Program-made: the position numbers and the translations under genes
DNA from: Opitutaceae bacterium
Lineage (GTDB): Bacteria > Verrucomicrobiota > Verrucomicrobiia > Opitutales > Opitutaceae
Direction of reading: 5' to 3'
Assembly: GCA_016794665.1 (NCBI GenBank)
Contig: JAEUHB010000086.1
Coordinates: 1-56,394 of the forward strand
DNA length: 56,394 nt
Shown here: piece after piece, positions 1 to 56,394 of the stretch
How positions within the stretch are numbered: the first letter of the stretch is position 1
Layout: each line of letters begins with the position of its first letter
The notes under the pieces: model-generated
What the model was told of the DNA's origin: nothing
What the model saw: only the letters and a program-made list of their open reading frames with translations
Database searches by the model: none

Positions 1-578
1 GGCATGCGACCCTGCCGGAAGAAGTGGACGCGCGCGGGATCGAGGCCGAAGCACTTGTGCTCCGCAAAAAACGCCTCGGTCGCGGCGTGGTTCGCGTGGC
101 TCGTCATGATGAACCAATGAAGCGGCCGCCCGTAGCGAAGACCCGCCGCCATGATTTTCTCCGCGAAGACCTGAAAGAGCGGCTTCCGCAGCACGGGCGT
201 CACCGGATAGGTTCCTTTCGGTCCGTCGTAGCCGAGGCGGGTCCCCTGCCCGCCCGCCACCGTAAACGCCGCGACGCGCCCGGCGCGCAGCGCCGACTCG
301 CCCTGGGCCTTGGCCCGCGCCCAGCCCGCGGCATCGCCGCCGCTCGTGGGGTGCCGCTCGTAGGGCGCGGGCGCGAGGCCGGCGAGGCTCACGCCTGCGG
401 CGGCATTCTCAGCGAGGAGGGTGCGCGTGAGCCGGGCGATTTCGCCGAGGTCAATCTCGGCGGCCTCGGCGAAAAGCTGATGCCGTTCGGTTGCGGTGCA
501 ACGCTCAAGATGGGCGAAGACGTGCCCTTGGCCGGCTTGGGCAAAGCGTTCGATCAGCGGAGAAGATTGTCGGTCCAT
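1..578 (-). CDS. UDP-sugar pyrophosphorylase (UDPGP family), 3' part outside window
   Basis: N-terminal 192 residues of a uridylyltransferase that joins UTP and a hexose(amine)-1-phosphate to give a UDP-sugar for cell-envelope synthesis. The reading frame is open from ATG 578 to the window edge, so the gene is cut by the window rather than broken. At about residues 104-120 it has the nucleotide-binding signature GGQGTRLGYDGPKGTYP, characteristic of the eukaryote-like UDPGP/UAP1 fold and not of GalU or GlmU. The N-terminal helical part (ERHQLFAEAAEIDL) also fits UAP1-type proteins. It starts 17 bases after the stop of the FtsB-like gene, so the two are probably cotranscribed. Glucose versus N-acetylglucosamine specificity cannot be told from this part. 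Confidence 0.85.
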   Translation of the reverse strand, partial: MDRQSSPLIERFAQAGQGHVFAHLERCTATERHQLFAEAAEIDLGEIARLTRTLLAENAAAGVSLAGLAPAPYERHPTSGGDAAGWARAKAQGESALRAGRVAAFTVAGGQGTRLGYDGPKGTYPVTPVLRKPLFQVFAEKIMAAGLRYGRPLHWFIMTSHANHAATEAFFAEHKCFGLDPARVHFFRQGRM

Positions 579-595
579 GCGTTGGCGATGAAGGG

Positions 596-907
596 TCAGA
601 AACCCGGATCGAAGCGGATGACGACCTCGCCTTTCCGACCGTAGCCGAGCTGCTGCCGGATCACGTGCTCGGCAAAGTCGGGATCATTGCGCAGTCGCTT
701 GAGAAAAATCTCCTGTTCCTTGAACCGCGCCTCGGCGGCCGCGAGCCTCGCCTCACCCGCCGCCTGCACTTGGCGGAGCTGCAGGTATTCGCCCCGCGCC
801 TCGAGAAACATCGCGCCAGCCCAGCCGCCGAACACGCAGAGCAGGACGACGTAGGTGAGGACGATGAGGCGGCGAGGAGTCACAGTTCGTCCAAGATCAA
901 CGGACAC
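596..907 (-). CDS. FtsB/DivIC-like septum formation initiator
   Basis: A 103-residue bitopic membrane protein. A short cytoplasmic N-terminus is followed by one transmembrane helix (about residues 14-34) and then a charged heptad-like coiled coil (about 38-75, rich in Q, R, E and A), ending in a small domain with LRNDPDFAEHVIRQQLGYG. This architecture and the DPDFAE..IR..LGY signature are those of FtsB/DivIC proteins, which link FtsL and FtsQ in the divisome. The start is GTG at 907; no ATG gives a better fit. The pyrophosphorylase gene follows 17 bases downstream, suggesting a small envelope/division operon. Functional assignment rests on family resemblance and size only. Confidence 0.8.
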   Translation of the reverse strand: MSVDLGRTVTPRRLIVLTYVVLLCVFGGWAGAMFLEARGEYLQLRQVQAAGEARLAAAEARFKEQEIFLKRLRNDPDFAEHVIRQQLGYGRKGEVVIRFDPGF

Positions 908-1011
908 GGCCCGAAATGAGTAAAGGAGATTTAAAATCCGGCCAGAAACCGCCCCCGCGGCACATTACGGCGTGCGCCCGCCGATTCCCGAGGCAACGGT
1001 TTCTACCCATC

Positions 1012-1830
1012 ATGTATCAGAGTTTCTACGGGTTCTCGGAGATGCCATTCAACATCACCCCGGATCCACGCTTCCTCTACCTGAGCCCCACGCATCAGGA
1101 AGCGCTGCAGCACCTCAAATACGGTGTCTCCGAGCGCAAGGGCTTCATCGTGCTCGTCGGCGAGGTCGGCTGCGGCAAGACCACCCTCTGCCGCCGTTTC
1201 CTCAACGAACTCGACCCCGCGCGGTTCGACACCGCCTTGATTCTGAACCCGCGCATCACCGAGACGCAGATGCTCAAGGCCATCCTCACCGAGCTCGGGG
1301 AGACTCAGCTTGGGCGCAGCCAGAACGACCTCGTGGCCCAGGTGAACCGCGTGCTCATGGAGCGCATCGAGCGCGGTCGCGACATCGTGCTCATCATCGA
1401 CGAGGCGCAGAACCTCACGTTTGAGGTGCTCGAGCAGGTCCGCCTGCTTTCCAATCTCGAGACGGACAAGCAGAAGCTCCTCCAGATCGTGCTCATGGGC
1501 CAGCCCGAGCTGAAGCAGGTGCTGGCCAAACCCGAGCTGCGCCAGCTCCGCCAGCGCATCCTTGTTCACTACGAGCTGCGCCAGCTCACGCCAACGGACC
1601 TCGGGGCCTACATCCAGCACCGCCTCACGCTCGCCGGCGGCAACGGCCGCCCGAGCTTCAGCCCGTGGGCGCTGCGCGCCCTGCACCGCGAGAGCGCCGG
1701 AATTCCCCGCATCCTCAACAATCTTTGCGACAAGGCGCTCCTCTCCGCCTTCATCCGCGACTCGGACGAGGTCACCTACTGGGATGTCCGTCGCGCCGCG
1801 AAAGAAACCCGTCTCCTCACCGCCGCCTGA
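1012..1830 (+). CDS. ExeA/GspA-like AAA+ ATPase
   Basis: A 272-residue P-loop ATPase of the ExeA (general secretion pathway A) type. The start at ATG 1012 gives the family's usual N-terminus MYQSFYGFSEMPFNITPDP; an in-frame ATG at 916 would add 32 unrelated residues. Walker A is GEVGCGKTTL (about residues 49-58) and Walker B is IVLIIDEAQ (about 123-131), followed by the sensor-like RLLSNLETDKQKLLQIVLMGQPEL typical of these ATPases (shown here only as a landmark). ExeA works with GspB/ExeB to insert the secretin through peptidoglycan; a GspB-like gene follows four bases later, supporting the pairing. No C-terminal peptidoglycan-binding domain is present, so it is the short cytoplasmic form. 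No other type II secretion gene lies in the window. Confidence 0.85.
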   Translation: MYQSFYGFSEMPFNITPDPRFLYLSPTHQEALQHLKYGVSERKGFIVLVGEVGCGKTTLCRRFLNELDPARFDTALILNPRITETQMLKAILTELGETQLGRSQNDLVAQVNRVLMERIERGRDIVLIIDEAQNLTFEVLEQVRLLSNLETDKQKLLQIVLMGQPELKQVLAKPELRQLRQRILVHYELRQLTPTDLGAYIQHRLTLAGGNGRPSFSPWALRALHRESAGIPRILNNLCDKALLSAFIRDSDEVTYWDVRRAAKETRLLTAA

Positions 1831-1833
1831 GCC

Positions 1834-2643
1834 ATGAGCCTCATCAACGACGCCCTCAAGAAAGCCCAGCGCGTGCGGCACGACGGCCCCGAGCTCTCGC
1901 CCGCGGCCTGCCCCGGGGCTCCAGCCGCCCCGGCCTTCACTAGCGCACCGGCACCCGCACCTGCATTCACGCCCGCCGCCCCGCGATCCCGCCCGCGCAA
2001 GCCCGTCGGCCTGATCGCCGGAGGCGCAGCGTTGGTCGCGTTGGCGGCCGCCTCTGTCGTGTTGTTGATGAACCGTCGCGCTGATCCGGCGCCCGCGGTC
2101 AGTGCACCGGTCAAGCCGGCCACGCCCGCGCCGTTCGTCACTTCCGCCCCCGCTTCGGCGCCGCTGACTACGGCGCCGGTGGCGGCCGCACCAGCACCCG
2201 CACCCGCCACGGTCGCGACGCCGCCACCCGCCGCCACCGCACCGGTCGTTGCCAACCCGGTCCCCGCGACCCCGCCCGTCGCACCCGCTGCCGTCACGCC
2301 AGCCCCTGTCGCGCCGCCGGCCCTCATCACCGCGGCCGCACCGGCTCCGGTCCCCATCGCCACGAAATCAGAGCCGCCCGCCGCCGTGCCAGTCGCGCCT
2401 GCGGCCCAGCCAGCCCCGCCCGCGGCGCCGAAACCCGACGAACGCATCGCCAACTTTGTCGACGCCATCCGTGTCGCGGGTGTGCGCAATCCGGGACCCG
2501 AGGGCCGCGTGATCATGAATGATCGCGTCTACAAGCCCAACGACACCGTGGACCGCGCGCTCGGTGTGAAGCTCAGGACCATCGCCGCCAACCGCCTCAC
2601 GTTCACCGACGCCAACGGCCTCGTTTACGAAAAGGAGTTCTGA
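1834..2643 (+). CDS. GspB-like membrane protein with Pro/Ala-rich linker
   Basis: A 269-residue protein beginning MSLINDALKKAQ, the short motif shared by many GspB/ExeB-type partners of ExeA. After a Pro/Ala-rich stretch there is one transmembrane helix (about residues 53-78, GLIAGGAALVALAAASVVLL), then some 110 residues of Pro/Ala/Val low-complexity linker, then a folded C-terminal domain (about 207-269) containing VAGVRNPGPEGRVIMNDRVY and ending VYEKEF, as in the GspB C-terminal domain. The linker would span the periplasm. The gene starts three bases after the ExeA-like stop, so translation is likely coupled. Its role is probably assembly of a secretin or pilus complex encoded elsewhere. 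Confidence 0.75.
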   Translation: MSLINDALKKAQRVRHDGPELSPAACPGAPAAPAFTSAPAPAPAFTPAAPRSRPRKPVGLIAGGAALVALAAASVVLLMNRRADPAPAVSAPVKPATPAPFVTSAPASAPLTTAPVAAAPAPAPATVATPPPAATAPVVANPVPATPPVAPAAVTPAPVAPPALITAAAPAPVPIATKSEPPAAVPVAPAAQPAPPAAPKPDERIANFVDAIRVAGVRNPGPEGRVIMNDRVYKPNDTVDRALGVKLRTIAANRLTFTDANGLVYEKEF

Positions 2644-2661
2644 GCCGGCTCGCTCGCCCGC

Positions 2662-5553
2662 CTACGGCGTGAGCGACTGAATCCACTCCGCGATCACGCG
2701 CACGCCGTCCGGATCCGGCACACGGCTCCCGACGGGCGGCATCTGGCCCGGCCCGCGTGCACCCATGCGCGGCAGGATCACGCTGCGGCCCGCCGCTCCC
2801 GCCGCGATCACGCGTGCATCGGGCAGGCCGAAATCGCCGTGCTCCGGCCGCTCGCCGAGCGCCTGCATCCGCTCCGCGGGCACGCCCCACTCGAAGTTCA
2901 TCGCGCTGTTGCCACCACCCGAGACCGTGTGGCAATGCGCGCAATTAACCGCGAGGTAGCTCCTCGCGCGCACGTCCAGCGACGCATTCGAATCGCCAGG
3001 CGCCGCCAACCGCGCCAATCCCTCCGGCGCCCGCGGCAGCAAGGGCGAGACCGCCGCCACGCGCTGTTCACCGAAGTCAATCGCCGGTTCCGGCGGAAAG
3101 CCCCGCCCGCCGCGGCCAACCCGCCCGCCGCGGCCGCCACCACGCTCGCGGCGCGGCGCCGGCTCGACCTTGAGTAACCCCATCGCTTCCCACCGACCGA
3201 GCTGATCGCCGGAGTTCAGCTGCCCATCGCGCAGCGTCAGCGAGAACATCGCCTCGCGCGAATGGCACATCAGGCACTCCGCCCGGCTCGGCACGCGCCA
3301 CGCGCGGCCGCCCGCCAACGTGAGATCCGCGCCAGCCTTTTCGGCCAGCGTCGCGTCGCGCTGCGTTGCGTCCCACACGTAGGTGTAGCCCGCCCAGTCG
3401 CCTTGCGCCTTCACCAACACGCGCGTCTCGATGCGGCGCCCGGCTAGGCTGAGGGTCTGCGCGAGGATCGCGCCATCGGGCGCCTCCCATGATTTTTCGC
3501 GCCCGACCTCGATCACCGCCCCAGCAGGCAGCGCGAGGTGGTGCGCACCCTCCGCGCCGTCGTGCCAACCTGGGGCGTTGATCCGGTAGGGCTCGACTCC
3601 GGCGGCGGGCGCGAGCGTGGCCGTGTCGGCAAACAACCCCGTCGCCGACAACCGCACCGGAAACGGCTTCGACGGCGCCCGGCGGGCCGGCGCGCGCACC
3701 AGACGGTGCACGCCGCCGACTGCCACGCGGTTCGCGCGGGGCGAACCGTAATCAGTGAGCACGATCTCGCCGGCGGCATCGGCCGTGATGTGCGTGAGCG
3801 CGAACGGCGTGTCCACGAGTTCGCGCGCCCATTCGACCTTCTTGCCGTCGTGCTTCGCGGCCCAGACGCGGCCGGTGTTGAAGTCGCCGAAGAGGAAAGC
3901 GCCGACGAGTTCCGGGAAGTTCCTGCCTCGGTAGACCACACCGCCTGTGAGTGAGCGGAACTCCGCATGGGAAAACTCCAGCGTTGGCGGCGTGACTGGC
4001 GTTGGCCCCACGGGCCGGCTCAAGCTGAAGCGCCGGCTGCCCTCATAGGCGCTCCAGCCGTAGTTGGCGCCACGCTGCACGAGGTGGGCAAACTCCCACT
4101 GGTCCTGCCCGTTCTCGCCCGACCATAGCTGGCCACTCGCGGCGTCAAAGGTGAGCCGCCACGGATTGCGCATGCCGTAGGTCCAGGTCTCCGGTGCGAA
4201 GCGCGCGTCGCCCACGAAGGGATTGTCGCCCGGGACCGAGTAGTTCTTCCCGTCCGCCGGCCGGTCCACGTTGATGCGCATGATTTTCGATCGCAGGGTG
4301 CGAGGATCCTGGCCGACACGATCCCTGTCGCTGTCCGACGTGCCGTCGCCGCTCGAGACGAAGAGCAGCCCGTCCGCGCCAAACGCGAGCCCGCCGCCGT
4401 TGTGGCCGCCGCTCGGCCATTCGAGAATCACGAGGCGCGTCTCCGGATCGGGCCGCCCATCGCGCACCGTGTAGCGCACCAACCGCGAGTGCCGCACGCG
4501 TTGCTCGTCGGGGCCATTCGTCCCGAGAAAGACGAATCCATTTTCCGCGAAGCGCGGATGAAACGCGATGTTTGTGATTTGGTCGCCTGACTCGAGCAGC
4601 GTCTCCGCGTCGCTGCCGTCGCCATCGACACGGAAGCGCCCGAGCCTCATGCCGCCGCCCCAGCCGCCCTCTTGATCCAGGAACCACATCCACCGGCCGT
4701 CGGGTGTGGGCGCGAGCGTCACCATCGCACGCGCGGCCAGCCTCGGCCATGCCGGCACGGTGGAAAAATGCGGCGGCTCGCCGGGCGGAGTGAGCAGGCT
4801 CGTGCCCGTCCAGGCGCCGCGCGGAATTGTCGGCGGACCGACGAATGTCAGCGGCGCGTAGTCGGCCGTGAGATGAAAACTCGGCCGCGAAAGCGGCACG
4901 GCGCTCGAAAGTTCCTGCGCGGGTTTTCGGCCGTTCACGCGGCAGAGGTTCACGCGCCACGTCTCGCCCGGCACCGGCCGCCCGCCCGTCATGGAAAAGT
5001 CACTCCACGGGATGCGCCCCTCCACGGTCCAGCCCCGGTCGCGATCCGAGGCGTCGTTGATTGTGCCGCGCACCGCGACGCGGACATCGACGTGGAAACG
5101 CTCGCGTCGGACGACCTCGGATAGATTCCGCACGCTCGCCGGACCCGGGAAAAACGCGTCGAAAATCGCCCCGTGGGGATTGAACTCAAACTCGTAGTAG
5201 CCCGCGTGTCTTTCCGAAGGCTTGAGGAATAGCTCGAACACATCGTCATTCCACATCGGGCCGTCGTGCTCGGTGATCGCGTTGGCGATGTCGGCGTCGT
5301 CCAGCTCCGCAAGGAAGTAAATCCACTCGCGATCCCAGAGCAGGCGGGCACGCGTGCCCTCGCGCGCAGCGGGGCCACCAGGCAGCCACGGCTGGCGGAA
5401 GCCGTCCACGATCTGCGCGTCGCGCCAGGCGGCGTCTTCACCGCGACCGTCAATCACCGGCGGCACCGGGGCCCAACGGCACTCGTAGTTCGGCGCGGCC
5501 ACGGCCGAGGCGGCGAGGCCGAGGGCGGCGCAAAGGCGGCGAGCGGGGATCAT
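2662..5553 (-). CDS. Secreted CBM9 / PQQ-type sugar dehydrogenase / diheme cytochrome c fusion
   Basis: A 963-residue exported protein with a signal peptide (MIPARRLCAALGLAASAVAA). Residues about 25-235 resemble a family 9 carbohydrate-binding module (PVIDGRGEDAAWRDA, and WTVEGRIPWSDF). Residues about 265-620 are a six-bladed glucose/sorbosone dehydrogenase propeller (GGHNGGGLAFGADGLLFVSSGDG, WTYGMRNPWRLTFD in order). The C-terminal third has two haem c sites, CLMCH (about 758) and CAHCH (about 870), and resembles SO2930-type diheme cytochromes. The whole would bind a sugar, oxidise it with PQQ and pass electrons to its own haems in the periplasm. An in-frame start at 5607 is possible, but 5553 leads directly into the signal peptide. 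The substrate is unknown. Confidence 0.85.
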   Translation of the reverse strand: MIPARRLCAALGLAASAVAAPNYECRWAPVPPVIDGRGEDAAWRDAQIVDGFRQPWLPGGPAAREGTRARLLWDREWIYFLAELDDADIANAITEHDGPMWNDDVFELFLKPSERHAGYYEFEFNPHGAIFDAFFPGPASVRNLSEVVRRERFHVDVRVAVRGTINDASDRDRGWTVEGRIPWSDFSMTGGRPVPGETWRVNLCRVNGRKPAQELSSAVPLSRPSFHLTADYAPLTFVGPPTIPRGAWTGTSLLTPPGEPPHFSTVPAWPRLAARAMVTLAPTPDGRWMWFLDQEGGWGGGMRLGRFRVDGDGSDAETLLESGDQITNIAFHPRFAENGFVFLGTNGPDEQRVRHSRLVRYTVRDGRPDPETRLVILEWPSGGHNGGGLAFGADGLLFVSSGDGTSDSDRDRVGQDPRTLRSKIMRINVDRPADGKNYSVPGDNPFVGDARFAPETWTYGMRNPWRLTFDAASGQLWSGENGQDQWEFAHLVQRGANYGWSAYEGSRRFSLSRPVGPTPVTPPTLEFSHAEFRSLTGGVVYRGRNFPELVGAFLFGDFNTGRVWAAKHDGKKVEWARELVDTPFALTHITADAAGEIVLTDYGSPRANRVAVGGVHRLVRAPARRAPSKPFPVRLSATGLFADTATLAPAAGVEPYRINAPGWHDGAEGAHHLALPAGAVIEVGREKSWEAPDGAILAQTLSLAGRRIETRVLVKAQGDWAGYTYVWDATQRDATLAEKAGADLTLAGGRAWRVPSRAECLMCHSREAMFSLTLRDGQLNSGDQLGRWEAMGLLKVEPAPRRERGGGRGGRVGRGGRGFPPEPAIDFGEQRVAAVSPLLPRAPEGLARLAAPGDSNASLDVRARSYLAVNCAHCHTVSGGGNSAMNFEWGVPAERMQALGERPEHGDFGLPDARVIAAGAAGRSVILPRMGARGPGQMPPVGSRVPDPDGVRVIAEWIQSLTP

Positions 5554-5681
5554 GCGTCGCGAGACTTGGCCCGCTGGTTTCCATGACAACACCGTTTCGA
5601 CCGCCACCGCGCGGCGCGCGCTCCAATACGCCTTTCTTCACCCTCGCCCTCGCAGCCACCACGCGGGCCGAAAGTGCGCCG

Positions 5682-6971
5682 TCACCGCCCCGCCTCGCGC
5701 AGCAGGCGGTCTTTCTGAAATTCCGGCAGCGGCGCGGCGCGGAGCCACGGCACGGCGGCATCGGGGTTGGTGATCAGCCAGCGGCGGGCGATTTGCTCGA
5801 CCATCGCGTCGCTTACATCACTGCGCGGCAATTCGCGGAGGAAGGCCGCCGCGTCGGCCGCCGAGGCCGCGAGTCGGCCCTCAAGGTAAATTTGAAGAGC
5901 CTGCTCGCGCGCCGCACTGCCCGGCAGGCCAGCAAGCCAGCGGCCAATCGCGCCGGTGTCAGCGGGTCCGCGCTCGCGGACAAAATCGAGGAGCGCAGCC
6001 TCCAGGTCGCGGCCGGGAGGTTGGGTCGCCAACCACGCGGCAAACTCCGGGGCATCCGTGCGCAACATCAGGTCACCTCCGCCCAAGCCGCGCGAGCGGA
6101 TGCCACGCTGGCCAGGAGCGTTCCCGCGCCGTCGCGCCACCGGCACACCGAGGCCGGTCTCGATCCCAGCCAGCGCCGCGTCGCGTTCCGCCCCGAGCGC
6201 GAGTTCGTTCGCCCAAGCGAGCGCCGCGGCCCGGTCTTGCGCGACCCAAGTCTGTGCAATCGCAGCCGCGAGGACCAATCTTTCCCGGCTCGCCGGCAGT
6301 TCGCCCAGGAGGCCGCTCGCGCGCCGCGGGTGCCTCTGCCCCACCGCGAAAATCATTGCCGCCCGCAGGCGCGGATCCTCCCGTTGGCCCCCGAGCCAGT
6401 CGAGCGCCGCGTCCGGATCGACGCCGGCCCATGCCGCCGCCAAGGCGAGCCGCGCCTCGGCGCGAGCCGGGGTATCCGGCCAAGCCTCGACGCCCTGAAG
6501 CAACACGCGGGGCGACCGCAGCACGCCAGCCGCCGCCACCTCGCGCAAAGCCACGCCCGCAGCCGGCCCCGCGAGGCCGGCCGCCCAAGCCAGTGCCGTG
6601 TTGGCATCCCGCGCAGCCCACGCGCGCGCCGCGTGGCCGATCCCAGACGCTTGCGCCGGGCCGGCCTCCAGCGCAACGGCGAGTGCGCCCGCCACCGCCG
6701 GCTCGGTCGCCGCCAGTTCCCGGATAGCCTGCTCCGTCGCTCGCATCCGGGCCGCGGGATCAGCAAGGACGGCGAGCGCTCCAACGGCTTCCGACATCCG
6801 GCCGGAACGCGCGGCGTCCACGGCGCCGCGCACCGCGCGCAACTCCCGCTCAGCTGGAGTCGGGCCGGCGGGCACCCCGCCCACCGTCGGCATCGCGGGC
6901 GCGCGCACCTGTGGCGGCGCGACGCAGCCGACCAGCAAAAGAAGCGGCAGCGAGGCTAGGTGGAGGCGCAT
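5682..6971 (-). CDS. Ala-rich helical-repeat lipoprotein, function unknown
   Basis: A 429-residue predicted outer-membrane or periplasmic lipoprotein. The start at ATG 6971 gives MRLHLASLPLLLLVGC, a signal peptide with a lipobox ending at Cys16; the frame extends upstream to 7010 but that would bury the signal. The rest is very Ala/Arg/Leu-rich and made of degenerate helical repeats with the pattern W-x-x-x-D-x-x-A-A-L-x-W (for example WAARDANTALAWAAGL, WAGVDPDAALDWLGG, WVAQDRAAALAWANEL, WLITNPDAAVPWLRAA). Similar repeats are common in uncharacterised verrucomicrobial secreted proteins. No enzyme motif is visible. A scaffold or protein-binding role is only a guess. It lies between two other secreted proteins on the same strand. 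Confidence 0.75.
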   Translation of the reverse strand: MRLHLASLPLLLLVGCVAPPQVRAPAMPTVGGVPAGPTPAERELRAVRGAVDAARSGRMSEAVGALAVLADPAARMRATEQAIRELAATEPAVAGALAVALEAGPAQASGIGHAARAWAARDANTALAWAAGLAGPAAGVALREVAAAGVLRSPRVLLQGVEAWPDTPARAEARLALAAAWAGVDPDAALDWLGGQREDPRLRAAMIFAVGQRHPRRASGLLGELPASRERLVLAAAIAQTWVAQDRAAALAWANELALGAERDAALAGIETGLGVPVARRRGNAPGQRGIRSRGLGGGDLMLRTDAPEFAAWLATQPPGRDLEAALLDFVRERGPADTGAIGRWLAGLPGSAAREQALQIYLEGRLAASAADAAAFLRELPRSDVSDAMVEQIARRWLITNPDAAVPWLRAAPLPEFQKDRLLREAGR

Positions 6972-7040
6972 GGGACTCGCTCCACTCATAGCCGAACCGC
7001 TCCCGATCACAATGGCCGAGGCGGGATTTCTGCCAGCGGA

Positions 7041-8510
7041 TCAGGGCGACTTGCCGCTCAGATCGATGGTGACCGTCGCCTCGCTGAAGTTGGCCGGGCT
7101 CGCGATCTCGGTGATGCGATAGCGGAACGTGTAGAGACCCGAGGAAGTCTTGGGCGCGACGGTGACCGCACCGGTCGAGAGGTTCAGGGCAAATCCCTTG
7201 GGCAGCGCGGCGGGCAAGGAGATCGCGACCTTGGCGGTGGTCGCCCGAGCGCCACTGAACGTGTCGTTGGCGAGCACGCTCGCGATGACCGTGCCGCCCG
7301 TTTTCGATGAGCCGCGCGCGGAATCGGGCGCGGCGTAGATCGCGTTCGGGCGAATCGTCACGGTCGCCTGCGACGTGTTCGCGGGATTCGCGCGCTCGGC
7401 GATGCGATAGGTGAGCGTGTGCGTGCCGTGCGGGGTGCCCGGCGCGACGGTGACGGCGCCGGTGGCGGGATTGAGCGCGACGCCGGCGTGGCTCGAGGAA
7501 ACCTGCGCCAGCACGACGACGGAAGGCGCGGCGATGACGCCGCCGAGCGTATCGTTGGCAAGCACGTTCGCGACGGCAGTGCCGCCGGCCGCGAACGCGA
7601 CATAACCCTGATCGGCGGCCGCAAAGATCGGATACGAACGCACCGTGACGAGGGCGACGGCATCGTCATTGTTCGCCGGATTGCCGACCGCCGCGATGCG
7701 ATAGACGAGCGCGTGGGTGCCGGCCGCCGTGCCCGGGGCGACGGCGAGCGTGCCGTCGGCGGACAACGTGAGCCCGGCAATCGCCGGTGATTCCAGAGTG
7801 AGTGTAACCGTTGCAGCGGTGGGGCGCACCCCGCCGATCCAGTCGTTGGCGAGCACATTGAGGGCGGCGCCGCCGAGCGGCGAAGGCGAGAATCCGGCGT
7901 CGTCGTTGGCATGGACCTTGCCGTCGAACTGGCCGGTCGGCCGCCACAGGAAGACGCCGATGCCGCCCGCGGCGGCGCCGCTCGCGCCCTGAACATGGAA
8001 CGACCCTGTGGTGAAGAAGGTGTCGAGGCTCGTGATCACGGCCGCCTCCACGGGCTGGTTGGTGGCATCCGATCGCGCAGTCCAGCCTGCGGTCATGCGA
8101 AAATCAAAACAGGGCTGATAGGTCGGGCAGCCGGCGAAGGCCTGGGTCGTGCGGAAAACCGCGTGGAACTGGGACGCGGGAGTAACGTATTCGGGGCCCG
8201 CGACCGTGAGGGTCGGGCTCGCGGCAATCGCGGGGGCCCAGCGGCTGAAGAGTTGCACGACCTGGGCGTCGGTGGCCCAGACCCAGCCGGTGAGCGCGCG
8301 GCCATTGACCGTGCCAATCGCCGGAGTCACCCCGTCCTGCGACGCGACGGCGGCGACCTGAGCCCAGCTGAGGCCGGTCGTTTCAGTGAGCTGGCGCCAT
8401 TCCTTGCCGGCGCCGTCGTTGAAATGCTGCGCGTGCGCGGGGGTGAGATGGGCGATAAGAAAAGCGGCGCCCGTGGCGACCGCGCGCAGTCCATTGCGTT
8501 CTGGGTTCAT
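7041..8510 (-). CDS. Secreted protein with three Ig/cadherin-like VLAND repeats
   Basis: A 489-residue exported protein. ATG 8510 gives MNPERNGLRAVATGAAFLIAHLTPAHAQ, a signal peptide. An N-terminal domain of about 210 residues (GWVWATDAQVVQLFSRWAP; a CPTYQPC pair of cysteines; ending GGIGVFLWRP) has no function I recognise. It is followed by three repeats of about 85 residues, each with the phrase VLAND (for example ALNVLANDWIGG, VANVLANDTLGG, IASVLANDTFSG), a V-x-V-A-P-G-T/K-x-x-G turn and HTLTYRI-like strand, as in bacterial Ig/cadherin-like domains. It ends at the third repeat with no sorting signal. Likely a surface or secreted adhesion or matrix protein. It diverges from the TonB receptor gene at 8688. 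Confidence 0.75.
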   Translation of the reverse strand: MNPERNGLRAVATGAAFLIAHLTPAHAQHFNDGAGKEWRQLTETTGLSWAQVAAVASQDGVTPAIGTVNGRALTGWVWATDAQVVQLFSRWAPAIAASPTLTVAGPEYVTPASQFHAVFRTTQAFAGCPTYQPCFDFRMTAGWTARSDATNQPVEAAVITSLDTFFTTGSFHVQGASGAAAGGIGVFLWRPTGQFDGKVHANDDAGFSPSPLGGAALNVLANDWIGGVRPTAATVTLTLESPAIAGLTLSADGTLAVAPGTAAGTHALVYRIAAVGNPANNDDAVALVTVRSYPIFAAADQGYVAFAAGGTAVANVLANDTLGGVIAAPSVVVLAQVSSSHAGVALNPATGAVTVAPGTPHGTHTLTYRIAERANPANTSQATVTIRPNAIYAAPDSARGSSKTGGTVIASVLANDTFSGARATTAKVAISLPAALPKGFALNLSTGAVTVAPKTSSGLYTFRYRITEIASPANFSEATVTIDLSGKSP

Positions 8511-8687
8511 AGTTGGGATGTTGCTCGCGCCAATCTCCGGCATTCCCCGGAGCGGCCGACATTCCAGGATCGTAACAGTCCTGAGACATTCACCGGACTG
8601 ACGAATGCGGGGGGCGAGCATCGGCTTGACCGCAAGGGGCTCGTGTTGGCTCATTGTCGAGCCCCAGCAGACCCCGTCACCGCCCCC

Positions 8688-11600
8688 ATGAAACTGCCTC
8701 TCACCCGCCTTGTCATCCTGTTTGCCGCGCTCCTGCCGGTCTTTGGTGCCGCGCAACCCGCCGCCGCCAGCTCAATCACCGGCCGCATCTTCAATCCCGC
8801 CACCGGCGAATACCTGCGCAATGCGCAGATCCGCATTGTCGAGACCGGCCAGCGCACCGTGTCCGAGGACGAGGGCGCGTTCCGCGTCGCGCCCGTCCCG
8901 CCCGGTCGTGTCACCGTGGAGGTGAGCTACACCGGCTACCGCACGATCTCGGCGGTGGTCGAGGTGGCTGCGGGAGCTGCCGTGACCAAGGATTTCAACC
9001 TCATCAGCACGTTGCAGACTGCCGGCGAGACCGCGGTCAAACTCGATGCATTCACTGTCTCTTCCGAACGCGAGGGCAGCGCCAAGGCGATCATGGATCA
9101 GCGGCGCAACATGAACGTGACCAACACCGTTGCGTCGGACGCCTTCGGCGACAACGCCGAGGGCAACATCGGCGAGTTCCTGCGCCACCTGCCCGGCGTC
9201 GAGCTAAACCTCAACTACGGCGAGGTGCGCACCGTGAGCCTCGGCGGCCTGCCCGCCGAATACACCTCGGTCACGATGGACGGCGTGTCACTCGCAAGCG
9301 TCGATGCCAACAACAGCGGCTCCGGCGCCGCGCGCTCCTTCACGATGGAGATGGCCTCGCTCAACTCGATGGAATCGATCGAGGTCAGCAAAACCATCAG
9401 CGCCGACATGGAGGCCAACGCGCCGGCCGGCACGATCAATCTGCGCACCAAGCGCGCGTTTGACCGCGCAGGCCGGCGCGTCTCGTGGCAGGCGACCGTC
9501 GCCGCAAGCTCTTCCGCGTTTGGACTCGGCCGCTCCCTCGGGCCCGATGAGGACCAGCGCACTTACAAACTCCGTCCCGGCGGCATCCTTGAGTATTCCG
9601 ATGTGTTTCTCAACAAACGGCTCGGCCTCGTGCTCAACGTCAGCGAGTCCAACGTCTATCAGGAGGCGCTGATATCGGCCCTCGCCTACAACGCCACGCC
9701 CACCGCCACCGATCCGCGCCCACTCGTTCCGACCACCCTGAATTTTCAGTGGGCGCCGCGCTTCAACAAACGCTTTGCGACGACGCTCACCGCCGACTAC
9801 AAGATTTCCCAAGAACTCAACGTGGGGGTCGGCATCGTCTACAACTACGCCGATCTCTGGACGCCACAACGCACCGTCATCTTCAACGCCGGTGCGCGTG
9901 CCGCGGTCGTGGGCGCGAACCCGACGCTCAGCTTCACCTCCGGCCCGGCCGGCACGGTGCAGGTGAATCCCGTCGCCGTCTCCAAGCTGGGCGAGACCTT
10001 CACCGTGCTGCCGCGCGTGGCTTTCAAGCGCGGCAACTTCGACATCGAGGGCAAGTTTGCCTACACTGACTCGACGAGCTGGTATGACCCGCTCGGCCGC
10101 CGGAACTCGATCCGTGACACCAATTCCCCCACGGCGAACAACATAACCTTCCGTGCGCAGCGCTCGTCGGAGATGACCGCCGACTGGTCGTTTGCCCAGA
10201 TTGCCGGCAACGATATTTCCCGCGGAGCAAGCTATACCAGCCCGTCGATCACGGTGAACGACGGCCGCTTCGGCCGCACGGTGTTCCTCAGCGGCGACGT
10301 CAATGCCACCCTCAAGACCTCGATGTGGCGCCCCATCGTCTGGAAAAGCGGCCTCAAGGTGCGCCAGCAGTTCCAGAAATTCGAGGACGACCAGCTCGCC
10401 AAGCGCTACGACTACGCCCCCGGCGGCGGCGCGGCCGTCGGGACCGGCGCGTGGGCCAACCAAAGGTCGCCGTGGGAATACGACCTCGGCATGAACAACG
10501 GCTCCATCAGCTCCGTCTCGGGCGCCAACGTCTTCATGCCGCACCTGCGCGGCATCCGTGAACTCTACGCCGCGCGACCCGGCGACTTCCGCCAGAACTG
10601 GGGCGCCAACAACGATAACTTCTACCAATCCTACGTCGCGCGCCGCCGCCGCTACAGCGAGCGCATCGACGCCGGCTACTTCATGGGCACCGCCAGCCTC
10701 GGCCGCGGGCTCACGGCCCGCGCCGGCCTGCGTTGGGAAAAGACGAACACCGATGCAAGCGAGGCCAACACCCGCACGCCCGCCGAGGTGCGCGCGGCGG
10801 GGTTCGCCGTAACCGCGGCCGGGGTCGCGACCACGATTCCAGGCATCGAGTATCAGTTTCTATCCCGTCCGCGCGTCAACCGCACCGGCGACTACGAAAA
10901 CCTGTTTCCCAGCGCATCGTTGAAATACGGCATCCTCCGCAATCTCGACCTCCAGCTCGGCTATAGCTCCACCATCCGCCGCCCTTCCTACGTCAACCTC
11001 TCCGGCGTCTGGATTATCGACGACACGCCCAACACACCCGGCGCCCTACCCACGGTCACCGCGCCCAACCCGAAGCTCAACCCGGAGACTTCCGACAACT
11101 ATGCGGCGCGGCTCGCGTATTATTTCGAGCCGGTTGGCCTGCTGGCGGTGACGGCGACCGAGCGCGCCGTGAAAAACCTCTTCATCACAGACCGCCAGAC
11201 CGCGGCGGAATTCGGCTACACGGGTAACGACGAGCTCGCCAACTACGAGTTCATCACCACCAACAACGGCACCGACACGATCAAGATCCGAAGCATGGAG
11301 ATCGAATACAGCCAGAGCCTCTCATTCCTCGGGAAGGCGTTCCGGCGGCTCTCTGTGCGCGGCAGCTACACCCGCGTCTACGCCGAGATTCCCCGCGCCA
11401 ACCTCACCCCCCACATCGCCAATGGCGGGCTCAACTGGTCGTTCGGCCGCCTGAACCTCTACGGCAACTGGAATTGGCTCGACGATGTGAACACCAACGT
11501 CGCCGGCACTACCTATCGCCGGCACCGCACCAACCTCGACGCCGGCGGCAGCTGGCGCCTCAACAACACCTACACGCTATCCGTCAGCGTCCGAAACATC

Positions 11601-11711
11601 CTGGACACACCGTATGTGAACATGCAGCGCTTCGCGTCGGGCCCGACGGCGCTGACGCGCAACGAGTTTGTCGGACGCAATTGGACGTTCGCCGTCAAGG
11701 GCGCCTATTGA
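8688..11711 (+). CDS. TonB-dependent receptor with N-terminal carboxypeptidase-like domain
   Basis: A 1007-residue outer-membrane receptor. ATG 8688 gives a signal peptide (MKLPLTRLVILFAALLPVFG); the frame is open far upstream but that is chance coding. Residues about 28-115 form a carboxypeptidase regulatory-like domain (SITGRIFNPATGEYLRNAQI, VEVSYTGYRT). The plug follows (NIGEFLRHLPGVELNLNYGE, VSLGGLPAEYTSVTMDGV, VEVSKTISADMEANAPAGTI-type motif), and a 22-strand-type barrel ends in NWTFAVKGAY. The family imports siderophores, vitamins or oligosaccharides with energy from TonB. There is no SusD partner beside it, and the neighbours give no clear substrate. The convergent neighbour ends 12 bases away. 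Confidence 0.92.
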   Translation: MKLPLTRLVILFAALLPVFGAAQPAAASSITGRIFNPATGEYLRNAQIRIVETGQRTVSEDEGAFRVAPVPPGRVTVEVSYTGYRTISAVVEVAAGAAVTKDFNLISTLQTAGETAVKLDAFTVSSEREGSAKAIMDQRRNMNVTNTVASDAFGDNAEGNIGEFLRHLPGVELNLNYGEVRTVSLGGLPAEYTSVTMDGVSLASVDANNSGSGAARSFTMEMASLNSMESIEVSKTISADMEANAPAGTINLRTKRAFDRAGRRVSWQATVAASSSAFGLGRSLGPDEDQRTYKLRPGGILEYSDVFLNKRLGLVLNVSESNVYQEALISALAYNATPTATDPRPLVPTTLNFQWAPRFNKRFATTLTADYKISQELNVGVGIVYNYADLWTPQRTVIFNAGARAAVVGANPTLSFTSGPAGTVQVNPVAVSKLGETFTVLPRVAFKRGNFDIEGKFAYTDSTSWYDPLGRRNSIRDTNSPTANNITFRAQRSSEMTADWSFAQIAGNDISRGASYTSPSITVNDGRFGRTVFLSGDVNATLKTSMWRPIVWKSGLKVRQQFQKFEDDQLAKRYDYAPGGGAAVGTGAWANQRSPWEYDLGMNNGSISSVSGANVFMPHLRGIRELYAARPGDFRQNWGANNDNFYQSYVARRRRYSERIDAGYFMGTASLGRGLTARAGLRWEKTNTDASEANTRTPAEVRAAGFAVTAAGVATTIPGIEYQFLSRPRVNRTGDYENLFPSASLKYGILRNLDLQLGYSSTIRRPSYVNLSGVWIIDDTPNTPGALPTVTAPNPKLNPETSDNYAARLAYYFEPVGLLAVTATERAVKNLFITDRQTAAEFGYTGNDELANYEFITTNNGTDTIKIRSMEIEYSQSLSFLGKAFRRLSVRGSYTRVYAEIPRANLTPHIANGGLNWSFGRLNLYGNWNWLDDVNTNVAGTTYRRHRTNLDAGGSWRLNNTYTLSVSVRNILDTPYVNMQRFASGPTALTRNEFVGRNWTFAVKGAY

Positions 11712-11723
11712 CGGCGGCCGCGG

Positions 11724-13013
11724 CTACCTTTGCCGCTTCGGCAGCTTCGTGCGGAAAATCGGCACGGCACGCGGCGGCGTGGGCGCGGCGTCGGTGTTCT
11801 CAAACCGCGTCCAGCCAGCATTGCCGATGAAGTAGAAATCGCCGCCCGCCGCGACGCAGCCGAGCGACGGCGCCGCCATCGCAAGGTGCGCCGCCTCGAG
11901 GACCCTGACCGCCGCGACCGACTCCGCGTCGCCATCGATCTCGACGCGCAGCACCCGGCTCGGCCGCAGCCCGTTTTGGATCGCGAGCACGGCGCCGTCG
12001 GGCGCCAGCGCCAGCCCATCCAAGCCGATGAGCGAAGTGTCTGGCGGCGACTCCAGTCGCCGCACTTTCCTGGCCGCCAGATCGACGCGGAGCAGGCCGG
12101 CCGCATGATCCGCCACGATAGCCACCCCGCCGAGCAAGACGATGCCCTGCAGCGACAGGAATTCCTCGTTCTCGATCCACGGCTCGAGCGCGGCGCCACC
12201 GGGCGCAAGGCGCCAGAGCATCGGGCCGCCGCTGTCGGTGACCCACACGGTGCCGTCGTCACCCACGGCGAGATCGCCGAGCACGTGCGAGTGCCGGTCG
12301 CCCGGCGGCCGATTCGCCGGCAGCACCCTCCGGATGGCGCCGCCCGCAAGGTCGATTTCGGCGAGCGCGGCAGCCCCATCCATTTCGGGCGTGAAGCCGC
12401 GCATCGCGGCGACGGCGGCAGTTGCGGCCCAAATCGTCCCGCCGACCTCGTCGATCGCGAGGCCGAAGACGCCGAGCAAATCGTCGCCCTCCGGCGTGAC
12501 GCGGCGCAACGCCTCGTCCGGCCCCCGCACCCAGACGGCGCGGCCGTTGACGTCGCCAAAATAGAACGCCCCCGTCTTCGCGCGCCATGCGATTCCCTCC
12601 AAGAGGCCGGTCACGCCGCGCAGGGAAAACGCAATCTCGCCGGCGCCCTTCGGGTGGTTGTTGGCGGCGAGCTTCTTCACGACGCCTTCAAACTCCTTGC
12701 GCCCTCGCAGCGCCGCGAACTCCGCGGACTTCTCGACGGGCGAAGTAAGCCCGAGCCTTGCGAGCCGCTCGAGAGTCGCGAGCGCGTCGTCCGCACGACC
12801 GGCCGCAACCTGGGCCGCCGCGAGGTTCACGTGGATACGCGGGTAGTCGGGCCGCAACACAATCGCTTCTTCGAGCTTCGCAATCGCCACCTCCGGCGCC
12901 TGTTCCTCAGCGACGGCCTCGCGCGCCAGACGCAGCGCGCGGACGGTGTCCGTCTCCGCGGCAAACGCGCTGGCCAGCAAAGCGCCACAGAGTGCGAGGC
13001 GCCCGGGCTTCAT
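11724..13013 (-). CDS. Secreted TPR and SMP-30/NHL-like beta-propeller protein
   Basis: A 429-residue exported protein with a signal peptide (MKPGRLALCGALLASAFAAE). Residues about 22-115 look like tetratricopeptide-type helical repeats (AIAKLEEAIVLRPDYPRIHV, NLAAAQVAAGRADDALATLE). The remainder is a beta-propeller of the SMP-30/NHL type (LLEGIAWRAKTGAFYFGDV, LGDLAVGDDGTVWVTDSGG, GLDGLALAPDGAVLAIQNG). The propeller may bind a ligand or act as a lactonase; the metal ligands cannot be judged with confidence. It is the last gene of a four-gene operon, 17 bases after the Gly-rich protein with calcium loops, so it may act on the same extracellular structure. The TonB receptor gene converges on its end with no visible terminator. 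Confidence 0.75.
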   Translation of the reverse strand: MKPGRLALCGALLASAFAAETDTVRALRLAREAVAEEQAPEVAIAKLEEAIVLRPDYPRIHVNLAAAQVAAGRADDALATLERLARLGLTSPVEKSAEFAALRGRKEFEGVVKKLAANNHPKGAGEIAFSLRGVTGLLEGIAWRAKTGAFYFGDVNGRAVWVRGPDEALRRVTPEGDDLLGVFGLAIDEVGGTIWAATAAVAAMRGFTPEMDGAAALAEIDLAGGAIRRVLPANRPPGDRHSHVLGDLAVGDDGTVWVTDSGGPMLWRLAPGGAALEPWIENEEFLSLQGIVLLGGVAIVADHAAGLLRVDLAARKVRRLESPPDTSLIGLDGLALAPDGAVLAIQNGLRPSRVLRVEIDGDAESVAAVRVLEAAHLAMAAPSLGCVAAGGDFYFIGNAGWTRFENTDAAPTPPRAVPIFRTKLPKRQR

Positions 13014-13030
13014 GACGAATCCGGGTTGGG

Positions 13031-14167
13031 CTAGAGGCCGAGGATCGCGCGCAGGATCGCGACCGCGAGATCGACGGGGCTGCCGCCACCGCCGCCCTGC
13101 CCTCCGCCTTGCTGCCCTCCGGGCTGGCCGGCGCCGCCGCCTCCTCCACCGCCACCGCCGGAGCTGCCGCCCGAACTGCCACCCGACTGCCCGCCGGATT
13201 GTCCGCCTTGTTGACCGCCCTGCTGGGCCCCTTGGCGACCTCCTTGCTGGCCCGCCTGGCCGCCTTGGCCACCTTGGCCGCCGGAACCGCCACCGCCCGC
13301 CGAAGCCACTTTTTGCAGGCCACCACGGCCGGCTCCGACAATCCCATTGGGATCGTTGTCGTCGCCTCCCTCGCCGCCCCCCTCGCCGCCGGCTCCGCCA
13401 GCGCGACCGGATTTTCCACCTTTGCCACCCTTGCCAGATTTTCCGTCGGCACCATCGCCGCCATCTCCACCTTGGCCTCCTTTGCCGTCCTTGCCTTCGC
13501 CACCTTGGCCGGCGCCACCTTGGCCCTCGGCGCCTAGACCGGTGCCCGCACGGATTTTCTCGTCCATCGTGCCAAAGGCGTAGTCATCCTTGCCGTTGCC
13601 GATGCCGTCGCCGTCGATGTCGTCATCCTGGTCATTAGGGATGCCGTCACCGTCCATGTCGTTGTCCTTGGCGTTGGGAATACCATCGCCGTCGAGGTCG
13701 CCATCCGGCCCGCTCTTGCCGTCCCCAGAGACACGGCCGAGGCCACTGCCGCCGCCTTGGCCGGCGCCATCCCCGCCCTGACCGCCTTCACCTCCCTGCC
13801 CGCCCTTGCCGAAGACACCCGAGTAGGTGAACTTCACGAAATCAACTTGGCTAGTGGACAACGTGGCACGGTTGCGAATCGCAGCATCACGCACGGTCTC
13901 GAGGTCCCACTTGCGTTTGCGCGCCTCCTCTCGGTCAGCCAGAGGGCCGAAAAGGTAGATGAGGTTCTCGTGGCGATAGCGCACATACCAGCCCTCGTCC
14001 GTGGGGCCGAGGCCGCTTACATTTATGCCGGCGTATTTCGCACGGAACTCGTCCGCGGGAAGGTTCCACAGATCCTGAATCGCGTCGACCGGGTAAATCA
14101 TCATCGTCGCGGCGGCGTGGCGCGCGACCGCGAGGAAGAGGAGGAGGAAGTAGAGACGGGGTTTCAC
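13031..14167 (-). CDS. Secreted Gly-rich protein with calcium-loop (TSP3-like) repeats
   Basis: A 378-residue exported protein (signal peptide MKPRLYFLLLFLAVARHAAA). Residues about 21-115 form a folded N-terminal domain with WNLPADEFRAKYAGINVSGL and YRHENLIYLFGPLADREEAR. Then comes Gly-rich sequence, three perfect-period 13-residue Asp-rich repeats at 157-195 (each D-x-DGDGI-x-N-x-x-D-x, as in thrombospondin type 3 or dockerin-like calcium loops), and more than 150 residues of Gly/Gln/Ser low complexity (GGQGGQGGQAGQQGG and a nine-Gly run). The C-terminus becomes hydrophobic (VDLAVAILRAILGL). It could be an extracellular matrix, fibre or spacer protein whose rigid part is calcium-dependent. 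No known family was recognised for the N-terminal domain. It sits 17 bases after a second Gly-rich gene. Confidence 0.75.
   Translation of the reverse strand: MKPRLYFLLLFLAVARHAAATMMIYPVDAIQDLWNLPADEFRAKYAGINVSGLGPTDEGWYVRYRHENLIYLFGPLADREEARKRKWDLETVRDAAIRNRATLSTSQVDFVKFTYSGVFGKGGQGGEGGQGGDGAGQGGGSGLGRVSGDGKSGPDGDLDGDGIPNAKDNDMDGDGIPNDQDDDIDGDGIGNGKDDYAFGTMDEKIRAGTGLGAEGQGGAGQGGEGKDGKGGQGGDGGDGADGKSGKGGKGGKSGRAGGAGGEGGGEGGDDNDPNGIVGAGRGGLQKVASAGGGGSGGQGGQGGQAGQQGGRQGAQQGGQQGGQSGGQSGGSSGGSSGGGGGGGGGAGQPGGQQGGGQGGGGGSPVDLAVAILRAILGL
13583..13699 (-). repeat. Three in-frame 39-bp repeats encoding calcium loops
   Basis: Three consecutive 39-base units encode 13-residue peptides of the form D-x-D-G-D-G-I-x-N-x-x-D-x (residues 157-195 of the Gly-rich protein). 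The Asp spacing matches calcium-binding loops of thrombospondin type 3 repeats. Codon differences between units show that the repeats are not a very recent duplication. Confidence 0.8.
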
Positions 14168-14184
14168 AGGGAAAGTGCGCCGGA

Positions 14185-14955
14185 TCAGAGGCCGGACGGA
14201 ATCGCGCGGCCCTTCTCCACTCGGTTTGCGCCACCCGTGCTGGAGGGCCCCTTGCCGCCGGTGCCAGTGCCCTTGTCGTGGTTCTGGGTGTTCGGAGCCT
14301 GCTGTTGCTGTGCGCCCACCACCCCTTTCTGTGCCGCGGAGGCATTTTCGATTCGCATGGCCTTGTCGCCGATGGAAACCTGCTGAGGCTTCCCGCCCTC
14401 CGCGCCACCCGAGGCCCCTGCCTGTTGCGGGCCGCCAGCCTCACCGCCAAGTTCAGCCACTTGGATGCCTTGGGCCTGGGCACCCGGCTCTCCGCCACCG
14501 GCAACAGGACTACCCGCGGCGGCCGGCGGAGCGCCTGCCTGCTGCTGGCCGCCCACGGGTTGCTGGCCGCCGGCCTGGGCGCCTCCCAGCGGGGGCTGGC
14601 CGCCACCGGCACCGCCACCGGAAGGCAGGCCCATTTGCTGTGGGCCGGACAGTTGACCGCCACCCGGTGGGGTCGGCGCGCCGTTTTGCTGTCCCCCGAC
14701 TTTGCCGCTGCGAGCGTTGTCGTCGCCCGGCAACTCAAAGTCACCGATCATGCCGTGCTCGCTTTTCTTAATCGCGGGCAGGTTTGAACCGTCCAGCAAC
14801 GCCGGATCAGGAAGCACTCGCCCGGCCTTCGCGGCAGCCGCGCCCGAGCGGGGAGGAACCGGCTTTGCGGCGGACTCAGCGCCGGCCGCCGGAGCAACGA
14901 GAAGCGACGTGAGGATCACCGAGCCGGTGACAATAAGGGGGCGGACCGAGCGCAT
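14185..14955 (-). CDS. Secreted Gly/Gln/Pro-rich protein of unknown function
   Basis: A 256-residue exported protein with a signal peptide (MRSVRPLIVTGSVILTSLLV, cleavage near AAGAES). The mature chain has almost no predicted globular core: it is Gly, Gln, Pro and Ala-rich (GGQLSGPQQMGLPSGGGAGG and similar), with two short charged islands (ALLDGSNLPAIKKSEHGMIG near 53-72 and VSIGDKAMRIENASA near 193-207) that might be binding motifs. No known family was recognised. It lies 9 bases after the TPR membrane protein and 17 bases before the calcium-loop Gly-rich protein, with which it shares composition; the pair are probably partners rather than duplicates because their conserved islands differ. 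Confidence 0.7.
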   Translation of the reverse strand: MRSVRPLIVTGSVILTSLLVAPAAGAESAAKPVPPRSGAAAAKAGRVLPDPALLDGSNLPAIKKSEHGMIGDFELPGDDNARSGKVGGQQNGAPTPPGGGQLSGPQQMGLPSGGGAGGGQPPLGGAQAGGQQPVGGQQQAGAPPAAAGSPVAGGGEPGAQAQGIQVAELGGEAGGPQQAGASGGAEGGKPQQVSIGDKAMRIENASAAQKGVVGAQQQQAPNTQNHDKGTGTGGKGPSSTGGANRVEKGRAIPSGL

Positions 14956-14964
14956 GGGGAGAGA

Positions 14965-16683
14965 TTAGCTGCGATCGTTGGACACGGAACAGGCCACGGT
15001 AACGACGGGCGGTGGCGTCCCATTGCGGACCTGGAGGAGCATAGTCACATCACGATAGCCCTTGCGGCGCCCGATGATCTCGTAGTTGCCGGGGAGCATC
15101 TTGAGCGTGAGCGAATCGGCGATTTTCTGCGGCGTGCGGAAATTTGTGATCGAGACCCAAGTGTTGCCGTCGGACTTGAAGGTGACGTCAACGGGCTGGT
15201 TCTGGCTCATGAGGAGCTGCTGGAGCTGCTGCACGCGGTCGCTGGCCACGAGGTAGGAGGGCTTCACGGCCATGGCCTCGTTGAAGCGCTTAATCGCGGT
15301 CTGGAACTCCGCCTTGTTGGCCGCCTGCTCGGCGGCCTCGATGAAGCGCTCGTAGTTGAGCAGCGCACGAATGACCGTGCCCGCGCGGGTATAGCCCTCC
15401 TTCGCATCGGCGAGGTCGGGTTCGAGTTGGAGGGTCTCGCTGTAAGCCTCGCGCGCTTCACGCCATTGATAGGCCTTCTCATGCGAGAAGCCCCGGGCGA
15501 GGGACTTTTGCACGGATTCCTTGTGCGCGCTCTCACGAGCCGATTTGAGGGCGGCCTGCACCTCGGGCTTCTGCGGGTAGACCTTTAGCGCAGCCTGATA
15601 CTCCGCGATGGCCTTGCTCCAGTCGCGGGCCTTGACGGCGGCGTCGGCGGCGTTCTTGGCGGCGGCGAACTTCGTTTCCTTCTCCAACCGTGCGGCGCGC
15701 GCAGCCCCCTCCTGCGCCACGGCAGACATGGCGTCGAGGCCAAAGGCTTTCTTGTAAGATTCGGCGGCCTCGGCGAATTGGCCCTCCTTTTCCTGCTTCT
15801 CGCCTTGCTGGAGCAGCGCGTAGACGCGGTCGATGTTCTCCGAGCGCTTGAGGCCCTGGACCGCGTGCTCGTTGGCCGGCGCTTTCTCAAGGGCCGCGGA
15901 GAAGGCCTTGCGCGCCTCGTCCTTTTCACCCCGCGCCAGCGCACGTTGGCCAGACACGACATTCTTCTGCACAAAGTCCGCGACGGCCTGCTCGGCCTTC
16001 CTGAGCTCGGCGAACCCGGCGTCGAACACCTTCTTCGCGCCCGTGAAGTCGCCGTCCCCCACGAGCCGGTTCCCGCTTGCCGCCGCGGCGAAGGCCGCGT
16101 CGAGCGCCTCGGGCGCCAGCGACCGGGCGATCTCAAGCTCCTTTATCCTGAGGAGGATCTTGTTGTAGGACTGCTTGGCCTCGCCCTTGATTTTCAGGTT
16201 GGCGCTGAACGCATCGATGTCGCCGCGCAGACCCTCGAAGACCTTGAGGGCCTTGGCCCACTCGCGCTCCCCGAGCAGGTGCGTGCCGCCGTGATATTCC
16301 GTCTCCATGCGCACCAGCTCATCCGTCTGGCGCGGATGGTCGGGCGGAATGCGCTTCAGCTCGCCGAGCGACTTGGTCGCAAGGTCGCGAAGCTGCTCCG
16401 CCTTGGTCTGGGCGAGGAAGGAGGCGTTGGCGTCGGCCACCGTCTCGTCCTTGGCTACGACCGCACCGCGCGGCCTGAAGACATCCGGGCCGAAGACCAG
16501 CTTGGCGCCCCGTATCAGGATGCCGGCCACGATGAGCAGGGCGACGAATCCGCCGACGCCCCAGGCGGCGATGCGCAGGGGGGTCCAGCGTGAGCGCGCC
16601 TGCTCCCGGCCGGCGTCAGGGTTCCAATGGATGATGCGGCGTTTTTTCGCCTGCGCGGAGTCGGACTCGATTTCCTCTGCCAT
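14965..16683 (-). CDS. Membrane-anchored TPR protein with PEGA-like C-terminus
   Basis: A 572-residue protein. A charged cytoplasmic tail is followed by one transmembrane helix (about residues 36-60, IAAWGVGGFVALLIVAGILI). A long Ala/Lys/Glu-rich helical region follows, with TPR-like units (AKALKVFEGLRG, EEAAESYKKAFGLD-type, AIAEYQAALKVYPQKPEVQA, AREAYSETLQLEPDLADAKE, AIKRFNEAMAVKPSYLVASD). The last 80 residues resemble a PEGA-type beta domain (VTFKSDGNTWVSITNF, LTLKMLPGNYEIIGRRKGYR), which often binds cell-wall or surface components. It is the first gene of the 16683-11724 operon. A role as inner-membrane scaffold for the export or anchoring of the two Gly-rich proteins is inferred from gene order only. 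Confidence 0.78.
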   Translation of the reverse strand: MAEEIESDSAQAKKRRIIHWNPDAGREQARSRWTPLRIAAWGVGGFVALLIVAGILIRGAKLVFGPDVFRPRGAVVAKDETVADANASFLAQTKAEQLRDLATKSLGELKRIPPDHPRQTDELVRMETEYHGGTHLLGEREWAKALKVFEGLRGDIDAFSANLKIKGEAKQSYNKILLRIKELEIARSLAPEALDAAFAAAASGNRLVGDGDFTGAKKVFDAGFAELRKAEQAVADFVQKNVVSGQRALARGEKDEARKAFSAALEKAPANEHAVQGLKRSENIDRVYALLQQGEKQEKEGQFAEAAESYKKAFGLDAMSAVAQEGAARAARLEKETKFAAAKNAADAAVKARDWSKAIAEYQAALKVYPQKPEVQAALKSARESAHKESVQKSLARGFSHEKAYQWREAREAYSETLQLEPDLADAKEGYTRAGTVIRALLNYERFIEAAEQAANKAEFQTAIKRFNEAMAVKPSYLVASDRVQQLQQLLMSQNQPVDVTFKSDGNTWVSITNFRTPQKIADSLTLKMLPGNYEIIGRRKGYRDVTMLLQVRNGTPPPVVTVACSVSNDRS

Positions 16684-16960
16684 GGTGGGAGTGGGCCGAA
16701 GTTTAGAAAAAGTTGGTTGGACGGGAAAGCGCTGTCGAGCAGGACGGCTGCGCCCGAGTTTGGTTAGACGGGCGCCGCCGTCGTTCGTTCAGATCGGGGT
16801 CAAAACCTGAACGCAGGCAACGTGCCGGCAATCCCGCAATTTGCAAAGGCCATTGAAATTTTCCCGGAGCTTTTTGGTAACGGTTTGGTCGGGTGCTCAG
16901 GCCGCTTGCCAAAATCACGAGTCAAATTATGGCTTCGCCGCAACCGTCCCTTTTTTCGCC
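16684..16960. other. Divergent intergenic region with imperfect direct repeat
   Basis: This 277-base gap separates the TPR operon (leftward) from the M48 protease gene (rightward) and must hold both promoters. It contains a 13-base imperfect direct repeat, TTGGTTGGACGGG at 16713-16725 and TTGGTTAGACGGG at 16760-16772, with one mismatch and 47 bases between starts, and a 7-base inverted repeat CGTTCAG/CTGAACG at 16786-16792 and 16807-16813. Either could be an operator. I see no gene and no convincing promoter hexamer pair. Confidence 0.4.
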
Positions 16961-17773
16961 ATGAAAACCCCGGCCCGCCTCCTTTTGCCCGCGTTTGCCT
17001 CAATCCTGCTCACTTCCTGCTATCAGGTGCCGGTGACCGGCCGTAGCGCGATGAACCTGGTCGACGACAAGGAAGTCACCAAGATGAGCGTGGGGATGTT
17101 TGACGACATGAAGCGCCGCCACCGCCTTTCCCGCGACAAGGACCGCATCGAACAACTCAACCGCGTGGGCACGCGCATCTCAAAGGTGGTGTTCTGGGAC
17201 ATGCCGGACGCCGACTGGGAGTTCGTCGTTTTCGAGGTTCCGGAAATCAACGCGTTCGCCATGGCCGGCGGCAAGGTGGGAATCTTCACCGGCCTCTACA
17301 AGGTGGCGAAGACCGACGACGAGCTCGCCGCCGTCATCGCGCACGAGATTGCCCACGTCACTGCCAAACATGTGCATGAGCGGCTCTCCCGCGGCCTGGC
17401 TACCAATACGATTGGGGCGGTCGGCATGGTCGGCGGCATCGCGGGCGGGTCCGGGCTGATGGTCGAGGCCCTGAGCCAGATCTACGGCATCAGCGCGGGC
17501 ATCACCGGCTTCGCCTACGACCGTCGCGCCGAAAAGGAGGCCGACTACATCGGCCTCATGTATATGGCCCGCGCCGGCTACGATCCGCAGGCCGCCGTGC
17601 GCGTGATGGAGGCGATGGACGCCGAGACCGCGAGCGAGCCGAAGCCGCCCGCGATGCTCTCCACGCACCCCAGCGGCCCGGAACGCATTATCCAACTCAT
17701 GGACGCCATGCCAAAGGCGCTCGCAGAGCGCGCAAAGAGCAGCGTGGTCTCCGGACCGATAATCTTGAAATAA
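16961..17773 (+). CDS. M48-family zinc metalloprotease lipoprotein
   Basis: A 270-residue lipoprotein. ATG 16961 gives MKTPARLLLPAFASILLTSC with the acylated Cys at 20; the frame opens 40 codons earlier but that part lacks sense. The zinc site is HEIAH at residues 128-132, and the third ligand is the Glu of RRAEKEADYIG, as in M48 peptidases such as LoiP and BepA that maintain outer-membrane proteins. NAFAMAGGKVGIFTGLY and STHPSGPERI are also family signatures. There is no TPR extension, so it is closer to LoiP than to BepA. It is transcribed alone, ending at a multi-hairpin element shared with the convergent YugP-like gene. Confidence 0.9.
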   Translation: MKTPARLLLPAFASILLTSCYQVPVTGRSAMNLVDDKEVTKMSVGMFDDMKRRHRLSRDKDRIEQLNRVGTRISKVVFWDMPDADWEFVVFEVPEINAFAMAGGKVGIFTGLYKVAKTDDELAAVIAHEIAHVTAKHVHERLSRGLATNTIGAVGMVGGIAGGSGLMVEALSQIYGISAGITGFAYDRRAEKEADYIGLMYMARAGYDPQAAVRVMEAMDAETASEPKPPAMLSTHPSGPERIIQLMDAMPKALAERAKSSVVSGPIILK

Positions 17774-17790
17774 TCTCTCGAAACGAAAAA

Positions 17791-17839
17791 GGGCGGACCG
17801 CAGTCCGCCCTAGGATTTCAATCCTAAGCCCGACGGGCT
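17791..17839. terminator. Three consecutive perfect hairpins between convergent genes
   Basis: Three back-to-back inverted repeats fill the space between the M48 and YugP-like genes: GGGCGGAC-CGCA-GTCCGCCC (17791-17810), TAGGATT-TC-AATCCTA (17811-17826) and AGCCC-GAC-GGGCT (17827-17839). The first is preceded by AAAAA, so read leftward it forms a GC stem followed by a U tract, and it can serve as an intrinsic terminator for the YugP-like gene. The last hairpin overlaps that gene's stop codon. The composite looks more like a dispersed REP-type element than a single terminator. Confidence 0.7.
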
Positions 17840-18536
17840 ATTCGTCGCGCCGCCCGCCGCCGAACAGCATCAGCAGCAGGTGCAGGATCTGGAAGAGGGA
17901 GGCGACGAAGGCCGCCACATAGGTGAGCGCGGCCGCGTTGAGCGTCTCGTTCACGCCGTCCATCTCATCGCGCTCCACGATGCCCAGCGAGACCAGCTGC
18001 TTCTTGGCGCGCGCCGTGGCATCGAACTCCACCGGCAGCGTCACGAACTGAAAGAGCGCGACCACAATCAGAGCCGCCAGCGCAATCTTGATGATCAGGC
18101 CGCCCATCGCGGCACCCGCGAGATAAATGCCGAAACCGCATAGCAGCCCCGCCACCGGCGACGCGATTTGCATCGCCGGGACCATCGTCTGCCGCAGCGA
18201 CATCATCGAGTAGCCGACCTTGTGCTGGATGGCGTGGCCGGCTTCGTGCGCCGCAACACCGACGGCCGCCAGCGATGATCCGTGGTAGTTGTCCGGCGAC
18301 AACGCGAGCCGCTTGTTGGTCGGATCGTAGTGATCGCTAAGCATGCCCTCGACCTCGACGATTTCGACATCGTGGATACCCGCGCTCTGCATTACGGCCG
18401 CTGCGGCCTCGCGGCCCGTGATCCCACCACGCGACGGGATCTGGACGTTCTTCCGGTAGGCACTCATCACGCGCATCTGGGCGTAGAGGCCGAAGAGCAT
18501 GGGGACTGCAATCAGGATGAGGAGATAGATAATCAT
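17838..18536 (-). CDS. YugP-like membrane zinc metallopeptidase
   Basis: A 232-residue polytopic membrane protein of the neutral zinc metallopeptidase family typified by YugP. An N-terminal helix (MIIYLLILIAVPMLFGLYA) is followed by a cytosolic part with the zinc-binding motif HEAGH (residues 97-101), preceded by the family phrase LSPDNYHGSSLAAVGVAAHE. Three further hydrophobic helices follow (about 121-145, 147-168 and 205-226), with LPVEFDATARAKK between them, another family landmark. Its cellular role is unclear; relatives are linked to membrane protein quality control. It is converged upon by an unrelated zinc protease gene. Confidence 0.9.
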   Translation of the reverse strand: MIIYLLILIAVPMLFGLYAQMRVMSAYRKNVQIPSRGGITGREAAAAVMQSAGIHDVEIVEVEGMLSDHYDPTNKRLALSPDNYHGSSLAAVGVAAHEAGHAIQHKVGYSMMSLRQTMVPAMQIASPVAGLLCGFGIYLAGAAMGGLIIKIALAALIVVALFQFVTLPVEFDATARAKKQLVSLGIVERDEMDGVNETLNAAALTYVAAFVASLFQILHLLLMLFGGGRRDE

Positions 18537-18575
18537 GACAGTGAGGATGGGTTGATGGACGCGACGTTAAGCAAA

Positions 18576-18605
18576 ACGCGGAATATGCCAGCGCAAATTC
18601 CGCGT
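18576..18605 (-). terminator. Intrinsic terminator after Gfo/Idh gene
   Basis: Read on the minus strand, a 9-base perfect stem ACGCGGAAT/ATTCCGCGT with a 12-base loop is followed by TTTGCTT. It lies 39 bases beyond the stop of the Gfo/Idh gene and upstream of the YugP-like start at 18536, so it should separate the two transcription units. Confidence 0.65.
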
Positions 18606-18644
18606 CGTGGAAACGAACCCGACAATTTCCAGTCGCTCCAAGCC

Positions 18645-19793
18645 TCAGCCGAGTTTTGGCACGTCCACCCAACGGCGCTCCGCCCACGACTTGAGGCCGA
18701 GCTCCGCGAGCTGCACGCCCTTGGCACCCTGGAAGAGATTCCACGGGAATGGGTCGCCCTTCACGACGTGCCGGAGGAAGAGCTCCCACTGCACCTTGAA
18801 CGCATTGTCGTAGAAGCCCTGATCCGGCACGCGCGTCCAGCCCTCAAAATACTTGATCGGCGAATCGATGTCGGGATTCCAAATGCAACGCGGCGTGGCC
18901 GAGAGATGCTGCGCCGTGCAGTCGCGCAACCCCGCGACCGCCGTGCCGTGCGTGCCATCGACTTGCAGTGTAAGTAGGTCGTCGCGGCGCACGCGCACGT
19001 CCCACGAAGAGTTGAACTGGCAGACCACACCGTTGACCAACTCGAAGGTCGCATACGCAGAGTCGTCGGCGGTGCACTTGTAGGCTTTGCCCGCCTCATC
19101 CCAGCGTTGCGGGATGTGCGTCGCGCCGAGGCAGGTGAGGGACTTCACCTCCCCAAACAGATTCTGAATCACATACTGCCAGTGGCAGAGCATATCGACG
19201 ATGATGCCGCCGTCGTCCTCCTTGCGATAGTTCCACGACGGACGCTGCAGCTTCTCGTGCTCGCCCGTAAACACCCAGTAGCCGAACTCCCCGCGCACCG
19301 ACAAAATCTTCCCGAAGAACCCTGTGTCGATGAGGTATTTCAGCTTCAGCAGGCCGGGCAGCCAGAGCTTGTCCTGCACGACGCCATTTTTGAGACCGGC
19401 GGCCGTCACTTCCCTCGCGAGGGCGAGCGCCTCAGCCGAGGTCGTCGCCGAGGGTTTTTCGCAGTAGATGTGTTTCTTCGCCGCAATCGCCTTCCGCACG
19501 CCCGCCGGCCGCTGGCCGGTCAGCGTCGCGTCGAAATAGACTTGGTTCGCTGCGTCCGCCAGCGCCGCGTCGAGGTTGGTCGAAAAGCGTTTCACGCCAG
19601 CGCGGGCCGCGAGCGCCGCAAGCTTCGCCTCGCTGCGCCCGATGAGAATCGGGTCCGGCATGATAACCTCGGTGTCGCCGATTTTGATGCCGCCCTGGTC
19701 TATGATCGCCTTCACCGATCGAAGCAGGTGCTGATTGGTGCCCATGCGTCCGGTGACGCCGTTCATGATGATGCCGACTTTGTGCGTGGTCAT
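18645..19793 (-). CDS. Gfo/Idh/MocA-family oxidoreductase
   Basis: A 382-residue NAD(P)-dependent sugar or cyclitol dehydrogenase. The N-terminal Rossmann region has GIIMNGVTGRMG (residues 8-19), and the family's EKP motif occurs as IYCEKPSATTS (about 109-119), which places the catalytic Lys. The C-terminal alpha/beta domain includes GEFGYWVFTGEHEKLQRPSW and DMLCHWQYVIQNLFGEV with a conserved His. These features are typical of the family, whose members oxidise or reduce ring hydroxyls of sugars. The divergent AraC-type gene at 19893 is its likely regulator. The actual substrate is not evident. Confidence 0.88.
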   Translation of the reverse strand: MTTHKVGIIMNGVTGRMGTNQHLLRSVKAIIDQGGIKIGDTEVIMPDPILIGRSEAKLAALAARAGVKRFSTNLDAALADAANQVYFDATLTGQRPAGVRKAIAAKKHIYCEKPSATTSAEALALAREVTAAGLKNGVVQDKLWLPGLLKLKYLIDTGFFGKILSVRGEFGYWVFTGEHEKLQRPSWNYRKEDDGGIIVDMLCHWQYVIQNLFGEVKSLTCLGATHIPQRWDEAGKAYKCTADDSAYATFELVNGVVCQFNSSWDVRVRRDDLLTLQVDGTHGTAVAGLRDCTAQHLSATPRCIWNPDIDSPIKYFEGWTRVPDQGFYDNAFKVQWELFLRHVVKGDPFPWNLFQGAKGVQLAELGLKSWAERRWVDVPKLG

Positions 19794-19862
19794 GGCTGCG
19801 GGATTTTGAGGTTGGAGTGCGTCACTACATTACGCCGAAGCCCTGCCTTGCGTTAGCACGTA

Positions 19863-19897
19863 TCCGACCTTTGCTAGGACATTTCCGACCCTATGCT
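19863..19897. promoter_or_regulatory. Candidate AraC-type operator: two half-sites 21 bp apart
   Basis: TCCGACCTTTGCT at 19863 and TCCGACCCTATGCT at 19884 form direct half-sites whose starts are exactly 21 bases apart, two helical turns, as is usual for AraC-family sites. They lie between the Gfo/Idh gene and the AraC gene. The second overlaps the ATG at 19893, which would allow the regulator to repress its own synthesis. Confidence 0.5.
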
Positions 19898-20657
19898 CGC
19901 CTGGAGTCCCCTTCTCATCCAAAAAATCGAAATCCACGCGCTGGGCTTCGTCCTGCGAAAACTCCAGCTCAACCGGCACCGCGACGCCGAGGTGGCCGCC
20001 CACGGCCACGACTACGCGCAGTTGATCCTCTACCTCGACGGCGAGGGCGAGCAGACCGTCCGGGCCCGCCGCCGCCGTGCCCGTGCCGGCGATCTATTCG
20101 TGATTCCGGCCGGCACGCCGCACGGCTTCTCGACGGTCGGACACTCCCGGCCACTGTGCCTTGTGCTCGACTACGAGCTTGAGGGCCACGGCCGCGTGCG
20201 CGCCGCCCACCGCGCGCTTTCACCCGCCACGCTCAACGAGCTTCACGCCCTCCTCTCACGGGTCCCGCGCAAAGGCCGCCTCACCCTCGCCGACTACCCC
20301 GCGATTCTCGCCGTCGTCGCCCGTCTGCTCGGCCACACGCCGGCCATATCGCCTCCGGCGCCGACGCTCTTTGAAACGCTCCGCGAACAAGTCCGCACGC
20401 CCCGCCCGCTCGCTCACGTCGCGCGCGACCACGGCTGCCACCCCGACCACCTGAGCCGGAAACTGAAACGTGAGTCCGGCCTCGGCCTGCGCGCGCTGCG
20501 CAACCGGGTCCGGCTCGAGTCCGCCGAGGCAGCCCTCCGCTCCGCCCCCAGCGTGGCCGAGGCCGCAACGCAATGCGGCTTCGACGATCCGAATTATTTT
20601 GCGCGTTGGTTCCGCCGCCAGACCGGCCGGACGCCAAGCACGTGGCGGGCAAAGTGA
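19893..20657 (+). CDS. AraC-family transcriptional regulator with cupin sensor domain
   Basis: A 254-residue regulator. Residues about 1-110 form a cupin-type ligand domain (AHGHDYAQLILYLDGEGEQT, AGDLFVIPAGTPHGF). Residues about 160-254 are the two helix-turn-helix AraC domain (LAHVARDHGCHPDHLSRKLK, VAEAATQCGFDDPNYFARWF, RRQTGRTPSTWRA). It probably senses a sugar-like ligand and activates the divergent Gfo/Idh gene from the repeat pair at 19863-19897. The cupin gene that converges ends five bases away and is not part of this unit. Confidence 0.88.
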   Translation: MLAWSPLLIQKIEIHALGFVLRKLQLNRHRDAEVAAHGHDYAQLILYLDGEGEQTVRARRRRARAGDLFVIPAGTPHGFSTVGHSRPLCLVLDYELEGHGRVRAAHRALSPATLNELHALLSRVPRKGRLTLADYPAILAVVARLLGHTPAISPPAPTLFETLREQVRTPRPLAHVARDHGCHPDHLSRKLKRESGLGLRALRNRVRLESAEAALRSAPSVAEAATQCGFDDPNYFARWFRRQTGRTPSTWRAK

Positions 20658-20661
20658 AAAG

Positions 20662-21117
20662 TCACTCCCCGGGCTTCTTCGTGCACTGCGGCTGAGCCCC
20701 GGCCGGCAACGGCGGGATGGCGCCCTCGCCTGCTTTGGGGAGCGTGCCCGCCAGCTCCTGCCGCCAGTGCGCCACATCGCCACCCGGGCAATAAACATAG
20801 ATCATGTGCATCGGCTCGTCGCCGGTGTTGGTGAGCTGGTGAAACACCGTCGGCGGCAAGAACACGGCCTGCCCGGCCTTGATGGGGCTCCGTTCGGTGC
20901 CGACGCAAATCTCACCCTCTCCCTGCACGATGAAGTAAACTTCCTCCTGCTCCTGGTTGTGCCATGGCACCTGCCCGCCGCGCGGCTCGAGGATCGAGTA
21001 GCCCATGCAAAAGCCCTTGGCGGGAATCGGCTGGCCCGCCTGCCCGACGAGGGCACGGCCCCAGCGGCGCGCCGGGAAGGTTCCACCGGGTAGTTTGGCG
21101 AGGTCGGCGATGATCAT
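20662..21117 (-). CDS. Cupin-domain protein
   Basis: A 151-residue single-domain cupin. ATG 21117 gives MIIADLAKLPGGTFPARRWG; an upstream frame to 21222 would overlap the peptidase gene. Cupin motif 1 is PWHNQEQEEVYFIVQGEGEI (His and Glu metal ligands) and motif 2 is AGQAVFLPPTVFHQLTNTGD (His). A Cys-containing C-terminal tail (PAGAQPQCTKKPGE) follows. Likely a metal-dependent sugar isomerase, dioxygenase or storage-type cupin; the fold alone does not say which. It follows the M3 oligopeptidase by 43 bases and is probably cotranscribed. Confidence 0.8.
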   Translation of the reverse strand: MIIADLAKLPGGTFPARRWGRALVGQAGQPIPAKGFCMGYSILEPRGGQVPWHNQEQEEVYFIVQGEGEICVGTERSPIKAGQAVFLPPTVFHQLTNTGDEPMHMIYVYCPGGDVAHWRQELAGTLPKAGEGAIPPLPAGAQPQCTKKPGE

Positions 21118-21160
21118 AGGCGAAAACGTGGATGCGAATTCGCGCCGGGCGTCAACGACG

Positions 21161-23209
21161 CTACGCCAGCCCGGCACGCACGAGTAGCGCCTGAGGATCA
21201 GGATCGCGGCCCATGAAGTCACGGAAGAGTTCCGCGGCGTCGGCGGAGTTTCCCTTGCTCAGGATTTTCTCCACGAACTGCGCGCCGACCTGCGCGTTGA
21301 AGATCCCTTCCCGCCTGAACCGCGTGAAGGCATCCGCATCCAACACCTCGGCCCACTTGTAGGAATAGTAGCCCGCGGCGTAGCCGACCGGGTCAGAGAA
21401 GATATGGTTGAAGCGCTTCACGATCGTCGGCGCAGGCGGCTCGGTCGGCACCAAACATTCCGCAATCGAGCCGCGCACCGCCGGCTCGATGTCCGCGGCG
21501 CCAGCGAAGTCCGCGGTGCGCATGTGCAGGAGCAGATCCATTTTGGCGAAGGCCACCTGCCGCATCGTGGCGCAGGCAGAGCGGAAATTCTTCGCCGCGA
21601 TCATCTTCGAGAAAATGCCGTCGGGAATCGTCGCGCCGGTCTCGTGGTGGCGCGCGAAAAGATCGAGGCTCGCCCGCTCCCAAGTCCAGTTCTCCATCAT
21701 TTGGGAGGGCAGCTCGACGAAGTCCCAAGCGACGTTCACGCCGTTCAGCGACTTGATTTCCACCTCGCCGAGCAAGTGGTGCAGCAGGTGACCGAACTCA
21801 TGGAACACCGTCTCGACCTCACGATGGGTGAGAAGCGCGGGCCGGCCGCCCGCAGGCGGCGTCATGTTGCCGCACATGAGACCGAGGTGCGGGGCGCGGG
21901 CGCCGTCCGGCCCCGGGCCTCCGGTGATCAAGTAATTCATCCACGCTCCACCGCGCTTCGACTCGCGCGGATGCCAGTCGGCGTAAAACGAACCGACGTG
22001 ACGGCCGCGCGCATCCCGGACGTCGTAGAACTTCACCTCCGGGTGCCACGCCTCAACCGCCCCCGCCGGGCGCTCCGCGACATTCAGCGCAAAGACTTTC
22101 CCAACGAGCTCAAACATCCCCGCGATCACGCGGTCCATGGGAAAATACGGGCGCAGCGCCTCCTCGTCGAAGGCGTAGCGCGCCTGCCGCAGCCGCTCCG
22201 CCCAGAACAGAATCGACCACGGTGCGAGCGGCGCGAGGGGCCTTCCGGTTTGTGCCGCGGCGAACTCCTCCAGCTCGCGACACTCGCGCGCGAAAGCGGC
22301 GCCGCAGCGCTGCTGGAAATCCTCGACGAAGGCGAGCGCGCGCGCGCCGCTCCTTGCCATGCGGCGTTCAAGCACGGCGTCGGCAAAATGCGGCTGTCCG
22401 AGCAACGCAGCCTTTTCCGCCCGCAGCGCGAGAATACGGCCGATGAGCGCGGTGTTGTCATACGGCGCGTGCGCTCCGACAGCCGCGCTCGCCGTCCACA
22501 TCTCACGACGCAGGCCCTCGTCCTCAAGGTAGGTCATGAACGGCTCAAGGGACGGCTGATGGAGCGTGAAGCGCCAGCCAGCGACGCCCTTCTTCTCCGC
22601 GCTCGCGCGCGCCGCGGCCTTGGCATGCGCCGGCAACCCAGCAAGGCGCGCCTCCTCGGTGACGACGAGCTGCCAAGCATTGGTGGCATCAAGCACGTTC
22701 TCGGAATATTTCTGCGTCGCTTGCGCGAGCTCGCTCTGCAGCGCCTCGAGGCGCGCACGCTTCTCCGCCGGGAGGTCCGCGCCCGCCTGGCGGAAATCCT
22801 TCACCGTCTCCTCGAGGAAGCGCCGTCGGATGCCAGCGACACGCACCGCCGTCGGTGAATCCGCGAATGCCTTGAGGCGGGCCCACAGCGCGGCATTGAG
22901 CGGAATCGCCGCATAGAAGGCGGAGACCTTGGGCAGCATCGCGTTGTGTGCCTCGCGCAGCGCCGGCGAATCCGCGACCGATTGCAGATGCGTGACCTTG
23001 CCCCAGGCGGCCGTCAGCTCCTCGCTCGCTTTCTCGAGCGCAAGAAACGAGTTCTCGAATGTCAGTGTCGCGGGCTCGAGCGCCGCGATTGCGTCAATTG
23101 CGGCCTGGGCTCGGCCGAGGGCCGCTTCAATCGCGGGCGCAATCAAGTCGGGCGCGAGTGCGGACCAGCGAATGTGAAAGGCGGAGTCGAGGAACGGATT
23201 TTCGGCCAT
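21161..23209 (-). CDS. prlC: M3-family oligopeptidase (oligopeptidase A-like)
   Basis: A 682-residue cytosolic zinc peptidase. ATG 23209 gives MAENPFLDSAFHIRWSAL, matching the usual N-terminus of oligopeptidase A/Dcp proteins. The zinc motif HEFGHLLHH lies near residue 475, with the downstream Glu ligand in NVAWDFVELPSQMMENW. GSFYADWHPRESKRGGAWMN is another M3 signature. The enzyme degrades short peptides including cleaved signal peptides. Length and motifs are complete. It precedes the cupin gene and follows the TonB receptor gene on the same strand with a 51-base gap. Symbol given by resemblance to the E. coli protein. Confidence 0.88.
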   Translation of the reverse strand: MAENPFLDSAFHIRWSALAPDLIAPAIEAALGRAQAAIDAIAALEPATLTFENSFLALEKASEELTAAWGKVTHLQSVADSPALREAHNAMLPKVSAFYAAIPLNAALWARLKAFADSPTAVRVAGIRRRFLEETVKDFRQAGADLPAEKRARLEALQSELAQATQKYSENVLDATNAWQLVVTEEARLAGLPAHAKAAARASAEKKGVAGWRFTLHQPSLEPFMTYLEDEGLRREMWTASAAVGAHAPYDNTALIGRILALRAEKAALLGQPHFADAVLERRMARSGARALAFVEDFQQRCGAAFARECRELEEFAAAQTGRPLAPLAPWSILFWAERLRQARYAFDEEALRPYFPMDRVIAGMFELVGKVFALNVAERPAGAVEAWHPEVKFYDVRDARGRHVGSFYADWHPRESKRGGAWMNYLITGGPGPDGARAPHLGLMCGNMTPPAGGRPALLTHREVETVFHEFGHLLHHLLGEVEIKSLNGVNVAWDFVELPSQMMENWTWERASLDLFARHHETGATIPDGIFSKMIAAKNFRSACATMRQVAFAKMDLLLHMRTADFAGAADIEPAVRGSIAECLVPTEPPAPTIVKRFNHIFSDPVGYAAGYYSYKWAEVLDADAFTRFRREGIFNAQVGAQFVEKILSKGNSADAAELFRDFMGRDPDPQALLVRAGLA

Positions 23210-23260
23210 GGGCGGAAAAACCGCGGCGTCTCCGCCAATGTCAAACTGCAAAGCCTGCGC

Positions 23261-25093
23261 TCACCACCCGTAGGCCAACGTCGCCGAAAGCTGGCGACGC
23301 GCCGCGGGCACCGCGGGAACCTCTTGGAAAAACTCGTTCCAGAGATTGTCGGCCTGCACGCTCAACTCAATCCGACGGGATTCTGGCGGACGCCAGGCGA
23401 GCGCAAGGGAACTCGTGACGGCGCGCCGGCCACCGACGGTGCGAAGGATATTCGCGGCCTGCACGCGGGCGACATTGTCCATCCGCGCCTCCACGCCCCC
23501 GCCCAGCCGGGCCGTGATCGCGGCCGTGACGCGATGCCTGGCGTAGTTCAGCGCGTAGAAACTCGCATCCACAGCGGCGCCGCGGTAGTCGGCGCGCTTC
23601 GCCAGCGCAGTGTAGCCGACCACGAGGTCGACGCGCTCCCAAGAGCGGCGTGCGGTTAGCTCGAGCCCCGCGACCTCGGCATCGACGGCGTTGGCCGTCC
23701 GGGCTGTTACACCGCGGCGAAACGTCCAATCAACGAGACCGTCGTCGCGCCGCCAAAACAGCGCGCCCTCGGCGGCCCAGCCGGCAATCACACCGTTCGC
23801 GCCTAGTTCGAGATTGTGGCTGCGCTGTCGCCCGAGGTTGGGATTGCCGCGGAAGAGCCCGGCCGCGGGGTTTGAATTGAGCGCAGTGTAGGTGGGAACT
23901 TGGGAAGTTCGCGTGTAGCTGAAGTGCGCGCGCCGCAGTTCGCCCCGCGGAAATTCTCGAGCGATTTCAGCGATGGGCGCGAGCGCGCCGCCGTCGCGGT
24001 TGGTGTCGTCGCGCGCAAGGCCTGCGCGGAGCGTGGTGGTCGCTCCGCCGGTTTCGCTCCAAGTCTTTTCCGGCACAATCGCCACCTTTGTGAAGGTGCG
24101 GGCGCGGTAACGGCCAAACGTAAGCGACGTCGAGTGCAGGTCGTCACGCTGCGCCTCGCCGCGAACGCTCATCGCCAGGTCGCCCCAAGCCCAGCGGCCG
24201 CCGGCCGCCGCGCCTTGCACGCGTGTCTTGTGCTGAAAGGGGCGCACCACGCCGACGGGTGCGAACCGGTTGAAAGCGTAGTCATCTTTGTTGCGCCGAT
24301 GAAAGGCCCCGGCTTCGAAATACTCGCCGCGGCCAAACGTCGCGCGGTGGTTGAGCACGAGGAGCACAGTCTGGAGGTTCTCGGTTTCGTTTGAATTGAA
24401 CGGCGTGTAGAGATTCGGCCAACCAAAGAACTTCGCCTGATAGCCCGCGAACAAATCCGTCTGCGACGTGGCATCCGAACGCTGCATGCGGAAATTGAGC
24501 CGCTCAAACCCATGCTCGCCGAAGCGAACGACACCGTCCGATTCGGAGCGAGCGACAGCAATGTCTGCACCAAAGCGCTGGGCCGCGCTGCCACTGGGCC
24601 CGCTCGAGTAGCCTTGGTAGAGCTCAGCGCGGCGAAACCCAAACTCACCTACCCCGAGCGCCCCGGCGCCCGCCGTTTGCACCGGCCGCCAGGCGAACGC
24701 CACCGCACCGGCCGTGGCGTTCGTCGCTCTCGCGGCAAGCGCGGCGCCGGTGCGGACCTCCGGTGCGGTGAGCAGAGCCGGTGCAATTGGATTCTCCGCC
24801 ACGTAGTGCCCGGTCTGGGGATCGAGTAGCGACACGGCGCCGACGGAGAAGCCTGTGTTTTCAAAAATCCCCCCCCGGATGGTCACGTCAGCCTGCGCCT
24901 CAGCGAGATTGCGGCCCTGGATATCCACCCGTGGTTCGTAGCGTAGCGCCGAAACCGGCATCGCAAATGTGCCCGCAGGGGATTGGTTCGCCACGCGCGA
25001 TGAGTAGACAGTCACCTCCGGCAGGCGGGTGGAACCCTGACCGCACAGCACCAAGGGCGCCATCAAAAGGGCGGAGGAGACGATGGCTTTCAT
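23261..25093 (-). CDS. TonB-dependent receptor (BtuB-like length)
   Basis: A 610-residue outer-membrane receptor with a signal peptide (MKAIVSSALLMAPLVLCGQG). The plug begins with a short TonB-box-like stretch (LPEVTVYSSR) and contains AEAQADVTIRGGIFENTGFS. The barrel follows, with RRAHFSYTRTSQVPTYTALN and AGLFRGNPNLGRQRSHNLEL typical of late strands, and it ends in an aromatic residue (LSATLAYGW). It has no carboxypeptidase-like N-terminal domain and is clearly different from the other two receptors. The size fits a vitamin or metal-complex transporter, but no riboswitch or metal operator is evident in its leader. Confidence 0.88.
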   Translation of the reverse strand: MKAIVSSALLMAPLVLCGQGSTRLPEVTVYSSRVANQSPAGTFAMPVSALRYEPRVDIQGRNLAEAQADVTIRGGIFENTGFSVGAVSLLDPQTGHYVAENPIAPALLTAPEVRTGAALAARATNATAGAVAFAWRPVQTAGAGALGVGEFGFRRAELYQGYSSGPSGSAAQRFGADIAVARSESDGVVRFGEHGFERLNFRMQRSDATSQTDLFAGYQAKFFGWPNLYTPFNSNETENLQTVLLVLNHRATFGRGEYFEAGAFHRRNKDDYAFNRFAPVGVVRPFQHKTRVQGAAAGGRWAWGDLAMSVRGEAQRDDLHSTSLTFGRYRARTFTKVAIVPEKTWSETGGATTTLRAGLARDDTNRDGGALAPIAEIAREFPRGELRRAHFSYTRTSQVPTYTALNSNPAAGLFRGNPNLGRQRSHNLELGANGVIAGWAAEGALFWRRDDGLVDWTFRRGVTARTANAVDAEVAGLELTARRSWERVDLVVGYTALAKRADYRGAAVDASFYALNYARHRVTAAITARLGGGVEARMDNVARVQAANILRTVGGRRAVTSSLALAWRPPESRRIELSVQADNLWNEFFQEVPAVPAARRQLSATLAYGW

Positions 25094-25213
25094 TCACTGC
25101 CGAGGTATCAGGCGAAGGAGCGAAAACAAGCTCCTGTTTACAAAAGCTATCTCATGACATTAACAAGCTGTGCCGCTGCTCCTGGCGAAGGCGGTCGGTT
25201 CAGGCACAAAAAG
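25094..25213. other. Leader region of the second TonB receptor gene
   Basis: This gap is relatively AT-rich for the window. On the minus strand it holds a small stem-loop GGAGC-N8-GCTCC (25117-25134) close to the receptor start and AT-rich sequence with TTGTTAATG upstream that may include the promoter. I see no cobalamin-riboswitch core and no clear Fur box. Confidence 0.3.
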
Positions 25214-25235
25214 CCCCGGACCTCTCGGCCCGGGG
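25214..25235 (-). terminator. Intrinsic terminator of the ferredoxin gene
   Basis: On the minus strand the sequence reads CCCCGG, ten loop bases, CCGGGG and then CTTTTTG, a GC stem followed by a U run, 38 bases beyond the ferredoxin stop. It should isolate the ferredoxin transcript from the receptor gene. Confidence 0.75.
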
Positions 25236-25272
25236 AAAAGTTCAACGCGAAATCCTCGCGTGACGTTTCGAC

Positions 25273-25509
25273 TCAGGCGTCGCCGTCGTTGCCGATGGCT
25301 TCGACTGGGCAGCCCTCAAGCGCCTCCATGCACTGGGCCACGTCTTCCTCCGTCGCCGGCTGCTTGTGGACGAACGAATAGCCGCCTTCATCGTGACGGG
25401 TGAAGAAGTTCGGCGCCGTCTCACGGCACAGGTCGCAATCGATGCATTGCTGGTCGACGTAGAATTTGCCGCCCGCGTTCTGGGCCCATTTGTCAGCTTT
25501 GTTCGCCAT
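25273..25509 (-). CDS. Single-cluster [4Fe-4S] ferredoxin
   Basis: A 78-residue cytosolic electron carrier. Cys22, Cys25 and Cys28 (CIDCDLC) with Cys67 in GCPVEAI form one [4Fe-4S] site; an additional Cys60 (AQCMEAL) could make a disulfide or be free, as in monocluster ferredoxins. No second cluster motif is present. ATG 25509 is followed by a short basic N-terminus typical of this class. It is monocistronic, ending in an intrinsic terminator, and divergent from the rhomboid-like gene. Its redox partner is not identified in the window. Confidence 0.88.
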   Translation of the reverse strand: MANKADKWAQNAGGKFYVDQQCIDCDLCRETAPNFFTRHDEGGYSFVHKQPATEEDVAQCMEALEGCPVEAIGNDGDA

Positions 25510-25619
25510 AGGAGGAGGTGGAAAAAGCGACGACCGCGGGGCCTGTCAAGCGGGCTCCCATGTCTGCTCCGGCCATTAGGGCGACCCTCGGCACCGCCGT
25601 CCACCTAAGCACAGATTTG

Positions 25620-26597
25620 ATGGCGGGCTTTTCTTGGTGGCGGCTTGTGTTTGGGACCGCGGTTGTCATGGTCGTGGGGATGCTAGCCGAGCGGCCTTAC
25701 ATGCGGGGCGAATACCAACGCGAAACCACCTCGGCGCTCACTTGGCTCCTTTCCGCCCTCGCCGCGGGTTTCGTCGTGCAAATGGGGCTCAGCCTATGGG
25801 CCGGTCCCGCTGGGGACAAGTTGGAGTCAGTTGCGGGATTGAGTGCGGCGACTGTGAAGGCAACCTGGGGCGCCACCGTGCTGAGCCATGCACTACTGCA
25901 CAGCTCGCGGTTCATTTTGCACGGGCTGGCCAACGGGCTGCTGCTTTTTTTCCTCGGGCGAGAACTCGTCCCGTTGCTCGGAGCAAGGCGATTCCTAGGC
26001 CTCTTGGTCGCCGCCAACCTTGTCGGGGCCCTCGCTTGGCTCGCGCTCCACTGGCAGCGCCCGGGAGACGTGCACCTCGGCGTCACCGCGGGCGTCTGCG
26101 GTCTCTTGGTGGTCTTTGCGGCGTTTAACCCGCAGCAACGTGTCGATTTTCTCCTGTTTTTCCTGTGGCCCGTGACGCTCAAGGCCAGGCACATCGTGAT
26201 GACTTGGCTGGGTCTCGATCTCCTCGGCTTGTTTCTGCATGAAATACCTGCAACACCGCTGCCGCTCGGACTGGGCCTCTCGCACTCCGCGCACCTCGGC
26301 GGGATGATTGCGGGGCTTGTCTACTTCCGATTCGTGCACCACGCCGGCTGGTTCAACCCGCTCGACCGAGACGTCGCGACCCTGCCAGCCTGGTTGCCCG
26401 GACGAGCCGAAGCCGTCGCCGCGCCCGCGACCGCGACCGCCGGCCTCGACGCCGCGCCCCCAGCCACCTCGCCCGCGGAACTCCGCGCCGAGGTCGACCG
26501 CATCTTGGACAAAATCACCAGCGAAGGCCTCGCGTCCCTTACCCCCGCCGAGCGCCGCTTGCTCGACGAAGCCCGCCACAACCTGCCGCGCCGGTGA
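25620..26597 (+). CDS. Rhomboid-like intramembrane protein with Thr at the Ser position
   Basis: A 325-residue polytopic membrane protein of rhomboid fold. Helix 2 has FILHGLANGLLLFFLGRELV (family His/Asn positions), and the conserved His of the last core helix is present in SHSAHLGGMIAG (His225). The segment equivalent to the catalytic G-x-S-G is GVTAGVCGLL, which puts Thr156 where the nucleophilic Ser is expected. The C-terminal tail (VDRILDKITSEGLASLTPAE) matches the short domain often appended to rhomboids of Bacteroidetes and relatives. The start is uncertain: 25620 precedes helix 1 directly, but ATG 25560 and GTG 25518 are in frame. It may be an inactive rhomboid or an unusual protease. 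Confidence 0.78.
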   Translation: MAGFSWWRLVFGTAVVMVVGMLAERPYMRGEYQRETTSALTWLLSALAAGFVVQMGLSLWAGPAGDKLESVAGLSAATVKATWGATVLSHALLHSSRFILHGLANGLLLFFLGRELVPLLGARRFLGLLVAANLVGALAWLALHWQRPGDVHLGVTAGVCGLLVVFAAFNPQQRVDFLLFFLWPVTLKARHIVMTWLGLDLLGLFLHEIPATPLPLGLGLSHSAHLGGMIAGLVYFRFVHHAGWFNPLDRDVATLPAWLPGRAEAVAAPATATAGLDAAPPATSPAELRAEVDRILDKITSEGLASLTPAERRLLDEARHNLPRR

Positions 26598-26656
26598 CTC
26601 CGCCTATTTCGACTCCTCCTCGAAACTTTTTCCCCTGCCGCCCATCCCATCCCGTC

Positions 26657-28861
26657 ATGAATTCCCCCGTCCGGTCTGTTCTTGCCGTAGCCCTCGGCCT
26701 CGCCGCCTTGATCTCGGGTGTGGGTGCTCAGACCCAGACCGGTGATCGCCGGCAATTCACCACCTCCACTACCCTCGGGCAAGAGGCCAGCGCGCTGACC
26801 AAGCTGCTCGACGAACTTCACTACAATCATGACGCCGTAAAAAGCGCCGACTACGCGAATGTCGTGCCGGACTTCATGAGCGAACTCGATGGCCAGCGGC
26901 TATTCTTCCTCGGCTCGGACCGCACCAAGTTCGCCGCCGCCTACGGCCGCAACATCTACTACAACGTGTCGTTCCTGAGCAACATCGACGCAGCCTACGA
27001 AATCTTCTACGTCTACCAGCAGCGCGTCGAGGCCCGCGTCGCTTGGATTTTCGAGAAGCTCGGGCAGGACTTCGATTTCAGCGCCGCCGACACCTACCGC
27101 CGCGACCGCAAGAAGGCCGACTGGCCCGCTGACGCCACCGCGTCCGACGAACTCTGGATGCGCCGTCTCAAATTCGAACTCGTCGAGGAAATCCTCAACA
27201 AGAAGACCACCGACGAGGCCAAGACCGTCGTCCGCAAACGCTACGAGCGCATGCTGAAAAACCTCGGCGAAATCGAGGGCAACGACCTCGCCGAACTCTT
27301 CCTCACGACGATTGCCAAGCTCTACGATCCGCATTCCAGCTACTTTTCCGCCGCCACCTACGAGGACTTCGGCATCCAGATGAAGCTGAAGCTCGTCGGC
27401 ATCGGCGCTGTCCTCGGCCTCGACGAAGATACCTGCATCGTCCGCGAAATCGTGCCCGGCGGCCCGGCCGACCTTGAGCGGCAGCTAAAGCCCAATGACA
27501 AAATCATCGCCGTCGCCGAGAAGGGCCAGGAACCCGTCGAGGTCGTCGGCATGAAGCTCCGGAAAATCGTCGAGAAAATCCGCGGACGCAAGGGCTCCGA
27601 GGTCCACCTCACCGTGCAGCCGGCCGACGCCGCCGACAGCTCCGTCCGCAAGCAGATCGTGATCGTGCGCGACACCGTGAAGCTCAACTCCGCCCGCGCC
27701 CGCGCTGGAGTCTTCGAATTGCCCGGCGCCACACCCGATGCCCCGACTCAAAAGCTCGGCGTCATCACACTCCCCACTTTCTACAACGAGGCTGAGGAAG
27801 GCGACACCGACTCCGACCGCAGCTCAGCCCACGGCGACGTCGCCAAACTCATTGAGCTCCTGAAAGCGCAGGGCGTGCAGGGCATAACGCTGGACCTCCG
27901 CCGCAACGGCGGCGGTTTTCTCAAGGAGGCCATCGATCTCGCCGGACTCTTTATTTCCAAGGGACCGGTCGTGCAGGTGAAGAACTTTTCCGGCGAAATC
28001 CACGTCGACGGCGACAAGGACTCCAAAATCGCCTACTCCGGCCCGCTCGCCGTGCTCACCGATCGGTTCAGCGCCTCAGCCTCCGAGATTGTTGCCGGCG
28101 CCCTGCAAAACTACGGCCGCGCAATCGTCATCGGCGACAGCTCAACCCACGGCAAGGGCACCGTCCAGCAAGTCGTCGAGATGCGCCAGATCAACCGCTC
28201 CTTTGCCTTTTCCCCCCAGAAAACCGGGGCGGTTAAATTCACCATCCAGAAATATTATCTCCCCAGCGGCGCTTCCACCCAACTCAAGGGCGTCGTGCCC
28301 GACATCACCCTGCCCTCCATCGAGGACTACCTTGAAATCGGCGAGGCCGACCTCCCGCGTGCTCTCATCTGGGACAGCATCGCCACCAGCAAATTCGACG
28401 GCGCGCCGCTTGATTCAAAAATTGTCGCGCCCCTCAAGGCCGCCAGCCTTGCCCGCCAGGAGAAGCTCGACGAGTTCGCCTACCTCCGCAAGAATGTCGA
28501 GTGGTTCAAAGCCCGCCAGGAGCAAAAGACGGTCTCGCTCAACCTCGACGATCGTCAGCGCCAGAAGGCCGCCGACGACGCCTTCCGCAAGGAGATGAAG
28601 GCCGAGAAGGAGCGCATCGCCCAAGGCGACTACCCGTTCAAGACCTTTTACCTCGGGGCACCGCCGGCCAAGAAAATCAAGGCCGCAAAGAAGGACTCCG
28701 ACGAGGACGAGGATGATGACGACGAAAACGAAACTTACCTCAAGGCTGACGTCCACCTGCGCGAAGCCCTGCGCGTCCTCAGTGATGCCATCGAACTCGG
28801 CCGCAACCGCGAACGCTGGGTGAGCAACCACGCCCCCCTCACCGCGCGGTCGGGCGGCTGA
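26657..28861 (+). CDS. prc: S41-family carboxy-terminal processing protease (Prc/Tsp-like)
   Basis: A 734-residue periplasmic serine protease with a signal peptide (MNSPVRSVLAVALGLAALIS). A large helical N-terminal part (about 25-230) is followed by a PDZ domain (about 245-335, LGLDEDTCIVREIVPGGPAD) and the S41 catalytic core. The nucleophile is the middle Ser of FSASASEIVAGAL, and the general-base Lys is in THGKGTVQ. After the core comes a C-terminal extension ending in a Lys/Asp-rich segment (KKIKAAKKDSDEDEDDDDEN), as in long Tsp-type enzymes. It processes or degrades tail-exposed periplasmic proteins. The rhomboid-like gene ends 59 bases upstream on the same strand. Confidence 0.92.
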   Translation: MNSPVRSVLAVALGLAALISGVGAQTQTGDRRQFTTSTTLGQEASALTKLLDELHYNHDAVKSADYANVVPDFMSELDGQRLFFLGSDRTKFAAAYGRNIYYNVSFLSNIDAAYEIFYVYQQRVEARVAWIFEKLGQDFDFSAADTYRRDRKKADWPADATASDELWMRRLKFELVEEILNKKTTDEAKTVVRKRYERMLKNLGEIEGNDLAELFLTTIAKLYDPHSSYFSAATYEDFGIQMKLKLVGIGAVLGLDEDTCIVREIVPGGPADLERQLKPNDKIIAVAEKGQEPVEVVGMKLRKIVEKIRGRKGSEVHLTVQPADAADSSVRKQIVIVRDTVKLNSARARAGVFELPGATPDAPTQKLGVITLPTFYNEAEEGDTDSDRSSAHGDVAKLIELLKAQGVQGITLDLRRNGGGFLKEAIDLAGLFISKGPVVQVKNFSGEIHVDGDKDSKIAYSGPLAVLTDRFSASASEIVAGALQNYGRAIVIGDSSTHGKGTVQQVVEMRQINRSFAFSPQKTGAVKFTIQKYYLPSGASTQLKGVVPDITLPSIEDYLEIGEADLPRALIWDSIATSKFDGAPLDSKIVAPLKAASLARQEKLDEFAYLRKNVEWFKARQEQKTVSLNLDDRQRQKAADDAFRKEMKAEKERIAQGDYPFKTFYLGAPPAKKIKAAKKDSDEDEDDDDENETYLKADVHLREALRVLSDAIELGRNRERWVSNHAPLTARSGG

Positions 28862-28870
28862 GCCGCGCGC

Positions 28871-29695
28871 TCACCGCTCCGCGCCAATCAGGAAATCCAC
28901 GCCCTCCATGCGCCAGCGGTTCGCGAGGGCGTGGCCCGGCGAATCGTCGGCCAAGTGGAATCGGATGTGCGGGCGCTCGATTTTTTTCGCGCGGGCCGCG
29001 GCCGTCAGTGCGGCCACGAATCGCACGCACGCCTCCGTGTTCACCCGCTCGTCGGCATCCCCGATCGCCACGTAGAGCCGGCGGCCCGCCAGCCGCGCGG
29101 CGAAATTCCCGAGCACGAGCGGCGGTAGTTCCGCCCTTTCCCGGTCCGGCGCAAATTCCCGCAGCTCCCGCCAGTCCGTCACCGGGGCCAGCAGCGCCAC
29201 CGCCGCCACGCGCTCATCCGCCGCCGCCAGCCGCGCCGCGAAATACCCGCCGCGCGACACGCCGCACACCGCGATGCGCCCCGGCGCCGCCCAACCGCGC
29301 CGCAGGCACTCGTCAATCACCGCGCGCCCATCGATGATCACGCTCTGGAACGGATCGACTCCCGCGAGAATCAAGTTGCGCAGTCCCGTGATGCCCGCGC
29401 CGCGCGCGTCAATCCGCGCGCCATGCGCGGGAAGGTCGAAGCTTACGGCGCGATGACCCAGCTCCACGACCCGCGCCGCCGGCGCGCCGTTCCGCCCGCC
29501 CGCAAGCGTCTCTTCCCGGCTCGTCGCGAATTGGATCACCAGCCACGCCTCGGGAACCGCCCCGCCCGCGCGCTCCTGAATCCCGAAACGCACCTCGCCC
29601 GCGCTCGCGTCCGTGGTCACAACCGCCGGCCCCGCCGCCTGCGCAACCAGCGCCAGCATCCCGCTCGCCCACGCCAGATGCGACCGCGCCGTCAT
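28871..29695 (-). CDS. Secreted alpha/beta hydrolase (prolyl oligopeptidase-type)
   Basis: A 274-residue protein with a signal peptide (MTARSHLAWASGMLALVAQA). The nucleophile elbow is GVSRGGYFA (about residues 156-164), and the late Asp (GDADERVN) and His (DDSPGHALA) complete a plausible triad. A canonical ester or acyl hydrolase with unknown substrate. ATG 29695 overlaps the stop codon of the upstream propeller gene in the tetranucleotide ATGA, so translation is coupled and the two enzymes probably act on the same substrate. It is the last gene of a long minus-strand run; the S41 gene converges with a 9-base gap. Confidence 0.78.
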   Translation of the reverse strand: MTARSHLAWASGMLALVAQAAGPAVVTTDASAGEVRFGIQERAGGAVPEAWLVIQFATSREETLAGGRNGAPAARVVELGHRAVSFDLPAHGARIDARGAGITGLRNLILAGVDPFQSVIIDGRAVIDECLRRGWAAPGRIAVCGVSRGGYFAARLAAADERVAAVALLAPVTDWRELREFAPDRERAELPPLVLGNFAARLAGRRLYVAIGDADERVNTEACVRFVAALTAAARAKKIERPHIRFHLADDSPGHALANRWRMEGVDFLIGAER

Positions 29696-31119
29696 CGGAA
29701 ACGGTAGGAAAACAGATCGCATTCGCGCAGCTCGAAGCGAACGCGCACCGCTCGCCCCGCGAGCGCTTCGAGATCGCCGCCTTTCCACCGCAGCGCGCGC
29801 TCAACCGTGTCGCCGTATTCCGCGTTGCAGTCGGCCAGCGCGAGGCCGGGGATGGGTTTTCCATCCGGCGTCTGCAGTTCCGCTCGCAGGCTGCCGGCCG
29901 CGGACGTGCTGAAGTTCACCACGAGGGCGCGGCCGGAAAACGTGATCGCCTTCGTCACCAGTTCGCCAGGCTTCATGCCAGCGCGGGCCGAGACGAATCC
30001 GTCCATCCGCAGCGTGAAGCGGTCGCCGCTGCGGTGGTAGATCGACAGCTCCTCCGGCGACGTCGGCACAATGTTCAGCGCGACGTAGTTCGCGCGGTTG
30101 CCCCAACGCGCGGCGTCGAGCCCAGGCCGGATGAACGCCTCGCCAAACGCCCGATCGTAGCGCGTCGCGCCCGCGCGCGTGCTCATGAACATCACGTCGG
30201 TCACGTTTTGATCCTTCGGCTCGTAGTCGGGCGACGTTCCGCGGCCGGGCACGAAGCGCGTGGGCGTCGCCAGGTAGATGTGCGGCGCGCGCACGTAGGG
30301 CGCCGTCATGGTCGTGTAGAGGTGCTCGCCGGGGAAGTTCGGCGCCATCGCCACGGGGTCGCTCCAGGTCACGAAGTCGCGCGAAGTCGCGCGGCTCACG
30401 CTGCGCAGGCGATCCGGCTCCTGCCAGGTGCGAAAATAGCAGACGTAGAGCTGCTCCGCCTCCGACCAAAACGCGACGTTCGGCGAGTCGAACGCATGCC
30501 GCCATTCCGGCCGGTAGCGGATCGCCTCGGCGCGCTTCTCCCAGCGGATGCCGTCCGGCGACACGAAGGCAAAGAGCCCGCGCCCCGCGTCGCCCTTGCC
30601 CCGCTTATCGCCCGGCCCCGGGTAGCCGGCGAGCGCCTTGTAGCGCTCCGCCGCCGGCACCCCCGGCCGCGCGTCGAGGAAGATCATGAAGTTGGTGAGG
30701 AACGGCGGCATGCGCGCCAGCACGACGTTGTTCTCGCGCGAGCCATCGAACTCGTGCCGCCCCAGCACGGGAAACTCCCACTCGTGTCCGTCACGGCTCT
30801 CCGCGTAGTGCAGGGTTTCGCCGGGGTTGCCGGTGTGGTTGTCCCCGGTGTAGGCGGGATCCTTGCCGCGATACCATGCGCGGTAGCGATCGCCATCCTT
30901 GATGACGGTCACCATGTGGCGCTCGGGCAGCGGTGATTTCGGCCGCGGCGCCTTCACCGGGGCATGCAAGCGGAATTCCACGTCGTCGACGCGCTCGACG
31001 AGGTGTCGATCCACGAAAAGCTCGAGACGCGAGCCGATGTCGGTGGCCGGTGGCTGCGCTGCGGCAATCGTCCCTGCGACGAACGCGACGGGAAACACAA
31101 GGCGGAGAATCGGGATCAT
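29692..31119 (-). CDS. Secreted five-bladed propeller protein, glycosidase-like
   Basis: A 475-residue exported protein (signal peptide MIPILRLVFPVAFVAGTIAA). The sequence after residue 30 alternates short blocks of the type D-G-x-x-W/Y-x-x-x-Y with aromatic clusters (GDRYRAWYRGKDPAY, ESRDGHEWEFPVLGRHEFDG, SPDGIRWEKRAEAIRYRPEW), as in five-bladed propellers of the GH32/43 type. The N-terminal phrase IGSRLELFVDRHLVERVDDV is common in planctomycete and verrucomicrobial members. The C-terminal 110 residues form a beta-sandwich. Acidic triad residues were not assigned. It is distantly similar to the two following paralogues and overlaps the hydrolase start by four bases. Confidence 0.7.
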   Translation of the reverse strand: MIPILRLVFPVAFVAGTIAAAQPPATDIGSRLELFVDRHLVERVDDVEFRLHAPVKAPRPKSPLPERHMVTVIKDGDRYRAWYRGKDPAYTGDNHTGNPGETLHYAESRDGHEWEFPVLGRHEFDGSRENNVVLARMPPFLTNFMIFLDARPGVPAAERYKALAGYPGPGDKRGKGDAGRGLFAFVSPDGIRWEKRAEAIRYRPEWRHAFDSPNVAFWSEAEQLYVCYFRTWQEPDRLRSVSRATSRDFVTWSDPVAMAPNFPGEHLYTTMTAPYVRAPHIYLATPTRFVPGRGTSPDYEPKDQNVTDVMFMSTRAGATRYDRAFGEAFIRPGLDAARWGNRANYVALNIVPTSPEELSIYHRSGDRFTLRMDGFVSARAGMKPGELVTKAITFSGRALVVNFSTSAAGSLRAELQTPDGKPIPGLALADCNAEYGDTVERALRWKGGDLEALAGRAVRVRFELRECDLFSYRFR

Positions 31120-31130
31120 GGTGTCTGCAA

Positions 31131-32705
31131 CTACCGGATGTAGAGCGCGCTGAAGCGAATGTCTTCCCGGCGCTCGCCTTCGAACGTCGCCTTCACGCGA
31201 TAGCGCGCCGGCAGGCCGCGCAGCGCAGGGCCGTTGCGCCAGACGATCGGAGCCTGGAATCCGCCCGCGTGCACGACCGCGGCATCGTTGCCCGAGTGCC
31301 CGGGCAACGGACGCTCGTCATGCGTGAGCAGCTCGAAGCGCAGCGCGGACCCGGCGCCGAGGCCGCTGGCGTTGACATAAAGCCGCAGCCCGTCGCGGCC
31401 GGCGAGCGACGTCGTCACAAATTCCGCCGCGCCTTCCCCATAATCGCGCACGCGCAGGTGCCCGATCCGGTCGCGCGGGAGCGTCGCGAGACCCACGCCA
31501 CCGCGCGCCGGGATGGGTCTGTCCCCCGCCGTCCAAGTCCGCGGATCGGCGGCTCCGTAGTAGAAAAGCGACTTGTCTCCCACGTTCTCAAAGCCCTGCC
31601 CTTGCATGAGCCCACCCTGATCCCACGTCCCGTCGGGGCCGATCGGGATGAAGGCCAGGTCCGTGATCGGCTCGCGGAAATGCAGGCCGTCGTTGCTCAC
31701 GACGAGGCCGAGATCAATCGTGACGCCGGGCCAGGTCTGCGCGCCCTGCCACAGGCCGTAGAGGCCGACGAGCACGTTCCCGCGGTGCCACACGCTCACG
31801 CCTTCGTGCGACTGCTTACCGTCGTTGCCGGTCTTGCCGAGCTGAAACTGCTCGGGGCGCGCGAAAGCGAAATTTGTCGTGGCCGACCACTCGATGAAAT
31901 CGCGCGAGCGAATCTGCCGCACGATTCGGGCGTGCGTGGGGCGCGTGACGTGATACGGGCTCTGGCCGCTCGCGTAATACATGCCGTCCCACTTGAAGAG
32001 TCCGCCGGCCGGCTCGAAGTGCATCGGCGGCACGATGATTTGGCTCGCGGGGATCTGCGCGTTGTCGGGCGTCACCGGGATGAGCGCGCGCCAGCGCAGG
32101 CCGTCGGCGCTGGCGAAGGGCACCGGCGTGCCGTGGCGGACCTTTCCCTTCATCCAGTAGATATGGCCCATCATCTTGTAGCGACGCGTGGGGTCCGGGT
32201 CGTCGGGCTCGTGGAGCACCTTCACGTTGATGGGGCCCAGCACGGGCTCGATCGGGAGGAGGTTGTTGTCACGGGTGCCACGGTATTCGACCAAGCCGAG
32301 CTTCGGCTTCACCCACCTGATGCCGTCGTCGCTCTCCGCGTAGGCGAGGCGCCAAAATGACGGGTTCGCCTCGGCCTGCTCGCCCCGTGCGCCATCGAGC
32401 GCGCAATACCACAGGCGGAACTTGCCATCGACGCGGATGATCGAGCCGTAGAATTGCACGCCCCAATGGTCCGGCTCGGACCGCGCGCCACGGGCGACGA
32501 CGGGATTCCCGGCGAACTTCTCAGGCCGGTTCAGCTCCATCAGGAGGCTGCGCGTGAACGGAATCGAGACGGAGTCGAATGCGAAGAGCGTCGTGGCCTT
32601 GGTCTCGTCGAAGAGCGCACCAGCGGCGGAAGCGGGCCGGCCGGCGAACGCGAGCACCGCGAGGGCAAGGATTGTCGCGCGGGCGTGGTGAATGGGTCGG
32701 ATCAT
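31131..32705 (-). CDS. Secreted propeller-type protein, copy A of a tandem pair
   Basis: A 524-residue exported protein (signal peptide MIRPIHHARATILALAVLAF) with an N-terminal phrase DETKATTLFAFDSVSIPFTR shared with the next gene. It contains propeller-like repeats (FYGSIIRVDGKFRLWYCALD, YAESDDGIRWVKPKLGLVEY) and a C-terminal beta-sandwich. The phrase FEPAGGLFKWDGMYYASGQ and the motif HEGVSVWHRGNVLVGLYG are found in both copies. I would expect a glycoside hydrolase or a lyase-like enzyme, but no residue assignment was possible. It is 13 bases from copy B, so a gene duplication within the operon is clear. Confidence 0.75.
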   Translation of the reverse strand: MIRPIHHARATILALAVLAFAGRPASAAGALFDETKATTLFAFDSVSIPFTRSLLMELNRPEKFAGNPVVARGARSEPDHWGVQFYGSIIRVDGKFRLWYCALDGARGEQAEANPSFWRLAYAESDDGIRWVKPKLGLVEYRGTRDNNLLPIEPVLGPINVKVLHEPDDPDPTRRYKMMGHIYWMKGKVRHGTPVPFASADGLRWRALIPVTPDNAQIPASQIIVPPMHFEPAGGLFKWDGMYYASGQSPYHVTRPTHARIVRQIRSRDFIEWSATTNFAFARPEQFQLGKTGNDGKQSHEGVSVWHRGNVLVGLYGLWQGAQTWPGVTIDLGLVVSNDGLHFREPITDLAFIPIGPDGTWDQGGLMQGQGFENVGDKSLFYYGAADPRTWTAGDRPIPARGGVGLATLPRDRIGHLRVRDYGEGAAEFVTTSLAGRDGLRLYVNASGLGAGSALRFELLTHDERPLPGHSGNDAAVVHAGGFQAPIVWRNGPALRGLPARYRVKATFEGERREDIRFSALYIR

Positions 32706-32718
32706 GGCGGGAAAATCC

Positions 32719-34347
32719 TCAGCGTCGCGCGCCGGGCTGCACGTAGAGCGCGCTCACGCGCAGGTCCTGCCGGCGCGCGCCTTCGTAGGCGACACGCAGG
32801 CGCACGCGGTCGGGGAGGCCGGTGATCGCGGTGCGACCGGACCACTCGAGCGGGACCTGGAAGCCGCTGCGCCGCATGACCGCGGCCGCGGTGCCCGAGA
32901 AACCGGGCAACGGCTGGAGGTCGGCGCCGAGCAGCTCCACCTTCAGCGTCGCGCGCGGCCCGACGCCATCGGCGTTGAGGTGGAAGCGCGCGGGCTGGCC
33001 GCGCGCGATCGGCACGGGCGCGGTGATGAACTCGCACACGGCGTCCGCGGCCGGCAGCTGGTAGTCGCCCGCGCCGAGGCCCGACGCCTCCACCACGAGA
33101 TCGCCGAATCGATCGCGCGGGAGGGTCGCGATCCCGACCCCTCCGCGCGGAGGCGAGGCGTCGGAGCGTCGCGCGTCCCAGGCGCCGTAGTAGAGATGGG
33201 TCAGTTCGCCGATGTTCTCGAAGCCCTGCCCTTGCAGCAGCCCGCCCTGATCCCACGCGCCATCCGGGCCCCGCGCGAGCATCGTCCACTCGTGCGCGGG
33301 CTCGCGGAACGAGAGGCCGTCGTTGCTGAGCACGAAGCCGAGGTCGATCGTGACGCCGGCCCACTCGGGCGCACCGCTCCAGCGGCCGTAGATGCCGAGC
33401 AGGACGTTGCCGCGGTGCCACACGCTCACGCCCTCGTGCGTCTGCACGCCATCGCGGCTGCGGCCGGGGCCGAGCAGCGTGTGCTGCACCGGTCGGATGA
33501 AGCCGACGGTGCTCGCGTGCGTCCAGGTGGTGAAGTCGCCCGAGGCGTAGGCGCGCACGATGCGGCCGTGGTAGGGGCGCGAGGCGACGTTGGCGTTCTG
33601 GCCGGACGCGTAGTAGATGCCGTCCCACTTGTAGAGCCCGCCCGCCGGCTCAAAATGGATCCACGGCAGGAAAAGGTCATCGCGCGTGATTTCGGCGGCG
33701 ACTGGCTGGAACGGCCGGACGCTTTTCCAGCGCAGCCCGTCCGCGCTCACGAACGGCACGAGCGTGCCAAAGCGGGCCCCCTGCCCGCCCTTCGAGAACC
33801 ACACGTGCGTGGTCATCTTGTAGCGGCGCGCGGGATCGGGTTCGTCGGGCTCGTGAAGGACCTTGAGGTTGAGGATGCCGAGCGGCGCAGGCTCGACGAG
33901 CAGCAGGTTGTTGTCACGGCTGCCGCGGTAATCGACGAGGCCGAGCTTGGGCTTCACCCAGTTCACGCCGTCCGCGCTCTCGGCGTAGGCCACGCGCCAC
34001 GGCGCGGATCGCGGCTGCGACCTGTCGCCGCGATCGGCGCCGGCCGCGACATACCAGAGGCGGAACTTCCCCTGATCGCGAATGATCGATCCGTAGAACT
34101 GCACGGCCCACGAGTCGGGCGCGTCGGCCGGGCCGCGCGGCACGACAGGATTGGCGGGGTGCCGCTGCGGCGCGCGCATGGCGACACGGAGATTCTGCGT
34201 GAGCGGGATCGAGAGATCATCGAAGGCGAAGAGCGTGGTCGCCTGCGTCTCGTCGAAATACACAGCGGCGTCGGCGCCGGAAGCGGTGAGTGGCGTAAGC
34301 GCCAGCAGCAGCGCCGCGAGGCGAAGTTGGCAGCGGAAAGCGATCAT
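32719..34347 (-). CDS. Secreted propeller-type protein, copy B of a tandem pair
   Basis: A 542-residue exported protein (signal peptide MIAFRCQLRLAALLLALTPL) that aligns by eye with copy A over its full length: DETQATTLFAFDDLSIPLTQ, SWAVQFYGSIIRDQGKFRLW, WVKPKLGLVDYRGSRDNNLL, FEPAGGLYKWDGIYYASGQ and HEGVSVWHRGNVLLGIYGRW. Only one insertion of note is seen, near the C-terminal sandwich (residues about 440-470). The pair probably act on two related linkages or anomers of the same glycan. It follows the D-2-hydroxyacid dehydrogenase gene by 18 bases, placing it in the catabolic operon. Confidence 0.75.
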   Translation of the reverse strand: MIAFRCQLRLAALLLALTPLTASGADAAVYFDETQATTLFAFDDLSIPLTQNLRVAMRAPQRHPANPVVPRGPADAPDSWAVQFYGSIIRDQGKFRLWYVAAGADRGDRSQPRSAPWRVAYAESADGVNWVKPKLGLVDYRGSRDNNLLLVEPAPLGILNLKVLHEPDEPDPARRYKMTTHVWFSKGGQGARFGTLVPFVSADGLRWKSVRPFQPVAAEITRDDLFLPWIHFEPAGGLYKWDGIYYASGQNANVASRPYHGRIVRAYASGDFTTWTHASTVGFIRPVQHTLLGPGRSRDGVQTHEGVSVWHRGNVLLGIYGRWSGAPEWAGVTIDLGFVLSNDGLSFREPAHEWTMLARGPDGAWDQGGLLQGQGFENIGELTHLYYGAWDARRSDASPPRGGVGIATLPRDRFGDLVVEASGLGAGDYQLPAADAVCEFITAPVPIARGQPARFHLNADGVGPRATLKVELLGADLQPLPGFSGTAAAVMRRSGFQVPLEWSGRTAITGLPDRVRLRVAYEGARRQDLRVSALYVQPGARR

Positions 34348-34365
34348 GGGCGGCCCGAGGGCAAA

Positions 34366-35376
34366 CTACTCTCCCGCGAGCTGCGCGGGGGTGAGCTCGT
34401 TGAGCAGCGGTTCACCGCGCCCGAGGCGCAAGAGATTTTGCGCGAAAATGTCCCAGAGCCGCTCGCGAAAGCGCGGGCTCAGGCTTGAGCCCGAGATGTG
34501 CGGGGTGAGAATCACGTTGGGCATGCGCCAGAGGGGATGCCCGGGAGGCAGCGGGTATTTGTAGTGCGTGTCGAGCGCGGCGCCGGCGATCCAACCCTCC
34601 CGGAGTGCGCGCAGGAGCGCAACCTCGCGGATGATTGCGCCGCGCGCGGGATTGAGGACATAGGCGGCGCGCGGCAGAGCCTGCAGCTCGCGTTCGCCGA
34701 TCAGGCCATCGGTGGACTTCGTGAGGGGCAGCGCGACGACCAGAAAATCCAGCCCGCCGAGAAACTCGATCTCCTGCCCGGCGGTGAACACACGGTCCGG
34801 CAGCGTGCCGGCCGGATCGCCGGTGCCGGGCACGCCGTAGGCCTGGCCGCGTGGGCGCGCGCCGTGGCGCGTGAGCACGTGCACCCGCAGGCCCAGCGCG
34901 CGCGCGAGGCGCGCCGTCTCGCGGCCGATGCCGCCGTAACCCCAGATGCCGGCCGTCATCCCGCGCAGCTCGCGCTGGAACACCGCGCCCCGATCCCACA
35001 CGGCGGCGTCCTGGTTGCGAATGAGCTGCCGCATGTCCCGCAGCAGGTTCACCATCATCGCCACGCACCACTCGGCGATCGGCACGTCGAAGCAGCCGAG
35101 GGCGTTGGTGGCGCGGATGCCGCGCTCGGCGAGGCCGAGGCCGACCAGCTGGGTGTAGCCAGCCGAGGCGACCTGCACCCAGCGCAGCGCGCGCGCATCG
35201 GCCAGGTTCGTCGGCGGGAACGTGCAGAAGAGCACCTCCGCGCGCGCGAGCCGCGCGGTTTCGATTTCGCGCTTCGTCTCCGCCGGCGGCTCGATCACGT
35301 CGATCGTGTGCGCGCCGGCGTCACGCATCCGCGCCAGCCCGGCGGCATCCAAAGGCACGTCGATCAGCAGGTTCAC
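34366..35376 (-). CDS. D-2-hydroxyacid dehydrogenase-like protein
   Basis: A 336-residue NAD-dependent oxidoreductase. The dinucleotide site is GIWGYGGIGRETARLARAL (about residues 142-160), and the catalytic Arg lies in VLNPARGAIIRE. The His is in LTPHISGSS. The usual catalytic Glu of the D-V-F-x-x-E-P motif appears replaced: here the segment is ALDTHYKYPLPPGHPLW. That makes a changed reaction or substrate likely. The start is GTG at 35376 and overlaps the dehydratase stop (GTGA), so the two genes are translationally coupled and probably work in sequence on an acid sugar. Confidence 0.82.
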   Translation of the reverse strand: MNLLIDVPLDAAGLARMRDAGAHTIDVIEPPAETKREIETARLARAEVLFCTFPPTNLADARALRWVQVASAGYTQLVGLGLAERGIRATNALGCFDVPIAEWCVAMMVNLLRDMRQLIRNQDAAVWDRGAVFQRELRGMTAGIWGYGGIGRETARLARALGLRVHVLTRHGARPRGQAYGVPGTGDPAGTLPDRVFTAGQEIEFLGGLDFLVVALPLTKSTDGLIGERELQALPRAAYVLNPARGAIIREVALLRALREGWIAGAALDTHYKYPLPPGHPLWRMPNVILTPHISGSSLSPRFRERLWDIFAQNLLRLGRGEPLLNELTPAQLAGE

Positions 35377-36584
35377 GGCACAAGAATCTTGCCGGGCACG
35401 CTGTTGAACTCGCCGCTGCCGGGCACAAACGGATAGCGGCGCTTGGTGTCTTCCGAGAGCACGATGCCCAGGCCGGGTCGATCCGGGGGCAGGACATATC
35501 CGTCCTTCAGCACGAGCCCGCCGTCGATCACCTCGGAGTGGAGGCCGGCGTAGGCCGGCGCGATTTCGAGCATCGTGCAGTTGGCCGCGGCGAAACCGGC
35601 GTGGAGGTTCTGCATGAGCGATCCGCCGGCGCCCCAGGCGTGCGTGGCGATTTTTCGCCCGCGACGCTCGAGCATCGCGGCGACTTTCATGAACTCGCCG
35701 AGGCCGCCGGTGAACGAAGCGTCGGGTTGCCCGATATCAAACGAGTCTTGGTCCGCAAACACGCGCCACTCATAGGCCGCCGTCAGGCACTCGCCTCCGG
35801 CAATGGGCGTGGTCGTCGCGCGGCAGAGTTCGGCGTAGCCCCACGGATCGGTGTAGTGCAGCGGCTCCTCGAGGAAGAACACCCCGTATGGCTCGAGCGC
35901 GCGGGCGACGGCGGTGGCGATCTCGAGGTTCCAGGTGAACTCGTGGTTGTTGCCCATGTGGCCGTCCATCATGAGCCACGCGTCGGGCCCGAGGTGCGCG
36001 CGCATGAACGCGACCTTGTCCGCCTCAAAGTCCGCCGCCTCCGCGGCCTCGCGCGCCTGATACCGGCGGTCGGGCCAGCGCGCGCCGGTGCCGACCTTTA
36101 CGCCGCGGAAACCAAGCGACGCGTAGTAGTCGAGTTTGCGCGCGAGCCGCTCCTTCGGGAAAAGACTGGGGCCACCGGTCGCGTAGCACGGCAGGCGCGC
36201 GTGCTTGCAGCCACCCAGGAGCGCGTGCACCGGCAGGCCGAGCATCTTGCCCTTGAGATCCCAAAGCGCGGCCTCGATGCCATTGAGCACCGCCACGCCG
36301 AGGCCGACGCGGCACCAAAAATTCCCGCAGTGATACATCCGCTGCCAAAGCGCCGGAATGTCGTCCACCGTTTGCCCGATGAGGATCGGCTTGAAAAAAT
36401 CGACGATCGCGGGCACCGCCTCGGGACAGAAGTAACCGGCGTAAGTCTCGCCGAGCCCGGCTGGCGGGCCGTCCGTGATCACCTCGATGAACGCCGCGCT
36501 CCGGCGCTTCCGTGCTTCCTGAATGAAGGGATCGTTCGACGACGGGCCGGTGAGGAGGACGGTGCGGACGTCGGTGATTCTCAT
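35373..36584 (-). CDS. Enolase-superfamily acid-sugar dehydratase candidate
   Basis: A 403-residue protein of the mandelate racemase/muconate lactonising group. ATG 36584 gives MRITDVRTVLLTGPSSNDPF. The N-terminal capping domain is followed by the barrel, with FRGVKVGTGARW at the KxK position, metal ligands Asp (WLMMDGHMGN), Glu (FFLEEPLHYTD) and Glu (IAGGECLTAAYE), and a His in IATHAWGAGGS opposite an Asp (FDIGQPDASF). Family members dehydrate sugar acids to 2-keto-3-deoxy acids, which fits the neighbouring dehydrogenase, the MFS carrier and the aldolase further along. The exact acid cannot be read from the sequence. It is the first gene of the minus-strand operon that runs to 28871. Confidence 0.85.
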   Translation of the reverse strand: MRITDVRTVLLTGPSSNDPFIQEARKRRSAAFIEVITDGPPAGLGETYAGYFCPEAVPAIVDFFKPILIGQTVDDIPALWQRMYHCGNFWCRVGLGVAVLNGIEAALWDLKGKMLGLPVHALLGGCKHARLPCYATGGPSLFPKERLARKLDYYASLGFRGVKVGTGARWPDRRYQAREAAEAADFEADKVAFMRAHLGPDAWLMMDGHMGNNHEFTWNLEIATAVARALEPYGVFFLEEPLHYTDPWGYAELCRATTTPIAGGECLTAAYEWRVFADQDSFDIGQPDASFTGGLGEFMKVAAMLERRGRKIATHAWGAGGSLMQNLHAGFAAANCTMLEIAPAYAGLHSEVIDGGLVLKDGYVLPPDRPGLGIVLSEDTKRRYPFVPGSGEFNSVPGKILVP

Positions 36585-36795
36585 GAGCGTGTCGCGGGGC
36601 GGAGCGCACATCGATCCACCCGGCCTTGGCGCCGATCCGCAAGCCGAATTCATACATGCCGCTCTTAACGTTGACCAACTTGCCGCGCGACGGACCTTGA
36701 CCACGGCTGCATGGGGCAAAATCGTCTCGCACCCCCGCTCCACTCAGCATGGCCCACCCGCACCCCGACCTCGCCGCCCCGGCGATTATCCGCGC
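36585..36795. other. Divergent promoter region of the acid-sugar unit
   Basis: This 211-base gap separates the dehydratase operon and the MFS gene. It contains a palindrome GTTGACCAAC (36670-36679) and, overlapping it, AACGTTGACC (36667-36676), whose reverse complement GGTCAACGTT recurs at 52540-52549 in another divergent gap of the locus. A regulator of the GntR or LacI type could bind here. No gene is visible. Confidence 0.45.
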
Positions 36796-38040
36796 ATGAT
36801 CTCCGTCCCGTGGCGCGTGGCCTCGTTTCTCTTCGTCGCGGCCGGCCTCAACTACGCCGACCGCACGGCGCTCGCCTCCGTGCTCCCGCCCTTGCGCGAG
36901 CAGCTCGGCGCGACCGACGGGCAGCTCGGCCTGGCCAACACGCTTTTTCTCTGGAGCTACGCCATCGCCTCGCCGTTCGCCGGCAGCATCGCGGACCGCT
37001 TTTCGCGTGCGCGCATGGTGCTCCTGAGCCTGGTCGGTTGGAGCGCGGTCACCGTGGCCACGGGCCTCGTGCAAAGCGTGGAGGGCCTCTACGCGGCGCG
37101 CATCGCGCTCGGCATCACCGAGAGCCTCTACCTGCCCGCCGCCGCCGCGTTGCTGGCGGATCATCACGGCAAGGAAACGTGGGGGCGCGCCACCGGCTTC
37201 CACCTGCTCGGCCTCAACCTGGGGCTCGTGCTGGGCGGCGCTGCGGCGGGCACGATGGCCGAGTGGTTTGGCTGGCGCACCGGCTTCTGGGTGCTGGGCG
37301 GCCTGGGCCTGGCGCTCGCCTTCCTCGCCAAGCCGCTGCTCGTGGACGGCCCGGCGCGCCCGGGGACCGCGGGCACCGCCGCCACGCCCAAGGCCGGCTT
37401 CGCCGAGAGCTGGGCTTATCTGGTGCGCACGCCTTCGTTCCTCTGCATCCTGCTGAGCGCGATCGCGGCGGGCGTGGCCTCGTGGATCTTTCTCTCGTGG
37501 CTGCCGCTCTTTTTCTCGGAAAACTACGGCATGGGCCTCGGCGCCGCCGGGCTCGCCGGCGTGCTGCTTTACAAGGGCCCGGTTTTTGTGGGCATCGCCA
37601 TCGGCGGCTGGCTTTCGGATCGCATGATCCAGCGGGACAAGCGTGCGCGGGCGCTCATCAAGGCGCTGTCGTTCCTGCTGAGCGCGCCGTTCCTCTTCGC
37701 GTTCATGGGCGCCCCGTCGTTCACGCTCGTCGCGATTACAATGATCCTCTCCGCGATTATCCGAGCCGTGGGCACGCCAAGCGAGCATCCCATCATCGCT
37801 GAAATCGTCCCGCCGCAATACCGCGCGGCGGCCGTCGGCCTTTTTAACACGTGCGGCACGGCGGCGGGCGGGGTGGGCGTGCTCCTGGCGGGCATCCTCA
37901 AGCAGGACCTCGGGCTCAACGTGATCTTCGGCGCGTCGTCGTTCCTTTATCTGCTCACCGGCCTCCTGTTCCTGCTCGCGTGGCGCGTGTGGTTCGCCGG
38001 CGATCAAGATCGCGCGAAGGCGGCCACGGCCCCCGCGTGA
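36796..38040 (+). CDS. MFS transporter, acid-sugar (ACS) type
   Basis: A 414-residue 12-helix major facilitator. ATG 36796 is directly before helix 1 (VPWRVASFLFVAAGLNYADR), and the NYADR motif, the loop GSIADRFSRARM (between helices 2 and 3) and SLYLPAAAALLADHHGKETW are typical of the anion:cation symporter branch that carries hexuronates and related sugar acids. The C-terminal half includes GGWLSDRMIQRDKRARALIK, the second signature loop. It is divergent from the dehydratase gene, and the SDR gene follows 11 bases after its stop, making a pair likely to serve import and first oxidation or reduction. Confidence 0.88.
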   Translation: MISVPWRVASFLFVAAGLNYADRTALASVLPPLREQLGATDGQLGLANTLFLWSYAIASPFAGSIADRFSRARMVLLSLVGWSAVTVATGLVQSVEGLYAARIALGITESLYLPAAAALLADHHGKETWGRATGFHLLGLNLGLVLGGAAAGTMAEWFGWRTGFWVLGGLGLALAFLAKPLLVDGPARPGTAGTAATPKAGFAESWAYLVRTPSFLCILLSAIAAGVASWIFLSWLPLFFSENYGMGLGAAGLAGVLLYKGPVFVGIAIGGWLSDRMIQRDKRARALIKALSFLLSAPFLFAFMGAPSFTLVAITMILSAIIRAVGTPSEHPIIAEIVPPQYRAAAVGLFNTCGTAAGGVGVLLAGILKQDLGLNVIFGASSFLYLLTGLLFLLAWRVWFAGDQDRAKAATAPA

Positions 38041-38051
38041 TTTTCCCGGAC

Positions 38052-38831
38052 ATGAGGCCTTGGCACTCCCTTGCAGGAAAAACCATCTGGATCACCGGCG
38101 GCGCCGGCCACCTCGGCGCGCCAATCACGGCCGCGCTCGACGCCGCGTGCGCCAAGGTGATCTGCCTCGATCTCGGCGATCGCGCCGCCGCGCTCGTGCA
38201 AGCGCGGGGGCTCGCGCGCACGCTGCCCCGCTCGCTCGATGTCACGGGCGTCGACGCCCTGCCCGGCGCGATCGACGCGATCATTTCCGAGCATGGCGTG
38301 CCCGACGGCCTGGTGCACCTGCCGACGGCGTCATCGCGCGCGCGCACGGTGGAGACGATGCCGCTCGATGAGTTCCGCGGGACGTTTGACCGCGCGCTCA
38401 CGCCGACGTTTGTGCTGTGCCGCACGCTCGCCGAGCGCATGCGGCCGCGGGGGCACGGCGCGTTCGTGCTGTTTGCCAGCATGTATGGCGTCGTCGCGCC
38501 CGACCCGCGGATTTATCACGCGCCTCAGACGCCCAACCCCATCGACTACGGCGCCGCCAAGGCCGCGCTGATCCAGATGACGCGCTACCTCGCCGTGCAC
38601 TACGGACCGGCGGGGCTGCGCTTCAACTGCGTGACGCCCGGGCCGTTTCCCAACCCCGCCGTGCAGGCCGCCGATCCGGCCTTCATCGCCGAGCTCGCCA
38701 GGAAGAATCCGCTCGGCCGCATCGGGCGCCCCGAGGAGATGGCGGGACCAGTGCTGTTTCTCCTCGGCGACGGTGCGTCCTACGTGACCGGCCACAGCCT
38801 CGTGGTGGACGGCGGCTGGACGATCTGGTGA
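38052..38831 (+). CDS. Short-chain dehydrogenase/reductase
   Basis: A 259-residue SDR. ATG 38052 gives MRPWHSLAGKTIWITGGAGH with the cofactor loop TGGAGHLG. The catalytic Ser, Tyr and Lys occur as FASMYGV and IDYGAAKAALIQM; there is an insertion between them (PDPRIYHAPQTPNPI). The usual N-N-A-G strand is replaced by HLPTASS, so the structural Asn is missing at that position. The end VTGHSLVVDGGWTIW is a normal SDR terminus. Likely a sugar or sugar-acid dehydrogenase working with the MFS carrier before it. Convergent with the ferritin-like gene, eight bases away. Confidence 0.85.
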   Translation: MRPWHSLAGKTIWITGGAGHLGAPITAALDAACAKVICLDLGDRAAALVQARGLARTLPRSLDVTGVDALPGAIDAIISEHGVPDGLVHLPTASSRARTVETMPLDEFRGTFDRALTPTFVLCRTLAERMRPRGHGAFVLFASMYGVVAPDPRIYHAPQTPNPIDYGAAKAALIQMTRYLAVHYGPAGLRFNCVTPGPFPNPAVQAADPAFIAELARKNPLGRIGRPEEMAGPVLFLLGDGASYVTGHSLVVDGGWTIW

Positions 38832-38838
38832 CGCCGGA

Positions 38839-40065
38839 TCAACGGGAGGCGGGCTCGACGGCGACGGGCCGGTAGGTCGCGAGCAGCACGGCCGCCCGCC
38901 AGTTCTCCGCATCCGCCCGCACTTGCTCCGGGCTCCGCGGATCATCGGCGGCCTTGATGAGGGCGGGCAGCCATTTCTGGCCGTAGCGCACATGCTGCGT
39001 CTCGTCGGCGATGTCGTAGCTCCAGGTCATCGCCCCGACCGCGTCGTGATTTTCGAGCGCCTCCTTGAGGCCTTGGTGCTTGCCGGGAAACGCATCCGCT
39101 TCCTGGGTCGTCAGCGCCGCGTAGCGATCGTGCGGCGCAAGCGTCTGCCGCAGGCGATAGGCGGTGGTGGAGAGCGTGACGTCGGTCACCTTGAGGCCGA
39201 GGGCGTTCAGCTTCAGCTCGCCGAATTTTGAGTGCCGCGTCTCATCCCACATGTGGCGCGCGGCATCGAAGTAGAAATCCCACGGCATGTCCGGCGCCTC
39301 GAAGAGAATCGCGCCGCACGAGTCGGCCGCCTGCACTTCCTGCAAGAAATTAAACGCGTAGTAGCGCTCGCGCGCCGCATATGGGCTGTCGTCCGACGGT
39401 CTCGGCGGCAACGTCGCGCGCAGGGCGAAACCGTCCGGCACCACTCCGTCCAGCAGCGGCAATCGTCCGATGCGCCGGCCCGCGCGCACTTGATCAACGT
39501 GGCGGCGGTCCGGGCGCGCGAGCTCGGAGCCGAGGTTCGCCAGCGCCGCTTCGAGGCAGGTTTCGAAGCCGGAGTCGACGGCGCCCACCGCGGGCATTTG
39601 CTCCCGCGCCCAAGCCGTCTGCCGCCTCAGCAGCTCGATGTTGGCCTCGAGCAGCGGCACCGTCGGGAGGTCGTAGATGCCGCGGGCTTCGTGCAACAGG
39701 CCCTCAATCCAGACGGCGAGACGCGGCTTCACGTGCAGCGTGATGCCGGCAAACGCCGCCGCCGGCGTGGGCGCCGCACAGAGCACCTCAATCAACGCGC
39801 GAGCGGGCGCGGCTTGGCTGAGGTGGATTTCGCCCGGCATCACGCCCAGTTCCCGGTGCCGCGTGCGCAGATCCTGCACCATCCGGAAGTCGGCGAAGAT
39901 CTCGCGCGGCCAGCCGATGCGAACCAGCCACGCCGACATGCCCGGGACAAAGCCGGCCGCCACGCGCGCGAGTTCAGTCTGGAATTCGGCGAGGTTGCGC
40001 AACAAGAGGCCGCGCTCGCGCGGCAGCGCCTGGGAGACCGGCATCGCGGAGTCGGTGGCTTTCAT
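38839..40065 (-). CDS. Ferritin-like (di-iron type) protein of unknown function
   Basis: A 408-residue protein with two acidic helical motifs, HMWDETRHSKFGELKLNALG (about residues 272-291) and DIADETQHVRYGQKWLPALI (about 361-380), each with the E-x-x-H spacing of ferritin-like di-iron sites. DETQHVRYG-type motifs also occur in DUF455 proteins. The N-terminal 250 residues have no domain I recognise. Possible functions include an oxygen-dependent hydroxylase or oxidase; storage is unlikely given its length. It follows the FGGY kinase by 32 bases in a leftward operon with a ceramidase-like gene, which is an unusual place for such a protein. ATG 40065 was chosen over 40044 by position only. Confidence 0.72.
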   Translation of the reverse strand: MKATDSAMPVSQALPRERGLLLRNLAEFQTELARVAAGFVPGMSAWLVRIGWPREIFADFRMVQDLRTRHRELGVMPGEIHLSQAAPARALIEVLCAAPTPAAAFAGITLHVKPRLAVWIEGLLHEARGIYDLPTVPLLEANIELLRRQTAWAREQMPAVGAVDSGFETCLEAALANLGSELARPDRRHVDQVRAGRRIGRLPLLDGVVPDGFALRATLPPRPSDDSPYAARERYYAFNFLQEVQAADSCGAILFEAPDMPWDFYFDAARHMWDETRHSKFGELKLNALGLKVTDVTLSTTAYRLRQTLAPHDRYAALTTQEADAFPGKHQGLKEALENHDAVGAMTWSYDIADETQHVRYGQKWLPALIKAADDPRSPEQVRADAENWRAAVLLATYRPVAVEPASR

Positions 40066-40097
40066 TGGCGGGACATTGGCGGACGCAGGGCTCGGGA

Positions 40098-41399
40098 TCA
40101 ATTTTTCGCGGGCCGATAAATCCTCGGCGCAGCGGCCATCCGCTGCATCGCCGTCGGCAGATCCGGCCACACGCCCGCGCCCACGGCCGCCAGCATCGCC
40201 GCACCGAGGCAGGCTTGCTCGGCCTCGGGCGACGCGCGCACCGGAACACCCAGCACGTCCGCGGTGACCTGCAGCCACACCCCGCTGCGGGCACCGCCAC
40301 CGGTTACGGCGACACTGCGAACCGCCTGCGGGCCCGCCGCGCGCACGAGCAAGCCGCGGAGCGTGCCCGCCATCGCGACCAGCAGATCGTGCACGGCCGC
40401 GCCATGGCGGCTCGCCGTCGGCCGCCCGGCGCGGTCGAGCAACTGCTCCACCGTTTGATCGGGCGCGTGCTTGCGCTGGTAGGCCTCGAATTGCCCCGCG
40501 CCATTCGGATCGTAGGTCAGCCGGAAATATCGCCTCGCACCGAAATGCCCCCCGTGGATGCACCCCGGCTCCGCCCCGATGTCGTCCACGAGCGCCAGCG
40601 CCGCCAACACCGTCCCGATCGAGAGGCTCGCATCCACCGGCCCACCCACCCCTGCACCGATTGCCGCGGCATGATGATCGAGCGCGCCCGCCGCAAAGGG
40701 AATCCCGGCGGGCAAGCCGAGCCGTTCGGTCGCGCGGGAAATCGTCTGACCGCACAACGAGCCCGGCGGCCGAGGGCGTGAAAGCTGGTCCTCGCGCAGA
40801 CCGAAATGCGTGAGCGCCTCCGGCCACCACTCGCCGCTCGGCAGGCTGAGCAGGCCGGTCAGCGCCGCCGTGCTGGCGTCGCCGTTGGCCTCACCCGTGA
40901 GCCCATGCACGAGGTAGTCTGAAATCGTCAGGATGCGCTGCGTCCGCGCCGACAGCGCCGGCTCATGGCGCACGAGCCAGCGCCACTTCGCCGGCATTCG
41001 CTCCGGCACTGCGCCCGTCATCCCCGTGACGGGTCCGTGCGCGGGAGCTTGCCCGAACGCTATCGTTTCGGCGTCGAGCGGCGCGGCCCGGCGATCCGGC
41101 CAGAGAATGAGCGGCGTGAGCGCGCAATCCGCGCGGTCGAGGAGCACGAACGAATTGGCCTGCGACGAATACGACACCCCCGCAAGTTTGCGCCCCGCCA
41201 CACCCGCGCCCGCCAGGGCCTCGCCAACCGCCAGACGCAGGCGTGCCCAGAAATCAGCGACCGCGACTTCCATCCGTTCCGGCGCCGGCTGCACGGCGCC
41301 CAGCGCCACGCGCCCAAGCCCGCGCAAGGTCCCATCCCGCTCAAACACGCCCGCCTTCAGGTAAGACGTGCCGAGATCGATGCCGAGCAGCATGGGCAT
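40098..41399 (-). CDS. FGGY-family carbohydrate kinase
   Basis: A 433-residue sugar kinase, somewhat shorter than xylulokinase (about 480-500). The N-terminal phosphate loop is GIDLGTSYLKAGVF (residues 6-19), the expected catalytic Asp lies in AAGALDHHAAAIGAGVGG, and the C-terminal ATP site is SVAVTGGGARSGVWLQV. SQANSFVLLDRADCALTPLI has the substrate-side signature. The family phosphorylates keto sugars, polyols or glycerol. The gene lies between the ceramidase-like (19-base gap) and ferritin-like genes in a leftward operon; its substrate is probably a breakdown product of the compound treated by those enzymes. Confidence 0.88.
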   Translation of the reverse strand: MPMLLGIDLGTSYLKAGVFERDGTLRGLGRVALGAVQPAPERMEVAVADFWARLRLAVGEALAGAGVAGRKLAGVSYSSQANSFVLLDRADCALTPLILWPDRRAAPLDAETIAFGQAPAHGPVTGMTGAVPERMPAKWRWLVRHEPALSARTQRILTISDYLVHGLTGEANGDASTAALTGLLSLPSGEWWPEALTHFGLREDQLSRPRPPGSLCGQTISRATERLGLPAGIPFAAGALDHHAAAIGAGVGGPVDASLSIGTVLAALALVDDIGAEPGCIHGGHFGARRYFRLTYDPNGAGQFEAYQRKHAPDQTVEQLLDRAGRPTASRHGAAVHDLLVAMAGTLRGLLVRAAGPQAVRSVAVTGGGARSGVWLQVTADVLGVPVRASPEAEQACLGAAMLAAVGAGVWPDLPTAMQRMAAAPRIYRPAKN

Positions 41400-41417
41400 G
41401 GGCGCAGCAAGGCCGCG

Positions 41418-42758
41418 TCAGCCGGCCGCCGCAATGACATCCAGCGTGCGCTCGACGAAGCGCGGGCCGTTGGCCACGGAGAAAATCGCATTCGTCGCCT
41501 CGTAAGCCCCGCGCGCGACGGCCGCAGGCGTCGCGATGTAGCCCTGCAGCTCGCCATTCGCGAGCGTGACGAGAAACGTGCCGGGCGGCGCGGCGGCCTT
41601 CAGCGCCAGCCCATGCTCGACGAAGAACTCGCCCGGCCAACCGACGAAGCGCCACTGCCCCACGCGAATGACCTGAATCTCCGCCGGCGATGCCACACTC
41701 ACCGCCGCCGCGAGCCGCCCATCCGCGGCGGCCTGCGCAAGCAGGACGGTTTTTTCCGCGCCAAAGACATCGCACTCCGCCGTGCGCACCTCCTGCCGCG
41801 GCGCACCGTTCGCCCGCAATTCGGCGAAGCGCTTCCGGCTGTGCGCCAAGGCCGCCTCCGCCGCCCCCACCGCCGGAAACTGCCGCGGCCTCACCTCGAT
41901 CGCCGCGCGCCGCGCGACGATCTCCGCCGCGGGCCCAAACGCGATTTGCCCGATCGCCGAGGCGACGCCGCGGGCGAGATTGCCCCCGATGCGCTCGGCC
42001 TCGGCAAACGTGTTGGCCTTCGTCATGTGCCGCGGGCTCTGGTCGCCCGCCGCGCCCAGGTGGTAAATCACCGGGCAGTCGGGCGGGAGAATTCCGTTTC
42101 GCAGCGCACGGCGCGTGAAGCCCTGAAAGTCCGCGCTGAACAGCGTCGAGTCCTCGTGCAGCACGGTCGGATGCATGCCGTAGGTCAGCATCGCCGCGAG
42201 CGGCCGGCCGGTGCGCTGCGAGCGCGCGACCAGCACCGGCACCTCTGGATCCGTCGGACCCGCGGGGTCGTGACGGTTGGAGCCCACGCCCTCGGCGCGC
42301 GCCACCGCGAGGCCAACATCGGCGGGCTCCGCCCGCTCCACCGCGGCGACCGCTGTGGCGACGATGCGGTCCGCCAGCCAACGGAGGTAGGCCTGATCGG
42401 CGCGCGGCACGACGGAGTCCGCGCTGTTGCTCAGGTTATCGGTCATGACCGGGCCCGAGTGCGTGTGCGTCGCCGAAAGCATGATCGCCTCGACTGGCAC
42501 GCCCGTGGCCGCGGCGATGCGCCCCCGGATCTCCGCCGCGTAGTCGCGCCCAAAGTAGATCAGGTCGTTCGCGATGAAGATCGCCGCGCCGCGCGCTGCG
42601 CGCAGGCAGAGGGCCGCGCACTCCAGCGGATCGTGCACGCCCGTGCTCATGCGCCGCACGTGCGGGTAGCCGAAGAGGTGCACGCTGCCGGCCGGTGTGA
42701 TGTCGCTCACGGCAGCGCCGGCCCAAGTCACGGGTGGGGATGCGGTGGTGGCGGCCAT
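41418..42758 (-). CDS. Neutral/alkaline ceramidase-family N-terminal domain amidase
   Basis: A 446-residue protein of the neutral ceramidase N-terminal family. Motifs: GAAVSDITPAGSVHLFGYPH at the start, the metal site SATHTHSGPVM (about residues 95-105), and AMLTYGMHPTVL (about 187-198). No signal peptide is seen and the immunoglobulin-like C-terminal domain of true ceramidases is absent, so it is probably a cytoplasmic amidase whose substrate is an N-acyl compound other than ceramide. The family is common in Planctomycetes and Verrucomicrobia and is largely uncharacterised. It is the first gene of a leftward operon, divergent from a DeoR regulator. Confidence 0.8.
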   Translation of the reverse strand: MAATTASPPVTWAGAAVSDITPAGSVHLFGYPHVRRMSTGVHDPLECAALCLRAARGAAIFIANDLIYFGRDYAAEIRGRIAAATGVPVEAIMLSATHTHSGPVMTDNLSNSADSVVPRADQAYLRWLADRIVATAVAAVERAEPADVGLAVARAEGVGSNRHDPAGPTDPEVPVLVARSQRTGRPLAAMLTYGMHPTVLHEDSTLFSADFQGFTRRALRNGILPPDCPVIYHLGAAGDQSPRHMTKANTFAEAERIGGNLARGVASAIGQIAFGPAAEIVARRAAIEVRPRQFPAVGAAEAALAHSRKRFAELRANGAPRQEVRTAECDVFGAEKTVLLAQAAADGRLAAAVSVASPAEIQVIRVGQWRFVGWPGEFFVEHGLALKAAAPPGTFLVTLANGELQGYIATPAAVARGAYEATNAIFSVANGPRFVERTLDVIAAAG

Positions 42759-42797
42759 CCCGCAGCTTCGGACGCGGCAGGTTGCGGTGCCAATGTT

Positions 42798-42821
42798 ATT
42801 TTCTGTGCGATTTTCTCACAC
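42798..42821. promoter_or_regulatory. Candidate DeoR operator, tandem ATTTTCT repeats
   Basis: Two adjacent 12-base units, ATTTTCTGTGCG and ATTTTCTCACAC, share their first seven bases; together they contain the inverted repeat TGTG-N9-CACA (42804-42820). A perfect TTGACA follows at 42823. They lie in the AT-rich core of the 102-base gap between the ceramidase-like gene and DeoR, the expected site of autoregulation. Confidence 0.45.
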
Positions 42822-42860
42822 CTTGACATTTCTCAACATGGCCGCGCTGATCCCCGCACC

Positions 42861-43637
42861 ATGCGCAAGCTTCCCTCCGCCGTGCGCCAAGCCCGCATCA
42901 GGGAGCGGCTCGCCGCCGCGCCCAGCGTGTCGATCGCGGCGCTGGCGGCCGAGTTCCGGGTGAGTGGCATGACGGTGCGCCGCGATCTTGCGGTGCTGGA
43001 GGGGCAGGCACAGGTGCAGCGCACGCACGGCGGCGCGGTGCTGACCGAGCGGATGATCCTCGAGTTCGACTACCGCGACCGGCGCGAGCTCAACGGCGCC
43101 GCCAAGCGCGCCATCGCCGCCGAGGCCCGCAAGCTCATCATCCCGGGCCAGCGCGTGCTCCTCGACACCGGCACGACCACGCTCGAGCTCGCCGCCCTGC
43201 TCCGCGATGCCGAGGACCTCACCGTGATCACGCCGAGCCTCGCCGTCGCTTCCGAGCTGCAGCACGCCGCCGGCGTCGAGGTCGTGCTGCTCGGCGGCGT
43301 CATTCGCCGCGGCAGCCCGGATCTGACGGGCCCGGTCACGGAGCACTGTCTGGAGTTGTTTGCGGCCGACCTCGCGTTTCAAGGCGCCGACGGCATCGGC
43401 GAGGACGGCGCCATCTACAACAGCGACCTCCGCCTCGCACGCGTTGATCGCCTGATGCGCCAGCTCGCCGCGCGAAGTTGCGTGCTCGCCGACAGCTCGA
43501 AGATCGGCGTCACCGCGCTCGCAAAGTCCGGCACACTCGGCGACGTCGATTTCTTCATCACCGACCGGGCGACTCCGCGCGCCACGCTGCAGCGTTTCGC
43601 GCGCCTCGGCCCAAAGGTCATCACCGTCACCGCCTAG
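42861..43637 (+). CDS. DeoR-family transcriptional regulator
   Basis: A 258-residue DeoR/GlpR-type repressor. ATG 42861 (MRKLPSAVRQARIRERLAAA) leads into the winged helix at about residues 15-55 (VSIAALAAEFRVSGMTVRRD), followed by the family's RTHGGAV hinge. The sugar-phosphate-binding domain has LLDTGTTTLELAALL (about 94-108) and ADSSKIGVTALAK. It sits in the middle of the locus and probably represses both directions until a phosphorylated intermediate accumulates. The aminotransferase gene starts 11 bases after its stop. Confidence 0.9.
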   Translation: MRKLPSAVRQARIRERLAAAPSVSIAALAAEFRVSGMTVRRDLAVLEGQAQVQRTHGGAVLTERMILEFDYRDRRELNGAAKRAIAAEARKLIIPGQRVLLDTGTTTLELAALLRDAEDLTVITPSLAVASELQHAAGVEVVLLGGVIRRGSPDLTGPVTEHCLELFAADLAFQGADGIGEDGAIYNSDLRLARVDRLMRQLAARSCVLADSSKIGVTALAKSGTLGDVDFFITDRATPRATLQRFARLGPKVITVTA

Positions 43638-43648
43638 TTCTTCCCACC

Positions 43649-45037
43649 ATGCCTCCGCCCGTCGCCGATACTTTCTCCACCCTCGAATGGGGCCGCGTTG
43701 ATCTCGCGCGCGTGCCCCACCTGCCCGTGCCGCCGCCGGGCCCGCAGTCGAAGCACTGGCACGAGCGGTGCACGCGGCACTTCAAGGGCCTCAGCTCGCA
43801 GGTGAAGCTGTTCCCCGTTGCCTTCGAGTCCGGCGCGGGCTGCGTGCTGCGCGACGTCGATGGCAACGACTACATCGATTTCTCCTCGGGCATCTACGTC
43901 ACGACGCTCGGCCACTGCCACCCGAAGATCAGCGAGGGCATCGCGCGCGCCGCCGCGCAGCTGATGAACGCCCACGACTTCACCACGCCGCTCAAGACCG
44001 AGTTGATGGAGAAGCTCGCCGCCATCCTCCCCGGCGATCTCGATGGCTTTCAGCTCTACGACTCCGGCACCGCCGCCGTGGAGGCGGGCATCCGCGTCCT
44101 CCGGGCCGCGACCGGCAAGCACGAGACCGTATCCTGCTTCAACGATTTTCACGGCAAGACCTACGGCGCGGTCTCGCTGGGCCACATCCGCTCACATGTC
44201 TACGGCGCCGTCCGCGCGCCCGGTGCGCACATGGTGCCGCGCCCGGACACCTATCGCCCGGTGTGGACCAAGCCCGACGGCACGATCGACACCGACGCCT
44301 ACCTGCGCTTCTACGGCGAGTATCTCGACAAGGGCACCGTGGGCGCCGTCGCCGGCTTCGTGCTCGAGCCGATCCAGGGCTGGGGCGGCTCGGTGATGCC
44401 GCCGGACGATTTTTTCCCGAAGCTCCGCAAATTTTGCGACGATCGAAAAATCCTCCTCATGGCCGACGAGGTGCTCACGAGTTGGGGCCGCACCGGCAAG
44501 TGGCTCTGCATGGAGCACTGGGGCGTCGTGCCCGACGTCGTCACGATGGGCAAGGGCTTCGGCAACGGGTTCCCCGTCACGTGCGTCGCCGTGCGCGAGA
44601 AATACAAGGAGAGCTTCGAGAGCATCTCCGCCTCCTCGAGCTACGGCGGCAACCCGATGGCGTGCGCCGCCGCGCTCATCTCCACGCAAGTGATCGAGGA
44701 GGAAAACTTGCTCGCGCACGCCACTCGCCTCGGCGAAGTCGCGCTGCGACGGATGGAAAGGATGCGCGCCGCCCATAAGATCGTAGGCGACGTGCGCGCC
44801 AAGGGCTGCCTCATGGGCATCGAGCTCGTGAAGGACAAATCCACGAAGGAGCCCTTCGACAAGGCCGGCACGCTCGTCTACCAAAAAGCCTTCCGCAAGG
44901 GCCTCGCTTGGATCCCCGCCGGCCATATCCTGCGCATGAGCCCGCCGATCGTGATGGACGAGGCCACGCTGCTCCGCGGCCTCGACCTCATCGACGAGGC
45001 CATCGGCGAGACAGCCAAGGAGCTCGGTTTCGCCTAG
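43649..45037 (+). CDS. Class III pyridoxal-phosphate aminotransferase
   Basis: A 462-residue class III (omega) aminotransferase. ATG 43649 is directly after the DeoR stop. Motifs: DFSSGIYVTTLGHCHPKISE at about 74-93, DSGTAAVEAGIRVLRAATGK at about 134-153, MADEVLTSWGRTGKW and DVVTMGKGFGNGFP carrying the PLP Lys. The family moves amino groups between omega-amines or amino sugars and keto acids; related enzymes act on 2,2-dialkylglycine, 4-aminobutyrate and sugar-linked amines. With the deacetylase and deaminase genes next to it, an amino-sugar-derived or amide-derived amine substrate is plausible. Confidence 0.9.
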   Translation: MPPPVADTFSTLEWGRVDLARVPHLPVPPPGPQSKHWHERCTRHFKGLSSQVKLFPVAFESGAGCVLRDVDGNDYIDFSSGIYVTTLGHCHPKISEGIARAAAQLMNAHDFTTPLKTELMEKLAAILPGDLDGFQLYDSGTAAVEAGIRVLRAATGKHETVSCFNDFHGKTYGAVSLGHIRSHVYGAVRAPGAHMVPRPDTYRPVWTKPDGTIDTDAYLRFYGEYLDKGTVGAVAGFVLEPIQGWGGSVMPPDDFFPKLRKFCDDRKILLMADEVLTSWGRTGKWLCMEHWGVVPDVVTMGKGFGNGFPVTCVAVREKYKESFESISASSSYGGNPMACAAALISTQVIEEENLLAHATRLGEVALRRMERMRAAHKIVGDVRAKGCLMGIELVKDKSTKEPFDKAGTLVYQKAFRKGLAWIPAGHILRMSPPIVMDEATLLRGLDLIDEAIGETAKELGFA

Positions 45038-45049
45038 CCGCAATTTCCC

Positions 45050-46234
45050 GTGCCCCCCCCGCTGCTGATTCGCGACGTCCGCCTAGTGCATCCCGGCCGC
45101 GCCATCGTCGTGGGCGACCTGCTCGCGCGCGACGGCGCGATCGCCGCGGTGGGCCGCGTGAGCGCGGCCGACACCGCCAGGGCCACCGTCATCGAGGGCC
45201 GCGGGCGCCTGCTCACGCCGGGTCTCATCGACGTGCACACGCACGGCGTGATGCACAGCCTCTACGAGCACGGCGCGCGCGGGCTCGCCGCCGCCGCGCG
45301 GGAACTCGGGCGTTTCGGCGTCACCACTGTCCTGCCCACAATCATCCCGCGGCCGACGGAGGAGATGTTCACCTGCCTCGCGGAGATCTCCGCCGCGCTG
45401 CCCGCGACGCGGGGCGTCAACACCCCCGGCCTGCACCTCGAGGGCCCGTTCATGGCCATCGGCGGCGCCGCCTGCCCCACCCTGCCCGGCGATCTCGCGC
45501 TGCTCGAGCGGCTGCTCGACACCTGCGGCGGGCGTGTCGCCGCGATGTCGGTGAGCCCCGACGCGCCGAATATTCTCCCGGTGATCCGCCGGCTGCGCGC
45601 GCGCGGCATCGTGGTGTTTCTCACGCACACCCGCGCCAGCACGGATCAAACCGAGGCCGCGCTCGACGCCGGCGCGACGCACGCGACGCACTTCTACGAC
45701 GTGTTTCCCGTGCCGGCTGAAACCGAACCCGGCGCGCGCCCCGTCGGCGCCGTCGAGTCGATCCTCGCGGACCCGCGCGCGTCGGTCGATTTCATCTGCG
45801 ACGGCGTCCACGTCCACCCCACCGCGATCCGCGCGGCGCTCGCGGCCAAAGGCTGGCAAGGCGTCATCTTAATCACGGACTCCAACATCGGCGCGGGCCT
45901 GCCCGCGGGCGTCTACGACACGCCGTGGGGGTTCCCGATTCGCGTCTCGCCGGAGACGGCCGCGCGCCACGCGACGAAAGGCACGCTCGCCGGCAGCGCG
46001 CTCACGATGGACCGCGGCATCGCCAACCTCCACCGCTGGCTCCGCCTCCCGCCCGAGCAGATCTGGGCGATGGGCACGCTCAACCCCGCGCGCCTCCTCG
46101 GCCTCGGCCGCAAGGGCCGCCTCGAGCCTGGCGCGGACGCCGACCTCGTGCTGTGGGACGACGGCTTCGTGCCCGCCGCGACGTGGGTGAACGGCCAACT
46201 TTCCTATGAAAAAGAAGCATCCCCCGTCCTTTGA
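45050..46234 (+). CDS. NagA-like N-acetylhexosamine deacetylase (amidohydrolase)
   Basis: A 394-residue metal-dependent amidohydrolase, GTG start at 45050. Metal and catalytic landmarks of NagA remain: LIDVHTHG (two-His type), HLEGPF (Glu), LTHTRAS (His), ATHFYDVF (His), DGVHVHP (His) and ILITDSN (catalytic Asp). Compared by eye with E. coli NagA, the Arg that contacts the phosphate (in REPG) is Thr here (TEPG) and the N-A of the THLYNAM segment is altered. So the enzyme very likely deacetylates an N-acetyl amine but perhaps not GlcNAc-6-phosphate. It starts 13 bases after the aminotransferase and overlaps the NagB-like gene by 29 bases. Confidence 0.85.
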   Translation: MPPPLLIRDVRLVHPGRAIVVGDLLARDGAIAAVGRVSAADTARATVIEGRGRLLTPGLIDVHTHGVMHSLYEHGARGLAAAARELGRFGVTTVLPTIIPRPTEEMFTCLAEISAALPATRGVNTPGLHLEGPFMAIGGAACPTLPGDLALLERLLDTCGGRVAAMSVSPDAPNILPVIRRLRARGIVVFLTHTRASTDQTEAALDAGATHATHFYDVFPVPAETEPGARPVGAVESILADPRASVDFICDGVHVHPTAIRAALAAKGWQGVILITDSNIGAGLPAGVYDTPWGFPIRVSPETAARHATKGTLAGSALTMDRGIANLHRWLRLPPEQIWAMGTLNPARLLGLGRKGRLEPGADADLVLWDDGFVPAATWVNGQLSYEKEASPVL

Positions 46235-47156
46235 GTTCGAGCCCGCCGCGTTCATCCCCTTCCGCGACCGCAAGGTCCTCGCGCGCATCCGCGCGATCAA
46301 GCGCGCGGACATGGAAAAGCACTGGAACCCCGACTACCGCATCCGCGTGCTGCCCGATGCCGACATGGAGTTCGTCTGGATGAACGACATGTTCCACCGC
46401 ATCAAGACGGCCATGGATGCGGGCAAGCAGTTTGTGATGATCACGCCGAATCCGTGGCCGCGCTACGCGCGCCTCGCCTACCTGCTGAACAAGCACCGGG
46501 TGAACTGCCGCCGCCTGCACACGTTCAACATGGACGAGTATGCCAACGAAAAGGGCGAGATTGCGCCCGAGACGTGGGAGTTCGGCTTCATGCACGCCTT
46601 CAAGAAATATTTCTGGTCCAATCTCGATCCCAAGCTGCGACCGCCGGAGAAACAGATGCAGGGGCCGACCGACAAGAACATCAAGGTCTACGGCAAGATG
46701 ATCGCCGACCTCGGTGGCGCGGACATCTGCTACAGCGGCCCCGGCTGGACCGGCCACCTCGCCTTCATCGATCCGGGCGCGCCGGAGTTCGCCGCCGATT
46801 CGCTCGAGGAGTGGAAACAACTCGGGCCGCGCGTCTGCACGCTGCACCCGCTCACCATCGCGCAGAACTCGATGCACGGCAGCTTCGGCGCCAGCGGCGA
46901 CGTCGCCGCCGTGCCGCCCAAGGCCGCGACCATCGGCCCGGCCGAGGTAGTCGCGGCGAAGCACCGCGTGCAGATGCACTCGATCAGCGTGGGCGGGACG
47001 TTCATCTCGTGGCAGCGGATGGTCACGCGGCTTGTGCTGCACGGTCCCGTGACGCCGCTCGTGCCGGAGTCGCTGCTCCAGTCGCTGCGCACCGATGTCT
47101 ATGTCTCCGAAACCGCCGCCGCCGACATCGTGCCGCGCTGGAACATCGGCTACTGA
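46206..47156 (+). CDS. NagB-like sugar-phosphate isomerase/deaminase family protein
   Basis: A 316-residue protein of the NagB/RpiA/6PGL fold, about 50 residues longer than NagB. HTFNMDEYANEKGE keeps the NagB FNMDEY segment including the proton-transfer Asp. The second active-site loop is SGPGWTGHLAFIDP, where NagB has G-x-G-N-D-G-H-I-A-F-N-E-P: His is kept but Asp is Thr and Glu is Asp. The phosphate-binding Lys near the end (GSQKALALQ) also seems lost (VGGTFISWQR). It could deaminate or isomerise an unphosphorylated or different amino sugar. The 29-base overlap with the deacetylase gene means coupled translation. The aldolase gene converges four bases downstream. Confidence 0.8.
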   Translation: MKKKHPPSFEFEPAAFIPFRDRKVLARIRAIKRADMEKHWNPDYRIRVLPDADMEFVWMNDMFHRIKTAMDAGKQFVMITPNPWPRYARLAYLLNKHRVNCRRLHTFNMDEYANEKGEIAPETWEFGFMHAFKKYFWSNLDPKLRPPEKQMQGPTDKNIKVYGKMIADLGGADICYSGPGWTGHLAFIDPGAPEFAADSLEEWKQLGPRVCTLHPLTIAQNSMHGSFGASGDVAAVPPKAATIGPAEVVAAKHRVQMHSISVGGTFISWQRMVTRLVLHGPVTPLVPESLLQSLRTDVYVSETAAADIVPRWNIGY

Positions 47157-47159
47157 TCA

Positions 47160-48065
47160 CTACCGCCGCCACTCCGGTGGAATCGCCGCGAGGAAGGCCG
47201 CGAAGTCCTCCTCGGCCGCGCCCTGATACGGAGGCAGCAGCCGCAGCGGGAACGCAGGGTCGCTCACTTTGTAGAGCACCTTGTCGAAGGCGCTGTCGAT
47301 GTGGAAGCGGCCCGCGGCGAGTTCGCGCAGCTTGGCACCCATCGCTTGGATTCCAGCAAACAGCCGCGCGCGCTCCGCATCGTCGGCCGCCACGAAGCGG
47401 TGAGCGACCGCCGGATGCACCGAGCCGATGGAAATCAGGTAGCCGCACTCGCCGTGACGCCGGGCCTCGGTGTAGCCGCGCTCGGTGAAGAAAAACCGCA
47501 GCCGCGGCCGCAGGGCCATGAAGTCGCGCACGATCGCGGGATCGGAAGCGCTCGATTTCACCCAGAGAAAATTCGGGTGCGCGTCGGCGAGGCGGCGGTA
47601 GTCGGCGGCCGTGAGGAGCCGGCCGGTGCGCTGGAGGTTGTAGTGGAGGAAACGGCAGTCCGCGAAGCGCCCGCAGGTCTCGGCGAAGAACACGTCGAGC
47701 TCGCGGTCGTTGAGCGCGCCCCACGAGGGCAGCGAAATCTGGAACTCGCGGCACCCTTGCTCCCGCGCCCAGGCGATGCGCTCAATCCCCGTCGGCAATG
47801 ACATCGAGATCACGCCAATCATGGGCGTCACGCTTTCCTCGCGCGCGACGCCAAGGAAGCACGAGGCGATCTCGCGGAACTGGGTGTCCGACACCGCGTG
47901 GCCCTCGCCCGCCGTGCCGAAGATGTAGATGCGACGCGTGAGCTCCCGGGCGATTGAGCGGACCTGCCGCGCGAAAGCCTCGGCGTCGAAACGCCATTCG
48001 GCGGTCCACGGTGTCACGGCCGTGGCGAGGATGGGGAGAGTTTCCGAGGAATTGGGCGAGGACAT
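47160..48065 (-). CDS. DapA/NanA-family class I aldolase or synthase
   Basis: A 301-residue TIM-barrel protein. ATG 48065 gives MSSPNSSETLPILATAVTPW. The Schiff-base Lys is in FLWVKSSASDPAI (about residue 165), the Tyr in FLHYNLQRTGRLL (usually YN-x-P), and the substrate-carboxylate loop is GTAGEGHAVSD. The family includes dihydrodipicolinate synthase, N-acetylneuraminate lyase and 2-keto-3-deoxy-sugar-acid aldolases; the last role suits a locus with an acid-sugar dehydratase. The YNLQ variant and the replaced T-T of the G-T-T-G-E motif argue against DapA itself. It follows the exported hydrolase by 17 bases. Confidence 0.83.
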   Translation of the reverse strand: MSSPNSSETLPILATAVTPWTAEWRFDAEAFARQVRSIARELTRRIYIFGTAGEGHAVSDTQFREIASCFLGVAREESVTPMIGVISMSLPTGIERIAWAREQGCREFQISLPSWGALNDRELDVFFAETCGRFADCRFLHYNLQRTGRLLTAADYRRLADAHPNFLWVKSSASDPAIVRDFMALRPRLRFFFTERGYTEARRHGECGYLISIGSVHPAVAHRFVAADDAERARLFAGIQAMGAKLRELAAGRFHIDSAFDKVLYKVSDPAFPLRLLPPYQGAAEEDFAAFLAAIPPEWRR

Positions 48066-48082
48066 GAACTTGGACAGTGGCG

Positions 48083-49375
48083 TCACGCCGGCCTCCGTCC
48101 AAGCCAACGATCAAACCAGCCGAAGGCGACGAGGCGCGCGGCGGGCGGGAAGGCGTGGCCGCCAGGGAACGAGAACCACGAAAACGCATCGCCCGCGTTG
48201 ATCTGGCGGAGGTCCCTCTCGACGCGGTCGGCCGCAAGGCGGTTGTTGAACTCGTAGTAGGCGAGCGTGTCGTCGTAACCGCGGCGACGCTTGCGCCCGT
48301 CGACCACACTGGGCAGGCCCGGCGCGTCGCGCCACTCGCTGTAGACCCGCGCGGCCGTGAGCAGCTTGGGCATGAGCTTGTGGCTGTAGAACTCCCATTC
48401 GCTGGAGATGATGAGCTGGGCGCGCGGGGCGACGAGCATCATGAGTTCGTCGAAATCGGTGGGCACGGGCTTCGCCGGATCGGCCACCCAGGGGCGGAAC
48501 TTGCGAATGTAGATGTAGGGCCCGCTGTTGGGCTTGAAGCCGAAGCGCCGCTCGAGCTCCGGGCTGTTTTGCAGATCGTCGGGGCGCGCCCACGAGTTGG
48601 TCGGGCGGTGCCAGTCGAGCACGCCGCCGTTGCTGAGGACGGCCTTGATCCTCGGCTCGAAGGCCGCGGCAAAAATCGCGCTGTGCCCGCCGAGCGACCA
48701 GCCGGTGCAGCCGATCTGCTCCGCGTCGACGAAGTCGAGCGTCTGCAAGAAATCCACGCAGCGCATCACGTCCCACGTGTTCTTGCCGACGATCGACCAC
48801 TCCGGGTGGCGCAAATAGAAGGGCCGCGTGTCCATCACGCGGTCGCCGGGCCGGATGCGCTCCCCGTCGGTGAGCAGATCGAGGCTGAGCGTGACGAATC
48901 CATGCCTCGCATACTCCCGCCCGCTTGCCACGCCGATTGCCGGATCGCGCGGCGGGTCCTGCGGGCGACGGCCGGCCAGACCGATCGTGCTGTCCTTGCC
49001 GGCGCCGAACGTCGTGCTGTGGATGCACACGATCGCGGGTGTGCGGACGCGGCGCGCGGCGGCGGGCACCAGCAGCCACGCGGTCACCCGGTCGTCCGCC
49101 TCGCTCTGAAAGCTCACGTGGTAGCGCGTGATCCCCTCCTCCACCGCGACCTGGCGCAGCACCGGCGCAAGCGGCGGCACCTCGCGCGGGAAATCGCCCA
49201 GCAGGTCGAGCCACGCCCGCTCAATCTTCCGACGGCGCTCGGGCCAAGACGGAGCAATCGTCCTTGGGGCGGCCTTGGCCGCAGGCTCGGCGGCCCGGCC
49301 CGCCGCTGCGCTGGCGAACGCAGCCGCCCCTCCGGCGATCAGGCCGCGCCGCGAGAATCTGCTTTCCGACGGCAT
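48083..49375 (-). CDS. Tat-exported alpha/beta hydrolase (dienelactone hydrolase-like)
   Basis: A 430-residue exported hydrolase. The N-terminus MPSESRFSRRGLIAGGAAAF is a twin-arginine signal. The fold is large alpha/beta hydrolase with nucleophile elbow CTGWSLGGHSAIFAA (about residues 220-234), late Asp and His probable in DFDELMMLVAPRAQLII and FSFPGGHAFPP. It resembles acetyl xylan esterase or dienelactone hydrolase types common in polysaccharide loci; the substrate is unknown. ATG 49375 puts RR at residues 9-10. It lies 10 bases after the TonB receptor stop, so these two and the aldolase gene are one leftward unit. Confidence 0.8.
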   Translation of the reverse strand: MPSESRFSRRGLIAGGAAAFASAAAGRAAEPAAKAAPRTIAPSWPERRRKIERAWLDLLGDFPREVPPLAPVLRQVAVEEGITRYHVSFQSEADDRVTAWLLVPAAARRVRTPAIVCIHSTTFGAGKDSTIGLAGRRPQDPPRDPAIGVASGREYARHGFVTLSLDLLTDGERIRPGDRVMDTRPFYLRHPEWSIVGKNTWDVMRCVDFLQTLDFVDAEQIGCTGWSLGGHSAIFAAAFEPRIKAVLSNGGVLDWHRPTNSWARPDDLQNSPELERRFGFKPNSGPYIYIRKFRPWVADPAKPVPTDFDELMMLVAPRAQLIISSEWEFYSHKLMPKLLTAARVYSEWRDAPGLPSVVDGRKRRRGYDDTLAYYEFNNRLAADRVERDLRQINAGDAFSWFSFPGGHAFPPAARLVAFGWFDRWLGRRPA

Positions 49376-49385
49376 CGCGAGTGAA

Positions 49386-52300
49386 TCAAAAAGTGCCCTT
49401 GAGGCCGAGCGTGTGATTGGCGGCGACGAACTGGTAGTTGCGCGGGCGCAGATAGGCGGGGAGGCCGGGGCTGCGGATCTCGAGGCGCACGGGCTCGGCC
49501 GTGAGATTGCGCACACTGTAATAGACCGAGAGCCGGCGCCACACGCGCAGCTCGGCGGAAAAATCCCACCGTGTGGACGGCGCGCGGAACGTGAAGCTGT
49601 CAGGGCGGTTGTTGCCGCCCGCGGCGAGGGGCGCACGGCGGACCCACTTGTTGTTGTGCACGTTCAGCTTCACGGCGAATGCGGGTGTGGCGTAGCCGAT
49701 CCCGGCGTTGAAATTGCGGGGCGAGAATTCCGCGAAGTCCGCGACGTTGGTGCCGTCGATGGCCAAGCTCGTGAGGTTAGCAAAGGCCTGCAGGCGGCGG
49801 CCGATCACCGGGACAAACGACAACTGCTGCCGCCAGCTCAGCTCGACGCCGCTCAGCTCGGCGTCGCGGCCGTTGCGCGTGCGACGGATGAAATAGTCGG
49901 CGTAGTCGTTGGGGAGGCCAAGGTCAGTGAGGTCGGCGGGCGTCACCGGTCGCTCCGCGTCCACGAAGAAGTCGCGGATGTTTTTCTGGAAGAGGCTCAC
50001 CGAGGCCGTCGCGCCCTTGAGGTCGTAGACCTCAAGGGTGAGGTCAAAGTTGTCGGCGGTCCACGGCTTGAGGCTGCCGTCCACGACCGTGATGCGGTGC
50101 GTGGACACATCGAGGCTCGGATCGGTGACGATGATGCTCGGGATAATCTGCGTGAGGTCGGGGCGGCCGATGGTGCGCGCGTAGCCCGCGCGGGCGACGA
50201 TGCGGTCGGTGAAATTGTAGCTCGCGTTGAGGCTCGGGTAGAGATCGCCGTAGCTCGTCTTCTTGCGCGCGCCGCGCTCGGTGTATTGCGCCTGCGCGAT
50301 CGTGAGGGCGTTGCCGGGGATCCGCACGAGCTGGCCGGCGGCGTTGCGGAGGAGGGCGCCGTTGGCCCCGCGTTGGTAGGTGGCGCCGATGTCATTGAGC
50401 GGCCCCCGGCCTTCGTCGTCGGTGCGCTCGTAGCGCGCGCCGGCGACGAGCCAGAGCTTGTTCTCGAAGAACTTTGCGTCGGCGCGGCCGTAGAACGCCG
50501 TGATCGATTCCTTGAGGCGGATCGACGCGTTGACGCGGTTGGTGTGCGCGGCGGCCTCGTTGAGGACGAACCACGCGGGATTCGCGCGGTAGAGGTCGGC
50601 GATCTTGGCGAGACTGAGGTAGCGCGAGAAAACAGCGCGGCCGCCGATCTCGGTGAGCGGCGCGCGGCGAGAGAACGCGTCGTTGATCACGTTGTGCGCC
50701 GACGCGAGGCGGCCCGCCGCCCCGCCGGGCGGCGCAAAGGTCCACGTGAGCGTGCCGCCCTTGTTGTCGCGCTCCATCATCTCGGAGTAGGCGCCGAGCT
50801 TCACGCGCACGGGCACGCCAAGCGCCACGTCGCGCGCGAGGTTGGCTCCGAAGCTCGTGACGGTGTTGTCCACGACGGAGGCCGCGCTCGTCACCGTATT
50901 GATCGTCTGGCCGGCGCCGTTAAAGATATCGACGGCCTGCCCGCCGCGGGTGGCGGTGATGCCGGGGATGCCGCGGCGCGTGATGTTGTCGAGGTTGTCG
51001 GCCCGGATCACGAGCCCGGTCTGGTTGGCGGCGACGGTGCCGAAGAAACCATCGTCGAGATCCTTGATGGTGAAGCCGCCGTTGGAGAGGGACGCAAAGC
51101 CGTCGACCTTCCAGACGGGGCCGTCGTGGCGGACGCGCGCGGAGGCGAGCTCGAGGCTGCGATACTGCTGGTTGCCGCTGAGGTTCTGTGCGGCGGTGCC
51201 GACGCCGGTCGCGGCGCCTTGGATGAAACGCCAGTCACCCGTCGAGCCCGCGCCCGGCGTCAGGACCTGGAAGTGCTGCCGCGTGAGGCTGCGCCGATCC
51301 ATCTTGTAGTAGCTCACCTGGACCGTCGTGTCGGGACCGGGCTTCCAATCGATCGTCGCCTTGCCCGTGCGGATGTCCACGTCGGAGACGAGCTCATTGA
51401 ACTGGTAGGCGTTGAGCAGGCCGGTGACCGTATTCCACGTGGGCGAGCGATATTCGATCTCGTTGAACCGCGGCGCGCGCGTGAGGGCAAAGGTGAACGC
51501 GAGGTTTTTCCGCCAAGGAAATATGTAGGAGAGATCGTAGGCGAGCTGCACGGGCCGCTTGCTCGCGAGGCCGTCGGGGCCGGCGACCTTGGACAGGCTC
51601 GGCGAGAACTCGTCCTCGCTCGCGTTGTAGGTGAGATAGGAGTTGTAGGAAAGCAGCGGCGTGCGCCGCGAAAAGCCCGACTTGGAAATCACGTTGATGG
51701 AGCCGCCCACCGCATTGGCCGGCATGTCGGGCGTGGGGACCTTGGAGATTTCGACGCGGTCGATGTTGGCGTTGGCGGCCGTGTTCATGTCGAACGACCG
51801 GCTGTTGCCCGCCGGCGCCGGCGCGGTCGGCATGCCGTCGAACTGCACCAGCGTGCCGCTCGCCGGCATGCCGCGGATCGTCACAAACTGCGGGCTGAAG
51901 GGGTTGTATTGGAGATCGAGGCCGGGGACATACTTTATGAACTCGCCGATGTTGCCCTCGGCTTGATCAACGAACTCGTCGGGCGAGATCACGGCCTTGA
52001 TGTTGGGGGCGTTCCGCTGCTCGGTGAGCGCGACGGCCTGCGCGCTGAGGGCTCGGGCCGTGACCGAAACGGTGTCGAGCACCACGGTGCGGCCGGCGCC
52101 CGGTTCGCCCGCCACACCGAGGTCGAAATCCTGCGCAACCACGCCGCCCGCCGACACGGTGACCGACTGCGTGCGCGGCGCGAGGCCGACGACACTCACG
52201 ACGACGCTCGCCGGACCGGCGGGCACGCCGGTGAGGCGGTATTCGCCATTGGCATTGGTGAGCGACGCGATCGCCGTGCCCTCGACGGCGACACGGGCGC

Positions 52301-52448
52301 TGCCAAGGAAATTGCCGGTCGATGAATTGAGCACGCGGCCCTCGATGGTGCCGGTGCCAGTCGCGGCGCGGGCGACGGTTCCTAGCAGGGCGATGAACGT
52401 GAGAACCAAACCATGGCGGGGCGCATGACTGCAGAATAAGTCGATCAT
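49386..52448 (-). CDS. TonB-dependent receptor with carboxypeptidase-like domain
   Basis: A 1020-residue outer-membrane receptor. ATG 52448 gives MIDLFCSHAPRHGLVLTFIA as signal peptide. Residues about 35-125 are a carboxypeptidase regulatory-like domain (GTIEGRVLNSSTGNFLGSAR, NANGEYRLTGVPAGPASVVV). The plug has QAEGNIGEFIKYVPGLDLQY, VTIRGMPASGTLVQFDGMPT and IDRVEISKVPTPDMPANAVG. The barrel ends at FVAANHTLGLKGTF. Related in type to the receptor at 8688 but only moderately similar. As the first gene of the TonB receptor-hydrolase-aldolase unit, it probably imports the substrate of this locus. It diverges from the Gfo/Idh gene at 52559. Confidence 0.92.
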   Translation of the reverse strand: MIDLFCSHAPRHGLVLTFIALLGTVARAATGTGTIEGRVLNSSTGNFLGSARVAVEGTAIASLTNANGEYRLTGVPAGPASVVVSVVGLAPRTQSVTVSAGGVVAQDFDLGVAGEPGAGRTVVLDTVSVTARALSAQAVALTEQRNAPNIKAVISPDEFVDQAEGNIGEFIKYVPGLDLQYNPFSPQFVTIRGMPASGTLVQFDGMPTAPAPAGNSRSFDMNTAANANIDRVEISKVPTPDMPANAVGGSINVISKSGFSRRTPLLSYNSYLTYNASEDEFSPSLSKVAGPDGLASKRPVQLAYDLSYIFPWRKNLAFTFALTRAPRFNEIEYRSPTWNTVTGLLNAYQFNELVSDVDIRTGKATIDWKPGPDTTVQVSYYKMDRRSLTRQHFQVLTPGAGSTGDWRFIQGAATGVGTAAQNLSGNQQYRSLELASARVRHDGPVWKVDGFASLSNGGFTIKDLDDGFFGTVAANQTGLVIRADNLDNITRRGIPGITATRGGQAVDIFNGAGQTINTVTSAASVVDNTVTSFGANLARDVALGVPVRVKLGAYSEMMERDNKGGTLTWTFAPPGGAAGRLASAHNVINDAFSRRAPLTEIGGRAVFSRYLSLAKIADLYRANPAWFVLNEAAAHTNRVNASIRLKESITAFYGRADAKFFENKLWLVAGARYERTDDEGRGPLNDIGATYQRGANGALLRNAAGQLVRIPGNALTIAQAQYTERGARKKTSYGDLYPSLNASYNFTDRIVARAGYARTIGRPDLTQIIPSIIVTDPSLDVSTHRITVVDGSLKPWTADNFDLTLEVYDLKGATASVSLFQKNIRDFFVDAERPVTPADLTDLGLPNDYADYFIRRTRNGRDAELSGVELSWRQQLSFVPVIGRRLQAFANLTSLAIDGTNVADFAEFSPRNFNAGIGYATPAFAVKLNVHNNKWVRRAPLAAGGNNRPDSFTFRAPSTRWDFSAELRVWRRLSVYYSVRNLTAEPVRLEIRSPGLPAYLRPRNYQFVAANHTLGLKGTF

Positions 52449-52558
52449 GGAGGGAGGATCGAAGCGTTGCGGATCAGGATGGCAAACCGACGGAACCAAG
52501 AGGACGGGTTTGCCTTGCGCGCTGTCAACGAGCAGAATCGGTCAACGTTTTCCAATCC
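52449..52558. promoter_or_regulatory. Divergent region with inverted and direct repeats
   Basis: The gap between the TonB receptor and the Gfo/Idh genes has an 8-base inverted repeat GGCAAACC (52481-52488) and GGTTTGCC (52507-52514) with an 18-base spacer. It also has a direct repeat GTCAACG at 52524-52530 and 52541-52547 (period 17). The second sits in GGTCAACGTT (52540-52549), which matches the 36667-36676 site in reverse orientation. Each could be an operator for the catabolic genes. Confidence 0.45.
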
Positions 52559-53524
52559 ATGTCTGCTGCCCCGCTCCCCCCCCTCCGGCTCGCCATGCTC
52601 GGCATGATCCCGGGCAACGGGCACCCCTATTCGTGGAGTGCGATCATCAATGGCTTCGATCCCGCCGCGATGGCGTCGTGCCCCTATCCGGTCATCCCGA
52701 AATACCTCGGGGCGCGGCCGCTCGAGACCGTGCGCGTGCCGGGGGCGCAAGTGACCCACATCTGGACCGACGATCTCGCGGAGGCGCGCCACGTCGCCGC
52801 GGCGTCGCTGATCCCAAACGTCGTCGAGCGGCCTGAGCAGGTGATCGGACAGGTCGATGCCGTGCTGATCTCGACCGACGACGGGCTCGACCACGTGCGG
52901 CGTGCGCGCGCGTTCGTGGAGGCGGGGTTGCCGGTGTTCGTGGACAAGCCGCTCGCGACCTCGGTCGCGGAGCTGGGGCAATTCATCGCGTGGCAGAGTG
53001 CCGGCGCGCGGATCCTCTCGTCATCGGGCCTGCGCTACGCGGCCGAGCTCGACGGCGGCCCGGCGGCGTTCGCCGATCTTGGCGAGCTGCGCTGGCTCTC
53101 GGGCGTGACGGTGAAAACCTGGGAACGCTACGGCATCCATCTGCTCGAGCCCCTCTACCGGATCGTCGGGCCCGGGTTCGAATCGGTGCGCCTCGAGACG
53201 CGCCCCGGGCTCGAAATCGCGCACCTCGTGCACCGCAGCGGCGTGCAGCTCACGCTGCCGGCCATCTACGACGGCGGGGGTTCGTTCGGGACGCTCCAGG
53301 TATGCGGCACCCTCGGGCAGCGCTCGCTGCGCTTCGGCGACACCTACACGTGCTTCCGGCGGCAGCTCGTGAGCTACATCGATTTCGTGCGCTCCCGGGT
53401 GGAGCCCTACCCGTTTGCCGAGACGATTGAGCTGATGACGGTGCTCATCGCCGGCCTGCGCAGCCGCGAGCAGGGTTCCCGCCGTGTCGGCCTCGCCGAG
53501 ATCACCACGGAGCTGAAGGCTTGA
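52559..53524 (+). CDS. Gfo/Idh/MocA-like oxidoreductase
   Basis: A 321-residue NAD(P)-dependent dehydrogenase-like protein. The N-terminal fold has AMLGMIPGNGHPYSWSAIIN where a GxGxxG motif is usual, so the nucleotide loop is degenerate, but the EKP-type motif is present as PVFVDKPLATSVAELG. The C-terminal domain is shorter than that of the family member at 18645 and contains VKTWERYGIHLLEPLYRIVG. It may use a non-canonical cofactor site or act as a regulatory homologue. The stop is six bases before the FAD/Fe-S oxidoreductase start, so they form an operon. Confidence 0.8.
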   Translation: MSAAPLPPLRLAMLGMIPGNGHPYSWSAIINGFDPAAMASCPYPVIPKYLGARPLETVRVPGAQVTHIWTDDLAEARHVAAASLIPNVVERPEQVIGQVDAVLISTDDGLDHVRRARAFVEAGLPVFVDKPLATSVAELGQFIAWQSAGARILSSSGLRYAAELDGGPAAFADLGELRWLSGVTVKTWERYGIHLLEPLYRIVGPGFESVRLETRPGLEIAHLVHRSGVQLTLPAIYDGGGSFGTLQVCGTLGQRSLRFGDTYTCFRRQLVSYIDFVRSRVEPYPFAETIELMTVLIAGLRSREQGSRRVGLAEITTELKA

Positions 53525-53529
53525 GCATC

Positions 53530-56394
53530 ATGCCGACCGCGCCCTCACCCGCGCAGCTCTCCGTGCTCGCCACTCGCCTCGACGGCGAGCTCTACCTCGA
53601 CGAGGCCACGCGCCGGCTCTACGCGACCGACGCCTCGGAATACGAGGAATTGCCCGTCGCCGTAGCTCGGCCGGCATCGGAGGCCGACATCCGCGCGCTG
53701 CTCGCGTTTGCGGCGCAGCAGGGCACCGGCCTGATTCCCCGCGCGGCGGGCACTTCGCTTGCGGGGCAGGTCGTCGGCCCGGGCATTGTGGTCGACGTTG
53801 GCCGGCACCTGAACCGTATCGTCAGCTACGACGGCGGGCGGCGCCGCGTGCGCGTGCAGCCAGGCGTCGTGCGCAACGACCTTAACCTTTTCCTCAAGCC
53901 CCACGGGGTGTTCTTCTCGCCGGAGACCTCCACCGCCAACCGCGCGATGATCGGCGGCATGGTCGGCAACAACTCCTGCGGCGCCAACTCGATCGTGCTC
54001 GGCACCACGCGCGACCACGTGGTGTCCGCGCGCGGGTTTCTGAGCGACGGCTCGGAGGTCACCTTTGGCCCGCTGACGCGCGAGGAGTTCGCGGCCAAGT
54101 GCGCCGCAGCCGACTCGCTCGAGGCGCGCATCTACTGCTTCGTGCGCGACCTGCTCGGCGATGCGAGCAACCGCCAGCAAATCCGCGACCACTACCCGAA
54201 GTCGACGGTCACGCGCCGCAACACCGGCTACGCGCTCGACGTGCTGATGGACTGCGCGGTGTTCGATCCGGCGAGCGCAAAGCCGTTCAACCTCTGCCAG
54301 CTGGTGTGCGGTTCCGAGGGCACGCTGTTCCTCGGCGTCGAGTTCGAGCTCAACTGCGAGCCGCTGCCGCCGCCGGGCGCGCTGCTGTGCGCGCACTTCG
54401 CGACCATCCAGGATTCCCTCAAGGCCACGCTGATCGCGATGCGGCACCGGCCCTTCGGCTGCGAGCTGATCGACCGCCACATCCTCGAGTGCACGAAGGC
54501 CAACCTCGAGCACGCGAGGAACCGCTTCTTCGTCACGGGCGATCCCGGCGCCGTGCTCGTCGTGGAGCTGCGCCATGGCGACCGCGCGCACCTCGCGCGC
54601 GAGTTCGCCGCCATCGAGGCGGAGATGCGGGCAGCAGGCCTCGGGTATGCGTTCCCCCTCGTCTGGGGCGACGACTGCAACCGCGTGTGGGATCTGCGCA
54701 AGGCCGGCCAGGGCCTGATGAACAACGTCAAGGGCGACGCCAAACCCCGCGAGTGCGTCGAGGACACGGCCGTCGCGGTCGAGGACCTGCCCGCCTACAT
54801 CGCCGAGTTCGACGCGATCATGCGCGGCAAATACGGCGTCAGCACCGTTTACTACGCGCACGCGGGCGCCGGCGAGCTGCACACGCGGCCGCTCTTCAAC
54901 CTCCGGACGGCGGAGGGCCTGCGTTTTTTCCGCGGCATTGCCACCGATGTCGCCGCCCTCGTGAAGAAATACCGCGGCTCGCTCTCCGGCGAGCACGGCG
55001 ACGGCCGCCTGCGCGGCGAGTTCATCCCGTTCATGGTCGGGCCCGAGTGCTACGCGATGATGCGGCGCGTGAAGGAGACCTTCGATCCGCGCAACCTGCT
55101 CAACCCGGGCAAAATCATCGACACGCCGCCGATGGACACCCACCTGCGCCACTCGCCCGGCCAGCCTGACCCGCACTACGAAACGATCTTCGACTTCGGC
55201 GCGGCCGAGGGCGTGCTGCGCGCGGCGGAGGCGTGCACCGGCGTGGGCGAGTGCCGCAAGTCTCACCTCATGGGCGGCACGATGTGCCCCAGCTACATGG
55301 CCACACGCAACGAGCAGGATACCACGCGCGCGCGCGCCAACCTTCTCCGCCAAGTCCTCACGCATCCGCGCTCGGTTAAGGATCCGTGGGACAGCGCGGA
55401 AGTGCGCGACGTGATGGACCTTTGCCTCTCGTGCAAGGGCTGCAAATCCGAGTGCCCCTCCAACGTCGACCTCGCGCGCCTCAAGGCCGAGTGGCAGCAG
55501 CACTGGCACGACACGCACGGCGTGCCACTGCGGTCGCGCCTGATCGCGGGCTTCGCGCGCACAATGCGCGTGGCCGCGATCGCGCCGCGGCTGCACAACT
55601 GGGCGGTGACCTCGCCGATGGTTTCGGGCGCGCTGAAGCGCGTCGCGGGCTTCGCCCCGGAACGCAGCCTGCCGACGTTGCACGCGACGACGCTCGCCGC
55701 CTGGCACGCGCGCCACGCCAACCCGTCGCACCTCGCCTACCCGCACGGCCGCGTGCACCTGTTCTGCGACGAGTTCACCCACTACCACGACACCCCCGTC
55801 GGCATCGCCGCGATCGAGCTGCTCAACCGGCTCGGCTACGAGGTCGTCATCCCCACCCACGCTGACAGCGGCCGCGCGCAGCTATCCAAGGGCCTCGTCC
55901 GCGCCGCGCAGAGGCTCGCGATCCGCAACATCGAGCTGCTCAAGGATGTGGTGACCGATGCCGCGCCGCTCATCGGCCTCGAGCCCTCGGCGATCCTCGG
56001 TTTTCGCGACGAATACCCCGATCTTGTGCCCGCCTCACTCAAGCCCGCGGCGCAAGCGCTGGCAAAGCGCGCGCTGCTGTTCGACGAATTCGTCGCGCGC
56101 GAAGCCGCCGCCGGGCGCATCCGGCGCGAGGACTTTCGCGCCGAGAAAAAGCTCATCCGCCTCCACGGCCACTGTCATCAGAAGGCGCTCTCGTCGCTCA
56201 CGCCCACCGTGCAGGCGCTCGAGCTGCCCGCGGGACACGAGGTGCGGCTCATTCCGTCGGGCTGCTGCGGCATGGCGGGATCCTTTGGCTACGAGGCCGA
56301 GCACTTCGCGCTCTCCCAGCAAATCGGCGAGCTCGTGCTCTTTCCCGCCGTGCGCGCCGCCGCGCCCGAGACCGCGATCTGCGCCCCGGGCACC
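53530..56394 (+). CDS. GlcD-GlcF-type FAD and Fe-S oxidoreductase, 3' end outside window
   Basis: The visible 955 residues of a large D-2-hydroxyacid dehydrogenase, open to the window edge. Residues about 45-210 are an FAD-binding PCMH-type domain (IPRAAGTSLAGQVVGPGIVV, MIGGMVGNNSCGANSIVLG), then a FAD-linked oxidase C-terminal domain with VYYAHAGAGELHTRPLFNLR and GSLSGEHGDGRLRGEF. A ferredoxin-type 2x[4Fe-4S] part follows (CTGVGECRKSHLMGGTMCP near 568 and CLSCKGCKSECP near 634), then a CCG domain (HGHCHQKAL and PSGCCGMAG). This is the architecture of large D-lactate or glycolate dehydrogenases such as YdiJ. It probably oxidises a 2-hydroxy acid released by the pathway and gives electrons to the respiratory chain. 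Confidence 0.88.
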   Translation, partial: MPTAPSPAQLSVLATRLDGELYLDEATRRLYATDASEYEELPVAVARPASEADIRALLAFAAQQGTGLIPRAAGTSLAGQVVGPGIVVDVGRHLNRIVSYDGGRRRVRVQPGVVRNDLNLFLKPHGVFFSPETSTANRAMIGGMVGNNSCGANSIVLGTTRDHVVSARGFLSDGSEVTFGPLTREEFAAKCAAADSLEARIYCFVRDLLGDASNRQQIRDHYPKSTVTRRNTGYALDVLMDCAVFDPASAKPFNLCQLVCGSEGTLFLGVEFELNCEPLPPPGALLCAHFATIQDSLKATLIAMRHRPFGCELIDRHILECTKANLEHARNRFFVTGDPGAVLVVELRHGDRAHLAREFAAIEAEMRAAGLGYAFPLVWGDDCNRVWDLRKAGQGLMNNVKGDAKPRECVEDTAVAVEDLPAYIAEFDAIMRGKYGVSTVYYAHAGAGELHTRPLFNLRTAEGLRFFRGIATDVAALVKKYRGSLSGEHGDGRLRGEFIPFMVGPECYAMMRRVKETFDPRNLLNPGKIIDTPPMDTHLRHSPGQPDPHYETIFDFGAAEGVLRAAEACTGVGECRKSHLMGGTMCPSYMATRNEQDTTRARANLLRQVLTHPRSVKDPWDSAEVRDVMDLCLSCKGCKSECPSNVDLARLKAEWQQHWHDTHGVPLRSRLIAGFARTMRVAAIAPRLHNWAVTSPMVSGALKRVAGFAPERSLPTLHATTLAAWHARHANPSHLAYPHGRVHLFCDEFTHYHDTPVGIAAIELLNRLGYEVVIPTHADSGRAQLSKGLVRAAQRLAIRNIELLKDVVTDAAPLIGLEPSAILGFRDEYPDLVPASLKPAAQALAKRALLFDEFVAREAAAGRIRREDFRAEKKLIRLHGHCHQKALSSLTPTVQALELPAGHEVRLIPSGCCGMAGSFGYEAEHFALSQQIGELVLFPAVRAAAPETAICAPGT

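Follow-up and report, generated by a model that had tools for sequence, protein, structure and literature searches.

A conserved cell-envelope gene set in Opitutaceae and their relatives joins an M48 metalloprotease to a TPR membrane protein and two exported proteins

Organisation of the locus

The window analysed here is the whole 56,394-nucleotide stretch of contig JAEUHB010000086.1 from an Opitutaceae bacterium (assembly GCA_016794665.1). Four open reading frames follow each other on its minus strand, separated, as an earlier note on this DNA had described, by gaps of 9, 17 and 17 bases. Gene A (14965..16683) encodes a TPR membrane protein of 572 aa, characterised by Pfam TPR_2, a 26-sequence alignment, an AF2 model and Foldseek; gene B (14185..14955) encodes an exported, probably disordered protein of 256 aa that is rich in Gly, Gln and Ala and is recognised by three short conserved motifs; gene C (13031..14167), which begins with a GTG start, encodes 378 aa comprising a signal peptide, a conserved domain, a hypervariable linker and an amphipathic tail; and gene D (11724..13013) encodes an exported protein of 429 aa with TPRs and an SGL/propeller-like part. 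On the plus strand, divergent from A, lies a gene for an M48 metalloprotease lipoprotein (16961..17773; lipobox LLTSC when read from an ATG start), assigned by Pfam, by synteny and by tree and paralogue tests. The two share an upstream region of 277 bp (16684..16960), in which a promoter scan returned no sigma-70-like site; terminator-like sites did not exceed chance level.

Behind the M48 gene, at 17838-19793 on the minus strand, are genes for a Zn_peptidase_2 protein (PF04298) and a Gfo/Idh/MocA oxidoreductase, which also occur in many loci of the family, the oxidoreductase being about 90% identical in relatives. At the other end, a TonB-dependent receptor with a carboxypeptidase-regulatory domain (7911-11711, plus strand) converges on D and ends 12 bases from its stop codon; the listed start of this open reading frame is probably too early.

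Domain architecture of the encoded proteins

The description of A as a membrane TPR protein is borne out by a basic N-terminus, a single transmembrane (TM) helix and, after it, TPRs, which score 39.8 bits against the TPR_2 model (cut-off 27, E 3e-10); Foldseek likewise retrieves TPR proteins. The AF2 model places the TM helix at residues 35-64, TPR helices at 82-494 and strands at 498-552, and sequence and model together locate the TM helix at about residues 36-60 (16504..16578, minus strand). By the positive-inside rule, the N-terminus would be cytoplasmic and the TPRs periplasmic. At its C-terminus, A carries a domain (14986..15198, minus strand) defined by alignment and AF2, with the pattern LLPGxYxVIGRRKGYxDVxxxLQVRxG, which had earlier been called PEGA-like. 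The all-beta character of this domain agrees with that description as far as an AF2 prediction goes, but Pfam finds no PEGA domain (PF08308) in A, and the C-terminal domain taken alone from seven relatives reaches at best 12.9 bits against a cut-off of 20.8, so that the likeness is weak and we do not assign the domain to PEGA. A search among plasmids returned no relative of this C-terminus.

B consists of 22% Gly, 15% Ala and 10% Gln and begins with a signal peptide. Its three motifs, all read on the minus strand, are LPDPALLDGS (14785..14814), whose counterpart in distant relatives, close to the start of the mature protein, is PDPxIFDG; VSIGDKAMRI (14350..14379), identified by alignment as an instance of hxIGDxxxxI; and the free C-terminus VEKGRAIPSGL (14188..14220), which in the alignment of relatives takes the form GxExGxxhPxxL-COOH. 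Relatives of B retain PDPxxxDG, hxIGDxxxxI and the GxExGxxhPxxL end, and what lies between these is Gly/Gln/Ser filler of variable length.

C also begins with a signal peptide and contains 31.5% Gly overall, rising to 45% over residues 121-365. The earlier statement that two of the products are largely Gly/Gln low complexity is right about the Gly-rich nature of B and C, but C is more than a Gly-rich fibre, having a conserved domain and a tail. The domain, of about 100 aa (13799..14110, minus strand), is supported by alignment, profile and AF2; its signature is YxHExLxYYFGP, and in the family set its invariant residues are P, G-I, D, G, Y, R-Y, H, L and G-P. Modelled from an alignment of four sequences (the window and three other loci), it adopts in AF2 a b-a-b-b-a-b order at pLDDT 75 and pTM 0.67, and neither Foldseek nor VIA, searched with this model, returned a SPOR domain or anything above noise. 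DUF1816 (PF08846) gave weak matches, all below cut-off, in 4/18 C domains (best E 0.007), with none for the domain in the window and none in the genome of the window; the link to DUF1816 is weak. No Pfam or NCBIfam model matched B or the C domain above cut-off, and a scan of viral contigs with 17 patterns found no relative of C.

The linker of C ranges from 0 to 380 residues, its length and composition drifting freely among relatives. In the window it includes, as had been noted, about three calcium-loop-like repeats of the form DxDGDGIxNxxD, encoded by a 39-bp tandem repeat (13601..13706, minus strand). These resemble the DxDGDGIxN loops of thrombospondin type 3 repeats (PF02412), but they fall below the TSP_3 cut-off (13.6 bits against 25, E 0.054) and are optional within the family, being found in 15 of 41 relatives. 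The protein ends in an amphipathic tail, PVDLAVAILRAILGL (13034..13078, minus strand), with the consensus xPLxLxxxLLRxILGL, or WxxIKRxFGF in other families, and with hydrophobic moments of 0.34-0.78. Since the tail is not a true TM helix, its putative membrane-seeking character is read from the helical moment only. Twelve of the 41 relatives consist of the domain without linker or tail, and in the stand-alone C proteins of the f44 lineage (five loci) every complete linker terminates in a TM helix.

For D, the propeller named in the earlier note is a tentative assignment, as the SGL model (PF08450) scores 22.0 bits, below its cut-off of 26.3, at an E-value of 1.4e-4.

Conservation within the family

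To describe the conservation of the locus we used 150 genomes of the family, of which 54 contain A (two of them as weak matches), together with three named Verrucomicrobia/Opitutaceae contigs; 40 regions of up to 16 kb around A and the three contigs make up 43 family loci. B follows A in all 43, and C follows B wherever the contig is long enough, always on one strand, with median gaps of 12 bases between A and B and of 17 bases between B and C; A is 30-75% identical across these loci. This recurrence of the A-B-C order is far beyond chance. A divergent M48 gene stands upstream of A in 42 of the 43 loci.

D behaves differently. Besides the window, it adjoins A-B-C in three of the 43 loci (L033, L034 and L036), and relatives of D occur in 36 of the 150 genomes, mostly elsewhere and in some cases without a detected A (for example in G003, G037 and G040). 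The earlier note had read all four genes as one operon and had proposed a search for their conserved order in Opitutaceae, counting it as refutation if they were not conserved together: that order is conserved for A, B and C and fails for D, and we reject a four-gene unit that includes D, given the rarity of the adjacency and the occurrences of D at other loci. D, outside the conserved set, would be a locally acquired passenger. The genome of the window holds a second D relative (G000:C109:33362-34501), 44% identical and with a TGA within the match.

The M48 protein of the window is a clear member of its family (Peptidase_M48, PF01435; 126.5 bits against a cut-off of 20.3, E 1.4e-36). Seven genomes of the family that lack A-B-C also give M48 matches, among them one from the same genus (G006) and three from genera that also hold carriers (G007, G037 and G071), but the best match in each is only 40-46% identical. 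In the tree, the M48 proteins of these seven genomes form one clade, with support of 100/100, apart from the linked copies, and the linked/unlinked label changes twice on the tree as against 9.3 times in shuffles. When eleven carriers were searched with the unlinked type, the linked copy was present in 11/11 and a second, better match (53-81%) lay elsewhere in 9/11. A Fisher test of linked M48 against A-B-C gives 3e-5, a value that serves only as a rough guide, since few genomes were sampled and these are related to one another. As a paralogue, the linked M48 has been gained and lost together with A-B-C. Given that D is rarely adjacent and that the linked M48 copy tracks A-B-C, the unit is M48/A-B-C, a cell-envelope gene set that is strongly conserved within one order, in Opitutaceae and relatives. 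A literature search found no paper describing this gene set, and the earlier remark that no known system could be named agrees with this, in that no named family or system covers A, B and C.

Distribution beyond the family

Searched with a profile, the C domain turns up in 21 of the 132 genomes sampled from the order and in 18 of the 289 sampled from the phylum. Among 23 distant loci, A lies upstream of C on the same strand in 15, and a B-like gene was seen between the two in those read (L105, L107, L111, L116 and L118); of the remaining eight, five belong to the f44 lineage, one lies at the edge of its contig, L120 has only B and C, and L110 has only C. Outside the family M48 is not adjacent, except for a same-strand M48 in L107. 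One distant locus, L119 (G211 C6:255296-256891), retains C in a small genome of 1.7 Mb in which a TAG interrupts A, and a stand-alone C of the f44 lineage has beside it a pair of neighbouring coiled-coil proteins with one TM helix (L124, 9192-11066).

In the 289 phylum genomes, the A and C profiles each match 18 genomes, 17 of them common to both. However, in the genomes checked, four of f44 and one of f49, the A match lies in a different operon, with genes for an FGE-sulfatase/PEGA protein and a lipoprotein and, in f49, also ExbB and VWA genes. We therefore do not count the f44 genomes, in which A and C co-occur, in support of the module, and only 13 genomes of the order speak for it; in those that were fetched, A and C are linked.

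The TPR proteins of these other operons, as at L158 (4470-9517) and L162 (5007-12892), are homologous to A and share its C-terminal beta domain (E 1e-16 to 2e-64), and their partners are likewise exported or membrane proteins. The operons differ from the M48/A-B-C set in encoding an FGE-sulfatase protein that bears PEGA domains and a lipoprotein, sometimes with ExbB and VWA proteins; they have no B, and C, where present, is unlinked. The TPR protein of L162 has, besides its TPRs, an N-terminal part, and its operon also includes ExbB/MotA and VWA genes. At L114 (6698-14082) a hybrid operon runs lipoprotein, A, PEGA/FGE, short B, C and a small TPR protein, and ties the two kinds of operon together. 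With A-like proteins present in FGE operons, the role of A may extend beyond the M48/A-B-C module.

Discussion

We propose that M48 and A-B-C form a conserved envelope module in which a TPR scaffold, a disordered adaptor and a membrane-tethered domain act under the control of a protease, a reading to which we give a probability of roughly 45%. What is observed is the gene order, the spacing, the joint gain and loss of the M48 and the domain layout; the steps of the mechanism are deduced from the anatomy of the proteins. A would act as a scaffold in the periplasm with its anchor in the inner membrane, and B would be a disordered adaptor whose N-terminal, IGD and free C-terminal motifs would serve as docking peptides, the TPR groove of A, the C domain or both being our best guess for the docking target. 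C would be a folded domain on a flexible leash, held to the membrane by its C-terminal helix, from which it would reach, and then sense or bind, a partner in the envelope, be it peptidoglycan, the outer membrane or a client protein. The role of the M48 lipoprotein would be to control the turnover of the A-B-C assembly or of its clients. Against this proposal stand the absence of a true TM helix from the C tail, the 12 short C proteins that have no tail, the A-like proteins of the FGE operons, and the fact that the M48 is not adjacent outside the family, the same-strand copy in L107 excepted.

Two other readings of the gene set have to be weighed against this module. The earlier note had pictured an extracellular matrix, fibre or surface layer, in which B and C would be secreted, Gly-rich structural polymers and A and D would provide a scaffold and parts for processing or sensing. 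Its idea of a membrane scaffold with exported proteins stands, as A, B and C make up a conserved exported or envelope set with a membrane TPR scaffold; B and C are indeed exported and Gly/Gln rich, and C in the window has its calcium loops. The structural part of the proposal fares badly, however: the Gly-rich part and the tail are absent from 12 of 41 C proteins that keep the small domain, the calcium loops occur in only 15 of the 41, the linker drifts in length and composition, the tail of C is either membrane-seeking or a TM helix, and D is not conserved. What is kept in C is a folded domain and a membrane-seeking C-terminus, and the variability and loss of the Gly-rich part make it unlikely, from the sequences, that its core function is to form a polymer. 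In addition, no outer-membrane export channel was found among the conserved neighbours at family or distant loci, and we regard a matrix or surface layer as decidedly unlikely. The gene set could also serve the assembly or quality control of the outer membrane or of lipoproteins much as BepA/LoiP do, joined here by a TPR partner and with B and C as chaperone-like holdases. The co-inheritance of an M48 lipoprotein with A-B-C, the TPR scaffold and the disordered exported partners would all suit such a role, and the linked M48 has, like LoiP and BepA (PF01435), a Peptidase_M48 domain and a lipobox. It differs from them in being genetically tied to A-B-C and stands apart from the unlinked M48 proteins found alongside it in carriers; the conserved neighbours include no BAM, Lol or Lpt gene, and A is an inner-membrane protein, so this reading, too, strikes us as improbable.

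A more specific proposal concerns C alone. The b-a-b-b-a-b order predicted for its domain is also found in SPOR/RNP-like folds. In design, C is similar to the SPOR proteins FtsN, DamX, DedD and RlpA (PF05036), with a folded domain on a disordered, membrane-tied leash, and most SPOR proteins are described as having a small domain and a TM anchor joined by a disordered low-complexity region (PMC6895207). Pfam SPOR was found in 0/115 Verrucomicrobiota genomes and in 0/19 close relatives, with 6/14 controls positive. One may thus imagine that C takes over the function of SPOR proteins in a phylum where Pfam SPOR was not found, its tethered domain binding a particular state of peptidoglycan during wall growth or division. 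The likeness beyond the predicted order of strands and helices is nevertheless one of layout only. The polarity of C is reversed, with the anchor at the C-terminus, and YxHExLxYYFGP takes the place of the SPOR glutamine strand. Sequence tests speak against SPOR membership: at E<=10 the PF05036 profile gave no match to any of the 18 C domains searched, and hhalign of the C domain with three SPOR domains (FtsN, CwlC and RlpA) gave a probability of 2.7%. Nor did the structural searches give a clear match, with a model of pLDDT only 75, and the module is present in a minority of the family (54/150 genomes) and hence cannot be a general division factor. We hold a stand-in for SPOR to be quite doubtful. 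Still less probable is the bolder form of this idea, in which C would open a new class of wall-sensing domains that, leashed and tethered to the membrane, do the job of SPOR in Opitutales; their assembly would fall to a TPR scaffold together with a disordered adaptor, and their control to a dedicated M48 protease.

Apart from these readings, B and the C domain represent two protein families that match no Pfam or NCBIfam model above cut-off and that persist across distant members of a single order of Verrucomicrobiota. Both are clean cases of exported proteins in which the ends or a folded head stay fixed while hundreds of residues between them drift, and the short motifs and the C domain named here can be tested directly. 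If the C domain does sense the cell wall, the finding would bear on how a phylum without detected SPOR organises that task.
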